From: a virus | IMG/VR virus record: IMGVR_UViG_3300030098_000469 | Coordinates: 1 to 41,509 of that record | Length of the DNA stretch: 41,509 nt | Direction: 5' to 3' (one strand) | Part shown: one piece after another, positions 1 through 41,509 of the stretch | How positions within the stretch are numbered: the stretch's first letter is position 1 | Layout: every line of letters starts with the position of its first letter | The notes under the pieces: generated by a model | Told to the model about the DNA's origin: nothing | The model's input: the letters and a program-made list of their open reading frames with translations, nothing else | Databases searched by the model: none | Position numbers and translations under genes: made by a program

Positions 1-87
1 GAAGCAGAGGAATACCTATCTTATTTAAAAGAGTTAAATACTAAAGGATACGCAACGCTTTATAAAGGAAAAGAATTGGAGGACTAA
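1..87 (+). CDS. 3' end of small early protein (same gene as 41275..41496)
   Basis: The first 28 codons and the TAA at 85-87 repeat the C-terminal end of the 73-residue protein encoded at 41275-41496. It is not a separate gene but the second view of one that crosses the circular junction. The reading frame begins exactly at base 1. The SD-like GGAGGA near 78-83 that serves the next gene lies in its last codons. Confidence 0.85.
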   Translation, partial: EAEEYLSYLKELNTKGYATLYKGKELED

Positions 88-98
88 CAATGCAAATA
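1..98. repeat. 98-bp direct repeat of the two contig ends (left copy)
   Basis: Bases 1-98 are identical to 41410-41507; only the last two bases of the window differ from positions 99-100. The repeat begins in mid-codon sequence of the gene at 41275 and ends just inside the next gene. This is what an overlap at the closure of a circular assembly looks like. A real short terminal redundancy is possible but would be unusually placed, inside a gene. The unique unit would be 41409 bp. Confidence 0.9.
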
Positions 99-353
99 CT
101 AAGTGAAGGACAAAGGTATGAGCGCAACGGATTGTTCGCTACACCTGAGACTATAGATGACTTGACAGATCAGCTTAACAGCCCTGAACAATGGGTAGCT
201 TATGGTCTGACAACTAACTTTTTACACAATGAGTTCAATAAAGTTCTTGACAACCTACAGAAAGATATAGAAGCTCTAGAAGAAAAGTGTGACGTTTATA
301 GACGTGCATACAATTATGAGAGAGGATTGACGGATAATGACACAACACGTTAG
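90..353 (+). CDS. small early protein, unknown function
   Basis: An 87-residue protein with a good SD (GGAGGA, 78-83) just before the ATG at 90. No family is recognised. The first half is mixed. The second half from about residue 45 (NEFNKVLDNLQKDIEALEEK) is a clear amphipathic, coiled-coil-like helix, so oligomerisation is likely. It is the second gene of the early run, two bases after the stop of the gene that crosses the junction, and overlaps the next gene by 17 bases, so it is probably co-translated with it. Its first-expressed position suggests a host-takeover or regulatory role, but that is inference from position only. Confidence 0.75.
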   Translation: MQILSEGQRYERNGLFATPETIDDLTDQLNSPEQWVAYGLTTNFLHNEFNKVLDNLQKDIEALEEKCDVYRRAYNYERGLTDNDTTR

Positions 354-927
354 AAACATACTCAAGGTATACCGTAGAGCTACTACGGATGACATTGCTA
401 ATGGCGTTGAGTGGTACAGTAGAGCCAAGAGATACTCACACGCTATTGCTGATCGCACTGGTATACATGTATACACTGTGATTGGTGTGATGGCTGCACT
501 GTCACCCAACAACAAGTGGGAGCGCAACGTGCAAGACTGTGAACGCATGTGCAAAGCTTGGGTGAGTGGTGATGAGTTAGATGACTTCAAGGTGTCATGC
601 TACAACACAATGAAACTCAAGGCATGGTCTATACTTGAGGATGACTTGACCAGTGATGATGAGATACTTGATAGGCTGAACGGTCAAAAGATCAGGTCAT
701 TCTATTCAAACATACGAGGTCTTGACGAGGTAACTATAGACGGTCATGCCCTGAACATTGCGCTAGGTATCAGGCAAGGCTTGACTAGTGATAAGACTGG
801 CATGAGTAAGAAAGTATACAAACAGATGCAAGAAGTCTATGTCAGGGCGGCAAAGCGTGTAGACATCAAGCCACACGTACTGCAAGCTATCACTTGGACT
901 ACATGGAAGCGAGAGAATAAAATATGA
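337..927 (+). CDS. conserved phage protein, possible HhH-GPD-like fold
   Basis: A 196-residue protein, larger than its neighbours. It resembles a phage protein family of unknown function known to me by its AALSPNNKW motif near residues 53-61. The second half has IRSFYSNI followed by VTIDGHALNIALG around residue 132. That layout (an LS-x helix early, a KAW helix, then a helical turn and a V-T/V-D-x-H/T motif) recalls endonuclease III/HhH-GPD glycosylases, but I cannot see a convincing catalytic Lys/Asp pair. A DNA base-excision-like role is therefore weak inference. Its start overlaps the preceding gene by 17 bases; its stop overlaps the next start (ATGA). Confidence 0.7.
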   Translation: MTQHVRNILKVYRRATTDDIANGVEWYSRAKRYSHAIADRTGIHVYTVIGVMAALSPNNKWERNVQDCERMCKAWVSGDELDDFKVSCYNTMKLKAWSILEDDLTSDDEILDRLNGQKIRSFYSNIRGLDEVTIDGHALNIALGIRQGLTSDKTGMSKKVYKQMQEVYVRAAKRVDIKPHVLQAITWTTWKRENKI

Positions 928-1106
928 AAACTGTATTAGAAAAAAAGATAACATCAACTAAAGTATATCAAGTACGAACACTACCAATAAGAAAAGGAAG
1001 TGACTACAAATATAGACTATTTGTTGACGGTCACTCTAAGACTTTGTATAAGGATTTAGTTGAAGCTGAAAAGCATATAGAAACATTAAGTAAATTAAAA
1101 GGTTGA
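924..1106 (+). CDS. small early protein, strand-helix type
   Basis: 60 residues, starting in an ATGA overlap with the previous stop, so translation is coupled. Not a recognised family. The N-terminal part reads as several beta strands with Tyr/Lys (residues 13-36), followed by a terminal helix (YKDLVEAEKHIETLSKLK). The same strand-then-helix plan, including an EAE-x-(I/Y)-x-x-L-x-x-L helix, is seen in the gene at 41275, suggesting the two are paralogues. Function unknown. Confidence 0.7.
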   Translation: MKTVLEKKITSTKVYQVRTLPIRKGSDYKYRLFVDGHSKTLYKDLVEAEKHIETLSKLKG

Positions 1107-1112
1107 CAAGCA

Positions 1113-1244
1113 ATGCCATATATGAGAGAACTGCCTCATGGCAAATGGGCAGTCTATGATGACAACGGCAAGTTAGTTATCATAACAAGAGACAAAAGAA
1201 TTTGCCAAAATTATATGGACAAACAACAAACCGAGAAGGAGTAA
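1113..1244 (+). CDS. 43-residue early protein
   Basis: A short ORF filling the gap between its neighbours. It starts with ATG at 1113 after GGTTGACAAGCA (weak SD) and ends at TAA 1242-1244, three bases before the next ATG. The product (MPYMRELPHGKWAVYDD at the N-terminus) again has a beta-rich first half with a KWAVYDDNGK turn and a short C-terminal helix. It fits the small strand-helix proteins around it. Its AAGGAG-type 3' end provides the SD of the next gene. Function unknown. Confidence 0.6.
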   Translation: MPYMRELPHGKWAVYDDNGKLVIITRDKRICQNYMDKQQTEKE

Positions 1245-1247
1245 CCA

Positions 1248-1472
1248 ATGTTTGTATTATTCGCAACTAAACCACTAAACGATGACACTAAAGGCTTTAG
1301 GTTCAATATCCTAGGCATCAAAGGTCTAACACGTAAGCGTAAAATCATGAAGCGATACGGTATCAACAAAGGTGCTTGCATGAAAGCCTATCACTTAGGC
1401 AAGCGTTCTATCTACTTCGAGACTAAGAGTAATAGAACTACAGCAAGACAGTTCAAGCACTTTGCAGGGTAA
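1248..1472 (+). CDS. small basic early protein
   Basis: 74 residues with a strong SD (GAAGGAG, 1235-1241) before ATG 1248. The protein is strongly basic: about a quarter of its residues are Lys or Arg, with a cluster at residues 27-36 (GLTRKRKIMKRYG), so nucleic-acid binding is plausible. No motif of a known family is seen. It lies in the run of small early genes and is followed two bases later by a strongly acidic protein. Confidence 0.7.
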   Translation: MFVLFATKPLNDDTKGFRFNILGIKGLTRKRKIMKRYGINKGACMKAYHLGKRSIYFETKSNRTTARQFKHFAG

Positions 1473-1474
1473 GC

Positions 1475-1663
1475 ATGAGTGATGTTGAAGCTAAGGGTAC
1501 AGCTAAGGTTGTACCCATAGATCAGCACTACAATGATATATCTAGGATCATTGATGATGCTGAGTGGATGGGTGATGATGACGTAGTAAAGTTATACTTG
1601 CCTGAGAAAGAACAAATAAAGAGACAGATGGATGATGGTGACTTATGGTATCCTAACTTCTAA
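1475..1663 (+). CDS. small acidic early protein
   Basis: 62 residues, ATG two bases after the previous stop with AGGGTAAGC as a modest SD. It is acidic, rich in Asp (DDAEWMGDDDVVKLY, DDGDLWYPNF at the C-terminus). The pairing of a basic protein and an acidic one in adjacent genes could mean they interact, but that is a guess. No family recognised. The run of tightly packed genes is broken after it by an 81-base gap. Confidence 0.65.
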   Translation: MSDVEAKGTAKVVPIDQHYNDISRIIDDAEWMGDDDVVKLYLPEKEQIKRQMDDGDLWYPNF

Positions 1664-1676
1664 TACTAATAGAACC

Positions 1677-1690
1677 CTGTCTAACGACAG
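1677..1690 (+). other. small hairpin in the 1664-1744 gap
   Basis: CTGTC-TAAC-GACAG forms a 5-bp stem with a 4-base loop, flanked on each side by CCC. No U-tract follows directly, so it is not a convincing terminator. The remainder of the 81-base gap is AT-rich and ends in the strong SD AAGGAG (1734-1739) of the next gene. No consensus promoter is seen in it. Confidence 0.3.
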
Positions 1691-1744
1691 CCCTATTTTA
1701 CCAACATTTTCTGATTTGTCAAGAAAAATTTTTAAGGAGTAACC

Positions 1745-2101
1745 ATGCTTAAAAACATAACAACAAACAGATCACTTGGCTACACTGAGGATCAGTGGGG
1801 TCAACTTATAGAAGGCAATGGACTACTGTTGACGTGGTTCATTGAGTGGAACAAAGGTGACAATCAAGAAGCAAACATACTTGAGTTCTTCACACGCAGA
1901 TACAATCAGACAGCAGGTGGTGATCCTTACCCTATGGGTGGCGAGGTGTCACTCGATGGTAAGTATGTATCTGAGGGTGACGAGGACCTTGAGCCGTACT
2001 TCCTGATCAATACTGATGATGGTGTAGGGTATATCTACCCTTACGCTTTCGTAGCACTGCCTAAGAAGTCAGGCGGTCATCATATAGTGAGGATGGACTG
2101 A
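1745..2101 (+). CDS. conserved phage protein, unknown function
   Basis: 118 residues with a very good SD (TTTAAGGAGTAACC) directly before the ATG. The protein is acidic with aromatic-rich strands (GLLLTWFIEWNKGD, residues 26-39; VGYIYPYAFVALP near the end). I do not recognise a family. It is the first gene after the only gap in the early small-gene cluster, so it may start a sub-operon. Its stop overlaps the next ATG by one base. Confidence 0.75.
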   Translation: MLKNITTNRSLGYTEDQWGQLIEGNGLLLTWFIEWNKGDNQEANILEFFTRRYNQTAGGDPYPMGGEVSLDGKYVSEGDEDLEPYFLINTDDGVGYIYPYAFVALPKKSGGHHIVRMD

Positions 2102-2265
2102 TGGACTATTACTTATGGACGGACGGCAAAAGCGACTATCGTTTGTTTGATAGCCCACCAAATGAGCCACCAAGTTTTAGCTACGATTTTAATTCACTAA
2201 ACGATGCCTTAATGTTTGCTAAACAAGAAGGCTCTAGTGTAATAGTACCAGAGAGGATGGACTGA
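2101..2265 (+). CDS. 54-residue early protein
   Basis: A short ORF that shares its first base with the previous stop (TGATGG) and its stop with the next ATG (TGATGA), so its boundaries are fixed by coupling on both sides. SD is GAGGATGG inside the previous gene, and the same sequence is repeated before the next gene. The product (MDYYLWTDGKSDYRLF start) has a beta-rich first half, a proline patch (SPPNEPPS) and a final helix (SLNDALMFAKQEG). It belongs to the strand-helix small proteins of this phage. Function unknown. Confidence 0.65.
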   Translation: MDYYLWTDGKSDYRLFDSPPNEPPSFSYDFNSLNDALMFAKQEGSSVIVPERMD

Positions 2266-2615
2266 TGAGACTATACAAGAATAGCAATGGAGTGTGGGCA
2301 GGTACACAAGCTGACGCACGTAAGTATTGCGGCAAGGACTACACCACTGTCGATGTACCAACTGACAAGCCTAACCTGTTAGGGTTTCTCAACCTCAATC
2401 AGGTAGGTAAGGCTTCATCTAGTCCTACGTTGAATGCTTTAAGAGATGACAATAAGACAGAGGTAGGTCATCCATACGAAGTTGACGTACTAAACAAACA
2501 AGCCTTGTCATGGATCAGGTGGAGTTATGATAAGATATGCTCTGGTCAGTACGATGAGTGTAAAGAAATGTTAGCCAAGGGATTAGAGTTAGCAAAAAAG
2601 GAGAAGATTGAATGA
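2265..2615 (+). CDS. conserved phage protein, unknown function
   Basis: 116 residues; the ATG overlaps the previous TGA. The N-terminus (MRLYKNSNGVWAGTQADAR) looks like a small beta unit with a WAGTQ turn seen in many marine phage proteins. The middle is polar and the C-terminal third is helical (ALSWIRWSYDKICSGQYDE) ending in a Lys/Glu-rich tail. Two or three Cys residues are present but not in a metal-binding arrangement. No function can be assigned. Confidence 0.7.
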   Translation: MRLYKNSNGVWAGTQADARKYCGKDYTTVDVPTDKPNLLGFLNLNQVGKASSSPTLNALRDDNKTEVGHPYEVDVLNKQALSWIRWSYDKICSGQYDECKEMLAKGLELAKKEKIE

Positions 2616-2749
2616 CAGAGAAAGAACTGTTAGATATGCTGAGAGAAGCAGTCAAGGACAAGCCAGTTGACTGGGTACTTGAGGACATAGAGGACGAGCA
2701 TAATTATTACTTTAGATTTATATTGAAGGAGACTGATGATGAAGATTGA
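2612..2749 (+). CDS. 45-residue acidic protein
   Basis: A short ORF overlapping the preceding gene by 4 bases (ATGA) with SD AAAAAGGAG upstream. The product is acidic (MTEKELLDMLREAV start, TDDED end) and contains a predicted helix and a short strand (NYYFRFIL). It overlaps the next ORF by 11-14 bases. Unknown function; kept because of the SD and the coupled start. Confidence 0.6.
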   Translation: MTEKELLDMLREAVKDKPVDWVLEDIEDEHNYYFRFILKETDDED

Positions 2750-2927
2750 TGACGATACAAGACTTGAGATAAGACAGATCGTAGTAGATTTGTTTAAAGA
2801 AGTGCTTGAAGGTAATCTACAAACTAATCAAGAGATACAGTTAGAGGATTGCTTACAAGATATTATGTCTAATAAGATAGGCAACTATGAAGTAAATGTT
2901 TATGGTACATCACTAAGGGAGAAATGA
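2739..2927 (+). CDS. small acidic helical protein
   Basis: Two consecutive ATGs occur at 2736 and 2739. The second sits seven bases from the AGGAG at 2728-2731 and is preferred, giving 62 residues. The product is acidic and mostly helical (RLEIRQIVVDLFKEVLEG) with a short C-terminal strand. No family recognised. It is followed by ATG one base after its TGA. Confidence 0.65.
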   Translation: MKIDDDTRLEIRQIVVDLFKEVLEGNLQTNQEIQLEDCLQDIMSNKIGNYEVNVYGTSLREK

Positions 2928-2928
2928 T

Positions 2929-3096
2929 ATGGAAATAATTATAGACGCACGAAGCATAGAAGACGCAGAGATGATGGCACGAGCCATTCAAGAACAGACA
3001 GGAATAAAAAGAGATTTAATAAAGCTTGACATTGATGATACTTCTGTGGTAGAAGAAAATCAAAGGAGTGATTTGTTAGATGAATTGGAAGAATAA
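2929..3096 (+). CDS. 55-residue acidic protein before primase
   Basis: A short ORF starting one base after the previous stop and ending 17 bases inside the primase gene. Sequence MEIIIDARSIEDAEMMARAI then an acidic tail (DLLDELEE). The first segment looks like a strand followed by an amphipathic helix. The SD of the primase (AAAGGAG, 3062-3068) lies in its last third, so its translation is coupled to primase. Unknown function. Confidence 0.6.
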   Translation: MEIIIDARSIEDAEMMARAIQEQTGIKRDLIKLDIDDTSVVEENQRSDLLDELEE

Positions 3097-4654
3097 AGAA
3101 GAGGACAACCACTACGTAGGTAAGGAGCCATGCCCTGAGTGTGGCTCTAAAGATAACCTAGCAAGATATTCTGATGGTCATGGTTGGTGCTTCGGCTGTA
3201 ACTACAGGGAGCCACCAACAGATCAAGAGGTAGTCGAACCTATTGCTGAGGTTGTAAACCTAGAGAAGATGACAGCAGTGTACAGAGCAATGAGGGGTAT
3301 ACAAGATAGCACCTTCAGGTTCTTTAACTGTCACACTTACTTGGATTCAGAGGGTATAGAGAAATACCAGAACTACATCTACCCCTCTGGTGGTGTAAAG
3401 ACTAGGTACTTTCCCAAAGATTTTTCTGCAAAAAATTTTAAGGCAGATGAATTATTTGGTATGAACCTATGGAATGCAGGATCAGGTAAGAAGGTAACGA
3501 TAACAGAAGGTGAGTTAGATGCTATGTCTGCATGGCAGATGTGTAATAGCACCAAGTATCCTTCAGCATTCGTGTCCTTACCGTCATCTAATCCATCAAG
3601 AAAACTATGGGCTAACGTAAGTAAATGGTTGGATACTTTTGACCAGATAATACTTTCGATAGAGCATGATGATCAAGGGAATGCTGTTGCCCAACGCATA
3701 GCTAACCTGTTTCCTAACAAGGTCTATCGTGTACAGCATGACAAGTACAAGGATGCTAACGAGTTCTTGCAAGCAGGGGCTAAGTCAGAGTTCTACAATG
3801 CTTGGCTACACGCAAAGAAGTATACACCTGAGAATGTGCTCAACACACCTGACCAGTTTCTCAAGCTGTACAACACAACAGAGAACCATGTCTACGTACC
3901 AACAGGTATATCAGACTTCGATGATCTGTGCATGGGGTTGATGCAAGGACACTTCACCTTGTTCAAGGCACAGACAGGCATAGGTAAGACAGAGTTTATG
4001 AGATACTTGGAGTTCTACATACTAAAGAACTATCCTGACATACCTATTGCCGCTTGGCATATGGAAGAGACTAAGCTTCGTTCATTGCTAGGGCTTGTGT
4101 CGTATGACCTGAAGACAAACGTAACACGCAAGGACTTGATTGAAGAGAAGGATATGCACGACAAGGTTGAGAAGAGTATCACCAACCTGACAAAGAACGA
4201 AAAGTTTTTTCAATTCTTTTTGAATGATGAGGATGATCCTCTTGACATTCTGTCTCATATCAGGTATCTGTCTCAGGCGTGTGGTGTTCGTTACATATTC
4301 TTCGAACCCATACAAGACATAGCAGCCAACACTGGTGGTGATGAAGGTAAGGAACAATTCCTAGCTGACCTGTCAGTGAGACTATCTAAACTTGCTGCTG
4401 AATTAGGAGTAGGTATAATTACTATAGGACATACAAACGATGACGGTCAGGTCAAGTACTGTCGTATGATTGAGCAACGTGCCTCAGTTGTAGTTGAGTT
4501 ACAGAGAGACAAGATGTCTGAGGATGTAGATGACAGGAACACAACCAAGCTATTGGTCACAAAGAACAGGCCAGTGGGTCCGACAGGATATGCAGGTCAG
4601 TTGAAGTTCAACCCAGATAGCTTTACACTAGGAGAAAAGTATGGAGAGTATTGA
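3080..4654 (+). CDS. bifunctional DNA primase-helicase (T7 gp4-like)
   Basis: 524 residues with the full T7 gp4 layout, so it should make primers and unwind DNA at the phage fork. An N-terminal zinc ribbon is formed by C18/C21 and C37/C40. The TOPRIM primase core has the EGELD motif at 143-147 and HDDQG at 196-200. A RecA-type hexameric helicase follows, with Walker A QTGIGKT at 298-304 and the later IITIGHTNDD and EQRASVVVEL motifs near the C-terminus. Length is slightly shorter than T7 gp4 (566). SD AAAGGAG lies 11 bases before the ATG. It begins the replication block and overlaps the next gene by 14 bases. Confidence 0.95.
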   Translation: MNWKNKEEDNHYVGKEPCPECGSKDNLARYSDGHGWCFGCNYREPPTDQEVVEPIAEVVNLEKMTAVYRAMRGIQDSTFRFFNCHTYLDSEGIEKYQNYIYPSGGVKTRYFPKDFSAKNFKADELFGMNLWNAGSGKKVTITEGELDAMSAWQMCNSTKYPSAFVSLPSSNPSRKLWANVSKWLDTFDQIILSIEHDDQGNAVAQRIANLFPNKVYRVQHDKYKDANEFLQAGAKSEFYNAWLHAKKYTPENVLNTPDQFLKLYNTTENHVYVPTGISDFDDLCMGLMQGHFTLFKAQTGIGKTEFMRYLEFYILKNYPDIPIAAWHMEETKLRSLLGLVSYDLKTNVTRKDLIEEKDMHDKVEKSITNLTKNEKFFQFFLNDEDDPLDILSHIRYLSQACGVRYIFFEPIQDIAANTGGDEGKEQFLADLSVRLSKLAAELGVGIITIGHTNDDGQVKYCRMIEQRASVVVELQRDKMSEDVDDRNTTKLLVTKNRPVGPTGYAGQLKFNPDSFTLGEKYGEY

Positions 4655-4853
4655 TCCCTTCGCTATCTTTGCAGCAGTACTGTACTTCTTTGGATGCTTC
4701 TTGTACTACGTACACGTTAAGACAATACTATATCTATTGGAAAAAGAACACGAAATGAACAGAACAAAAATACTAGGTGATAGTATCTTCTGGATTTTCA
4801 ATGTTCTTATGTTGATGTGGATAGAGTTTACAGGAGAAGATGATGCTGCGTAG
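4641..4853 (+). CDS. small two-TM membrane protein
   Basis: 70 residues with two hydrophobic segments: about 7-30 (FAIFAAVLYFFGCFLYYVHV) and about 48-63 (SIFWIFNVLMLMWIEF), separated by a charged stretch (LEKEHEMNRTK). It is an inner-membrane protein of unknown function. SD is AGGAG 6-7 bases upstream, inside the end of the primase gene. It overlaps both the primase and the polymerase exonuclease ORF, so it is embedded in the replication operon. It could tether replication to the membrane, but nothing in the sequence proves this. Confidence 0.75.
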   Translation: MESIDPFAIFAAVLYFFGCFLYYVHVKTILYLLEKEHEMNRTKILGDSIFWIFNVLMLMWIEFTGEDDAA

Positions 4854-5733
4854 AGTTGCAATGGACATAGAAACTGATGCTATTGACGCTACTAAAATCT
4901 GGGTTGTCTGTGCTGAAGAAATAAATACAGGACAGAAGTTTGAGTTCTGTAACCTAACAACAATCAAAGAAGAAAGGGATCGCTTTGTTGAGTACTGTAG
5001 AGATGTTGACCAGTTTATTTTCCATAATGGTATTGGTTTTGATGTACCAATAATAAACAGACTGATAGGTCACACTATTGATTTGAATAAAGTTCTTGAT
5101 ACACTGGTTGTTTCTAGACTGTTCGACTACGGTATCAAGGGTGGTCACAGCCTCAAGGCTTGGGGTATGAGACTAGGAGACTACAAGCTAGACTTCAAAG
5201 ACTTCTCTAAGTTATCAGAGGAGATGATTGAGTACTGTCACAAGGATGTTACAGTTACAGTGCAGTTGTTTAATAAGTTAAAGCAAGTCATCTTGTCTGA
5301 AGAGTGGCAGGATTCTTTACGTTGTGAGCATGACATACAGATACTCTGTGAACAGATGAAGGACAACGGCTTTTATTTTAACAAACAGAAAGCAGAGGAT
5401 ATACTAGATGAAGTACATCAACGGATGGCCTATCTTGAAAATACCTTCCAAGAAGACTTCCCACCTAAGCTTGAGGAAGTCAATCGTATCAAGTACAGAA
5501 GGAAAGCAGATGGTTCACTATACACTAGTGTCTCGAAAGCCCAACACCATTACGCAAAAACAGAAGTTGTGTACGGTGATGACGGTGCAGAGCTAGTATG
5601 CTACAACTTCATAGACTTCAACCCTGCCTCACCAAAGATGAGAATAGATAGGCTATGGGATGCAGGTTGGAAACCAATAGAGAAAACAAAAGGGCATACA
5701 GAATATGAAAGAGAACAAAGATCGTGGGGCTAA
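4840..5733 (+). CDS. DNA polymerase A, 3'-5' exonuclease part
   Basis: 297 residues equivalent to the N-terminal part of T7 DNA polymerase. The proofreading motifs are all present: ExoI MDIETD (D9, E11), ExoII FHNGIGFD (N63, D68) and ExoIII YCHKD (Y132, D136). The final segment FNPASPKMRIDRLWDAGWKP matches the T7 region that leads into the polymerase thumb. The frame then stops at 5731-5733, and homology continues in another frame from 5705. The start could be the second ATG at 4843, which has better spacing to AGGAG. It is either a separate exonuclease subunit or half of a frameshifted gene. Confidence 0.9.
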   Translation: MMLRRVAMDIETDAIDATKIWVVCAEEINTGQKFEFCNLTTIKEERDRFVEYCRDVDQFIFHNGIGFDVPIINRLIGHTIDLNKVLDTLVVSRLFDYGIKGGHSLKAWGMRLGDYKLDFKDFSKLSEEMIEYCHKDVTVTVQLFNKLKQVILSEEWQDSLRCEHDIQILCEQMKDNGFYFNKQKAEDILDEVHQRMAYLENTFQEDFPPKLEEVNRIKYRRKADGSLYTSVSKAQHHYAKTEVVYGDDGAELVCYNFIDFNPASPKMRIDRLWDAGWKPIEKTKGHTEYEREQRSWG

Positions 5734-6730
5734 GTTCGCCAAGTATGGATGGACTTTATCCGAGGCTAACTTAAATACTCTACCAGATACAGCCCCTGAG
5801 GGTGGCAAACGTCTAGCAGAGTGGTTGACCCTTGAAGGTAGGAGATCGTCACTTGTTGAGTGGCTTGGTCACTGTGGTGATGACTCACGTATACATGGTA
5901 GCTTCACACATATTGGAGCATGGACAGGTAGGATGGCACACAGAAATCCTAACCAAGCTAACATCCCTGCACAGTTTCATGGTACAGCTAAGACTGCTGT
6001 TGAGAAAGTTAAGGACAGATACGATGGTCAGATGCGTGAGCTATGGTGTGTACCTAAAGGTTGTTACTTGGTAGGTACAGATGCTGAGGGTATTCAGTTA
6101 CGTGTGCTTGCACACCTGATGAAGTCAGAGGAATACGTACACGCTATCGTGTCAGGTAAGAAGGAAGACGAGACAGACATACACAACCTCAATCGTAAGG
6201 CTCTAGGTATGTCACACGTAACGAGAGACATGGCTAAGACTTTTATCTATGCGTTCCTACTCGGAGCAGGTAATGCCAAGGTAGCAAAGATACTCAAGGT
6301 CAATCAGAAAGAAGCAACTCAAGCAGTTGAGAACTTCATGCAATCAATTCAAGGGCTTGCTAATCTAAAGAAGAAAGTCATACCACACATAGCAAAGCGT
6401 GGTTGGTTCAAGGGTCTTGATGGACGTAGGGTTGTAGTACCCTCAGAACATAAGACACTGGCAGGTATGCTTCAGAATGGTGAGTCAACAATAATGAAAC
6501 ACGCAGCACTTGACTGGGTACACAAAGCCAAGAGACAATGGATAGACTTCAAGCTAGTCACTTGGCCTCACGATGAATGGCAAACAGAAGTGAGAGGACA
6601 GATGAAAGATGCTGAGTTACTAGGTGACATACAAAGACAATCTATTGTTGACATCGGTAAAAAACTTGCTATAATGTGCCCACTAGCAGGATCGACAGAC
6701 ATAGGATACAACTGGAAGGATACTCATTGA
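5705..6730 (+). CDS. DNA polymerase A, polymerase domain
   Basis: 341 residues covering thumb, palm and fingers of a T7-type family A polymerase. Motif A is GTDAEGIQLR (D126). Motif B is RDMAKTFIYAFLLGAG (R174, K178, Y182). Motif C is HDE (289-291). The terminal His after NWKDT matches the conserved C-terminal His of T7 polymerase. Tyr occupies the E. coli 762 position, while Leu186 replaces the usual Tyr of position 766. The ORF overlaps the exonuclease ORF by 29 bases in the +1 frame. A weak purine-rich SD (AAAACAAAAGGG) precedes ATG 5705, so independent translation is possible. Confidence 0.93.
   Translation: MKENKDRGAKFAKYGWTLSEANLNTLPDTAPEGGKRLAEWLTLEGRRSSLVEWLGHCGDDSRIHGSFTHIGAWTGRMAHRNPNQANIPAQFHGTAKTAVEKVKDRYDGQMRELWCVPKGCYLVGTDAEGIQLRVLAHLMKSEEYVHAIVSGKKEDETDIHNLNRKALGMSHVTRDMAKTFIYAFLLGAGNAKVAKILKVNQKEATQAVENFMQSIQGLANLKKKVIPHIAKRGWFKGLDGRRVVVPSEHKTLAGMLQNGESTIMKHAALDWVHKAKRQWIDFKLVTWPHDEWQTEVRGQMKDAELLGDIQRQSIVDIGKKLAIMCPLAGSTDIGYNWKDTH
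6648..6675 (+). promoter_or_regulatory. perfect-hexamer sigma70 promoter inside the polymerase gene
   Basis: TTGACA (6648-6653), a 16-base spacer, then TATAAT (6670-6675), all within the last codons of the polymerase ORF. Predicted start is near 6682, about 150 bases before the SSB-like gene. Together with the terminator at 7345-7370 it would give a short transcript for the small membrane peptide and SSB-like gene. Sequence match only; no expression data. Confidence 0.65.
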
Positions 6731-6831
6731 TAGGAATTTTACTTTTAGCATTGTCACCTGTAATTTATGTCTTGACAATCGAGTTATTAGTTGTTATGTT
6801 CAACCATATTGCAAACCAAGAAAAGGAGTAA
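6727..6831 (+). CDS. 34-residue single-TM peptide, TTG start
   Basis: A short ORF starting with TTG in a TTGA overlap with the polymerase stop and preceded by the strong SD GGAAGGA about eight bases upstream. The product is one hydrophobic helix (IGILLLALSPVIYVLTIELL) with a short polar tail. It ends in the AAAAGGAG that serves the next gene. Unknown function. The coupled start and good SD favour a real gene; the unusual start codon and small size leave doubt. Confidence 0.5.
   Translation: MIGILLLALSPVIYVLTIELLVVMFNHIANQEKE
6772..6800 (+). promoter_or_regulatory. second candidate promoter for the SSB-like gene
   Basis: TTGACA (6772-6777), 17-base spacer, TATGTT (6795-6800; four of six match the -10). 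Predicted start near 6807, just before the SD at 6822-6828. Weaker than the site at 6648 and may be chance. Confidence 0.35.
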
Positions 6832-6835
6832 AGCA

Positions 6836-7327
6836 TTGGCTGATAAACCAAAAACAAAATGGGGCGAGTATAATGGTCAGTTATACTACGCTCGTATCTT
6901 CAAAGATAACATGGACGATTCGGACTACCATGACAAAACTCAAGGTCAGTTCAACGTAGTCTTTGTTCCTGATGAAGATGAATCAATAAGTGATATGTTG
7001 TCCAAGGGTTTTCCTGAAACATCTATGGGTAACAAGATGATCAAACCTATTGATGCTGCTGAAGGACGTATGGGTATGAAACTCAAACGCCCTAACGTAC
7101 ACCCATCTGGTATTGATGACTTCGGTGGTGCACCTAAGGTAACTCATGGCCTAACTAACAAGGCTTGGGATTACATCGAAGACGGTGCTCTAGGTAATGG
7201 CACTAAAGCACGTGTCAAGATTTCTATCTACGGTGAGGGGTCAACAGCCTCAGTTAGATTAGAAAAGGTTGGTATCCTCGAACACGTACCGTTTGAAGAG
7301 ATTGCTGCTGCGGAAGATCGTTGGTAG
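6836..7327 (+). CDS. ssDNA-binding protein (T7 gp2.5-like role)
   Basis: 163 residues using a TTG start at 6836, chosen because AAAGGAG (6822-6828) lies seven bases upstream and the protein then begins MADKPKTKWGEYNG. Upstream TTG codons in the frame have no SD. Mixed beta sequence with aromatic residues, an acidic C-terminal tail ending in an aromatic residue (EIAAAEDRW) as in gp2.5-type SSBs, and location between polymerase and exonuclease all suggest it coats single strands at the fork. It has its own promoter candidates upstream and an intrinsic terminator directly downstream, implying high separate expression. No diagnostic motif, so the assignment is by context and tail. Confidence 0.7.
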   Translation: MADKPKTKWGEYNGQLYYARIFKDNMDDSDYHDKTQGQFNVVFVPDEDESISDMLSKGFPETSMGNKMIKPIDAAEGRMGMKLKRPNVHPSGIDDFGGAPKVTHGLTNKAWDYIEDGALGNGTKARVKISIYGEGSTASVRLEKVGILEHVPFEEIAAAEDRW

Positions 7328-7344
7328 TTTTGTCCCCCCTAACT

Positions 7345-7370
7345 GGCAGGGCTTCGGCCCTGTCTTTTTT
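7345..7370 (+). terminator. intrinsic terminator after SSB-like gene
   Basis: GGCAGGGC-TTCG-GCCCTGTC forms an 8-bp stem (one G-U) with a UUCG tetraloop followed by six T. A textbook rho-independent terminator 17 bases after the SSB stop. Genes downstream need read-through or their own promoter. Confidence 0.93.
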
Positions 7371-7384
7371 ATAGAGTGTGTCCA

Positions 7385-7522
7385 ATGATCAGACCTATGA
7401 CAGATGATGAACGGCAACGTGCAATAGAAAAACAAAAAGCAAACACAGGAAAAAAGTGTGTAAGTTGTGGTGGTCCTGCTTTTAAGGATGACTGGTGTAG
7501 CTTCTGCTTAGAGGAAGAGTAA
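7385..7522 (+). CDS. 45-residue zinc-ribbon peptide
   Basis: A short ORF between the terminator and the flap exonuclease. It starts at ATG 7385 and its TAA overlaps the next ATG (TAATG). Residues 25-41 read C-VS-C ... C-SF-C, a classic four-cysteine zinc ribbon, preceded by a charged helix (TDDERQRAIEKQKAN). Likely a small zinc-bound protein acting on nucleic acid or on a host protein. SD is weak (GTGTGTCCA). The close coupling to the exonuclease supports reality. Confidence 0.65.
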   Translation: MIRPMTDDERQRAIEKQKANTGKKCVSCGGPAFKDDWCSFCLEEE

Positions 7523-8232
7523 TGAAACAAGTACTGATTGATGGTGATCCTTTTGCTTATCAGGCTGCAGCTTCTTGTGAAGAAGAAGAGAGTGAAGCAG
7601 CTAACGAAAAGCTTGATGAACTGCTTGAGAAAAGCATAGAGGCTGTACTGTGGTCACCAAAAGAAGAACAGTATCAGGTTTTTCTGACAGGTAAAAATAA
7701 TTTTAGATACGGCATAGCTGTAACTCACGGCTACAAAGCTAACAGAAAAGGTGCAGAAAAACCCAAGCATCTTGCTTCTGTTAGAGATTACATGATTAAA
7801 TACTGGAATGCCATTGTGTCTGAGGGAGAGGAAGCAGATGACCTTATAGGTATCTGGTCTACTCAACGAGGTAAAGATGCTATAGTTATATCTGTAGACA
7901 AAGACATGATGCAGCTACCATGTGACCACTACAACCCTCGTAACGGTGTATACAAAACTGTGTCAGACTTTGATGGAATAAAGTTTTTCTACACTCAGGT
8001 GCTGACTGGTGATTCAGCAGACAACATCAAGGGTATCTATGGCGTTGGTCCTAAGAAAGCCTCTAAGATATTAGAAGACTGTAAGACAGAACAAGATATG
8101 TACGAGGAATGTGTCAGGGCTTACGGTGGTGATGAAGAGAGAGTAATAGAAAACGGTAGACTACTTTGGCTACGTAGAGAAGAAGAACAAATATGGCAAC
8201 CACCCAAGTTCACAGATTCAGATCAGGACTAG
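7522..8232 (+). CDS. 5'-3' exonuclease (T7 gp6 / flap nuclease type)
   Basis: 236 residues of the FEN/5'-nuclease superfamily; removes RNA primers and degrades host DNA in T7-like phages. The metal-binding acidic residues are visible: IDGDP (D7, D9), EADDLIG (E104, D106, D107), SVDKD (D126, D128) and TGDSADN (D164, D167). The helix-hairpin-helix GIYGVGPKKASKIL follows at 171-184. The start is fixed by the TAATG overlap with the zinc-ribbon ORF. It overlaps endonuclease I by 40 bases, an unusually long overlap that ties the two nucleases together. Confidence 0.92.
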   Translation: MKQVLIDGDPFAYQAAASCEEEESEAANEKLDELLEKSIEAVLWSPKEEQYQVFLTGKNNFRYGIAVTHGYKANRKGAEKPKHLASVRDYMIKYWNAIVSEGEEADDLIGIWSTQRGKDAIVISVDKDMMQLPCDHYNPRNGVYKTVSDFDGIKFFYTQVLTGDSADNIKGIYGVGPKKASKILEDCKTEQDMYEECVRAYGGDEERVIENGRLLWLRREEEQIWQPPKFTDSDQD

Positions 8233-8582
8233 AAGAACGTAACGCCAAGTACCTGCAAAAGAAACGTGTCAAGTTTGAGTACGAGACACTAAAGATTAAG
8301 TGGCAGGACTTACGTTTCAAAACATATACACCTGACTTCATACTACCCAACGGTATCATAATAGAAACCAAGGGTAGGTTTACTTTACCAGATAGAAACA
8401 AACATCTAAATGTAAAGAAACAATATCCACATCTTGACATTAGATTTGTTTTTAGTAATCCTTACCAGAGATTAAACAAAGGAGCTAAGTCTACTTATGC
8501 TGACTGGTGTGACTATCACGGTTTTATATTTGCTAAGGAAATAATACCTCACGATTGGATAAAAGAAAGAAAGAAAAAATGA
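8193..8582 (+). CDS. endonuclease I, Holliday junction resolvase (T7 gp3-like)
   Basis: 129 residues that align along nearly the whole length with T7 endonuclease I (149). The four catalytic positions are conserved: E14 in FRSGLE, D48 in TYTPDF, and E58 and K60 in IIIETKG. It resolves branched DNA during replication and packaging and cuts host DNA. It is shorter than T7 at both ends. SD is the purine-rich GAAGAAGAAC inside the exonuclease gene. Confidence 0.95.
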   Translation: MATTQVHRFRSGLEERNAKYLQKKRVKFEYETLKIKWQDLRFKTYTPDFILPNGIIIETKGRFTLPDRNKHLNVKKQYPHLDIRFVFSNPYQRLNKGAKSTYADWCDYHGFIFAKEIIPHDWIKERKKK

Positions 8583-8788
8583 CAGTTAAAGTACATCACT
8601 ATCTAGACGGTCCTATAGATCACGGAGACAAGTGGGCTTTGATATGTATGGTTGAAGAGAAAGGTTTAGTCTTTGATGACGAGATATACTTCAAAGATTT
8701 TAATGATGCTTATAACTTTATGAATAAGCTTAAGCAATCAACAACACCTATCCTTCACGAAAAAGAAACTTCCCTTTGGATACATTAA
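8579..8788 (+). CDS. small strand-helix protein
   Basis: 69 residues using ATG 8579, which overlaps the previous TGA (ATGA) after a run of AAGAAAGAAA. A longer frame starting at TTG 8555 has no SD. The product has three strands (VKVHHYLDGP, WALICMVEEKG, FDDEIYF) and a helix (DFNDAYNFMNKLKQS). It is similar in plan to the small early proteins at 41275, 924 and 2101. Function unknown. Confidence 0.7.
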   Translation: MTVKVHHYLDGPIDHGDKWALICMVEEKGLVFDDEIYFKDFNDAYNFMNKLKQSTTPILHEKETSLWIH

Positions 8789-8791
8789 GGC

Positions 8792-8820
8792 TTGACAATG
8801 TTTGACTTTGAAAGTAAAAT
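8792..8820 (+). promoter_or_regulatory. sigma70-type promoter before MazG/RNR module
   Basis: TTGACA (8792-8797), 17-base spacer, TAAAAT (8815-8820). The -35 lies in the 9-base gap between two genes and the -10 inside the next small ORF. Predicted start near 8827 would serve MazG, ribonucleotide reductase and downstream genes, which follow the terminator at 7345. Confidence 0.6.
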
Positions 8821-8983
8821 TAACGCTCTTGTTGAGAACTACGGTCTCTCTTTAATACTAGAACAAAAAGAAATATCTGAGTTTCATGTCATCAAACTAC
8901 TAGTAGAAAATGATTTGGTAGACTTAGATGATTACTTTAATTTGGACAATGAATACAAAGCTTGGAAGGAACAGGAAGAGTGA
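8798..8983 (+). CDS. small acidic protein
   Basis: 61 residues from ATG 8798 (SD AAGG 8787-8790). A TTG two codons upstream is less likely. The sequence is acidic and helical (INALVENYGLSLILEQKEIS; then LVENDLVDLDDYFNLD) and resembles a two-helix bundle with an acidic patch, which could mimic DNA or bind a basic partner. No family recognised. If the promoter at 8792 is used, this gene would be left out of its transcript. The stop overlaps the MazG start. Confidence 0.7.
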   Translation: MFDFESKINALVENYGLSLILEQKEISEFHVIKLLVENDLVDLDDYFNLDNEYKAWKEQEE

Positions 8984-9342
8984 TTACACTAGACGATATA
9001 AACGCATTTCAGTACTACAATCAAGACCCTCTTGACATGGACAAGTACCAACAACAAGCTGCAACAACAGCTATCTATGACAAGAAACACGCAATCATTT
9101 ATCCTGCGTTGGGTTTAGCTGCTGAAGCAGGAGAGGTAGCAAACAAAGTCAAGAAGATTATGAGAGATGGTAAGCTTGATCGTGAAGCTATAGCTGACGA
9201 GATAGGTGACTGTCTGTGGTACATAGCTGCACTATGCAGAGACCTAAATGTTGACATGGAGAACGTAGCTTATAGTAACCTAGAGAAGTTACATGGCAGA
9301 CAAAAACGAGGAACACTACGAGGGAATGGGGATAAGAGATGA
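8980..9342 (+). CDS. mazG: MazG-like nucleotide pyrophosphohydrolase
   Basis: 120 residues with a GTG start at 8980 overlapping the previous TGA, with GGAAGGA upstream. The all-alpha MazG fold is marked by E49-x-x-E52 in GLAAEAGEVANKVKK and E74-x-x-D77 in DEIGDCLWY, the Mg-binding sites. These enzymes hydrolyse dNTPs/NTPs or (p)ppGpp to the monophosphate; in marine phages they are thought to adjust nucleotide pools. Its 4-base overlap with the RNR gene fits a shared nucleotide-supply role. Confidence 0.88.
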   Translation: MITLDDINAFQYYNQDPLDMDKYQQQAATTAIYDKKHAIIYPALGLAAEAGEVANKVKKIMRDGKLDREAIADEIGDCLWYIAALCRDLNVDMENVAYSNLEKLHGRQKRGTLRGNGDKR

Positions 9343-11243
9343 ACAACTACCTACCTACAGATTACCAAGCGTTTATACATACATCAAGGTATGCACGTTG
9401 GTTAGAGGGAGCACAACGAAGAGAGACTTGGGCTGAGACTGTTGACAGATACATGACCCATGTAGTCCTACCTGTTATGGGTAGAGACAGCTTTGTCAAT
9501 CAGATAGAACAAGCAATCCTGAACCTAGAGGTTATGCCTAGCATGAGAGCTATGATGACAGCAGGTAAAGCTTTGGAAAGAGACAACACCTCAGGGTACA
9601 ACTGTAGCTACCTACCTGTCGATGACCCTAAGTCATTCGATGAGGCTATGTTTATTCTGTTGTGTGGCACTGGTGTAGGTTTCTCAGTTGAGCGTCAGTA
9701 CGTACAGAAACTACCTGATGTACCTGAGCTATACGAGAGCGATACTAAGATCATTGTCAAGGACAGCAAAGAGGGTTGGGCTAAGGCTTTCAGACAGTTA
9801 CTTGCTTTACTGTGGGCAGGTGAGATACCTCAGTGGGATGTGTCACAAGTCAGACCTGCAGGTGCTAGACTAAAAACATTTGGTGGTAGAGCCAGTGGTC
9901 CTGCACCTCTGGTTGACCTGTTCAACTTTGCTATCAAGATATTTAAGGACGCACAAGGACGTAAGCTATCTTCTATTGAGTGTCACGATCTTATGTGTAA
10001 GGTCGGTGAGGTTGTAGTAGTTGGTGGTGTTAGACGTAGTGCTATGATCTCTCTGTCTAACCTTAGTGATGACCGTATGCGTCACGCTAAGTCAGGAGAC
10101 TGGTGGACTAACGATCCTCAACGTGCATTATCTAACAACTCTGTAGCCTACACAGAGAAGCCTGATAGCCTGTCATTTATGCGTGAGTGGATGGCTCTAG
10201 TAGAATCAGGTAGTGGAGAGAGAGGAGTATTTAATCGTGAAGCATCAAAGAACCAAGCTGCTAAGTACGACAGGCGTGACCCTTCTTTTGATTTTGGTAC
10301 TAACCCTTGCAGTGAGATCATACTTAGACCTTACCAGTTCTGCAATCTTACTGAAGTTGTAGTACGTTCAGCAGATAACTACGATGACTTAGCACGTAAG
10401 GTTAAGATAGCTACAGTCCTAGGAACTGTACAGTCAACCTATACTAAGTTCCCATACCTTCGTAAGATATGGAAAGACAACACAGAAGAAGAACGTCTAC
10501 TTGGTGTATCTTTGACAGGCATTATGGATAACCCTTTATTGACAAGGAAGAACAGTGGAATATCAAAAACTCTTAACAGCCTTAGAGAAGTTGCAGTGGA
10601 AACCAATCTTACTCTGGCTAATAATCTTAACATTAATCCTTCTACTGCCATTACGTGCGTTAAACCCAGTGGAACAGTCAGCCAACTTGTTGACAGTGCA
10701 TCAGGTATACACGCAAGACACAGTAGGCATTACATAAGAACTGTAAGAGGTGACAATAAAGACCCACTCACACAGTTTATGAAGGATCAAGGTATACCTA
10801 ACGAACCTTGTGTAATGAAACCTAACCAGACTACAGTGTTTAGTTTTCCTATCAAGTCACCACCCAACGCTATAGTTACAGATCAACTATCAGCTATAGA
10901 TCAACTAGAGATGTGGCTTACCTATCAAAGACATTGGTGTGAGCACAAGCCTAGTGTGACTATCAATGTCAAGAAGGATGAGTGGTTTGAGGTTGGTGCT
11001 TTTGTTTACAAACATTTTGATGAGATGTCAGGTGTATCTTTCTTACCTTATAATGAACACACCTACCAACAAGCACCTTATCAGGACATAACAAAGCATG
11101 AGTACAAACAACTTTCTTCTTTCATGCCTAAAAAAATTGACTGGACCCTCTTGACAGATTACGAAAAAGAGGATATGACTAGCTCAAGTCAGACGTTTGC
11201 TTGTAGTGGTGATGTCTGTGAAGTAGTAGATATAGGAGCATAA
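9339..11243 (+). CDS. nrdJ: class II (adenosylcobalamin-dependent) ribonucleotide reductase, monomeric
   Basis: 634 residues of the Lactobacillus-type monomeric class II reductase, which converts ribonucleoside triphosphates to dNTPs using adenosylcobalamin. The full cysteine set is present: C89 (NCSYLPV) and C335 (QFCNL) as the active-site redox pair, C324 as thiyl-radical cysteine with E326 in NPCSE, and C622-x4-C627 in the C-terminal swinging tail (ACSGDVCE). The KPSGTVSQLVDSASG loop and ARHSRHYIR follow the family pattern. It is shorter than the L. leichmannii enzyme (about 740). The phage brings no B12 synthesis genes, so the host must supply cobalamin. Confidence 0.95.
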   Translation: MNNYLPTDYQAFIHTSRYARWLEGAQRRETWAETVDRYMTHVVLPVMGRDSFVNQIEQAILNLEVMPSMRAMMTAGKALERDNTSGYNCSYLPVDDPKSFDEAMFILLCGTGVGFSVERQYVQKLPDVPELYESDTKIIVKDSKEGWAKAFRQLLALLWAGEIPQWDVSQVRPAGARLKTFGGRASGPAPLVDLFNFAIKIFKDAQGRKLSSIECHDLMCKVGEVVVVGGVRRSAMISLSNLSDDRMRHAKSGDWWTNDPQRALSNNSVAYTEKPDSLSFMREWMALVESGSGERGVFNREASKNQAAKYDRRDPSFDFGTNPCSEIILRPYQFCNLTEVVVRSADNYDDLARKVKIATVLGTVQSTYTKFPYLRKIWKDNTEEERLLGVSLTGIMDNPLLTRKNSGISKTLNSLREVAVETNLTLANNLNINPSTAITCVKPSGTVSQLVDSASGIHARHSRHYIRTVRGDNKDPLTQFMKDQGIPNEPCVMKPNQTTVFSFPIKSPPNAIVTDQLSAIDQLEMWLTYQRHWCEHKPSVTINVKKDEWFEVGAFVYKHFDEMSGVSFLPYNEHTYQQAPYQDITKHEYKQLSSFMPKKIDWTLLTDYEKEDMTSSSQTFACSGDVCEVVDIGA

Positions 11244-11244
11244 T

Positions 11245-11700
11245 ATGGATGTATACGTAAGACCCTTCAGGAAAGAAGTCTACAACCAAGTAGATGAACC
11301 TTCCAAGAAGGCTTTGATTAAATACTTAGAGAGCCAAGGACATACAATAGTTAGTTCTGCTGAAGACTACTATGCTGATGTTGTGTCACAGAAGGATGGT
11401 GTTACCTACTTTAATGAAGCTGAACGTAAAGCTCAGTGGAAGAGTGATTGGCCTACGTACTGGACTGAGGTAAGAGTACCTGCTAGGAAACGTAGACTTG
11501 TCGAGAAGTACAAGGACACTTTGGAAAGCCTATACTTCTATGTATTTAACAAGACATACGACAAAGCTTGGAAGATCAAAGGTACTCAGATGGTTGATGA
11601 TATTATCAAGGAAGCTTCTGGTCCTAGATACAGGATACCTAAGCATGAGACCTTCTATCATATACCTTTTGTTGAAGCAGAGTTAGTAGAAATAAAATGA
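11245..11700 (+). CDS. putative PD-(D/E)XK-like nuclease
   Basis: 151 residues directly after RNR (one base between genes; SD GGAG). Not a recognised named family. Residues 44-62 read ADVVSQKDGVTYFNEAERK, with D45, E58, E60 and K62 spaced like the D...(E)xE.K core of Hjc/VRR-type restriction-fold nucleases. A later strand FYVFNKTYDKAWKI is also typical of that fold. A nuclease role is inference from this pattern. It overlaps the next ORF by 4 bases. Confidence 0.6.
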   Translation: MDVYVRPFRKEVYNQVDEPSKKALIKYLESQGHTIVSSAEDYYADVVSQKDGVTYFNEAERKAQWKSDWPTYWTEVRVPARKRRLVEKYKDTLESLYFYVFNKTYDKAWKIKGTQMVDDIIKEASGPRYRIPKHETFYHIPFVEAELVEIK

Positions 11701-11714
11701 CGAGTGGAGTAACT

Positions 11715-11912
11715 ATGGCAGGTAGTGGTATTTTATGGGTTGACAACCTATTCAATTCTTGTGTATTGTTCTTGGTACATATAGCTTCATTGCTTGGAGT
11801 AACCTATGAAGAACTTAACGTATACTTATTCTGTATCGCATGGCCTATTATCACAGTGTACATGATGTTTAGAATATTGTATTTGAGATGGAAGATAAGA
11901 TGGATGATGTAG
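11715..11912 (+). CDS. small two-TM membrane protein, holin-like topology
   Basis: 65 residues from ATG 11715, chosen because GGAG lies six bases upstream in the GGAGTAAC-ATG pattern this phage often uses. An ATG at 11697 would add six residues but has no SD. Two hydrophobic segments (about 14-33 and 40-58) are followed by a basic tail (YLRWKIRWMM). This resembles class II holins, but other membrane roles are equally possible and a better holin candidate exists in the late arm. It overlaps the next gene. Confidence 0.65.
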   Translation: MAGSGILWVDNLFNSCVLFLVHIASLLGVTYEELNVYLFCIAWPIITVYMMFRILYLRWKIRWMM

Positions 11913-12121
11913 TAAATAAGCCACCCCACTATTCAGATGGCGAAATAGAAGTTATTGATTACATGAGGGATAACATGGATACTATGATGTTCATGGGTTA
12001 CCTTGAAGGTAACTGTAAGAAGTACCTGCACAGATACAGGTACAAAGGCAAACCTGTAGAGGACTTGAAGAAAGCTAGGTGGTACTTAGATAGGTTGATA
12101 CAGGAGATGGAAGGAAAGTAA
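11888..12121 (+). CDS. DUF3310-type phage protein
   Basis: 77 residues matching the widespread phage family DUF3310. The diagnostic pieces are NKPPHYSDGEIEVIDYM near the start, GNCKKYLHRYRYKGKP in the middle and EDLKKARWYLDRLI near the end. These proteins occur in nucleotide and replication modules of many phages; their biochemical role is not settled. The start may be ATG 11900, which has GGAAG five bases upstream. The gene is followed without gap by the next one. Confidence 0.85.
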   Translation: MEDKMDDVVNKPPHYSDGEIEVIDYMRDNMDTMMFMGYLEGNCKKYLHRYRYKGKPVEDLKKARWYLDRLIQEMEGK

Positions 12122-12313
12122 ATGTTTAGTGCTATAATATTAGCCTGTAACCTAGAAGGAACACATTGTCAAACCTTTGGTACACCTAGAGTTATGCACT
12201 CTGAAATAGAATGTTATAGTTCTTTAGCCAATGGTTTAATTCAAGTAGAGAATCTAGGTTGGGTAATTAAAAACTTTCATTGTTACGAATGGAAGGAAAG
12301 AGAAAGTGCATAA
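12122..12313 (+). CDS. small four-cysteine protein
   Basis: 63 residues with SD AAGGAAAG directly before the ATG. The N-terminus is hydrophobic (FSAIILACN). Four Cys (C9, C16, C31, C54) occur at spacings that could form disulfides, and the C-terminus is a WVIKNFHCYEWKE strand. It resembles short conserved proteins of many marine phages with no known function. It is the last gene of the plus-strand arm, just before the convergent terminator. Confidence 0.75.
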   Translation: MFSAIILACNLEGTHCQTFGTPRVMHSEIECYSSLANGLIQVENLGWVIKNFHCYEWKERESA

Positions 12314-12346
12314 AAAAAAGGGGAGCTACTTAGGCTCCCTTCTTCT
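12312..12346. terminator. bidirectional terminator between converging arms
   Basis: GGGAGC (12321-12326) and GCTCCC (12334-12339) form a 6-bp core stem with a 7-base loop, extended by a G-U and an A-U pair. On the minus strand the hairpin is followed by eight U (complement of the A-run 12312-12319), an excellent terminator for the late transcript. On the plus strand it is followed by TTCTTCTTTT, weaker but plausible for the early transcript. Confidence 0.88.
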
Positions 12347-12347
12347 T

Positions 12348-12431
12348 TTAAATAATTAAATTTATTAAAACCACTATCTGTGCTGCAAACATTAACAAGA
12401 GAGCCAGTGGTACTATATTATCTAGTTTCAT
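12348..12431 (-). CDS. 27-residue single-TM peptide
   Basis: A tiny ORF whose ATG overlaps the stop of the gene at 12428-12655 as ATGA, the coupling signal used all through this genome. The product is nearly all hydrophobic after MKLDN (IVPLALLLMFAAQIVVLINL). It is the last ORF of the late transcript, ending just before the terminator. Unknown function; too short for statistics, supported by the coupled start and a purine-rich upstream. Confidence 0.5.
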   Translation of the reverse strand: MKLDNIVPLALLLMFAAQIVVLINLII

Positions 12432-12655
12432 TTCTTTTTTCTTTTCTTTCCTGATGCTGTTGTGGACCAAGATACTCTCTTCGGTCCTGTTTTTTTGGCA
12501 GCTTCCTTCTTGGAGATTCTTCCTGCCACCGACTTCGGACGACAGGCTGGATACGGACGCTTGCTTCCCTTTGCACTCTTACGTCCACACTTCTTGCCAG
12601 TCTTAACATCACGCCAATCCTCAGCAAACCATTTACCCAAGCCGCCTTTAGCCAT
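12428..12655 (-). CDS. small basic Gly/Cys-containing phage protein (DUF5872-like)
   Basis: 75 residues, extremely basic (C-terminus GKKRKKK). The N-terminal GLGKWFAEDWRDV followed by KCGRKSAKG and RPYPACRPK resembles a small protein family seen in phages and giant viruses that I remember as DUF5872; the label is uncertain. The basic character suggests nucleic-acid binding, perhaps packed with DNA. It begins within a base of the stop of the upstream gene and ends in an ATGA overlap with the 27-residue ORF. Confidence 0.75.
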   Translation of the reverse strand: MAKGGLGKWFAEDWRDVKTGKKCGRKSAKGSKRPYPACRPKSVAGRISKKEAAKKTGPKRVSWSTTASGKKRKKK

Positions 12656-12825
12656 TAGCCTCTAGCCTTCTTCTTTGCTGTAGCACTAAGGTCTTTAAAA
12701 TGAAATAATCTCTTACTTGTTTTAGTATGAGTTTTACCTGTATGAAGGTGACCATTAGCCATCTTGTGTGTAGCACCTTTGTACTCAGTTCCGTTTCTTA
12801 AATAATGTTTTACACCTTTAGCCAT
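12655..12825 (-). CDS. small basic protein
   Basis: 56 residues using ATG 12825, two bases after the stop of the 24-residue ORF. A GTG start at 12840 would add five residues. Rich in Lys and His (MAKGVKHYLRNGTEYKG; GHLHTGKTHTKTSKR). Similar short Lys/His-rich proteins with an HTGKTHTK motif recur in marine podovirus genomes; none has a known role. The cluster position suggests co-expression with the lysis and late genes. Confidence 0.7.
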   Translation of the reverse strand: MAKGVKHYLRNGTEYKGATHKMANGHLHTGKTHTKTSKRLFHFKDLSATAKKKARG

Positions 12826-12826
12826 A

Positions 12827-12901
12827 TTAACAACACTCACACTCTGGGCTACACTTACGATTTCTTAATGCACTCCAAAGTCTTCTCAAGTATCTTCTCA
12901 T
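12827..12901 (-). CDS. 24-residue Arg/Cys-rich peptide
   Basis: A tiny ORF with a TAATG-coupled start at 12901 and a strong SD (AAAAGGAAA) inside the preceding gene. The product is split into an arginine-rich amphipathic half (MRRYLRRLWSALRNRK) and a cysteine half (CSPECECC, four Cys in eight residues). Such a tail could bind a metal. Short size means it could be spurious, but SD, coupling and odd composition argue for a real product. Confidence 0.5.
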   Translation of the reverse strand: MRRYLRRLWSALRNRKCSPECECC

Positions 12902-13077
12902 TACGATTTCCTTTTCTTCACTCTGTTATCTGCACCCTTCCACTTACCACCTTTTGACTTGTACCACTTAGCTGCCCAAGCATTTGCGTAAGCTGATGGA
13001 TATACTTTAAACTTTTTCTTTGCTGCTGCCTTAGCTCTAGACCATAGTGCAGGGTTAGTAGGTATAGACTTAGCCAT
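12901..13077 (-). CDS. 58-residue basic protein with YPSAYANAW motif
   Basis: A short ORF from ATG 13077. The product starts MAKSIPTNPALWSRAKAAAK and contains KVYPSAYANAWAAKWYK then GGKWKG, a motif set recurring in small phage proteins of unknown function. It is very basic with four Trp. It is one of four adjacent small basic late genes; a DNA-binding or virion role is possible. Its 3' end holds the SD for the 24-residue ORF. Confidence 0.75.
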   Translation of the reverse strand: MAKSIPTNPALWSRAKAAAKKKFKVYPSAYANAWAAKWYKSKGGKWKGADNRVKKRKS

Positions 13078-13082
13078 TTAAT

Positions 13083-13331
13083 TCACCACTTCTTACATGA
13101 CCAGTATCGTGCTGTCATCTTATCTTTAGCTGTATCACACTTATGTCTTGCACGAAAAGACTTTCTACGTTTAGGATTATTCTTTTTAATTTTCATGTTG
13201 GCATCGCCAAACCTTATTATCTTTTCTTTACCACCCTGACAAGCCTTGACAACAAACTTCTTACCACCAGACACCTGACGCTTAGGGCTGTTACATTTCA
13301 TCTTGGATTTGTCTATCTTTTTAGAAGCCAT
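13083..13331 (-). CDS. basic Cys-containing phage protein
   Basis: 82 residues from ATG 13331, two bases after the holin stop, with GGAAAA as SD. A TTG at 13343 is less likely. Very basic. The family look is KSKMKCNSPKR, then FVVKACQGGKEKIIRFGD, then RRKSFRARHKCDTAKDKM and a terminal YWSCKKW. This is a conserved protein of many T7-like marine phages with unknown function. The Cys residues (four) could bind zinc. Confidence 0.8.
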   Translation of the reverse strand: MASKKIDKSKMKCNSPKRQVSGGKKFVVKACQGGKEKIIRFGDANMKIKKNNPKRRKSFRARHKCDTAKDKMTARYWSCKKW

Positions 13332-13332
13332 A

Positions 13333-13716
13333 TTATTTTCCAAAAAACTTAGTGGCTGACCTTACACCAAAACTTGCAGCTACGATAACTCCAAGTGTGT
13401 ACTGATACCACTGAGGCATAGTCTCAAGTGCAGTAAAACCATTTGCTACTATCTCTCTACCCCAGTCACCTGTAAACACGAGCACAAGTGGTATCGAAAA
13501 CAAAATAGTAAGCCACTCGTCTTTCCACGAAGACTGACTACCTTGAGCCATAATCTTTTCCCAGTCAGCTTCACTCGTAGCACGACTGACCATTATCTGA
13601 GCTTCCGCTTCTGCACGAGCTACCTTTGCTTTAGTCTCTGCAGCCTTTGTTTCAACTTTTCCATTTAACCACGTACCTGCTAGACTAGCTATAGGTCCAA
13701 TCAAACCTTGTATCAT
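13333..13716 (-). CDS. holin, GTA-type three-TM family
   Basis: 127 residues resembling the 3TM holin described in gene transfer agents of Rhodobacterales. The order is an N-terminal amphipathic/hydrophobic stretch (MIQGLIGPIASLAGTWLNG), a long charged helix (residues 22-65), SSWKDEW, then two clear TM helices (LTILFSIPLVLVFTG and YTLGVIVAASFGV). It would open the inner membrane for lysis and lies in the lysis block downstream of the M15 endolysin. The start overlaps the preceding stop as ATGA. Confidence 0.8.
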   Translation of the reverse strand: MIQGLIGPIASLAGTWLNGKVETKAAETKAKVARAEAEAQIMVSRATSEADWEKIMAQGSQSSWKDEWLTILFSIPLVLVFTGDWGREIVANGFTALETMPQWYQYTLGVIVAASFGVRSATKFFGK

Positions 13717-14015
13717 TTCTTATTTCCCATTGCAGTAAACCCGAAGTATGCACCAACAAGTGCAGATACAGATACGACATAGATGTTAGCTATATCAGCT
13801 ATTAACATTGCTGCTGTTTCCATACCAAGTAATGTACAGAGAAAGATACCCATAGGATACAGAACCATACCTGACAAAGCAAACCAAGTCATGTTGCGCT
13901 GGGCATCACGCTTTGCATCCTCGTCTTCCATCTTTCTACGTCTGTCTTCTAGGTAAATCTCTCGCTCTTCTGCGTCTAGTTTACCGTTCTTATCTAAGTC
14001 GTACTCTTCTACCAT
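13713..14015 (-). CDS. EF-hand membrane protein in lysis block
   Basis: 100 residues from ATG 14015, which overlaps the upstream TAA (TAATG). A longer frame to 14066 is not preferred. Near the N-terminus DLDKNGKLDAEE (residues 6-17) is a perfect 12-residue EF-hand loop. A charged helix follows (YLEDRRRKMEDEDAKRDAQR), then two TM helices (about 44-63 and 68-93). The position beside the holin suggests a Ca-responsive membrane or lysis role, which is inference. No named family. Confidence 0.75.
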   Translation of the reverse strand: MVEEYDLDKNGKLDAEEREIYLEDRRRKMEDEDAKRDAQRNMTWFALSGMVLYPMGIFLCTLLGMETAAMLIADIANIYVVSVSALVGAYFGFTAMGNKK

Positions 14016-14461
14016 TATAAATCTACCCAACCCATAGCTACTAATAAACCTAATCCACCACCACATACTAGAAGAAAGATAACTACAACTATAAAGGCTA
14101 GTTCAGCATTATCCTTCATGCGTTGAGCTTCTAGTCTTGCTTGTCTTTCTGTTTCTTTTCTTTCTGCAGCAACTTCCCTACGTAATTTAAGAAGTTCTTG
14201 GTAAGCACTATAACCCAAAGTGTTAACAATGAACTCTCTCAATTCTTCTTCAGCCTCTTTAGCTTGTTGACGTTTCATAAAAGTGTCAAGTGCTTCTTCG
14301 TTTGCACTACTAAAAGGGCTTTGCTTTTTCTTTTCGTGAGCTTTCTTTGCGTTATCCACACTGTCAAAGAAGCCACCTAACTCCCTTGACATGGATGCTA
14401 TTGTCCTACCTGCACTTATGCCACCCTTGACCAATGCCAATGCGCTGAGTGGATCAATCAT
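14015..14461 (-). CDS. coiled-coil protein with C-terminal TM
   Basis: 148 residues. The N-terminus MIDPLSALALVKGGISAGR is hydrophobic. A long charged coiled coil spans about 40-118 (EEALDTFMKRQQAKEAEEEL; LKLRREVAAERKETERQARL) and one TM helix follows (AFIVVVIFLLVCGGGLGLLV). Similar proteins are common in T7-like marine phages without assigned function. It may be a structural or lysis-associated membrane protein. Coupled at both ends to neighbours. Confidence 0.75.
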   Translation of the reverse strand: MIDPLSALALVKGGISAGRTIASMSRELGGFFDSVDNAKKAHEKKKQSPFSSANEEALDTFMKRQQAKEAEEELREFIVNTLGYSAYQELLKLRREVAAERKETERQARLEAQRMKDNAELAFIVVVIFLLVCGGGLGLLVAMGWVDL

Positions 14462-14463
14462 AA

Positions 14464-14820
14464 TTAGCCTCTAGGATCGAGCATATCTCTGTGATCACGG
14501 TTCATGTACTTTAATTCTGTTTCAATTAAAGCTATTCTCTGTTTAAGTTCATTAATAGAACTAAAGGAAGCAAGCATGGCACCCATTTCTTCCCATATCT
14601 CATCACTATCTTCCCATAGTTCTATAATGTCAGACTTACTTTCCTGTACATCACGTTTAAGATTTACTGTATCTTCTACAGCCATTCGACTAGCGAACTG
14701 AGAGACACTCTCTTCTAGAGCAGTAATGGTAGCTGCCTGTTGACTGACCCACCAGACACCACCAGCAAGCTGTACAGCCATTGCCATGACTAAAGCTATT
14801 GGGAGTTTCATATTTTCCAT
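14464..14820 (-). CDS. N-terminal TM, coiled-coil protein; candidate inner-membrane spanin
   Basis: 118 residues: a short start, one TM helix (LPIALVMAMAVQLAGGVWWV, residues 6-25), then a coiled-coil tail (ITALEESVSQFASRM; INELKQRIALIETELKYM). The N-in, C-out single TM with periplasmic coiled coil and the position directly after the endolysin are what an Rz-type i-spanin shows. No lipoprotein partner (lipobox) is evident in the neighbourhood, so the role is only suggested. ATG 14811 is an alternative start. Confidence 0.7.
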   Translation of the reverse strand: MENMKLPIALVMAMAVQLAGGVWWVSQQAATITALEESVSQFASRMAVEDTVNLKRDVQESKSDIIELWEDSDEIWEEMGAMLASFSSINELKQRIALIETELKYMNRDHRDMLDPRG

Positions 14821-14821
14821 G

Positions 14822-15289
14822 TCACATCATCTCAAAGTGTGGAGCATCTATAAAAGGTCTGCGTCCTTGTGACCTACGTAAGTCTACGTATGCGTTCATT
14901 GCATCTTCTGCAGTTGATGGGTATGTTCTGATGTCTCCTTCAGACCAAGCAGCACCCCACTTCAAAGCAACTGAATTTTTTCTAGCTGCCTCAGCCATAG
15001 CATCACATATGTCATCGTAAACATTTAGTTCCCAGCTTATGTCTGAACCAAAGTAAGCAACCAAGTCTACAGCATGAGCATAGCCTGTGTCTTGGATTAA
15101 GTGTTTACTTTTCATAGTCTGTGATCTACCTGTACGCTTTAACTCTGCCTGTTCATGCAGGGTTCTTACGCCATACGTAACTCCGAAGTCCACTGCGGTA
15201 ATCTTGATTGCTTCAGACACAACCTCTACCAAATCAGGATGTACACCTTCTAACTTCTTTAAACTTCTTTCTGATAACTTGAACGCCAT
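14822..15289 (-). CDS. endolysin, M15 L-Ala-D-Glu/D-Ala-D-Ala peptidase
   Basis: 155 residues of the zinc peptidase M15 group (T5 endolysin type) that cuts peptidoglycan cross-links at lysis. The HxxxxxxxAxD-like centre is visible as SKHLIQDTGYAHAVDLV with H63, H72 and D75, and the last catalytic His is in APHFEMM (H151). The N-terminal YGVRTLHEQAEL is typical of the family. No signal peptide, so export relies on the holin. The start overlaps the upstream TAA (TAATG). Confidence 0.9.
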   Translation of the reverse strand: MAFKLSERSLKKLEGVHPDLVEVVSEAIKITAVDFGVTYGVRTLHEQAELKRTGRSQTMKSKHLIQDTGYAHAVDLVAYFGSDISWELNVYDDICDAMAEAARKNSVALKWGAAWSEGDIRTYPSTAEDAMNAYVDLRRSQGRRPFIDAPHFEMM

Positions 15290-16101
15290 TATAAATCCTT
15301 TACGTTTCCTAGATTAATTTCTACTGGTCTTCCTTGATCTCTCGTATCATCTTTATAATCTCTGCTACCAAATAAAAAACCTAAATTACGAGCAGCTTGA
15401 TAAGCTGTTGGTGCGTTATTTATAGTATCAATCATAGCTTCCATAAAAGTTATTTGATCCCCTGCTTCAAACTCTTCTGCAGAAAGAGACAAGTATGTAC
15501 CGTCTTCTTGTTTACCTTTACCAAACCAAACCCAATCATTGAAGTTATACCTGTCAATTACTTTTATATCACCATTATCGTCAGCTTCTAGTGTTGCCTC
15601 ACCTAAAGTCATCTTGACTTCATCTGCTGGTGCCATGTTTAACAATTTATTTCTTATAACATTCCAACTTTCATTTGATCCACTGTAAAGTCTAGCAGAC
15701 ATTTTAGCACCGTACTTATTGAAGTCTTCATAATCTATAGTTATACTTTGTCCTGCTTTTAAACCTTTATCCTTTGCGTATTGTTTTAAAACAGATATAG
15801 ATTCAGGAGAGAAGTTAGTTTCAGTTATCGTTCTATTCAAAAAAGATAGCGAAGGCTGATTGAAAATATCATCCATGAATGTTTTTATTGGTGTTGTAGT
15901 TAATATATTGTAACTGTCTTTTACAACCCCTCCTGCAGTTACAGCAGCATCTACCCCTGCCTCAACCCCTGCCTCAACACCAGCCTTGACTACAGGCTTT
16001 GCTTTTTCCATAAAGTCAAAGAACGTCTGACCTAAAGAGTTTTCTCCTGCAGGTTGTGTATTTTTAAAAGAAGAGAATGTTCCTAATACTTCGCTACCCA
16101 T
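15289..16101 (-). CDS. putative internal/virion protein
   Basis: 270 residues, downstream of the transglycosylase internal protein and coupled to it by TAATG. Residues 40-53 hold a short tandem repeat (AGVEAGVEAGVDAAV) forming an amphipathic helix. The C-terminal half is mixed alpha/beta with YNFNDWVWFGKG. No recognised family. Position between ejection proteins and endolysin suggests an internal virion or tail component, by inference only. Confidence 0.75.
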   Translation of the reverse strand: MGSEVLGTFSSFKNTQPAGENSLGQTFFDFMEKAKPVVKAGVEAGVEAGVDAAVTAGGVVKDSYNILTTTPIKTFMDDIFNQPSLSFLNRTITETNFSPESISVLKQYAKDKGLKAGQSITIDYEDFNKYGAKMSARLYSGSNESWNVIRNKLLNMAPADEVKMTLGEATLEADDNGDIKVIDRYNFNDWVWFGKGKQEDGTYLSLSAEEFEAGDQITFMEAMIDTINNAPTAYQAARNLGFLFGSRDYKDDTRDQGRPVEINLGNVKDL

Positions 16102-18716
16102 TAGTTAATCCTATGTGTTTCTAGGTCACCATCTTCTAATCTGACAACAACAATCTGACCCTTCTCAAACATACCCTGTTCTCTCATACGTTCAAACTCT
16201 CGTCTACCATTTACTACAACAGTAGTATCAGGGTTTGCATTCATAGATTCTACATACCTTTTTACATCATCATTATAAAAGTCTGCTTGAGATATTATAG
16301 GTAAAGATTGTTGTTCAGTATCAGGTCTTACCTGAGGTCTAACACTTTCATCTAACTCTTGTTGCGTTATCTCTGGCTCTCTTCTAGTAAAGTCCTGACC
16401 GCTTGTATTGAACAGCATCTTTTCAACAGCTTCACCTTTAGTTATGAAACCGTCTTGGTTCATGTCAAGACCCATGTTCTTGTCATACCTATTGCTACCA
16501 CTACTAAACAAGATGTAGTCGTTAGCTTTTCCTACAGCTTTAGGATACAAGACTGCCATATACAGATCACCTATATCAGGGTCTTCTACTCCTTTAAGTT
16601 TTTGTTTTAAGAATGTGCTTACGTACTCTAGTTGTTCTACTCTTGTCATACCTGCTAGTTCTGCAGTAGAAGTACCTAAGTCTTTAGCTGTAGCCTCAAC
16701 AAACTGTATCAGACCAGTAGCACTTGTACCTGCTTTACTTTTTTCTGCAGGATTAAAAGTATTCCCTGTCTCAAAAGCCATGATCCTTAGTAAGTCCTGA
16801 GGTATAGCACCTATTTCAAACGCTAGGTTATCTACAGCATCAATAAAATCTAAGTCTTCCATAACATTCTTAGGTGGTACGTAAGGGTTTTGCTCTGATG
16901 TTTCTTTGTTAAATGTTTTATCTACACCAATATTACTCATACCCAACTTTTTGAGTTGGTTTTTGTAAAAATTGTTGATGTCTAGTTGTGTCTTAGCTTC
17001 TCTGAACAAACCTTTAGCCCTTGCTAATTCACCAAGTAAAGGTGTCATCAAGTAGTTATCAGCCATAGCCTCTTCTCTACCTCTGGCTCCACCATCCTTA
17101 GCCATAGCTGTAAGGTCACCATTGTAATACTCATTAGCATACTGAGTAATCATTTTAATACCTTCTTCACCACCATACTTTTCAGGTTGAGGAATAAAGG
17201 CTATCTCACCTGTCGCTGCACTGACAGCCCAAGGACTATTCTGCAGAGTACCAGATTGCTGAAGAGAACGAGTGACGTACTGTTTAAAGAGAGAAGATTT
17301 TAGTCTAGCTACTGCTATTGTGTAACCCTCAGGGTCTATCTTTTTAATTGCGTTAAGTTTATCAAGAGTTTCATCGCTGTATAAGGTACGAATAAATTTC
17401 ATATCTCTGATACTGTCTCTGCTATGTATATAAGTAGTAGCCTTACCAATACCCTGTAGGAAACTGTTTCTGTGAGCCTCTACACTCATAGCCTCTACTG
17501 TTGTTGCATTTACCTGAGTATTAATAAAGTAATCTATAGTGTTCTTATATATTCTGTCCTCAAGTTCTGCCGCATGATTTAGTGTATCACTGTCGAAAAT
17601 AGAACCTTCATCAGGTATACTTGTCTCACTTTTTCTTTCTATAGTAGCTACTTCAGATGTAGGTATCTTTACTTCAGTGTAAACTATAGCTTCTCTTGGT
17701 GGTAGATTTTTGTAAAAGTCTATACCTTCTGAAACTTTCTGAGACATATATGCAGAGATAAACTCAGGCTTCATTTCAATTATAGAAGCAGCTAGTATAG
17801 GATCATTGATACCCTTAGCATTCTCTACAATTATTCTACCTAGCGCAGCAAGCTCTTGACCCTGCAGCATTTCAAACTGATCAGCATCGTAGTTGGCTAC
17901 GTTCTTAACTAGTGCCTCAAGACCAGCTATCTGGTTTTCTATTGGTGCGTAGGTATCAGCAGACACATTAGTAGGTCTAGCAAAGTTGGCTCTCAACAAG
18001 GCTACCCCTGACATCAACTGACTTTTAAGAAACTCAGGATCTACATTACCACCTTGTCTTTCTACTTCTAGGGCAGCACCAGCAAGTTGTGTTAGCTGAT
18101 CTATTCTCTCGTCAAACAAAGGTAGTCTTTTTTGAAACTCAGCCTCACTTACGTTTCTGTTTAAAGTTAAAGAAGCCATAGAAGCTTCATTTAATTTTAT
18201 TTTTTCTACAGTTAGATTCATAACATCTTGCATATTATAGTTTTGACCAGAAGCTTTTAGCTCTTGTTCTGAAAGAAAACGAAAAGAAGGGTTAGCATCA
18301 ACTAGAGCAACAACTTCGTTGTACCCTGCTGTCTCAGCATTAAAAGTTATAGTTGTTTTGTCTAGACCTGTTATAGCTTCAATCGCATCAAACATTGAAG
18401 CATCAGGTTTTTGACCAGTAGTTGCTATAAACTGTGTAAGCAAACCATTGGTAACAGCACTTAGTTGGTCTAAATCTTCTACACCTCTAGTTTTTTCCTG
18501 AAGAGTTGTAAAAAACTTAGCAGCAGATGCTCTGTCTACAGATGTTTGAGTAGGACCAGTACTTTGTCGCCTAGCTACTGTGTCTGCTATACTAAAAACA
18601 CCCTTTGATAGAGCCTGTAAGCCCTGTGCAGCAGCCCCATACTCTGTAGCTGTGGGTGCTTGTACCCCCTGCTCAAAGGCTGCTCCAGCGTCCTTCATAT
18701 CAATGGAAAAAGACAT
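16101..18716 (-). CDS. internal virion protein with lytic transglycosylase domain
   Basis: 871 residues. The bulk (1-620) is helical with no known domain. A C-terminal SLT/lysozyme-like domain at about 635-745 starts with IPQDLLRIMAFETGNTF, E649 being the likely catalytic Glu, and continues with TSATGLIQFVEATA and the MTRVEQLEYV motif. Directly after it, D751-E762 (DMNQDGFITKGE) is a perfect EF-hand loop. The role is to breach peptidoglycan during DNA ejection, like T7 gp16. It lies 10 bases after the giant protein and couples to the next gene. Confidence 0.88.
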   Translation of the reverse strand: MSFSIDMKDAGAAFEQGVQAPTATEYGAAAQGLQALSKGVFSIADTVARRQSTGPTQTSVDRASAAKFFTTLQEKTRGVEDLDQLSAVTNGLLTQFIATTGQKPDASMFDAIEAITGLDKTTITFNAETAGYNEVVALVDANPSFRFLSEQELKASGQNYNMQDVMNLTVEKIKLNEASMASLTLNRNVSEAEFQKRLPLFDERIDQLTQLAGAALEVERQGGNVDPEFLKSQLMSGVALLRANFARPTNVSADTYAPIENQIAGLEALVKNVANYDADQFEMLQGQELAALGRIIVENAKGINDPILAASIIEMKPEFISAYMSQKVSEGIDFYKNLPPREAIVYTEVKIPTSEVATIERKSETSIPDEGSIFDSDTLNHAAELEDRIYKNTIDYFINTQVNATTVEAMSVEAHRNSFLQGIGKATTYIHSRDSIRDMKFIRTLYSDETLDKLNAIKKIDPEGYTIAVARLKSSLFKQYVTRSLQQSGTLQNSPWAVSAATGEIAFIPQPEKYGGEEGIKMITQYANEYYNGDLTAMAKDGGARGREEAMADNYLMTPLLGELARAKGLFREAKTQLDINNFYKNQLKKLGMSNIGVDKTFNKETSEQNPYVPPKNVMEDLDFIDAVDNLAFEIGAIPQDLLRIMAFETGNTFNPAEKSKAGTSATGLIQFVEATAKDLGTSTAELAGMTRVEQLEYVSTFLKQKLKGVEDPDIGDLYMAVLYPKAVGKANDYILFSSGSNRYDKNMGLDMNQDGFITKGEAVEKMLFNTSGQDFTRREPEITQQELDESVRPQVRPDTEQQSLPIISQADFYNDDVKRYVESMNANPDTTVVVNGRREFERMREQGMFEKGQIVVVRLEDGDLETHRIN

Positions 18717-18725
18717 ATACTTTCC

Positions 18726-21700
18726 TTACATTCTTTCTGTTACTATTTCTGCTGAGTGAGTTAAATCAAGACGTTGAGCATTTCTCATTATGTCTGGTAT
18801 ACTTTCACCTCTAGATATTCTTTTTTGTATCTCTACTTTAAGTTGATCACTGAATGGAGTAGCCCAGAGCTTATCGTTAACCTCTTGCATAAGTTTAGCA
18901 CCCTTTTCAAACTCATCTCTATCACCCTCAATCATAAGTCTGATAGCATAGTTAGCTTGTTGTCTTAAGTATGTTTCAACTTCATCTACTTTTTTATTCT
19001 TCTTAAACTCCATCTCTTTGTAGTCGTAGTAGTTCTGTACAGGAGCAGGAGTTGCACCGAAGAATACAGCAGCAGCACCACGCCAAGGTTTTACATCAGA
19101 GGATACTTGCTTTCTTGTCCTACCTCTGTATTCGCCCTTATCAATAAGCTCCCACATTTTGTACATTTTATCATAACTTGAGACATTACGCAAGACAGAA
19201 TTTAAATCTTCTCTAACTAATGACGTTCTGCCAGCAAACATATTACCTATGCCTGTTGTAGCTAGACCTAACATATCTCTACTTATCTCAGCAGATGGAC
19301 CACCTATCACAGTCATAAAGTCTTCACTGAAAAGTCTTTTAAATGTCTCAAACATTTGGTCAGCAGGTGCTACCCTTTTAGCGTAAGCAGTTTCTTCACC
19401 AATCAACTCAGACAAGAGCCTATCTACTAGTCCATACTTTATTGAGTTATGTATCTTTTCAGTCATAGGGTCTTTAGGATCAAAGCCCATTTTTTCTGTG
19501 AGGTATCCTGCAGTATTCTTAGCACCAACACCTGTCATACCTAACATAGGGCCAAGAACAAAGAACATTCTTGCTTTTTCTCCCCATGTAAACTCTCTAC
19601 CTACTGTAACAGCAGCCATTGACCTAAACATATATGTCAACCACTGAGTAGGAACCCTCATAGCACCTGACTGAAAGTAACTTCTAGATGCTGATGTCAT
19701 TCTAAAAGTTAAATCCTGTTCTCTCTTGGTTATCATCGCTCTACCTTTAGTAGAGTTGACAGGAATGTTAGGTCTTGTAGCTTTATGTTCTAAAAAAGCT
19801 GTAGTCATAGCTGTCATACGTGAAATTAATTCACCATGTTTAAAGAATAAAGTAGATTTGTCAAGTAAACTAGAAGCAGTCTGTGCTCCTTTAGGTAATA
19901 GATTAGTAGCTACTCCAAATTTTTCTGGTGTCTGTAATTCTGCTACCTGATTGTCTATGTTTGCTCTACCACTTGTTTCTATATATTCTAGAAGTTCATC
20001 TAAATCGTCTTTATCTATAATAGTTTTACCAAGTTTATTATCTAGCAGTCTTTGTTTGGCTAGTTCCTTAGCTTGTTTAGTTAGTGATGGGTGTGCAATT
20101 AGAGATAGAGCAGGAGCTAAAGCTATACCTCTAATACCTGCTCTTGGTGATGCTGCAACAATAACATTAGAATGAAAACCTTGTAAGAACAACTGATCAG
20201 GGTTTAAGAAACCAAACTTAGAGTAGAACCCTACTTTTAGTAGCTGACTGGCAGGGTCAGAACCTTCCATTCTCCAACCCAATATAGACTTTCTTCCTGT
20301 AGCATCAAAGATTGCTTCTGTTGCACCCCTTGTAAAGCTCTCCCACATTGCGCTAGTCATTGTTGGTTGGTTGAGCCTACGTTTAATTACTGCCTGTTGT
20401 TCTCTTAACTGAGCAGCAAGGTCATTAAACTTACCAGTCTTAGTTACTTCAGCTTTTAGTAGCTTCTGTAAGAAATCAGTCTTAGGAATATTTGTAGGTA
20501 TGTTGACAATACTAGGGTTTGCCTCAGCTAACTTAACCCACCCAACCAGAGCATTCTGGGTTGAAGCTCTATGTGCGTACCCAAAAGCTTCTGAGTTAAA
20601 CTGATCAGCTATTGCAGATATTGGGTTGATGTTAGATGCTTCCCTACCACCAAATTCCATAGGTGGGTTGTCGCCTCTTCTCATATTTATTTTTATTGAG
20701 TCGTAGTCACCCATGCTAGACCCTAGAAGTGCAGGGTTTTCACCTACTTCTTCCAATCTAAGCTTTTCATCCCTAGCTTTTACAGCAAACTTCTCTCTGA
20801 AAGTAAATCCATGTTTGCTTGCTATAAGTTTTAAGTCTGCTAATGTGCTTGTGTTAGGTCTCCAGTCTCTATTTGCTCTGATAATGGCATCTAAAGCATC
20901 TGAGTCTGTTTTACCTAGCTGAAGTTTTGCTATATCATCAACACCTGCAGCATCCATAAGACTTCTAGTCTTTTCTGTTATGTTGTTTATTTGTTTGACA
21001 GCTAAATCTGCCTGTGATTTACTAAAAGCTCCAAGTAAAGTTCTTATGCCAAGTGCTGCATTCTTAGGACCATTGACTGTCTTTACACCTGTCTCAATAA
21101 CAGCAGAAACAAACCACCTAAGGTCAGCATTTGCCCTTGGACCACCAAAGTTGTAGGGCATTACGTCTACTTTTTCTAGAACTCTGATTTCATCTATGTT
21201 TGTTACGTATAGATGTCCTAGAAATGGACTATCTAGCTTGTAGACTGGTACTTTTTCGTACTGTTTCTTGGCTAAATCTGTTTTTCTTAGAGAAGCACCA
21301 CCACCATTGTTTGATGTTGCTAGTTTAAAGTCAAGAATTGCAGCATCTTCGGGTATTTTTACACCCTGACCGTCTACTTTATATACTATCCTACCTATTT
21401 CATCTATGTTTGGAGCAAAGACACCACCTGCAGCTACAAATCTTTTCAACATTGCTGATGATTTTATCTGCCAAGAAGTGTTATTGATGTCTACTAGGGC
21501 AGCGTAAGCCTCTACAGTCTTTCTAGGGGCAGGTACACCAAACTCAGTGTGGTATATACCCTCAAATTGGTGTAATGTAGGAGCTTCTTTGAACTTTTGT
21601 GACAGGTTTCCATCCCTGAGTGACTCCATAATGTGACCAAGACGTTGAGTTTCACCCTTTCTCAGTGCATTTATTTTCTTTTCGTAAGGTTTTATTAGTT

Positions 21701-23258
21701 GTTTTATGTTGGCTGCACCAGCTTCAGCTTGTAAAAACAAAGTTCCTAACCTGTCAGACAGTCTTGTTGTTGATGCACTAAAAACTTTTTCAAAAGTATC
21801 AAAGATAAAGTTTGACTTTTGTAAAACTTGTTCAGCCTCAGGTAAACCTAGTACATCTATACGCTGTTCTGTCTCTACATACCAGCCTCTACCCTCTTCT
21901 CTTCTTACTACCTTGAATGCTGGGTCTTGTGCAGCTACAGCTTCAGCATCAATCTTTCTTCTGAAAGGAGCACCAGAACCTTCTTTACCTATTCTAATGA
22001 CAACCTTGTAATCATCAGACAACTCGTCAACTACACTTTTTATATTTGCTACAGCATCATTTGTTGTTGAAGATATTTTTGCAGCCATTGTTTTAGCTGT
22101 TGCTTCAAGAACTGATAAAGGAACAAACTCACCAAAGGAGCCTCTTCTGTTTAATTCTGCTAGGTCTTCATAAAGAATCGACCATCTTGTTCCATCACGT
22201 ACAGCAGGACCAGAAGGTCTAGCTGCAGGACCAGACGCAGCGTCCATCTCTTCAGGAACCAATCTACCTGCTGTTATGTTATCTGTCTGAACACCAACTT
22301 TTTCTACTGCTCTTGTAGCTGCATTAGCTGAAACAACTTCACCATCAACTACAGCAACAGCATCTACTGGTCTTTTAACTTTAGTCAGTGACAGCAGTTT
22401 TCCTGTTGTATCTTGGGCAAGTGCTGTAGTTCTTTTAAGTGCTGAGGCTGTCTTTCGAATGCCTCCCAAGTAACCCAAAGTAGCAAGGTCAGCAGCACCA
22501 AAAAGAAAGTTGAGATTTGCATAAGGATCATCCCCTAAGTATGTAGCATCATGTGCTGTTTTATAGAGGTTCCAAACACTATCTCCGTTTGCTGTAAAGA
22601 TACCTTCGTCTTTTCTTTCTTCTATATATTCTCTAGCCCATTCCTCAAATTCGTTAGGAGTTAACCTAACAAAAGCTTCACGAATGTCAGTACCTTCTCT
22701 GTTGCTTCGATAAGTTAAATTCTCAGAAATACCTATAGTCAACTCCCTTAGAATGTTTACATCTAAGAAGTGAAGAAACTTAGAGAACCCACTTTGATCA
22801 TTAGCCTCAAACTCTTCTTGCATCAACCTGTTGAAAGTTTCCATGTTGGTTAATGCTCTACTAGCAAAAGGTGTCACATCACTATCGTTGAGCATAAGCA
22901 TTTGCGAAAGCATATACTCAGACATAGGGATGTCTCTGTCTTTCTCCATCCTTTCTTGTACTATCTCAGCAGCTTCCTCTACAGACTTATCGTCTTCTAG
23001 AGCTTTCTCTACTAAGTTCTCATAGTCGTAGTTGTTTTCTTTTAGCTTGGCTGAGGTGGTGTGTACAAAGTCACCTTGCGATCTAGCTACCCTTATCTCA
23101 GTTTCATCAGTGTCTAAGACGTACCCTAGCTCCTGAGCCTTGATAGTCTCAACTTCTGAGAAAGGGTTTAGAGGACGTTGGTACTCTTCTTCCTGATACT
23201 CTTTTTCAAGAACATCTTGGTTAGAGACAAACTCATCTAGTGTAAGAGGTCTGTTCAT
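18726..23258 (-). CDS. large internal/ejection protein
   Basis: 1510 residues, the largest gene. The N-terminal 110 residues are acidic and disordered-looking; the rest is largely helical with a few hydrophobic segments (LFLQGFHSNVIVAASPRAG; MFFVLGPMLGMTG). Size, position between the gp14-like and transglycosylase proteins, and composition match the giant internal virion proteins of T7-like phages, which are ejected to make a channel across the envelope. No enzymatic motif is evident. The product starts MNRPLTLDEFV at 23258. Confidence 0.8.
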   Translation of the reverse strand: MNRPLTLDEFVSNQDVLEKEYQEEEYQRPLNPFSEVETIKAQELGYVLDTDETEIRVARSQGDFVHTTSAKLKENNYDYENLVEKALEDDKSVEEAAEIVQERMEKDRDIPMSEYMLSQMLMLNDSDVTPFASRALTNMETFNRLMQEEFEANDQSGFSKFLHFLDVNILRELTIGISENLTYRSNREGTDIREAFVRLTPNEFEEWAREYIEERKDEGIFTANGDSVWNLYKTAHDATYLGDDPYANLNFLFGAADLATLGYLGGIRKTASALKRTTALAQDTTGKLLSLTKVKRPVDAVAVVDGEVVSANAATRAVEKVGVQTDNITAGRLVPEEMDAASGPAARPSGPAVRDGTRWSILYEDLAELNRRGSFGEFVPLSVLEATAKTMAAKISSTTNDAVANIKSVVDELSDDYKVVIRIGKEGSGAPFRRKIDAEAVAAQDPAFKVVRREEGRGWYVETEQRIDVLGLPEAEQVLQKSNFIFDTFEKVFSASTTRLSDRLGTLFLQAEAGAANIKQLIKPYEKKINALRKGETQRLGHIMESLRDGNLSQKFKEAPTLHQFEGIYHTEFGVPAPRKTVEAYAALVDINNTSWQIKSSAMLKRFVAAGGVFAPNIDEIGRIVYKVDGQGVKIPEDAAILDFKLATSNNGGGASLRKTDLAKKQYEKVPVYKLDSPFLGHLYVTNIDEIRVLEKVDVMPYNFGGPRANADLRWFVSAVIETGVKTVNGPKNAALGIRTLLGAFSKSQADLAVKQINNITEKTRSLMDAAGVDDIAKLQLGKTDSDALDAIIRANRDWRPNTSTLADLKLIASKHGFTFREKFAVKARDEKLRLEEVGENPALLGSSMGDYDSIKINMRRGDNPPMEFGGREASNINPISAIADQFNSEAFGYAHRASTQNALVGWVKLAEANPSIVNIPTNIPKTDFLQKLLKAEVTKTGKFNDLAAQLREQQAVIKRRLNQPTMTSAMWESFTRGATEAIFDATGRKSILGWRMEGSDPASQLLKVGFYSKFGFLNPDQLFLQGFHSNVIVAASPRAGIRGIALAPALSLIAHPSLTKQAKELAKQRLLDNKLGKTIIDKDDLDELLEYIETSGRANIDNQVAELQTPEKFGVATNLLPKGAQTASSLLDKSTLFFKHGELISRMTAMTTAFLEHKATRPNIPVNSTKGRAMITKREQDLTFRMTSASRSYFQSGAMRVPTQWLTYMFRSMAAVTVGREFTWGEKARMFFVLGPMLGMTGVGAKNTAGYLTEKMGFDPKDPMTEKIHNSIKYGLVDRLLSELIGEETAYAKRVAPADQMFETFKRLFSEDFMTVIGGPSAEISRDMLGLATTGIGNMFAGRTSLVREDLNSVLRNVSSYDKMYKMWELIDKGEYRGRTRKQVSSDVKPWRGAAAVFFGATPAPVQNYYDYKEMEFKKNKKVDEVETYLRQQANYAIRLMIEGDRDEFEKGAKLMQEVNDKLWATPFSDQLKVEIQKRISRGESIPDIMRNAQRLDLTHSAEIVTERM

Positions 23259-23273
23259 TATGTGTTAACCTAA

Positions 23274-23837
23274 TTAATAAAAAGGACTATTTTTTTTGGC
23301 CTCATCAAAGTCAAGAGGATTCATATTTCCTAAAGCAAACTTAGCTCCACCAAACAACAGTCCAGCCTGAGCAAAACCTAATTGTGCTTGACCTTGTAAT
23401 TGAGAAGCTTGTGCACTTAAAGTAGTAAACTGCTGACCCAAGCCTGACATCATACTTCCGTATCCTAAGTTAGCTCCTATTTGAGAAGATATACTTCCTA
23501 AGCCACCTCGTAAAGCAGAGCTACCTTGTAAACCAGCAGCCTGAGCAGCCTGTCTTGCCCTAGACCTAGCAACAATTTGTTGTCTAACAGCACTACGCCT
23601 AGCTCTAGTTACCTGAGCTTGTTGCATCTGTACTCTAGTCTGAGCAGCTTGAGCCTGTATTGCTGCTGATCGTTGAGTAGATTCTACAGCACCCTTGACT
23701 TTATTAACACCAGCACCTACTGCACCGACTGTTGCTATACCTGTTCCAAATGCTATAGCACCAGCAGCAGCACCACCGACACCAGCTAAACCTATGCCGC
23801 CTAAAATTGCACCACCTATCGCTGAAAAAACTGCCAT
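23274..23837 (-). CDS. internal virion protein, gp14-like
   Basis: 187 residues. The N-terminus is a Gly/Ala-rich hydrophobic helix (AIGGAILGGIGLAGVGGAAA and GAIAFGTGIATVGAVGAG), a likely membrane-inserting zipper. A long Gln/Arg/Ala-rich helix follows (60-105) and then a Gly/Ser-rich tail. T7 gp14, which forms the outer-membrane pore at ejection, has this kind of composition and gene position. SD AAGGAG precedes ATG 23837. Assignment rests on composition and order. Confidence 0.75.
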   Translation of the reverse strand: MAVFSAIGGAILGGIGLAGVGGAAAGAIAFGTGIATVGAVGAGVNKVKGAVESTQRSAAIQAQAAQTRVQMQQAQVTRARRSAVRQQIVARSRARQAAQAAGLQGSSALRGGLGSISSQIGANLGYGSMMSGLGQQFTTLSAQASQLQGQAQLGFAQAGLLFGGAKFALGNMNPLDFDEAKKNSPFY

Positions 23838-24299
23838 CTATATCTCCTTTACGTAAGCTATCTCTGTAGGTTTAAAACCTTTTCTTTTAAACAGAATGCC
23901 AACATTTGTTTTTAGTACACTATCTAAATCTGATAATCTTGAAAAACTACAACCTCTTTTCTCTGACCACTCTACATAATCGTCTATGAGTTTAATTGCT
24001 GTTCTTCCTTTTCTGTGCTCTGGGTCAATCCAAAACATTAGCTCTTGAGAAAACCAGAGATCATTTATAGGTAGTTCAGATACTACAGCTATGAGAGCAC
24101 CTACGATTTCTCCTTCGTTTTCAACTATTTTTACAAAACCATTTTCTGATTCTACTAGTTGAGCTACTAAGTTGTTTACTTTGTTACTGTTGAACTTAGT
24201 CCATGCTGGATGTGGTATCTCTTTGCAGAATTGTTTTACTGCTAGGACTGTATCCAAGACATCCTCTTGGGTAGCATCCCTAATTGTATATTCAGTCAT
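23838..24299 (-). CDS. GNAT-type acetyltransferase (T7 gp13-like position)
   Basis: 153 residues from ATG 24299, overlapping the tail-tube B stop (TAATG). A start at 24335 would run back into that gene. The fold shows MTEYTIRDATQEDVLD, a central VGALIAVVSELP strand, a FWIDPEHRKGRTAIKLID acetyl-CoA loop (R-K-G-R-T-A instead of the usual Q/R-x-x-G-x-G/A), and a C-terminal GILFKRKGFKP. In T7 the corresponding gene 13 product is needed for virion assembly. Whether it acetylates anything is unknown. Confidence 0.85.
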   Translation of the reverse strand: MTEYTIRDATQEDVLDTVLAVKQFCKEIPHPAWTKFNSNKVNNLVAQLVESENGFVKIVENEGEIVGALIAVVSELPINDLWFSQELMFWIDPEHRKGRTAIKLIDDYVEWSEKRGCSFSRLSDLDSVLKTNVGILFKRKGFKPTEIAYVKEI

Positions 24300-26449
24300 T
24301 AGTAACGAGGGTTCCTTCCTTGTATCATGCCCCATCCTAGAAGCAAGAAGTCCTTCCCCTGTTCACTTTCGTATTTTACTCTCATGGATCGTCCATGTCC
24401 ACGTATTTTAACTCTTGATGTTATCACATCATCTGGATAATTAAAGTCACTTAGATTACTGTTGTTAGGAAACACAGGATACTTTAGTCTGTACACCTGT
24501 TGTGATGTTCCAAAGTCTTCAGCAAAATCCCAAGCAGCAGAAACTTTTAGTCCTGAAGGTCTAATAGGTTCGTAACCATCATTCTCATTACCTGTAAATC
24601 CTGTCTCAGTTACTCTGCAGTACGTAACTATGAATGGTGCATTCTTTTTAGTTACCAAGTCACCTATAAAGTCGTAACCTGTTTCAGCAAATGATGAGTA
24701 GTTTGTGTTAGTCCAATCTAAAAAGTCAATAGCTGTAAATGCACCAAAGGTTATCTTGTTGTTTGACCCTTCCCTACAGATAAGAACAATAGCAGGGTCA
24801 CCTGTGTTTGTATTAGATATTTGTGTAGACACAACGTCATTACCGTTTGAGGTAACAACATCATCTGCACCGTTGTTTGATGTAACGTCTAGAGCAACCT
24901 CACTAGCACCATACCCTGAGTAAAAAGCTAGACCAACTATACAGTCTGTGTTAGATGTTTGATCCGATACTTTCCAAGGAAAGAAAGCTTGTAGAGGTAC
25001 GTCAAGAATTAAGAAGTTGTTAAGTTTAGATGCTACAGTTTCATCTTTATCAGGATAACCCCAGTATATTCTTTTATTGATAGCGTCATAAACTGCAGTT
25101 ACTTTTAGTTTAGCGTCTGCATCAATAGCATCCCAGAAGGTTTGAACTGTAGGTAGAGTTAGGTTTTGTTCCTGACCTTGGCCTGATACAGGGTCTGTCT
25201 GTAGTGTATGGATACCAAACCTTGACCACCAAAAAGGAACACCCTCAGCTTCTACGAATGTTTGAGGCTGTAGGATACCAACCCTAGTAACCCTGTTTAC
25301 AGAAAAGGACGATGCTCTGAACACACCGTCCACACCAGAAATCTGCCATACACCATTCTCAGCAAACACGAATAGAGAGTTCTGATAGGCGTACAGTCTT
25401 TGTATTTTAACAGCGTCAGGTATTCTTATGACACCACCATCTGTGTCCAACAAGTCAGAGATATATTCTGATGTTGGGTCATTCTGTTGGTGACAAGTAC
25501 CTAGGTCATCTACTGTCTCAACAAGCTTGGAGAATAGTATTGTGCCAGCATTTTCAGAACTGTCAATACCTGCGTAGAACACCCTACCAGAAAAAGATTC
25601 AGCGCATCTAAACCTAGAACTCTCAGGGTCTGTCATCTTGGTAAGACCAGTTAGACCTGAAGCAGACCCTCTGTTCTTAGTAAAGAAGTCTAGTATGTAG
25701 TGACCATTTGCTGTTAGTGTAGTACCACCATATACCTTCTCCCATTCCGAAGAATCGTAGTCACCGTCTGTGTCTTTACCTGCATACCAAGGGTGGGTAA
25801 GTCTTTTAGTTAGATCTGTAGGAGCACCATTACCTGTGTTCCAACCTGTGTTCTGTGCATCATACTTTCTGTTTTGAGAAGGTGAGCTATCATTATCAAA
25901 GTATGTGCTTGTGTCACCTTGAAACTCAAAGTCTCTTACTTCAAAACTAATTTGTGTTACAGTAAATGTACCACCAGATGAATTGTAAACTATAGCTATA
26001 GTGTTTATCTCAGGGGATGAAACAACTAAGTTACCTTTGATTGATGTGAACTGACACTTAGCTGTATCAGCACCAGCAGAACCAGAATGCTGATAAGAAG
26101 ATAGGTTGACTGAGTTAGACTCTACTTGGTTAGAGTAAGGTAAAGCACCTTTGTTATAAAAATAAAGTGTAGCACCTTTTTGAAGAACCAAGAACTCTAG
26201 GTCAGCATTACCACCTACGTTTACCCAATCACCTGTAGCTGTCTGTTCAGCATCACTAAGAGTAAACGAAGATAGTACATTACCTGTCTCATACTCTACA
26301 CCTAGTCTTCTACGTCTAGTACCATCCCTACGTAGGTCACAGTTTAGTTCATCAACAGAAGCACCTTCAGGAAATGTAAGTTCTGCAGCCTCAGTTACAA
26401 GACCTCTTACAAAGTTATTAACTGCTTTCTGGTTTAGACTTTGAGGCAT
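24299..26449 (-). CDS. tail tubular protein B (gp12-like nozzle)
   Basis: 716 residues from ATG 26449 (GGAACGTA upstream); an ATG at 26482 would add 11 residues. The product starts MPQSLNQKAVNNFVRGLVTE and soon has DLRRDGTRRRRLGVEYE, the typical opening of podoviral nozzle proteins. Long beta-rich sequence with a beta-propeller look (RIYWGYPDKDE, VWQISGVDGVF) follows. It builds the tail nozzle on the tail tubular A ring. It overlaps the 99-residue gene upstream and couples to the GNAT gene downstream. Confidence 0.85.
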   Translation of the reverse strand: MPQSLNQKAVNNFVRGLVTEAAELTFPEGASVDELNCDLRRDGTRRRRLGVEYETGNVLSSFTLSDAEQTATGDWVNVGGNADLEFLVLQKGATLYFYNKGALPYSNQVESNSVNLSSYQHSGSAGADTAKCQFTSIKGNLVVSSPEINTIAIVYNSSGGTFTVTQISFEVRDFEFQGDTSTYFDNDSSPSQNRKYDAQNTGWNTGNGAPTDLTKRLTHPWYAGKDTDGDYDSSEWEKVYGGTTLTANGHYILDFFTKNRGSASGLTGLTKMTDPESSRFRCAESFSGRVFYAGIDSSENAGTILFSKLVETVDDLGTCHQQNDPTSEYISDLLDTDGGVIRIPDAVKIQRLYAYQNSLFVFAENGVWQISGVDGVFRASSFSVNRVTRVGILQPQTFVEAEGVPFWWSRFGIHTLQTDPVSGQGQEQNLTLPTVQTFWDAIDADAKLKVTAVYDAINKRIYWGYPDKDETVASKLNNFLILDVPLQAFFPWKVSDQTSNTDCIVGLAFYSGYGASEVALDVTSNNGADDVVTSNGNDVVSTQISNTNTGDPAIVLICREGSNNKITFGAFTAIDFLDWTNTNYSSFAETGYDFIGDLVTKKNAPFIVTYCRVTETGFTGNENDGYEPIRPSGLKVSAAWDFAEDFGTSQQVYRLKYPVFPNNSNLSDFNYPDDVITSRVKIRGHGRSMRVKYESEQGKDFLLLGWGMIQGRNPRY

Positions 26450-26717
26450 TACGTTCCATTTCACGTTGGTCTGCGTATTCATTACGCTGAACAGTTTTAG
26501 TTTTTACTTTGTTTCTAAGGTAATGTTCTACAGCTTCTTTACCTTTTTGTAAGCTAGAGTATCTACCAGATAGTTCACTGGGTAAGATGCCCTTTTCAAA
26601 CCTTACTTTAAAAAATGAATAATTACTGTCTTCTTTCTCTACGTAAATTTCTGATACCATTTTATCAGACTTTATTTTACAGTACTGGTTTACTGTATCA
26701 GTTTCAATGTCAATCAT
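26418..26717 (-). CDS. small unknown protein between tail tubes A and B
   Basis: 99 residues; ATG 26717 overlaps the tail-tube A stop as TAATG. N-terminal half beta-rich (VNQYCKIKSDKMVSEIYVEK), C-terminal half charged helix (KEAVEHYLRNKVKTK; EYADQREMERNASKSK). It overlaps the next gene by 32 bases. It might be a virion or assembly factor given its place; no family is recognised. Confidence 0.7.
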   Translation of the reverse strand: MIDIETDTVNQYCKIKSDKMVSEIYVEKEDSNYSFFKVRFEKGILPSELSGRYSSLQKGKEAVEHYLRNKVKTKTVQRNEYADQREMERNASKSKPESS

Positions 26718-27439
26718 TAGCTACGTCCATACTGGTTTCTTGAAGCAAGCCTAGTTTTGTATTGATCGTTTTGTACGTAAGACTTTAACCTACGTGCAGA
26801 CTGCTCAACCTTAGGATCAGAACCACCTTTAAATAAACTAAAGCAAGCTGACTTAGCTTCAGCTAGAAGTAAAGGCATTAGTGTCTGATCTAAGTCTATA
26901 GCAAAGCTGTCTGTTTGACTGAATGTTGGGTATATAGAACAGAAAGCTCTTGTCTTGTTAGATGCTAGATTGGCTTCTACTGAGACATCGTAGGCATCCA
27001 TTATAATATGATTATCGTTGAATGAAGTATAATAAGAAGGGTCTTTATCACTAGCAACAAACAACTCTACTGACTGGTCTACTGTTGTAACTTTCTTACC
27101 TGTCTCAACCATTCTGTCCATAAAAATTAAAGGTTCTACGTAAACTATTTCTCTATAGTCAGGAGCAGAGGCGGTTCCTATATTGTAGTCAATACGTATT
27201 AATTGTTTTGTTCTTGCAGGATAAGTAAAGTGTGTAGGTCTAGCGGTACTTGCTAAAGAAACTAAAGGTATAAGTTTGTTGTGTTCAGGTATATCTCTAG
27301 CAGCAATTATATTGAAGTAAGTGTCTTCTATTACTGAGGCTATCTGTTGAGCCTCTACTGTGTCAGAAATAGTGTTGACATTTTCTGAGTCCATATCAGA
27401 CAGAATAGATTGTACTACTTGTAAGAGAGTGCTTTTCAT
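26717..27439 (-). CDS. tail tubular protein A (gp11-like adaptor)
   Basis: 240 residues from ATG 27439, overlapping the upstream TAA (TAATG). A start at 27472 runs into the upstream gene. The N-terminal helix STLLQVVQSILSDMDSENVN and EAQQIASVIEDTYFNII are characteristic of gp11-type gatekeepers. A beta domain follows with RPTHFTYPARTKQLIRIDYN and the C-terminal LLLAEAKSACFSLFKGG helix. It forms the ring between portal and nozzle. Confidence 0.87.
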   Translation of the reverse strand: MKSTLLQVVQSILSDMDSENVNTISDTVEAQQIASVIEDTYFNIIAARDIPEHNKLIPLVSLASTARPTHFTYPARTKQLIRIDYNIGTASAPDYREIVYVEPLIFMDRMVETGKKVTTVDQSVELFVASDKDPSYYTSFNDNHIIMDAYDVSVEANLASNKTRAFCSIYPTFSQTDSFAIDLDQTLMPLLLAEAKSACFSLFKGGSDPKVEQSARRLKSYVQNDQYKTRLASRNQYGRS

Positions 27440-27897
27440 TATGATCCATCCACGCAGATAACTATTGCACAATCAACGTGTGAACTTGCTCCACCGTTAC
27501 AAGCTATCTTTATAAAGCTTCCTGCTGAAACTGTATGATTTGATGAAGGTGCTAGTGTGTCTACGTCACCTGCTGCAGAACCAGACTGAGTGACAGTTAC
27601 TACACCCATCGAAGCACCTGCTGCGTTTGTTACTGTAAAGGTTGTGTCTGAGCCAGAGATAGCTGCGCTTAGAACACTTTGTATCTTTGTTACTGTTCCT
27701 GCGTAAGGCATAGGAACGTATAAATTACTTGAAGTAGATATGTTAGCAAATTGTACTGTTAACATTGATTGTCTGGATGTCCAAGTACCTGAGCCAGAAC
27801 CGTTAGCTAAGTAAACGTCACCACTACTTGCAGCAGCCACGCCTTTAGGTTCATGTAAGTAAGGATCAGAAAGAGTAGAGTGGTTTACGTTTGCCAT
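27439..27897 (-). CDS. putative head decoration/fibre-like protein
   Basis: 152 residues with SD AGGAGATATTA before the ATG. The short N-terminal DPYLHEPKGVAAASSGDVYLANG segment resembles capsid or head-fibre proteins of podoviruses; the rest is Thr/Ser/Gly-rich beta sequence. It lies between the capsid block and the tail tube genes, preceded by a strong hairpin. Likely a virion surface protein; exact role unproven. Confidence 0.7.
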   Translation of the reverse strand: MANVNHSTLSDPYLHEPKGVAAASSGDVYLANGSGSGTWTSRQSMLTVQFANISTSSNLYVPMPYAGTVTKIQSVLSAAISGSDTTFTVTNAAGASMGVVTVTQSGSAAGDVDTLAPSSNHTVSAGSFIKIACNGGASSHVDCAIVICVDGS

Positions 27898-27920
27898 TAA
27901 TATCTCCTAGGGAATGAGTA

Positions 27921-27942
27921 GGGTGCTCCCGAAGGAACACCC
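27921..27942 (-). other. stable hairpin without U-tract between capsid-block genes
   Basis: Read on the minus strand, GGGTGTTCC-TTCG-GGAGCACCC gives a 9-bp stem (one G-U) closed by a UUCG tetraloop, starting eight bases after the stop of the 27950-28426 gene. No T-run follows, so it may be an mRNA 3'-end stabiliser or processing site, or a weak terminator that lowers expression of tail genes relative to capsid. Confidence 0.75.
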
Positions 27943-27949
27943 AAAGCTT

Positions 27950-28426
27950 TTAAGGCTCGATGTATTCGATAACCAACTTGGCTTCACCAGCAGTCATTGC
28001 TGCTGTACCATAGTAAGCTTCGATGTATACATCTGCTGCACCAACATTTGCTGTGCCACCGACTAAAGCACCGTCACAAGCTACTGCTTTTGTTACAGCG
28101 TTAATAGCTGATAAAGCAACAGTTGCGTCAATACCGTCAGCATCCACAACCGAACCATCTTGCTCATACGCACCGATTGTCAATGTAGCTGAACCACCTG
28201 AGGTGAAAGCTGTTGAGACAATAAGTGAAGCAGAAGTAATGTATGATCCTGCTGGGATAAAAGCATCGTGATCCTGCGGAGTTGCAGCAGCACTAGGAAG
28301 GTCTGTTCCTGTGATGTTCATCACTAATGCTTTCTTTTGACTTGAAAGAGAAGTACCACGCTTTGCAGCAGTTCCCTGTTCACCTGCGGTAAGAACTTCT
28401 AGACCGTCTGCGTTTACATAACTCAT
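27950..28426 (-). CDS. putative capsid decoration protein
   Basis: 158 residues directly after the major capsid gene, with the best SD in the window (TAAGGAGG) so high expression is expected. Beta-rich, Ala/Thr/Gly-rich sequence (ALVMNITGTDLPSAAATPQD; ASLIVSTAFTSGGSATLTIG). Such abundant small proteins next to the MCP are usually head decoration or cement proteins. No family motif recognised. Confidence 0.72.
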   Translation of the reverse strand: MSYVNADGLEVLTAGEQGTAAKRGTSLSSQKKALVMNITGTDLPSAAATPQDHDAFIPAGSYITSASLIVSTAFTSGGSATLTIGAYEQDGSVVDADGIDATVALSAINAVTKAVACDGALVGGTANVGAADVYIEAYYGTAAMTAGEAKLVIEYIEP

Positions 28427-28438
28427 TAGTCTACCTCC

Positions 28439-29404
28439 TTACGCTACTGTTGGTTTCGTGACAACACGAACCATGTTTTCAGGACGGTACAACTTGACAC
28501 CATAACGAGCAGTTGTTACAAACTCATGTCTTTGGAAGTCTTTGTTGTAGTCGTAGTCAACCTGAGGTTGCTGTCTGAACGCACCGATAAATGGATTTAC
28601 AGACTGGTCTGCTGAGAAGAACAAGTTTACAACACCGTTTGTTGATGAGTAATCTTGGTTAGCAGCAGCTAAATCTGGAAGTGCGTTGTCGGTTGCTGTT
28701 GGTAGGAAGTTTGAGCAGTATACGTCAAACCCATATACGTTTGCAATGAAACGCATACCAGTTGCTATACCGTCACGAACTAGTCCTTCGAAACGTGGGT
28801 TGTTTGACACGTTTACTACGTTGCTCAATGTGTTGAGTGTGTACTCAACAGACGGATCAACGATGGCTACCAAGTTGCTGTCTGGAACGTTCTGTTTTTT
28901 CAGAGCGTAACGTGCATAAGCAAACTCTTTCAGACCCATGACTTCATTAGTCTGAGTAGAACCAACACGCATTGATATACCGTTGATTGCTTCTGTTGAG
29001 TTAGCTGATACGCCAGATTCAGGAGCAGCGAGAGTGGTTGTCTCGAAGTGTTCCATAATTGCACGTTCTTGTTCAGGTACAAAGCGTGACATTAATTCTG
29101 TTGAATAGAATACGTCTTGCTCTGCTTTCTTAGTCATATAAGTAGCTGATGAAAGATACTTATCCACTGTGAATGTGAAGTTACCTGTGTCTAATGGACG
29201 GTAAGTAACGGCACTGTCCTCAGTGTAGTTGTCTACCTGTGCCTGACCGATAGATGGGATGTTGAAAGTGTTTCCATCAGGAAAACCATCAAGCATACGC
29301 ACATATCGTTGTGCCATCATCTCTTCACGCAGAATGTCCTTTAATTCTGATGAATAGACCTGAGCACGTTGCAGGAACGAGGTATTAGATGTGGTCATTG
29401 CCAT
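28439..29404 (-). CDS. major capsid protein
   Basis: 321 residues, typical size and position of a podoviral HK97-fold capsid protein. The N-arm (SSELKDILREEMMAQRYVRM) is followed by a beta/alpha P-domain (TYRPLDTGNFTFTVDKYLSS; SRFVPEQERAIMEHFETTTL) and the C-terminal ARYGVKLYRPENMVRVVTK strand. It directly follows the scaffold gene in transcription order. SD AAGGGAA. Identification rests on position, size and the C-terminal RPENMV pattern. Confidence 0.9.
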   Translation of the reverse strand: MAMTTSNTSFLQRAQVYSSELKDILREEMMAQRYVRMLDGFPDGNTFNIPSIGQAQVDNYTEDSAVTYRPLDTGNFTFTVDKYLSSATYMTKKAEQDVFYSTELMSRFVPEQERAIMEHFETTTLAAPESGVSANSTEAINGISMRVGSTQTNEVMGLKEFAYARYALKKQNVPDSNLVAIVDPSVEYTLNTLSNVVNVSNNPRFEGLVRDGIATGMRFIANVYGFDVYCSNFLPTATDNALPDLAAANQDYSSTNGVVNLFFSADQSVNPFIGAFRQQPQVDYDYNKDFQRHEFVTTARYGVKLYRPENMVRVVTKPTVA

Positions 29405-29420
29405 GTCTAAGTTCCCTTAA

Positions 29421-30185
29421 TTATGCACCAAACTTATCGCCAAGCCGAGCTTTATCTTCAAACATTTGTTGCTGCGTCTTAGCGGAATAGTACAAGTTAC
29501 GATTTTCTCTACGTAAGTTTTGATAGTACTCAAAGTTTCTTTCTGTAGAGGGTTGCATAGCGACACCCTCAGTTCGAACTGACCCACTAACCATAGGATT
29601 AGCTGGACGTTTGTTCTCCCCTATAAGAGCAAAGAATGCGTTAGGTGACTCAGCAGCAATATCTCGTAAACGATCTACTGACATACCAAGCTCTGTTGCT
29701 TTCTTTTCAATTTGAGCCTTGGCTTCAGTGCCAAAGCTTCCCTCTAGCTCTTTGTCAACAAGTTGTAGGTTGCCTTGAACTTTAGCTTCCAACTCTCGCT
29801 GACCAAGTGTCTTTTCTACAAGGCTCTTCAGGTCTTCCTCACTGAAAGTACCAGAGGTATTCTGAGTTTCAGTGTTACTGTTATTAGGCACTCCATTACT
29901 CGCTGCAGTATTTTCAGCGGCCTTGCTTTGGAGTTGTTCGAGAACTTCGGATTTATATTCCTGTTTCTTTAAGTCTTCCCTCATTTGAGTGAGTTGGTCT
30001 TCAAGATTTTTAATGTAACCATCAGCTTCTAATTTGCCTTTGGCTAACACTTCAGGGTCTTTCCAGTTATCTCCCTTTGCCTCTACGATCCTCTGCAGGT
30101 AAGAACCCTCTTGTTGAGATTCTGTTGCAGTAGTATCTGTATTCTGATTGCTTTGTTCGGTTGCTGGCGCATCAGTAAATACCAT
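29421..30185 (-). CDS. scaffolding protein
   Basis: 254 residues, acidic N-terminus with polar low-complexity stretches (TDTTATESQQEG; SNGVPNNSNTETQNTSG), central coiled coil (IKNLEDQLTQMREDLKKQEY) and a basic C-terminal helix (FEYYQNLRRENRNLYYSAKT) that would bind capsid protein. This composition and the place between portal and capsid genes are typical of podoviral scaffolds that direct procapsid assembly. Confidence 0.87.
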   Translation of the reverse strand: MVFTDAPATEQSNQNTDTTATESQQEGSYLQRIVEAKGDNWKDPEVLAKGKLEADGYIKNLEDQLTQMREDLKKQEYKSEVLEQLQSKAAENTAASNGVPNNSNTETQNTSGTFSEEDLKSLVEKTLGQRELEAKVQGNLQLVDKELEGSFGTEAKAQIEKKATELGMSVDRLRDIAAESPNAFFALIGENKRPANPMVSGSVRTEGVAMQPSTERNFEYYQNLRRENRNLYYSAKTQQQMFEDKARLGDKFGA

Positions 30186-30186
30186 T

Positions 30187-30438
30187 TTAGTTCTCCTTGT
30201 CCTTATCTAGGTTAATAAGTTCTAGCACTTGGGTTAGTGCTCTGTTGTAACCATTCCTATCAGCTTGCTTATAAGCCCAAGAAGGACTATCATAGTCCGC
30301 TGAAGGTGAGGTTTCCTTGAGCATAGGCTCTAGGACTTGTTGAAGACGGTCAAGGCTTTCTCTGTTAGAAACCACAGCTTGCCTTACAGCAAACTTTTCC
30401 TCGTTTGTCTTGCATTCTTTAAACCAAGCAGCTTTCAT
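30187..30438 (-). CDS. small conserved head-block protein
   Basis: 83 residues between portal and scaffold. ATG 30438 overlaps the stop of the Lys-rich ORF (TAATG). Helical (CKTNEEKFAVRQAVVSNRES, then SLDRLQQVLEPMLKE; C-terminal RALTQVLELINLDKDK). Similar small proteins occupy this position in many T7-like marine phages without known role. Probably an assembly cofactor, by position. Confidence 0.75.
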   Translation of the reverse strand: MKAAWFKECKTNEEKFAVRQAVVSNRESLDRLQQVLEPMLKETSPSADYDSPSWAYKQADRNGYNRALTQVLELINLDKDKEN

Positions 30439-30521
30439 TACTTTTTTATCTTTTTCTTTTTGTCTTTTTTCTTCTTGGTTGTGTTCTTGTATTCTTTTAC
30501 TTTACCTTTTTTATATGGCAT
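30438..30521 (-). CDS. 27-residue poly-lysine-rich peptide
   Basis: A tiny ORF filling the gap after the portal gene. ATG 30521 follows the portal TAG by one base, with AAGAAGGG as SD in the last portal codons, and its TAA overlaps the next ATG. The product MPYKKGKVKEYKNTT then a run of lysines has 15 Lys in 27 residues. It may bind DNA or RNA, or the acidic scaffold. The coupled boundaries support a real gene. Confidence 0.6.
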   Translation of the reverse strand: MPYKKGKVKEYKNTTKKKKDKKKKIKK

Positions 30522-30522
30522 A

Positions 30523-32268
30523 CTATAACCCTTCTTCTATTGCTATCTCTTGTTCTTCTTCAAATCTTACTTGAGCTTCTGTAGCTATCTTCTGTGTCTG
30601 CATTTGTTCTACTACAGTAATGTTTTCTCCAAATACAGCAGGTTCTCCTAGCTCCTCTGACAGTATTCTAGCAAACTCTTTACCTGACATATGTGCTGCT
30701 ATTGTTGGGTCAGCTAGTTTTAGTTGGTAAAGTTGAGTTAGAGATTGAACTCTTTGTGCTCTCTCAGAGAAGTGTCTAGCACCTACAGGAACTATCCTAC
30801 CGTTACCTTTAATGTCTTCTTTAGTTATCTCTTCAAAGAAGAATAGTCCAGTGTCTTCGTTAAGAACTCTTATTGTATCAGCAGCATCCATGTTACGTCT
30901 TGCTGCTTCAAGCATACCGTTTAGAATAGGCTCTAGGAATACTCTTTCGAAGTGTGCAGTCTTATGTTGAAAGATACGTCCTGCTGCAGTCATCAACTGC
31001 TGTACTTCAAAGGCTGTCTTCTCACCTGCACTACGGATACCCATAGCTTCTCTTGGAGCACCAGCCAACATTTCCATTTTGTTTTCTAAGTTCTGTATCT
31101 GGAAGTCAGCGTTGAGTGCTGTTGTATCAGGGGCTAGGTAACCTACATCACCTTCCTCACCCATATATATTCTTGCTGCAGGTTCGAAGTCAAAGTCTTC
31201 TACGTCACCTCTTATCTTTATGATTGGGTAAGCTATCTGATCAAAGACATCAGCCTTGAGGTTCTCTAGGTGGTCTATTCTATACTGCATACCAACAAGA
31301 TTGTCAAGTGGCCCCATTGCGTATAGATTGTCTGGACGCTCTCTCCAACCTGCATGGAATATAGAAGCCTTGCCTAGCCAGCTAGGGTTCTGCTCATTGT
31401 AGATTACGTAAGCTCTGTCTACAATAGTTATAACTCTGTTCTTGTGGAACTTCTTTTCTGAGTCATCGTAGATGTCACCATAGAATGTCAGTAGCTCTAC
31501 AAAGTTTGACTCATAGTATTCGTTTAAGTTTGTGAAGCCATCTGCTGTAAAACCTGCAGACTTATCTATGTCAACATCATTACCACTGACAGCAGCCCTG
31601 TTAGCCATCATCTTATCAAAGATACCCTGAAGGTACTCGTTTTCTGTTGACTCATCAATCTTTCTAGCTAACTCACCTGTAGTTAAAACTGTTCTTACAA
31701 TCTTAGGGCTGTCAGCAAAGCTAGAGGCTAGAGGATTAAAACAAATATCAAAAGGACTAATACGTACAAGCTTTGGTCCTATGTAATTTACTACAGTCTC
31801 ACCATCATCATATGTTGTGTAGTCTCTTTCGAACTCTACTGTAGCAAAGCAGTTTCCGTACTGAATGTAGTCATTGATTAGTTTACTTGTTGTGTTAGAA
31901 AAGTCTGACTGACGTAACTTGTTTTCCATGTACGCCTGAATAACATCTCGTTTAGACTTTGTGTTAGCATCGTTGTCTTGAGCTTCAAACCTGAACCAAC
32001 GCTTCTGAGGAAACAAAGCAGCAAAGTAGTTAGCGTGTAGGTTGTCAGCTATCTGTGTTAACTTTGGAGTAGTTGTACTGTTAGTCCAAGGTAACTTGCT
32101 GTTGGTTGTATTACGTGTGTCTGTTGCGTAAATATAATTACGTAACTCTTTCCACTCTTCAACTTTTGTTTGTCTTGCTTGATTCCAATTAACCCAACGA
32201 TCAGCAATGTCTGTTGCTAGACCGTGAGGATCAATCATAGTCTGAAGGTCAATAGTTGTTCCAGCCAT
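30523..32268 (-). CDS. portal protein (head-tail connector, gp8-like)
   Basis: 581 residues, the typical size for podoviral portals. The start IADRWVNWNQARQTKVEEWK and LHANYFAALFPQKRWFRFE near 85-105 are characteristic, as is the GAPREAMGIRSAGEKTAFEV stem region and an acidic C-terminus. It forms the dodecamer at the packaging vertex and binds the large terminase, whose stop overlaps its start. Followed by the Lys-rich ORF. Confidence 0.93.
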   Translation of the reverse strand: MAGTTIDLQTMIDPHGLATDIADRWVNWNQARQTKVEEWKELRNYIYATDTRNTTNSKLPWTNSTTTPKLTQIADNLHANYFAALFPQKRWFRFEAQDNDANTKSKRDVIQAYMENKLRQSDFSNTTSKLINDYIQYGNCFATVEFERDYTTYDDGETVVNYIGPKLVRISPFDICFNPLASSFADSPKIVRTVLTTGELARKIDESTENEYLQGIFDKMMANRAAVSGNDVDIDKSAGFTADGFTNLNEYYESNFVELLTFYGDIYDDSEKKFHKNRVITIVDRAYVIYNEQNPSWLGKASIFHAGWRERPDNLYAMGPLDNLVGMQYRIDHLENLKADVFDQIAYPIIKIRGDVEDFDFEPAARIYMGEEGDVGYLAPDTTALNADFQIQNLENKMEMLAGAPREAMGIRSAGEKTAFEVQQLMTAAGRIFQHKTAHFERVFLEPILNGMLEAARRNMDAADTIRVLNEDTGLFFFEEITKEDIKGNGRIVPVGARHFSERAQRVQSLTQLYQLKLADPTIAAHMSGKEFARILSEELGEPAVFGENITVVEQMQTQKIATEAQVRFEEEQEIAIEEGL

Positions 32269-33803
32269 TAGAAGGACACTCCACCGAATCTAGAATTAAA
32301 CTGTACCACGTTATCTCTACTCCTACGTATTACTCTAGCTGGTTTGACAGCCATGTCTATGACTGAAGCTAGTGCGTCTATAACATCATCGTGAGCAGGG
32401 TTACGTGATGACAACTCTTCTTCTAGTATTTGAATATTACCACCTCTGTAGTGCCATATACCCATGTTGTCATAGCGTGGCTCAAGTATCGAAGCTATAC
32501 GCTCTTGTTTGTTGCCTTGGTTTTTATTAGGTCTGTACTCATCAATACTGATAGCTAGTCCGTGTTGTTTGATAAGTTCTTTAAGTTGCTTGACGATTGC
32601 CATTTGTGCGACTGTTGTTTCTGCTCTGAGTTTTCTGAAGGACCACTTGTTTGACATATGGAGTATGTGGTCGAAGTAATCAGATATTCTGTCAGTCCTG
32701 AATCTATCGATGTCCAAGATGTAGACATTGTTTTCTGCATCAATTCCTATCACAACTATTGCTGTATAGTCAGCACGTTTATTTAAACTAAATGCGAAGT
32801 CAACTGCTGCAAATACGTTTAGTCTACTATCTTTATAGAACAAGTAGCCGTTGTCTTCTCTTACGTGTTTTCTTTCGTAGTACTGAAACTTATCTGGTGA
32901 GACAGGTACGTTATCAGGGTCAGTAGGATCGTTGTAGTACTGTGCTCTGAACTGTCCTTTGTCTAGGTACTGACCACGTTTCTTAGCCAGTATCTTCATG
33001 TCAAACCCAAACCACTTACCGTCTTTGCGTTGGGTTCTAGGCCAAAGGAACTCACCAGTTCCATCACCTCTTTCTTCTACAGGTTTCTCAAATATCTCGT
33101 AGATACTATCCTCACCTATCTTATCACCTTTTGGATTGTACTGATCCTCAGTCATTTGTAGTAGATCGTTGTATAGATCAGAAGGGTGATACCTAGTTCC
33201 TACTACCCATTCTTTAGCCTCAGCACCTTCAATAGAAGAGAGAAGAGAGTATTGACTTTTGACTTTATTGCGTCCTTCGCCTGTGTAAGCATTTTCGTAG
33301 ACCACGCAGTCATCGAGGACAGCAATGTCACAATGCAATCCCGTAAGCGAAGTAGTGAGTCCACCAGTAAAGATCGAAGGGTCTCTAACATTTTCTTTTT
33401 TCCTCAATGGATGGTCTAACATAATCTCTGAGTTAGTCCATCGTGTACGTTTACCTTCATCAAAGTTTACGTGTTCAGGCCAATACCTTCTGTATATGTC
33501 TGAGGTTAGTATGCCTTTGATAAAACCTAGTTGTTTCTCAGCAAGGTTAGCTGTAGCTGATATGTATAGTATACGTAATGTTGGGTTCTTTGTCAACTCC
33601 CAAGCTACTCTAAACGCTATTAATCTTGACTTACCGTGATCCCTAGGGAAGAGTAGAAGTTGGTGTGTCTTTGCTTCAGGTCTTATCCACCAGTTGCAGA
33701 CATCTTCATGGGCTTGCCCTAGTACCTGCTCTGGTGCTACTAACCTTATGAATGTTACAAGATCACTTTCAGCAGCAATCCTGATTTGATCTAGGGTTGA
33801 CAT
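32268..33803 (-). CDS. terL: terminase large subunit
   Basis: 511 residues. ATPase: Walker A-like PRDHGKSR (53-60), Walker B IAVLDD (160-165) and a coupling motif VVGTRYHPSD (200-209). RNase H-like nuclease: AAVDFAFS with D335 and a C-terminal HDDVIDALA. It powers packaging and cuts concatemers. The start overlaps the upstream small gene (TAATG). The small subunit is six kilobases upstream, separated by the fibre cluster. A consensus promoter lies inside its coding sequence (33568-33596). Confidence 0.95.
   Translation of the reverse strand: MSTLDQIRIAAESDLVTFIRLVAPEQVLGQAHEDVCNWWIRPEAKTHQLLLFPRDHGKSRLIAFRVAWELTKNPTLRILYISATANLAEKQLGFIKGILTSDIYRRYWPEHVNFDEGKRTRWTNSEIMLDHPLRKKENVRDPSIFTGGLTTSLTGLHCDIAVLDDCVVYENAYTGEGRNKVKSQYSLLSSIEGAEAKEWVVGTRYHPSDLYNDLLQMTEDQYNPKGDKIGEDSIYEIFEKPVEERGDGTGEFLWPRTQRKDGKWFGFDMKILAKKRGQYLDKGQFRAQYYNDPTDPDNVPVSPDKFQYYERKHVREDNGYLFYKDSRLNVFAAVDFAFSLNKRADYTAIVVIGIDAENNVYILDIDRFRTDRISDYFDHILHMSNKWSFRKLRAETTVAQMAIVKQLKELIKQHGLAISIDEYRPNKNQGNKQERIASILEPRYDNMGIWHYRGGNIQILEEELSSRNPAHDDVIDALASVIDMAVKPARVIRRSRDNVVQFNSRFGGVSF
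33568..33596 (-). promoter_or_regulatory. consensus promoter inside terL, leftward
   Basis: On the minus strand TTGACA (33591-33596), 17-base spacer, TATACT (33568-33573). Both hexamers and the spacer length are the same as in the late promoter at 40130-40158. It would start transcription near 33561 and serve portal, scaffold and capsid genes. It lies wholly in coding sequence, so chance cannot be excluded. Confidence 0.5.
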
Positions 33804-33970
33804 TAATCAGCTTCGGCTATCTCGTTAGAATCTTCTTTTGCCCACTCAAGGATGGCTACATAGTGGCGGTTGTCCTCTGAAATTGGTACAAATACTGTAA
33901 TACCGTCTATTACAGCTTTAATACTTTTATCATCTGAAACTTCTATATACTGCGCTGATTCAATATCCAT
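33803..33970 (-). CDS. 55-residue protein before terL
   Basis: A short ORF from ATG 33970 whose TAA overlaps the terL ATG. The product MDIESAQYIEVSDDKSIKAV then VFVPISEDNRHYVAILEWAK is a strand-turn-helix with an acidic tail. Small proteins with the pattern of a beta hairpin followed by VP-x5-NRHY occur next to fibre genes in many marine phages and may be fibre or assembly accessory factors. Role unproven. Confidence 0.75.
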   Translation of the reverse strand: MDIESAQYIEVSDDKSIKAVIDGITVFVPISEDNRHYVAILEWAKEDSNEIAEAD

Positions 33971-33972
33971 AT

Positions 33973-35085
33973 CTACAACTCCGCATCTGCTGTATAGTGT
34001 GCTTGTACTATGCCAGCCGCTGTTCCACTAGCTGAGTTAAGGAACGAGCCTCTTGATGATGTCTGACTTAAAGCAACATTTTCATTTTGGTATCTTGCTA
34101 CACCAGCCGCTAATCTAGCACTTTTACCAGAGTTACCAGAGTGGTCGTAAATAGTTAAAGTTGGTGTTGCTCTCATATGTTGTTCAAAAATTATTGCGCC
34201 CTCAATATAGCCAGTTGTTGTTCCACCTTGATGGCCACCCGTACTCCAACTACCCAGTTGTGTTGAAGAACCAACAGCCGTTCCATATTCAAACGATTTT
34301 TGATAATACCTTTGGCAAGCCTGAAGCTCATCACCAAAGCTTCGATGCTCGAAGTCCGTGGCGGTGTCGCCTACTTCTAGCTGGACGCCAGTAATAAAAA
34401 AAGTTCTAGCTGTGCTATCAAGAAAAGATGTTTGACTACTACTTACTCTATTTGCTTCAACATTAGCCGCCCAAGAAGTTGAATTTAAAGTACCGCTTGT
34501 AACATCGCTTCCAGCGTGTAACCAAATTATTATATACAAAGCAGCAGCATTACTGTCAGTAAATGCACCCGTTGTATCTGCTGGATAAGTCAGGCTAACT
34601 CTTGTCCAAGCTGTAGTAACAGAAAATGTTTTAGATATTTGTCTACTATTATTAGCATCAAAAAGCTCAGCAGTATATGTAGCAGCAGCATTTGCTTTTG
34701 CATAAAAACTAAAAGTAATTTCTTTAGCGTCAGATGTTCCTTTACCAATTCTTTGTAAATCTTGCCCTTCAATGACTTGTTGAAAACTCAGGCTTTCCCC
34801 AGCCGCAATAGAGGTGTCTGCTGTTGTGCAAGCTAATTTTGTACAGTTAGCAAATCCAGAAGGACCATCAGACTCTTGTGTCATAGTAAAACGACCTGCT
34901 GTTGAACCTCCGCCACTGCGCCACCTATCACAAACAAAATACCCAAAACTACCACCAAGACCTGTAGCTGACGTTGCCCTCTGTGCCACGTTCATAGCAC
35001 CGTTAATTATCATATTTTTGTTATTAGAGCCAGCCGTTCTAGTAGCTGAAGAACCAAGGTCTGCTAAATCTCTCGCTAAACTCAT
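33973..35085 (-). CDS. tail fibre / receptor-binding protein
   Basis: 370 residues. Starts MSLARDLADLGSSATRTAGS and then NMIINGAMNVAQRATS, a motif typical of marine phage fibre tips; a jelly-roll-like carbohydrate-binding section follows, ending in FITGVQLEVGDTATDFEHRS and FGDELQACQRYYQKSFEYG. These two motifs are widespread in marine phage receptor-binding proteins. It is the last of three long fibre genes and likely contacts the host surface. The start overlaps the previous stop. Confidence 0.85.
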   Translation of the reverse strand: MSLARDLADLGSSATRTAGSNNKNMIINGAMNVAQRATSATGLGGSFGYFVCDRWRSGGGSTAGRFTMTQESDGPSGFANCTKLACTTADTSIAAGESLSFQQVIEGQDLQRIGKGTSDAKEITFSFYAKANAAATYTAELFDANNSRQISKTFSVTTAWTRVSLTYPADTTGAFTDSNAAALYIIIWLHAGSDVTSGTLNSTSWAANVEANRVSSSQTSFLDSTARTFFITGVQLEVGDTATDFEHRSFGDELQACQRYYQKSFEYGTAVGSSTQLGSWSTGGHQGGTTTGYIEGAIIFEQHMRATPTLTIYDHSGNSGKSARLAAGVARYQNENVALSQTSSRGSFLNSASGTAAGIVQAHYTADAEL

Positions 35086-36485
35086 TACTCTGCCTCCAGT
35101 GCTGCTACTTTAGTTTCTAACGTTTCTATCCTAGCCATTGCTTCTTGCAATGCTTTGATAGCTTTCATGTATAGAATAGAATATTTTACAGATTTAGTTT
35201 CTGTACCTAACTCTTCTCTTGTTTCTAAATCTAGGTCTTTTTGAGTATCAACAAGACCGTTCATACCAGAGGCTTCTAGCTCTTGTGCGATAACACCTAT
35301 TCTATTAGCAGCATCTAGCTCGTCTGTTTTAAAGCTGTACTTTCGAACCTTAACCGCTTTAATATCAGCCCATTGTGACCCACTATCAACTATATTTTCT
35401 TTTAGTTTTTCATCTGAAATAGCACCATAAGTATTATTTGCATTTTTAACATCCCCATTACTTTCAATATTTAATCTTGCACCACCACTATCACGACATT
35501 GTAAAAACTTAGCTGATGTATTATTGGGAGCAGCACTAGGAAAACTAAATTCTACCAAATATTGAGAAAGAGGATTTGAGGAATGGTCTCTAACCATAAA
35601 TGTATATGAGTTTGCAAGGTCATTTTCAGCAGAGTGCATACCTCCTGTTGTTGGAGTAACACCATCTGCAATAAGTTTAGTTGCACCGTCACTTTTTATA
35701 CGCACACGAGCTGCTGCATTTGTATAAAGTAACATCTCATCATCACCATGACTATACTGGACAATACCTTGGTCAGTGCCACCACTGTCGGCAAACCTTA
35801 CGTTACCATAACCACTTGTTCCACTAGCTATAGTAATTCCAGAATTACCCGACCCTTCTACAAACAACTCATCTGAGTGAACAGATGCTGATGCTCCACT
35901 ATCTCCAGAACTTATATGAAGAGGAGATATTGGGTCTACATCTCCAATACCTACACGTTGTTGTGATGTAATACGCATAGCTTCAGTTGGACTTGTACCA
36001 TCACTGCCATCGTTAGTGCGAAAAACAAGTGACCCTTTTTCATCATCTGCGCTTGAATCGTGGCTAGCCTCGATTTCAGCCAGTGTGCTAATCTCACCAC
36101 CCGATTGCTCGCCTTGATAAATAATTTTTGAAGCTCGACCTCCGTCTGAATCTTCTTCGGTATCATTTTTTAAAGTAACATTACTTTTAAGCGTTGAACT
36201 TGTAAGTGTTGCGTTAGCAAAACTGGCACTCGATGTTGTGAAAGTATCAAAGATAGTAACTTCTAAAATGTCATTTAGTGCAGCCCCTGTGGTAAGCACA
36301 ACATCAGAGCCGTTAGTAGCTGTGTAATCAACGCCATCTAATATTTTAACGCCATTAAGATATACGTCTATAAACCCAGCAGTATATCCAATCGTAGGAA
36401 ACGAGGTTTGACTAGCAGTAGCTGTAAAGCTTTGCCTTGTTTGGGTAGCCTGTGGAACAGGAATGTCACCAATATATCCAGCCAT
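35085..36485 (-). CDS. tail fibre with C-terminal S74 intramolecular chaperone
   Basis: 466 residues. N-terminus MAGYIGDIPVPQATQTRQS followed by a beta unit (FIDVYLNGVKILDGVDYTA), then the SGGEISTLAEIEASHDSS segment also found in the upstream fibre. The last 110 residues are a peptidase S74 chaperone: S357 in ISDEKLKENI with K362 forms the self-cleavage dyad, then NRIGVIAQELE and a C-terminal coiled coil. The chaperone assists trimer folding and is then released. Paralogue of the next gene. Confidence 0.9.
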   Translation of the reverse strand: MAGYIGDIPVPQATQTRQSFTATASQTSFPTIGYTAGFIDVYLNGVKILDGVDYTATNGSDVVLTTGAALNDILEVTIFDTFTTSSASFANATLTSSTLKSNVTLKNDTEEDSDGGRASKIIYQGEQSGGEISTLAEIEASHDSSADDEKGSLVFRTNDGSDGTSPTEAMRITSQQRVGIGDVDPISPLHISSGDSGASASVHSDELFVEGSGNSGITIASGTSGYGNVRFADSGGTDQGIVQYSHGDDEMLLYTNAAARVRIKSDGATKLIADGVTPTTGGMHSAENDLANSYTFMVRDHSSNPLSQYLVEFSFPSAAPNNTSAKFLQCRDSGGARLNIESNGDVKNANNTYGAISDEKLKENIVDSGSQWADIKAVKVRKYSFKTDELDAANRIGVIAQELEASGMNGLVDTQKDLDLETREELGTETKSVKYSILYMKAIKALQEAMARIETLETKVAALEAE

Positions 36486-36488
36486 TTA

Positions 36489-37604
36489 TTAGCCCTCCAA
36501 TGCCGCTACTTTAGTTTCTAATGTCTCAATCTTGGCTATCGCTTCTTGCAATGCAGCCGTTAGCAATGGTACAAGTTTAGCTTGGTCAATTTGTTGCATA
36601 ACTGCATCGCCATTGTCATCAACTTCATCTTTTGTGCCAGTTATAGCTTCTGGCACAACTGTTTGAGCCTCATGCGCTAAGAAACCATCTACTGTAGTGT
36701 CTGCATCTGCAATAAAGTTAAATCGTTTAGGTGATAGCTGTTTTACTCTTGTTATGCCATCAGTAACATTTGTTACATTTTCTTTGAGTCGATAGTCTGA
36801 GGATGTGTTAAAAGCTGTTGCAGATGATGAAACAGTTATAGAACCAACCGTTGTGCCTTCCCTACCAAAACGAACAAGCTCACCATCTGATGTATATCTT
36901 TGAAAATTAGCTACGTTTTGTCCAGCGGCTGCTGAATATAAAACATTATTAGCACCAAGTGTAATTCCTGATGTTCCAAAACTACTTGTTGTTCCCACCA
37001 ACACATTACCATCATGGTCTATTCTCATACGCTCAGTTAACGCACCACCATCAGGTTGTGTTCTAAAAGATAATCGACCATTATCCGTTGCACCGTCAGT
37101 AACACCCTCTATCTCAGCAACAACTTCACCAGCCCTTTGAAAGTTAATTTGCCCAAGAGTAGAACCTGTTCCAGCATCATTGTGGTCAAAGTTTAACTGC
37201 CCACCTTCATCGCTTTCAATCTGCAATGCTTTGTAACCAGAGCCACCAGCTTGCGTTGAAACATCTACACTAGCAGTACCAATACCCACGTTACCTAATG
37301 AGTTTATTCTCATAGCTTCAGTAGGTGTTGCGCCATCATTGCCATCATTAGTTCTAAAGACAAGTTGCCCTGCTTCATCATCCGATGACCCGTGATGATT
37401 AGCCTCTATTTCAGCTAATGTACTTTCTTCACCGCCACTCTGTTGACCTTTAAAAATAACTTTTCCCTCACGACCAGAGTCACTGTCCTCATGCGTGTTA
37501 TTTATTATGGTTACTTCTGGCGTTGTGTCAGTAGCTGTAACATCTTGAGCATTAGCTACAGTCGTGCTGAGAGTTACAGAACGTGCGCCTATATATCCAG
37601 CCAT
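36489..37604 (-). CDS. tail fibre with S74 chaperone, paralogue
   Basis: 371 residues with the same start (MAGYIG), the same central block (QQSGGEESTLAEIEANH, FRTNDGNDG, PTEAMRINSLGNVGIGTA) and the same C-terminal helix (IETLETKVAALEG) as the 466-residue fibre. S74 dyad: S269 and K274 in SDYRLKENV, with DGFLAHEAQ. It lacks the extra N-terminal beta unit. Probably an older or alternate fibre tip; both may assemble, or one may vary host range. Confidence 0.9.
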   Translation of the reverse strand: MAGYIGARSVTLSTTVANAQDVTATDTTPEVTIINNTHEDSDSGREGKVIFKGQQSGGEESTLAEIEANHHGSSDDEAGQLVFRTNDGNDGATPTEAMRINSLGNVGIGTASVDVSTQAGGSGYKALQIESDEGGQLNFDHNDAGTGSTLGQINFQRAGEVVAEIEGVTDGATDNGRLSFRTQPDGGALTERMRIDHDGNVLVGTTSSFGTSGITLGANNVLYSAAAGQNVANFQRYTSDGELVRFGREGTTVGSITVSSSATAFNTSSDYRLKENVTNVTDGITRVKQLSPKRFNFIADADTTVDGFLAHEAQTVVPEAITGTKDEVDDNGDAVMQQIDQAKLVPLLTAALQEAIAKIETLETKVAALEG

Positions 37605-37912
37605 TAGGTTTGCTCCAATATACTCAATACTACATCTGCACTAGCTGCAGTGTCTGAGGTTACAGTTACAGTGTCAGAGGACTCTAGGATAATCTTACCA
37701 TCCAAAACTGACAAAGCAGATTGTGCTGGTATAGGAGCGTCCTTTACTACATGGACACCAGCAGCTTTAACCGTAACCTTGATTTGACTAGAAGTTGTAT
37801 TGGCTACGTTTAAACCAATAGTAACTGTAGTCGTTGAAGGTGGACAAGTATAGGTAGTAGTTTCGTTAGTACCTACTGAACTGCTTGTGAAGTTTTTGAA
37901 TGTGTTAGCCAT
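37604..37912 (-). CDS. small beta-rich virion protein in fibre cluster
   Basis: 102 residues, Ser/Thr/Val-rich, one beta sandwich by pattern (TTTYTCPPSTTTVTIGLNVA; IKVTVKAAGVHVVKDAPIPA). Such proteins sit between fibre genes and may be fibre-tip or adaptor proteins. No family assigned. The stop overlaps the next ATG. Confidence 0.7.
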   Translation of the reverse strand: MANTFKNFTSSSVGTNETTTYTCPPSTTTVTIGLNVANTTSSQIKVTVKAAGVHVVKDAPIPAQSALSVLDGKIILESSDTVTVTSDTAASADVVLSILEQT

Positions 37913-37926
37913 GTTGAGTTATCCTC

Positions 37927-38376
37927 TTATGCTACGTCATCAAGTAAAGCAGCCACTATGCAAGTTACTGTACTTGCGCTGGATATTGCGTGTACTTCAG
38001 CTACTGTTGTGTTAGGACATTGAATAGCTAAAGACTGTCCTGCGCCTATATATAAAGCATCACCTGCTGAAGCTGAAACTGTACCACCATCTAATACGAT
38101 ATAGACAGCGTTAGATGAGTCAGTGTTCTTGACGTATAAGAACTTAACTTTGTCTGCTGTGTGGATTGCTACTGGTGCTGTATCGTCATCTACTGCTGTA
38201 TAATCTATAAAATTACCAGCCATTAAGTCTGTGCTTGCGTTAGATACGCTAGTTAGTTTATAGTACCATTTATCGTTTGCATCAGCAGGTGTAACTGTTG
38301 TTGTAGTTGAAATAGTTTGAGCTATCTCATCGGGCAACACAGTAACCTGTGACACTACTGTTGCGTCATCTGCCAT
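37927..38376 (-). CDS. beta-rich virion protein in fibre cluster
   Basis: 149 residues, acidic start (MADDATVVSQVTVLPDEIAQ), then strands such as ANDKWYYKLTSVS, DKVKFLYVKNTDSSNAVYIV and DALYIGAGQSLAIQCP. Composition and neighbours indicate a tail or fibre component. No family motif. SD is AGGAGATATAAA upstream of the ATG. Confidence 0.7.
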   Translation of the reverse strand: MADDATVVSQVTVLPDEIAQTISTTTTVTPADANDKWYYKLTSVSNASTDLMAGNFIDYTAVDDDTAPVAIHTADKVKFLYVKNTDSSNAVYIVLDGGTVSASAGDALYIGAGQSLAIQCPNTTVAEVHAISSASTVTCIVAALLDDVA

Positions 38377-38386
38377 TTTATATCTC

Positions 38387-39199
38387 CTATCCTAATGCAA
38401 TGGCTAGAGCAAGCGAGTTACCTGCAGGTTCAAAGGCATCTCCTGCTGCTGCTCCGTTTACAAAACTAGAACTTCCTTCATTGAAAAATCTAGTAATATT
38501 AGTTGATGTATTAAAGTAAAAGTCTCCTGAGGTTAGAGCATTACCGTTTAAATCTGTTGAGGGGTCTGAGGTTGCAGCACCTAAGTAAAATCCTTCTATT
38601 TCATCTACTTTAGCTGTTGCTGTTGTAGCTGAGGCTGCTGCTTGAGTAGCATAGTACTTAGCTGAAAATTCTGAACCGTCAACAGTTCCTGAAGTTTTTG
38701 TAGCCCATTCTTTAGCTGCACCAGCACTAGCTGTATCTGTAACTCCTGTACCACCTACTGCCCAAGCCTTAGCTGAGTGGTTGGTTCCATCGACAGTACC
38801 AGTTGTTTCAATAGCCCAGTCTTTAGCTGGACCTTTACCTGCTGTATCAGTTATGCCTGTACCACCTATAGCCCAAGCTTTAGATGAGAAGTCACTTCCT
38901 GTTACAGCACCATCAACCTTGTTAGCGTAATTACCTGATAGTGTAGCTGAGGTTGCTGCAGAAGTTGCGCTGGTGGCAGCGGCTGCAACTACGTCAGTTC
39001 CTGTTGCATCTGTAATTGTAGATACGTTAGTTATAGCATTACCATTAAGGTCTAGGTTTGCTGACATAGTGTTAGGGCTACTACCATCTCTTGATACAGT
39101 ATTATCAAAAGCATCTCTTAACGCTACATAGTTAGCGTTCAAAGCTGTAATGGATGCGTGTCCTGATGTGATTGTACTTACTGTAGGTTTTTTAGCCAT
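38387..39199 (-). CDS. tail fibre/collar protein with internal repeats
   Basis: 270 residues. N-terminus MAKKPTVSTITSGHASITAL with LNANYVALRDAFDN is a typical fibre start. An Ala/Thr/Ser-rich helix (AAAATSATSAATSATLSGNY) precedes two imperfect repeats of about 35 residues carrying SAKAWAVGGTG and GTVDGSEFSAKYYAT-type units, found in phage fibre shafts. The C-terminus binds downstream parts. Probably the fibre part attached to the virion. Confidence 0.8.
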   Translation of the reverse strand: MAKKPTVSTITSGHASITALNANYVALRDAFDNTVSRDGSSPNTMSANLDLNGNAITNVSTITDATGTDVVAAAATSATSAATSATLSGNYANKVDGAVTGSDFSSKAWAIGGTGITDTAGKGPAKDWAIETTGTVDGTNHSAKAWAVGGTGVTDTASAGAAKEWATKTSGTVDGSEFSAKYYATQAAASATTATAKVDEIEGFYLGAATSDPSTDLNGNALTSGDFYFNTSTNITRFFNEGSSSFVNGAAAGDAFEPAGNSLALAIALG

Positions 39200-39202
39200 A
39201 GC

Positions 39203-39730
39203 TTAGTTTACCTTTAATCCTAATCGTTGAGCATCATCCTTCAACAGTAACAATGCTTCATTGTCCTCTTCTTCTCGCTCTTTGGCTTGAAGTTTTTTCT
39301 TTGCTTGAGATGCGTTATCTTTATCCAGCCAGCCTTTCTCAAGTAATAGCTTTGCTGCACTGAAGGAGCTTCTACCTCCAGATTTCATTTCTTCAGCTAT
39401 AGCTTGTATAGCATTAGACTTTACTTTTACTTCTACTTCCTTTCGCCATTTCTTTACGAAAGGTTTGATCTGAGGTGCGTTAGATATTGTCTGCCATATA
39501 TCCCAAGAACCAAATACTCTCTGAGCAAAATCGTACTCAGTAGGATCATTAGGAACCATAGAGACATACAGCAGATGTAGAGAAACGTAAGTTTTATCAT
39601 CTACCTTTATGTCTTTTTCTTTTGTTGTAAAGATAACATCCGTAGTATCGTAGTAGGACAATTCGTAAAATAAACTCTTTGTCCTACATTTACCATTCGG
39701 ACCCTTTAGCTGGTTTGTAGAAAACATCAT
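39203..39730 (-). CDS. terminase small subunit (probable)
   Basis: 175 residues. The final third (SSFSAAKLLLEKGWLDKDNA, then a charged coiled coil) is a pattern I associate with small terminase subunits of marine podoviruses. The N-terminal half is mixed. It is second in the late operon, four bases before the fibre gene. It would recognise pac/cos DNA and recruit the large subunit. The first two residues are both Met; the second may be the start. Confidence 0.6.
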   Translation of the reverse strand: MMFSTNQLKGPNGKCRTKSLFYELSYYDTTDVIFTTKEKDIKVDDKTYVSLHLLYVSMVPNDPTEYDFAQRVFGSWDIWQTISNAPQIKPFVKKWRKEVEVKVKSNAIQAIAEEMKSGGRSSFSAAKLLLEKGWLDKDNASQAKKKLQAKEREEEDNEALLLLKDDAQRLGLKVN

Positions 39731-39735
39731 ACTAT

Positions 39736-40086
39736 TTAGAAACTTAACTTTGCACCAACTGTAATATCACCAAAATTAAAGTCTTCATCTGAAGATACTT
39801 TGGTGTAGGTTGTTATACCTTTCCATACATATTCAGCTTTCCAGTCAACACCATTAAAGATGTCACCGTTGTTTAGGTCTAGTACATCTATAGTTGTTTC
39901 AGCAGTAAAAGAAGCTCCGTATGCACCTAAACCCATAGAAGGTGTTACGTCTAGTGTCCAAGTTTCTTTACCTGTTGTGTATGTTAGTTCTGTGTCAGCA
40001 CCAATAGATAAACCGTAGCCTATATCCATAGCCGTTGCTGATGTTGCCATAGTTGCAAAAGCAACTGGAAGTAATAGTTTTTTCAT
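39736..40086 (-). CDS. secreted outer-membrane-like protein, first late gene
   Basis: 116 residues with a clear signal peptide (MKKLLLPVAFATMATSATA, cleavage about residue 19). The mature part reads as alternating beta strands (IGYGLSIGADTELTYTTG; TWTLDVTPSMGLGAYGASF) and ends in GAKLSF, the C-terminal Phe of outer-membrane beta barrels. It would go to the host outer membrane. As first gene behind the late promoter it could block superinfection or alter the envelope, but that is inference. Confidence 0.8.
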   Translation of the reverse strand: MKKLLLPVAFATMATSATAMDIGYGLSIGADTELTYTTGKETWTLDVTPSMGLGAYGASFTAETTIDVLDLNNGDIFNGVDWKAEYVWKGITTYTKVSSDEDFNFGDITVGAKLSF

Positions 40087-40129
40087 GTTATTTTCCCTAC
40101 AAACACTTTATTTTAGTTACACAATTTAA

Positions 40130-40158
40130 AGTATACCACAGGACAAAACTAGTGTCAA
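40130..40158 (-). promoter_or_regulatory. late promoter, leftward sigma70 consensus
   Basis: Minus strand TTGACA (40153-40158), 17-base spacer, TATACT (40130-40135), with a TG one base upstream of the -10 (extended -10). Start expected near 40123; the first late gene begins at 40086 with AGGGA as SD. AT-rich sequence upstream may act as an UP element shared with the rightward promoter. Confidence 0.85.
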
Positions 40159-40195
40159 CAGTAAAAATAAATATTTTTTATTTTATCCAAAAACC

Positions 40196-40224
40196 TTGAC
40201 AGGTGGTGATATTAGTGGTATAAT
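40196..40224 (+). promoter_or_regulatory. rightward sigma70 promoter, perfect consensus
   Basis: TTGACA (40196-40201), 17-base spacer, TATAAT (40219-40224), and TG at 40216-40217 giving an extended -10 as well. This is as strong as a host-type promoter can look by sequence. Start expected near 40231. It is back to back with the late promoter, 37 bases separating the -35 boxes. Confidence 0.92.
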
Positions 40225-40230
40225 AAATTA

Positions 40231-40339
40231 TCCCTTGGGGATGGGCTATAGTATCTAATACTATACGTAATACATCTGCACCATCACCAATATTATATCT
40301 TTGTCAGCCTACTTGGGTAAAAACCTAGGTAGGCTTTTT
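40231..40339 (+). ncRNA. putative phage small RNA of about 109 nt (or attenuated leader)
   Basis: Bounded by the perfect promoter at 40196 and the terminator at 40306. Contains no usable ORF. Foldable elements: ATCCC/GGGAT (40230-40234 with 40238-40242), a perfect 8-bp stem TATAGTAT-CTA-ATACTATA (40247-40265), an unpaired middle (40267-40305, including CACCATCACC), and the terminal hairpin. This promoter, two hairpins, open linker and terminator order is that of bacterial sRNAs. Alternatively it is an attenuated early leader that is read through under antitermination. Confidence 0.65.
40306..40339 (+). terminator. intrinsic terminator in the control region
   Basis: AGCCTACTTGGG (40306-40317) pairs with CCTAGGTAGGCT (40324-40335) through about 12 bp (two G-U pairs), loop TAAAAA, followed by TTTT. 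Very stable; located about 75 bases after the rightward start site and almost one kilobase before the first early gene. Confidence 0.9.
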
Positions 40340-40461
40340 GCATTCGTAAAAAACTTATGAGAAAATTTGTTGGCACAATGTACATACAGGCAGGTACACG
40401 CCCACCCCTGAGCTACCCTTGGCAAGATACAAGATTTTTTCTACCCTACCCTAGCAGCTTT
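40340..40461. other. non-coding stretch with C-rich tract
   Basis: No ORF with an SD. Contains a C-rich plus-strand segment (CGCCCACCCCTGAGCTACCC and CTACCCTACCCTAGC) unlike the AT-rich surroundings, and a weak promoter-like pair (TTGGCA, 17 bases, TACCCT). Nothing else supported. Confidence 0.5.
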
Positions 40462-40546
40462 TGTGATCACAAACGGATTAACTTTAGTAAAACGTGATCA
40501 CAATTTAAGTTTTCTTTAGTAATTTCGGTTGGGAAATGTGATCACA
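40462..40546. repeat. three copies of palindrome GTGATCACA (operator or iteron array)
   Basis: TGTGATCACA at 40462-40471 and 40537-40546 and CGTGATCACA at 40493-40502. All contain the self-complementary GTGATCAC. Distances between copies are 31 and 44 bases. A second motif, CTTTAGTAA, recurs between them (about 40482 and 40514), and AAACG follows two of the copies. Likely binding sites of a dimeric protein, either regulator or replication initiator. The palindrome resembles a shortened TGTGA...TCACA CRP/FNR-type site without the central spacer. Confidence 0.75.
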
Positions 40547-40639
40547 AACGCTACACCAAAGCTAAACACCTGATTTTACTGACAATGTTATGTTATAACA
40601 CTTGAGTTTTACTTAGGTCAATAATGCTTACCTTTAGTG

Positions 40640-40676
40640 TATTTTTAGTATATACATTATATATTATAATAAAGAA
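40640..40676. other. AT-rich tract next to palindrome array
   Basis: A run almost free of G/C (TTTTTAGTATATACATTATA and the following TATTATAATAAAG) about 100 bases from the palindromes. It includes a TATAAT at 40665 without a matching -35. Suits an easily melted origin element; a promoter is possible but weak. Confidence 0.4.
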
Positions 40677-41075
40677 CAAATCAGGAACATGTTACTAGAT
40701 ACTAGAACAAATACTGAACTACTAATTTGTTTTACTTTAAAAACAATAACTTATAAAATAGTTGAAAATATCTATTGCAATAAATTTCTAGCTATGCCAA
40801 ATTGATTGTATCGGAAAGATAGCCGAAACCGAAAAGCACAAGGTTAAGACCTAGCTAGGACTGAAGCACTAAGCCGACATAGACGGATAATGAAAAGACC
40901 CTCTAATAAATACTAAGACTAAAAATAAAACTTGACTAACAAAACTAAAACTGAAAGACTGAAAATACGAAAACAAACTAAATCAAGCCCTAGTGTATGG
41001 ATTTACACAAGCTGACCAAATGAACTAGACTAAGGAACTAGTAAAGCTGTCTGATGGAAGTGACGCAGGTAAACG

Positions 41076-41101
41076 GTATATAAGGCCAAAACTTTATATA
41101 C
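41076..41101 (+). other. 10-bp hairpin in leader
   Basis: GTATATAAGG (41076-41085), loop CCAAAA, CTTTATATAC (41092-41101): ten consecutive pairs with one G-U. The strongest single stem in the early leader, not followed by a U-tract, so a structural rather than terminator element. Confidence 0.8.
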
Positions 41102-41192
41102 TACAGCAACAGAAGTGTGAAAGCCCACTTTATAGAACCGTGACTTGAATCAGTCGGTCATAAGGAGAGAGTGTCTTTTTCTTGGGCACGAT

Positions 41193-41241
41193 AGCAGCTA
41201 ATCTAGGCCAACCTAGACTTAAGCTTGACTTATGGGCTGCT
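41193..41241 (+). other. three-way junction just upstream of first early gene
   Basis: AGCAGC (41193-41198) pairs with GCTGCT (41236-41241), extended by three weaker pairs. Inside are TCTAGG-CCAA-CCTAGA (41202-41217, six perfect pairs) and TAAG-CTTGA-CTTA (41219-41232). The stem ends only 34 bases before the start codon at 41275. Confidence 0.7.
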
Positions 41242-41274
41242 GTTGTGTCTTGTGAAACAGACAAGGGGTAAAAA

Positions 41275-41496
41275 ATGAAAACTTATTCTTTAAGAGACAT
41301 GTACTTTTCCGAAATTAAAAAGGTTATTGGTGATAATGAAAAACCAGTATACCATATTGAAGAAACAATAGGTGGACATGGAATAATACAAGAGTTTAAC
41401 ACTTATAAAGAAGCAGAGGAATACCTATCTTATTTAAAAGAGTTAAATACTAAAGGATACGCAACGCTTTATAAAGGAAAAGAATTGGAGGACTAA
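41275..41496 (+). CDS. first early protein, strand-helix type
   Basis: 73 residues with SD AAGGGG seven bases before the ATG; the SD lies at the foot of a small hairpin (41246-41263). The product has beta strands (PVYHIEETIGGHGIIQEF) and a helix (TYKEAEEYLSYLKELN) with a short C-terminal strand. Similar in plan to the 60-residue protein at 924. As first gene after the control region it is probably the earliest expressed; function unknown. Its last 28 codons are repeated at the left end of the window. Confidence 0.8.
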   Translation: MKTYSLRDMYFSEIKKVIGDNEKPVYHIEETIGGHGIIQEFNTYKEAEEYLSYLKELNTKGYATLYKGKELED

Positions 41497-41507
41497 CAAT
41501 GCAAATA
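41410..41507. repeat. 98-bp direct repeat of the two contig ends (right copy)
   Basis: Identical to 1-98. Bases 41508-41509 (AC) differ from positions 99-100 (CT), consistent with an end artefact or a one-base insertion at the read end. See the left copy for the interpretation as circular closure. Confidence 0.9.
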
Positions 41508-41509
41508 AC

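Follow-up and report, generated by a model that had tools for sequence, protein, structure and literature searches.

Why does this phage keep a perfect sigma-70 promoter that points into a region (40087-41274) in which ORFs of gene size are absent? Our comparison with related phages suggests that the promoter belongs to a gene which Veravirus-like cobaviruses devote to a non-coding RNA, made by the host polymerase and most likely acting in trans, a reading to which we give roughly an even chance. The window, by which we mean the whole 41,509-nt stretch of DNA analysed here, is a complete and circularly mapped genome, in which bases 1-98 are repeated exactly at 41410-41507. The gene order on the plus-strand arm is primase/helicase, split family-A DNA polymerase, MazG and ribonucleotide reductase, and the minus-strand arm carries terminase, portal, capsid and fibres. 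The proteins, the gene order and the nearest records, which are Roseobacter phage CRP-5 and Lentibacter phage ICBM2, place the phage in the Zobellviridae, Cobavirinae, near Veravirus, and it appears to be virulent.

The outward promoter is present exactly as the sequence-only reading had described it, with a TG at -15/-14 forming the extended -10 (Table 1). Dinucleotide shuffling of the window gives an expectation of about 0.025 perfect promoters with a 17-nt spacer; the window itself has this one alone. To that extent it can be called the strongest promoter in the genome, with the qualification that another promoter with 12 of 12 consensus bases, having a 16-nt spacer, is found at 6648-6675. 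The latter opens a left-arm transcription unit of its own (6648-7364), with a gene of 178 aa at 6791-7327 and a strong UUCG-loop terminator at 7345-7364 that closes the unit. A search for a phage RNA polymerase found nothing, and carries little weight as the search's own controls were also silent. With no phage polymerase in sight, the host sigma-70 polymerase is the probable user of the outward promoter.

Table 1. Features at the right end of the phage genome (window coordinates)
Feature	Position	Strand	Remarks
Divergent promoter of the right-arm (structural) operon, TTGACA-17-TATACT	40130-40158	-	-35 TTGACA in 32 of 32 cluster representatives
AT-rich 37-bp spacer between the back-to-back -35 hexamers	40159-40195	.	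Possible shared UP element
sRNA promoter, TTGACA-N17-TATAAT, extended -10	40196-40224	+	Sequence match; 50 of the 64 distinct relatives have both hexamers exact (all 12 consensus bases), and all have the 17-nt spacer
Predicted non-coding RNA, ~110 nt	40230-40340	+	Start predicted 6-7 nt past the -10; predicted length 106-270 nt in relatives, except two divergent units
5' hairpin, ATCCC-TTG-GGGAT	40230-40242	+	Hairpin here in most relatives, with varying sequence; covarying pairs in clade A
Second hairpin, TATAGTAT-CTA-ATACTATA, with conserved TATAGTATA-like element	40247-40265	+	
Conserved-box position	40266-40282	+	CCAGAUnC-like in most relatives; window form CGTAATACATCTGCACC, diverged
Intrinsic terminator, 13-bp stem and U-run	40306-40339	+	Stem covariation across relatives
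Conserved pre-terminus element (GAGAAAATTT...)	40340-40376	.	Putative flank of the packaging/cleavage site
Predicted direct terminal repeat (161 bp), right genome end	40377-40537	.	Motif match to the mapped ICBM2 repeat

Two hairpins with an open linker had been described in the RNA. Both hairpins are there, and in the MFE fold the first one gives way to a longer-range helix, which pairs the 5' end with part of the supposed open linker (CCAUCACCAA). The terminator is as strong as described and has its U-run, while we count its stem as 13 pairs instead of 12, with a 4-nt loop, in a stem-loop at 40306-40335 that is followed by TTTT(T). Compared with shuffles, the whole 111 nt has a folding z of -5.4, which is mostly due to the terminator, and of -1.75 without it. 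By direct reading, the longest AUG frame within the RNA has 5 codons, in line with the earlier statement that there is no ORF, and the RNA units of the relatives hold no conserved coding frame, only short frames that differ between lineages. A coding micro-ORF was rejected for this reason.

To find the unit elsewhere, loci were fetched from IMG/VR through the neighbouring gene (phrog_8035, function not known), 46 at first and then 80. Almost all loci long enough to include it have the outward promoter about 75-170 bp from the phrog_8035 gene; the distance is 463-466 bp in the window's own species, where there is an extra gene, and L041 has about 700 bp. On the minus strand of the window (39736-40086), an inserted gene separates phrog_8035 from the promoter pair. 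It encodes a protein of 116 aa, apparently with a signal peptide (MKKLLLPVAFATMATSATA...), that has no match in Pfam or PHROG. Among the relatives examined, the long promoter-to-gene distance around this gene is common to L067 and L068, which belong to the same species. The protein is possibly an outer-membrane protein, acquired as the first gene of the structural operon.

The sequence-only reading had staked its proposal on conservation in close relatives, and the unit was found as 64 distinct units in about 33 lineages of marine cobaviruses (Zobellviridae, Cobavirinae, Veravirus and uncultured kin). A terminator was called in every unit not cut by a contig end. The call is doubtful for L043, L050 (CRP-4) and L144, which were excluded from the structure work, and the remaining units were grouped at 85% identity into the clusters that we count as lineages. 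The more distant CRP-4 retains the -35 and a box-like CCAGATCTAC (the conserved box being CCAGAUUCUAC), with a poor -10, TACCCT. In Siovirus (SIO1, ICBM1, P12053L) both the RNA unit and the outward promoter are absent. When 2.9 million viral contigs were scanned, the box pattern was confined to this phage group. In viral contigs the exact promoter-plus-stem pattern of the window and a fixed 5'-hairpin pattern gave no matches, because the hairpin and stem sequences vary while the pairing persists. Insertions leave the unit whole: the body of L068 contains a 43-nt insertion with both ends intact and is elsewhere near-identical to the window, and in L129 an ORF of about 700 nt is inserted between the terminator and the terminal repeat with the RNA unit undamaged. 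This ORF (L129 2082-2780) encodes 232 aa and looks by eye like an HNH endonuclease; L043 may carry a similar insertion at the same place.

A covariation check, also proposed earlier, was carried out on 21 terminators aligned with MAFFT. The stem cells are paired in 97.6% of cases, of which some excess is built in as the terminators were selected as hairpins, and there are 41 double changes against 14.8 in shuffled alignments, pair-type swaps not being favoured by that selection. Against 0.288 in shuffles, the covariation score was 0.654, a value that none of 500 shuffles and no slid control attained. At the other end, the first 30 nt of the RNA have a mean folding z of -1.54 against -0.11 in control windows, and pair swaps occur in the 5' stem of clade A. 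Identity among near relatives, taken over nine groups, is 0.95 for the 5' hairpin, 0.95 for the terminator and 0.90 for the promoter, followed by 0.84 for the pre-terminator stretch with the box, 0.74 for the body and 0.69 for the flanks. The RNA bodies are also enriched in 6-base palindromes, with 134 against 78 +/- 8 in shuffles.

As the 5' hairpin, the terminator and, more weakly, the box are conserved above the flanks, selection acts on parts of the RNA and not on the promoter alone. We think it very probable that an RNA is made from the unit and that its sequence or its structure has a role. Some relatives are imperfect, such as CRP-4 with its aberrant -10, as a chance or remnant promoter-terminator pair without function could be; conservation and covariation over so many lineages refute this at the sequence level and leave it scarcely any probability. 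Together with the promoter match, the same conservation bears out the earlier view of an independently promoted, terminated and non-coding unit.

Where the unit lies is the next part of the answer. The 159-bp direct terminal repeats of ICBM2 were mapped from PacBio reads (PMC6775973). This repeat starts with ATTGTACATACAGCAGG and ends with GGGGAAAT. The window has both motifs, at 40377 and 40531-40537, and most relatives have them in the equivalent position. By homology with ICBM2, some 40 nt are predicted to separate the RNA gene, which points outward, from the repeat at the right end of the packaged genome. The early genes, which come next in the circular map, would then lie at the left end of the linear molecule. 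Many units have 40-46 nt between terminator and repeat motif, the others 52-106 nt. Since the terminator stops short of the repeat, RNA polymerase would also be kept off the predicted packaging site. In or at the predicted terminal repeat (within 40462-40546) there are two perfect TGTGATCACA palindromes, at 40462 and 40537, and a TGATCA at 40495, and three copies of the TGTGATCACA motif are found in the terminal repeat of L004. For Veravirus-like metagenome-assembled genomes, the RNA unit can serve as a sequence marker of the right end. If the DNA enters the cell left end first, as in T7, the RNA promoter would enter last, and the RNA may then not be the early one that the sequence-only reading supposed.

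In other phages, the phi29 pRNA is transcribed near the genome end and T7 phiOR is directed at the right end. The fixed place and the outward direction beside the terminal repeat would likewise suit an RNA that, itself or through its synthesis toward the terminus, serves right-end replication priming, concatemer processing or packaging, either as a host-polymerase counterpart of phiOR or as a pRNA-like cofactor. The lambda OOP promoter gives some precedent, as it matters for replication though the OOP RNA is not the primer (PMC12197685). We regard such a role as improbable here, because Siovirus relatives with the same terminal-repeat layout do without the unit, the terminator falls short of the repeat and a structural motor RNA would not be expected to have so fast-evolving a body.

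The predicted genome end also bears on the alternative in the sequence-only reading, a leader from which the early genes, about 1 kb downstream, would be reached only by antitermination. This end, at 40377-40537, lies between the RNA unit and the early genes, so the leader reading does not work on infecting DNA: in the linear virion molecule the early genes occupy the other end, and infection cannot be started in this way. Only concatemers could allow it, by antiterminated read-through (lambda PR'/6S-Q-like or HK022 put-like) across their junctions into the left-arm early genes. For this modified form it can be said that the perfect promoter and early terminator resemble PR'-6S-tR', that a TATAGT element occurs about 18-25 nt into the transcript and that the best sigma-70 promoter of the window's early genes (9.5) is not above chance (shuffle mean 9.7). 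It nevertheless seems very unlikely to us: several clades have TTGACA-18-TATnTT about 285-370 nt past the start of the terminal repeat, ahead of the early genes, the ORF inserted after the terminator in L129 runs on the opposite strand, toward the terminator, and no antiterminator was recognised among the scanned window proteins, where many early proteins are without a family. The early genes have a long leader of their own (window 40810-41270; NC_048671 480-740), whose start is CATCGG-like and conserved in Veravirus and Siovirus.

On its other side, the outward promoter stands back to back with the promoter of the structural operon, whose -10 varies among the 32 representatives. The divergent pair with its AT-rich shared spacer is present in all examined lineages. 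The spacers between the -35 hexamers are about 80% A+T, and their lengths cluster near 37, 49 and 59 bp, with a period of about 11 (p ~5e-4 against uniform lengths, with shared ancestry ignored), which makes a helical phasing of the two promoters possible, as if the face of the helix mattered. The clustered spacings and the A+T-rich spacer support a coupling of the promoters. They are the main reason why we keep an explanation in which the act of transcription matters and not the RNA: the outward promoter would compete for or hand over polymerase or alter supercoiling, thereby timing the late genes, and the terminator would merely shield the packaging site from RNA polymerase. The short distance at which transcription is halted before the terminal-repeat motif in many units fits this explanation, and so does Siovirus (ICBM1, P12053L, SIO1), which is without the RNA promoter and has a perfect TTGACA-17-TATAAT as its inward structural promoter, the reverse of the situation in Veravirus. 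As this leaves the conservation of the 5' hairpin and the box above the flanks unexplained, we consider it unlikely, but worth keeping in view.

We come back to the RNA as a regulator or decoy acting in trans, for which we see about equal chances of being right and wrong. The proposal starts from the promoter, the 5' hairpin, the drifting body, the box, the covarying terminator, the fixed position and the lack of a conserved ORF, which are read directly from the sequences, and the steps of transcription, expression time, stability, trans action and partner are put forward conditionally. Once the right end is in the cell, the host sigma-70 RNA polymerase would transcribe from it a stable RNA, about 110 nt long and protected by its 5' hairpin. 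The terminator would end the RNA and keep transcription from entering the terminal repeat. Action in trans would go through the single-stranded stretch and the box before the terminator, and the partner may be a host RNA, by pairing, or a host or phage RNA-binding protein, by titration. Two points speak against this reading. The body changes at nearly the rate of the flanks, and the box of the window has diverged. In addition, the strict synteny beside the predicted genome end would equally fit a local, cis-acting role.

For a phage mRNA as target, we compared duplex energies ortholog by ortholog for 36 gene groups in up to 13 genomes, and none survives correction for 36 tests. The best duplexes, with t of about -3.1, were those with thyX and the phrog_8035 gene, and these were partly seen with the RNAs of other phages as well. 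Exact antisense matches to phage genes are 11-14 nt long, scattered and in no case shared. As regards integrated or host copies, the neighbouring gene is encoded by no GTDB genome.

The RNA unit matches no Rfam family at the gathering score, including pRNA, for which likeness was checked through Rfam only. Matches to isrG (19-37 bits, with a cut-off of 100) were rejected, as they lie outside the unit and are probably fibre-gene sequence. No publication was found that describes the unit or a non-coding RNA in marine roseophages, and it appears to be an undescribed RNA family at an unusual place. Virulent phages have few known non-coding RNAs. In this case a near-perfect promoter is kept across a widespread group of marine phages, beside the predicted packaging end, while the body of the RNA drifts. 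As ICBM2 and CRP-5 are in culture with their hosts (Lentibacter SH36 and strain FZCC0040), tests of expression, deletion and targets are practical; the RNA is predicted to be about 255 nt long in ICBM2 and about 205 nt in CRP-5. In the cobavirus paper, terminal repeats and a central bidirectional terminator were reported, and the word 'promoter' is absent from its text (PMC6775973).

Several known phage RNAs can be compared with this unit. The lambda 6S RNA of PR'-tR' has a consensus promoter, a terminator 100-200 nt on and a -10-like element in the first transcribed bases. The phage RNA here shares the consensus promoter, the terminator and possibly the early -10-like element, but no Q homologue was recognised among the scanned proteins and only the genome end follows on the virion DNA. 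The phi29 pRNA, a non-coding RNA of 100-200 nt, is similar in size and is also made near the genome end; in contrast to it, the RNA described here occurs with terminal repeats and a T7-like terminase, is without an Rfam match and has a poorly conserved body. In the HK022 put RNA, too, a phage transcript begins with hairpins (PMC9378689), but put prevents termination in cis, whereas here a conserved terminator comes at once. Phage-encoded RNAs that run from a promoter to a terminator are already known as a kind (PMC12197685). Among these, lambda OOP is similarly short, intrinsically terminated, made from its own promoter and located in a phage control region, and its promoter matters for replication (PMC12197685); OOP is antisense to cII, whereas the RNA described here is antisense to no gene, lies at the predicted genome end and belongs to an apparently virulent phage. 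Comparable to the trans-acting role that we propose are PreS of lambda and VpdS of VP882, phage sRNAs whose targets are mRNAs of the host or the phage (PMC12197685); the phages in these examples are temperate and infect enterobacteria and Vibrio.
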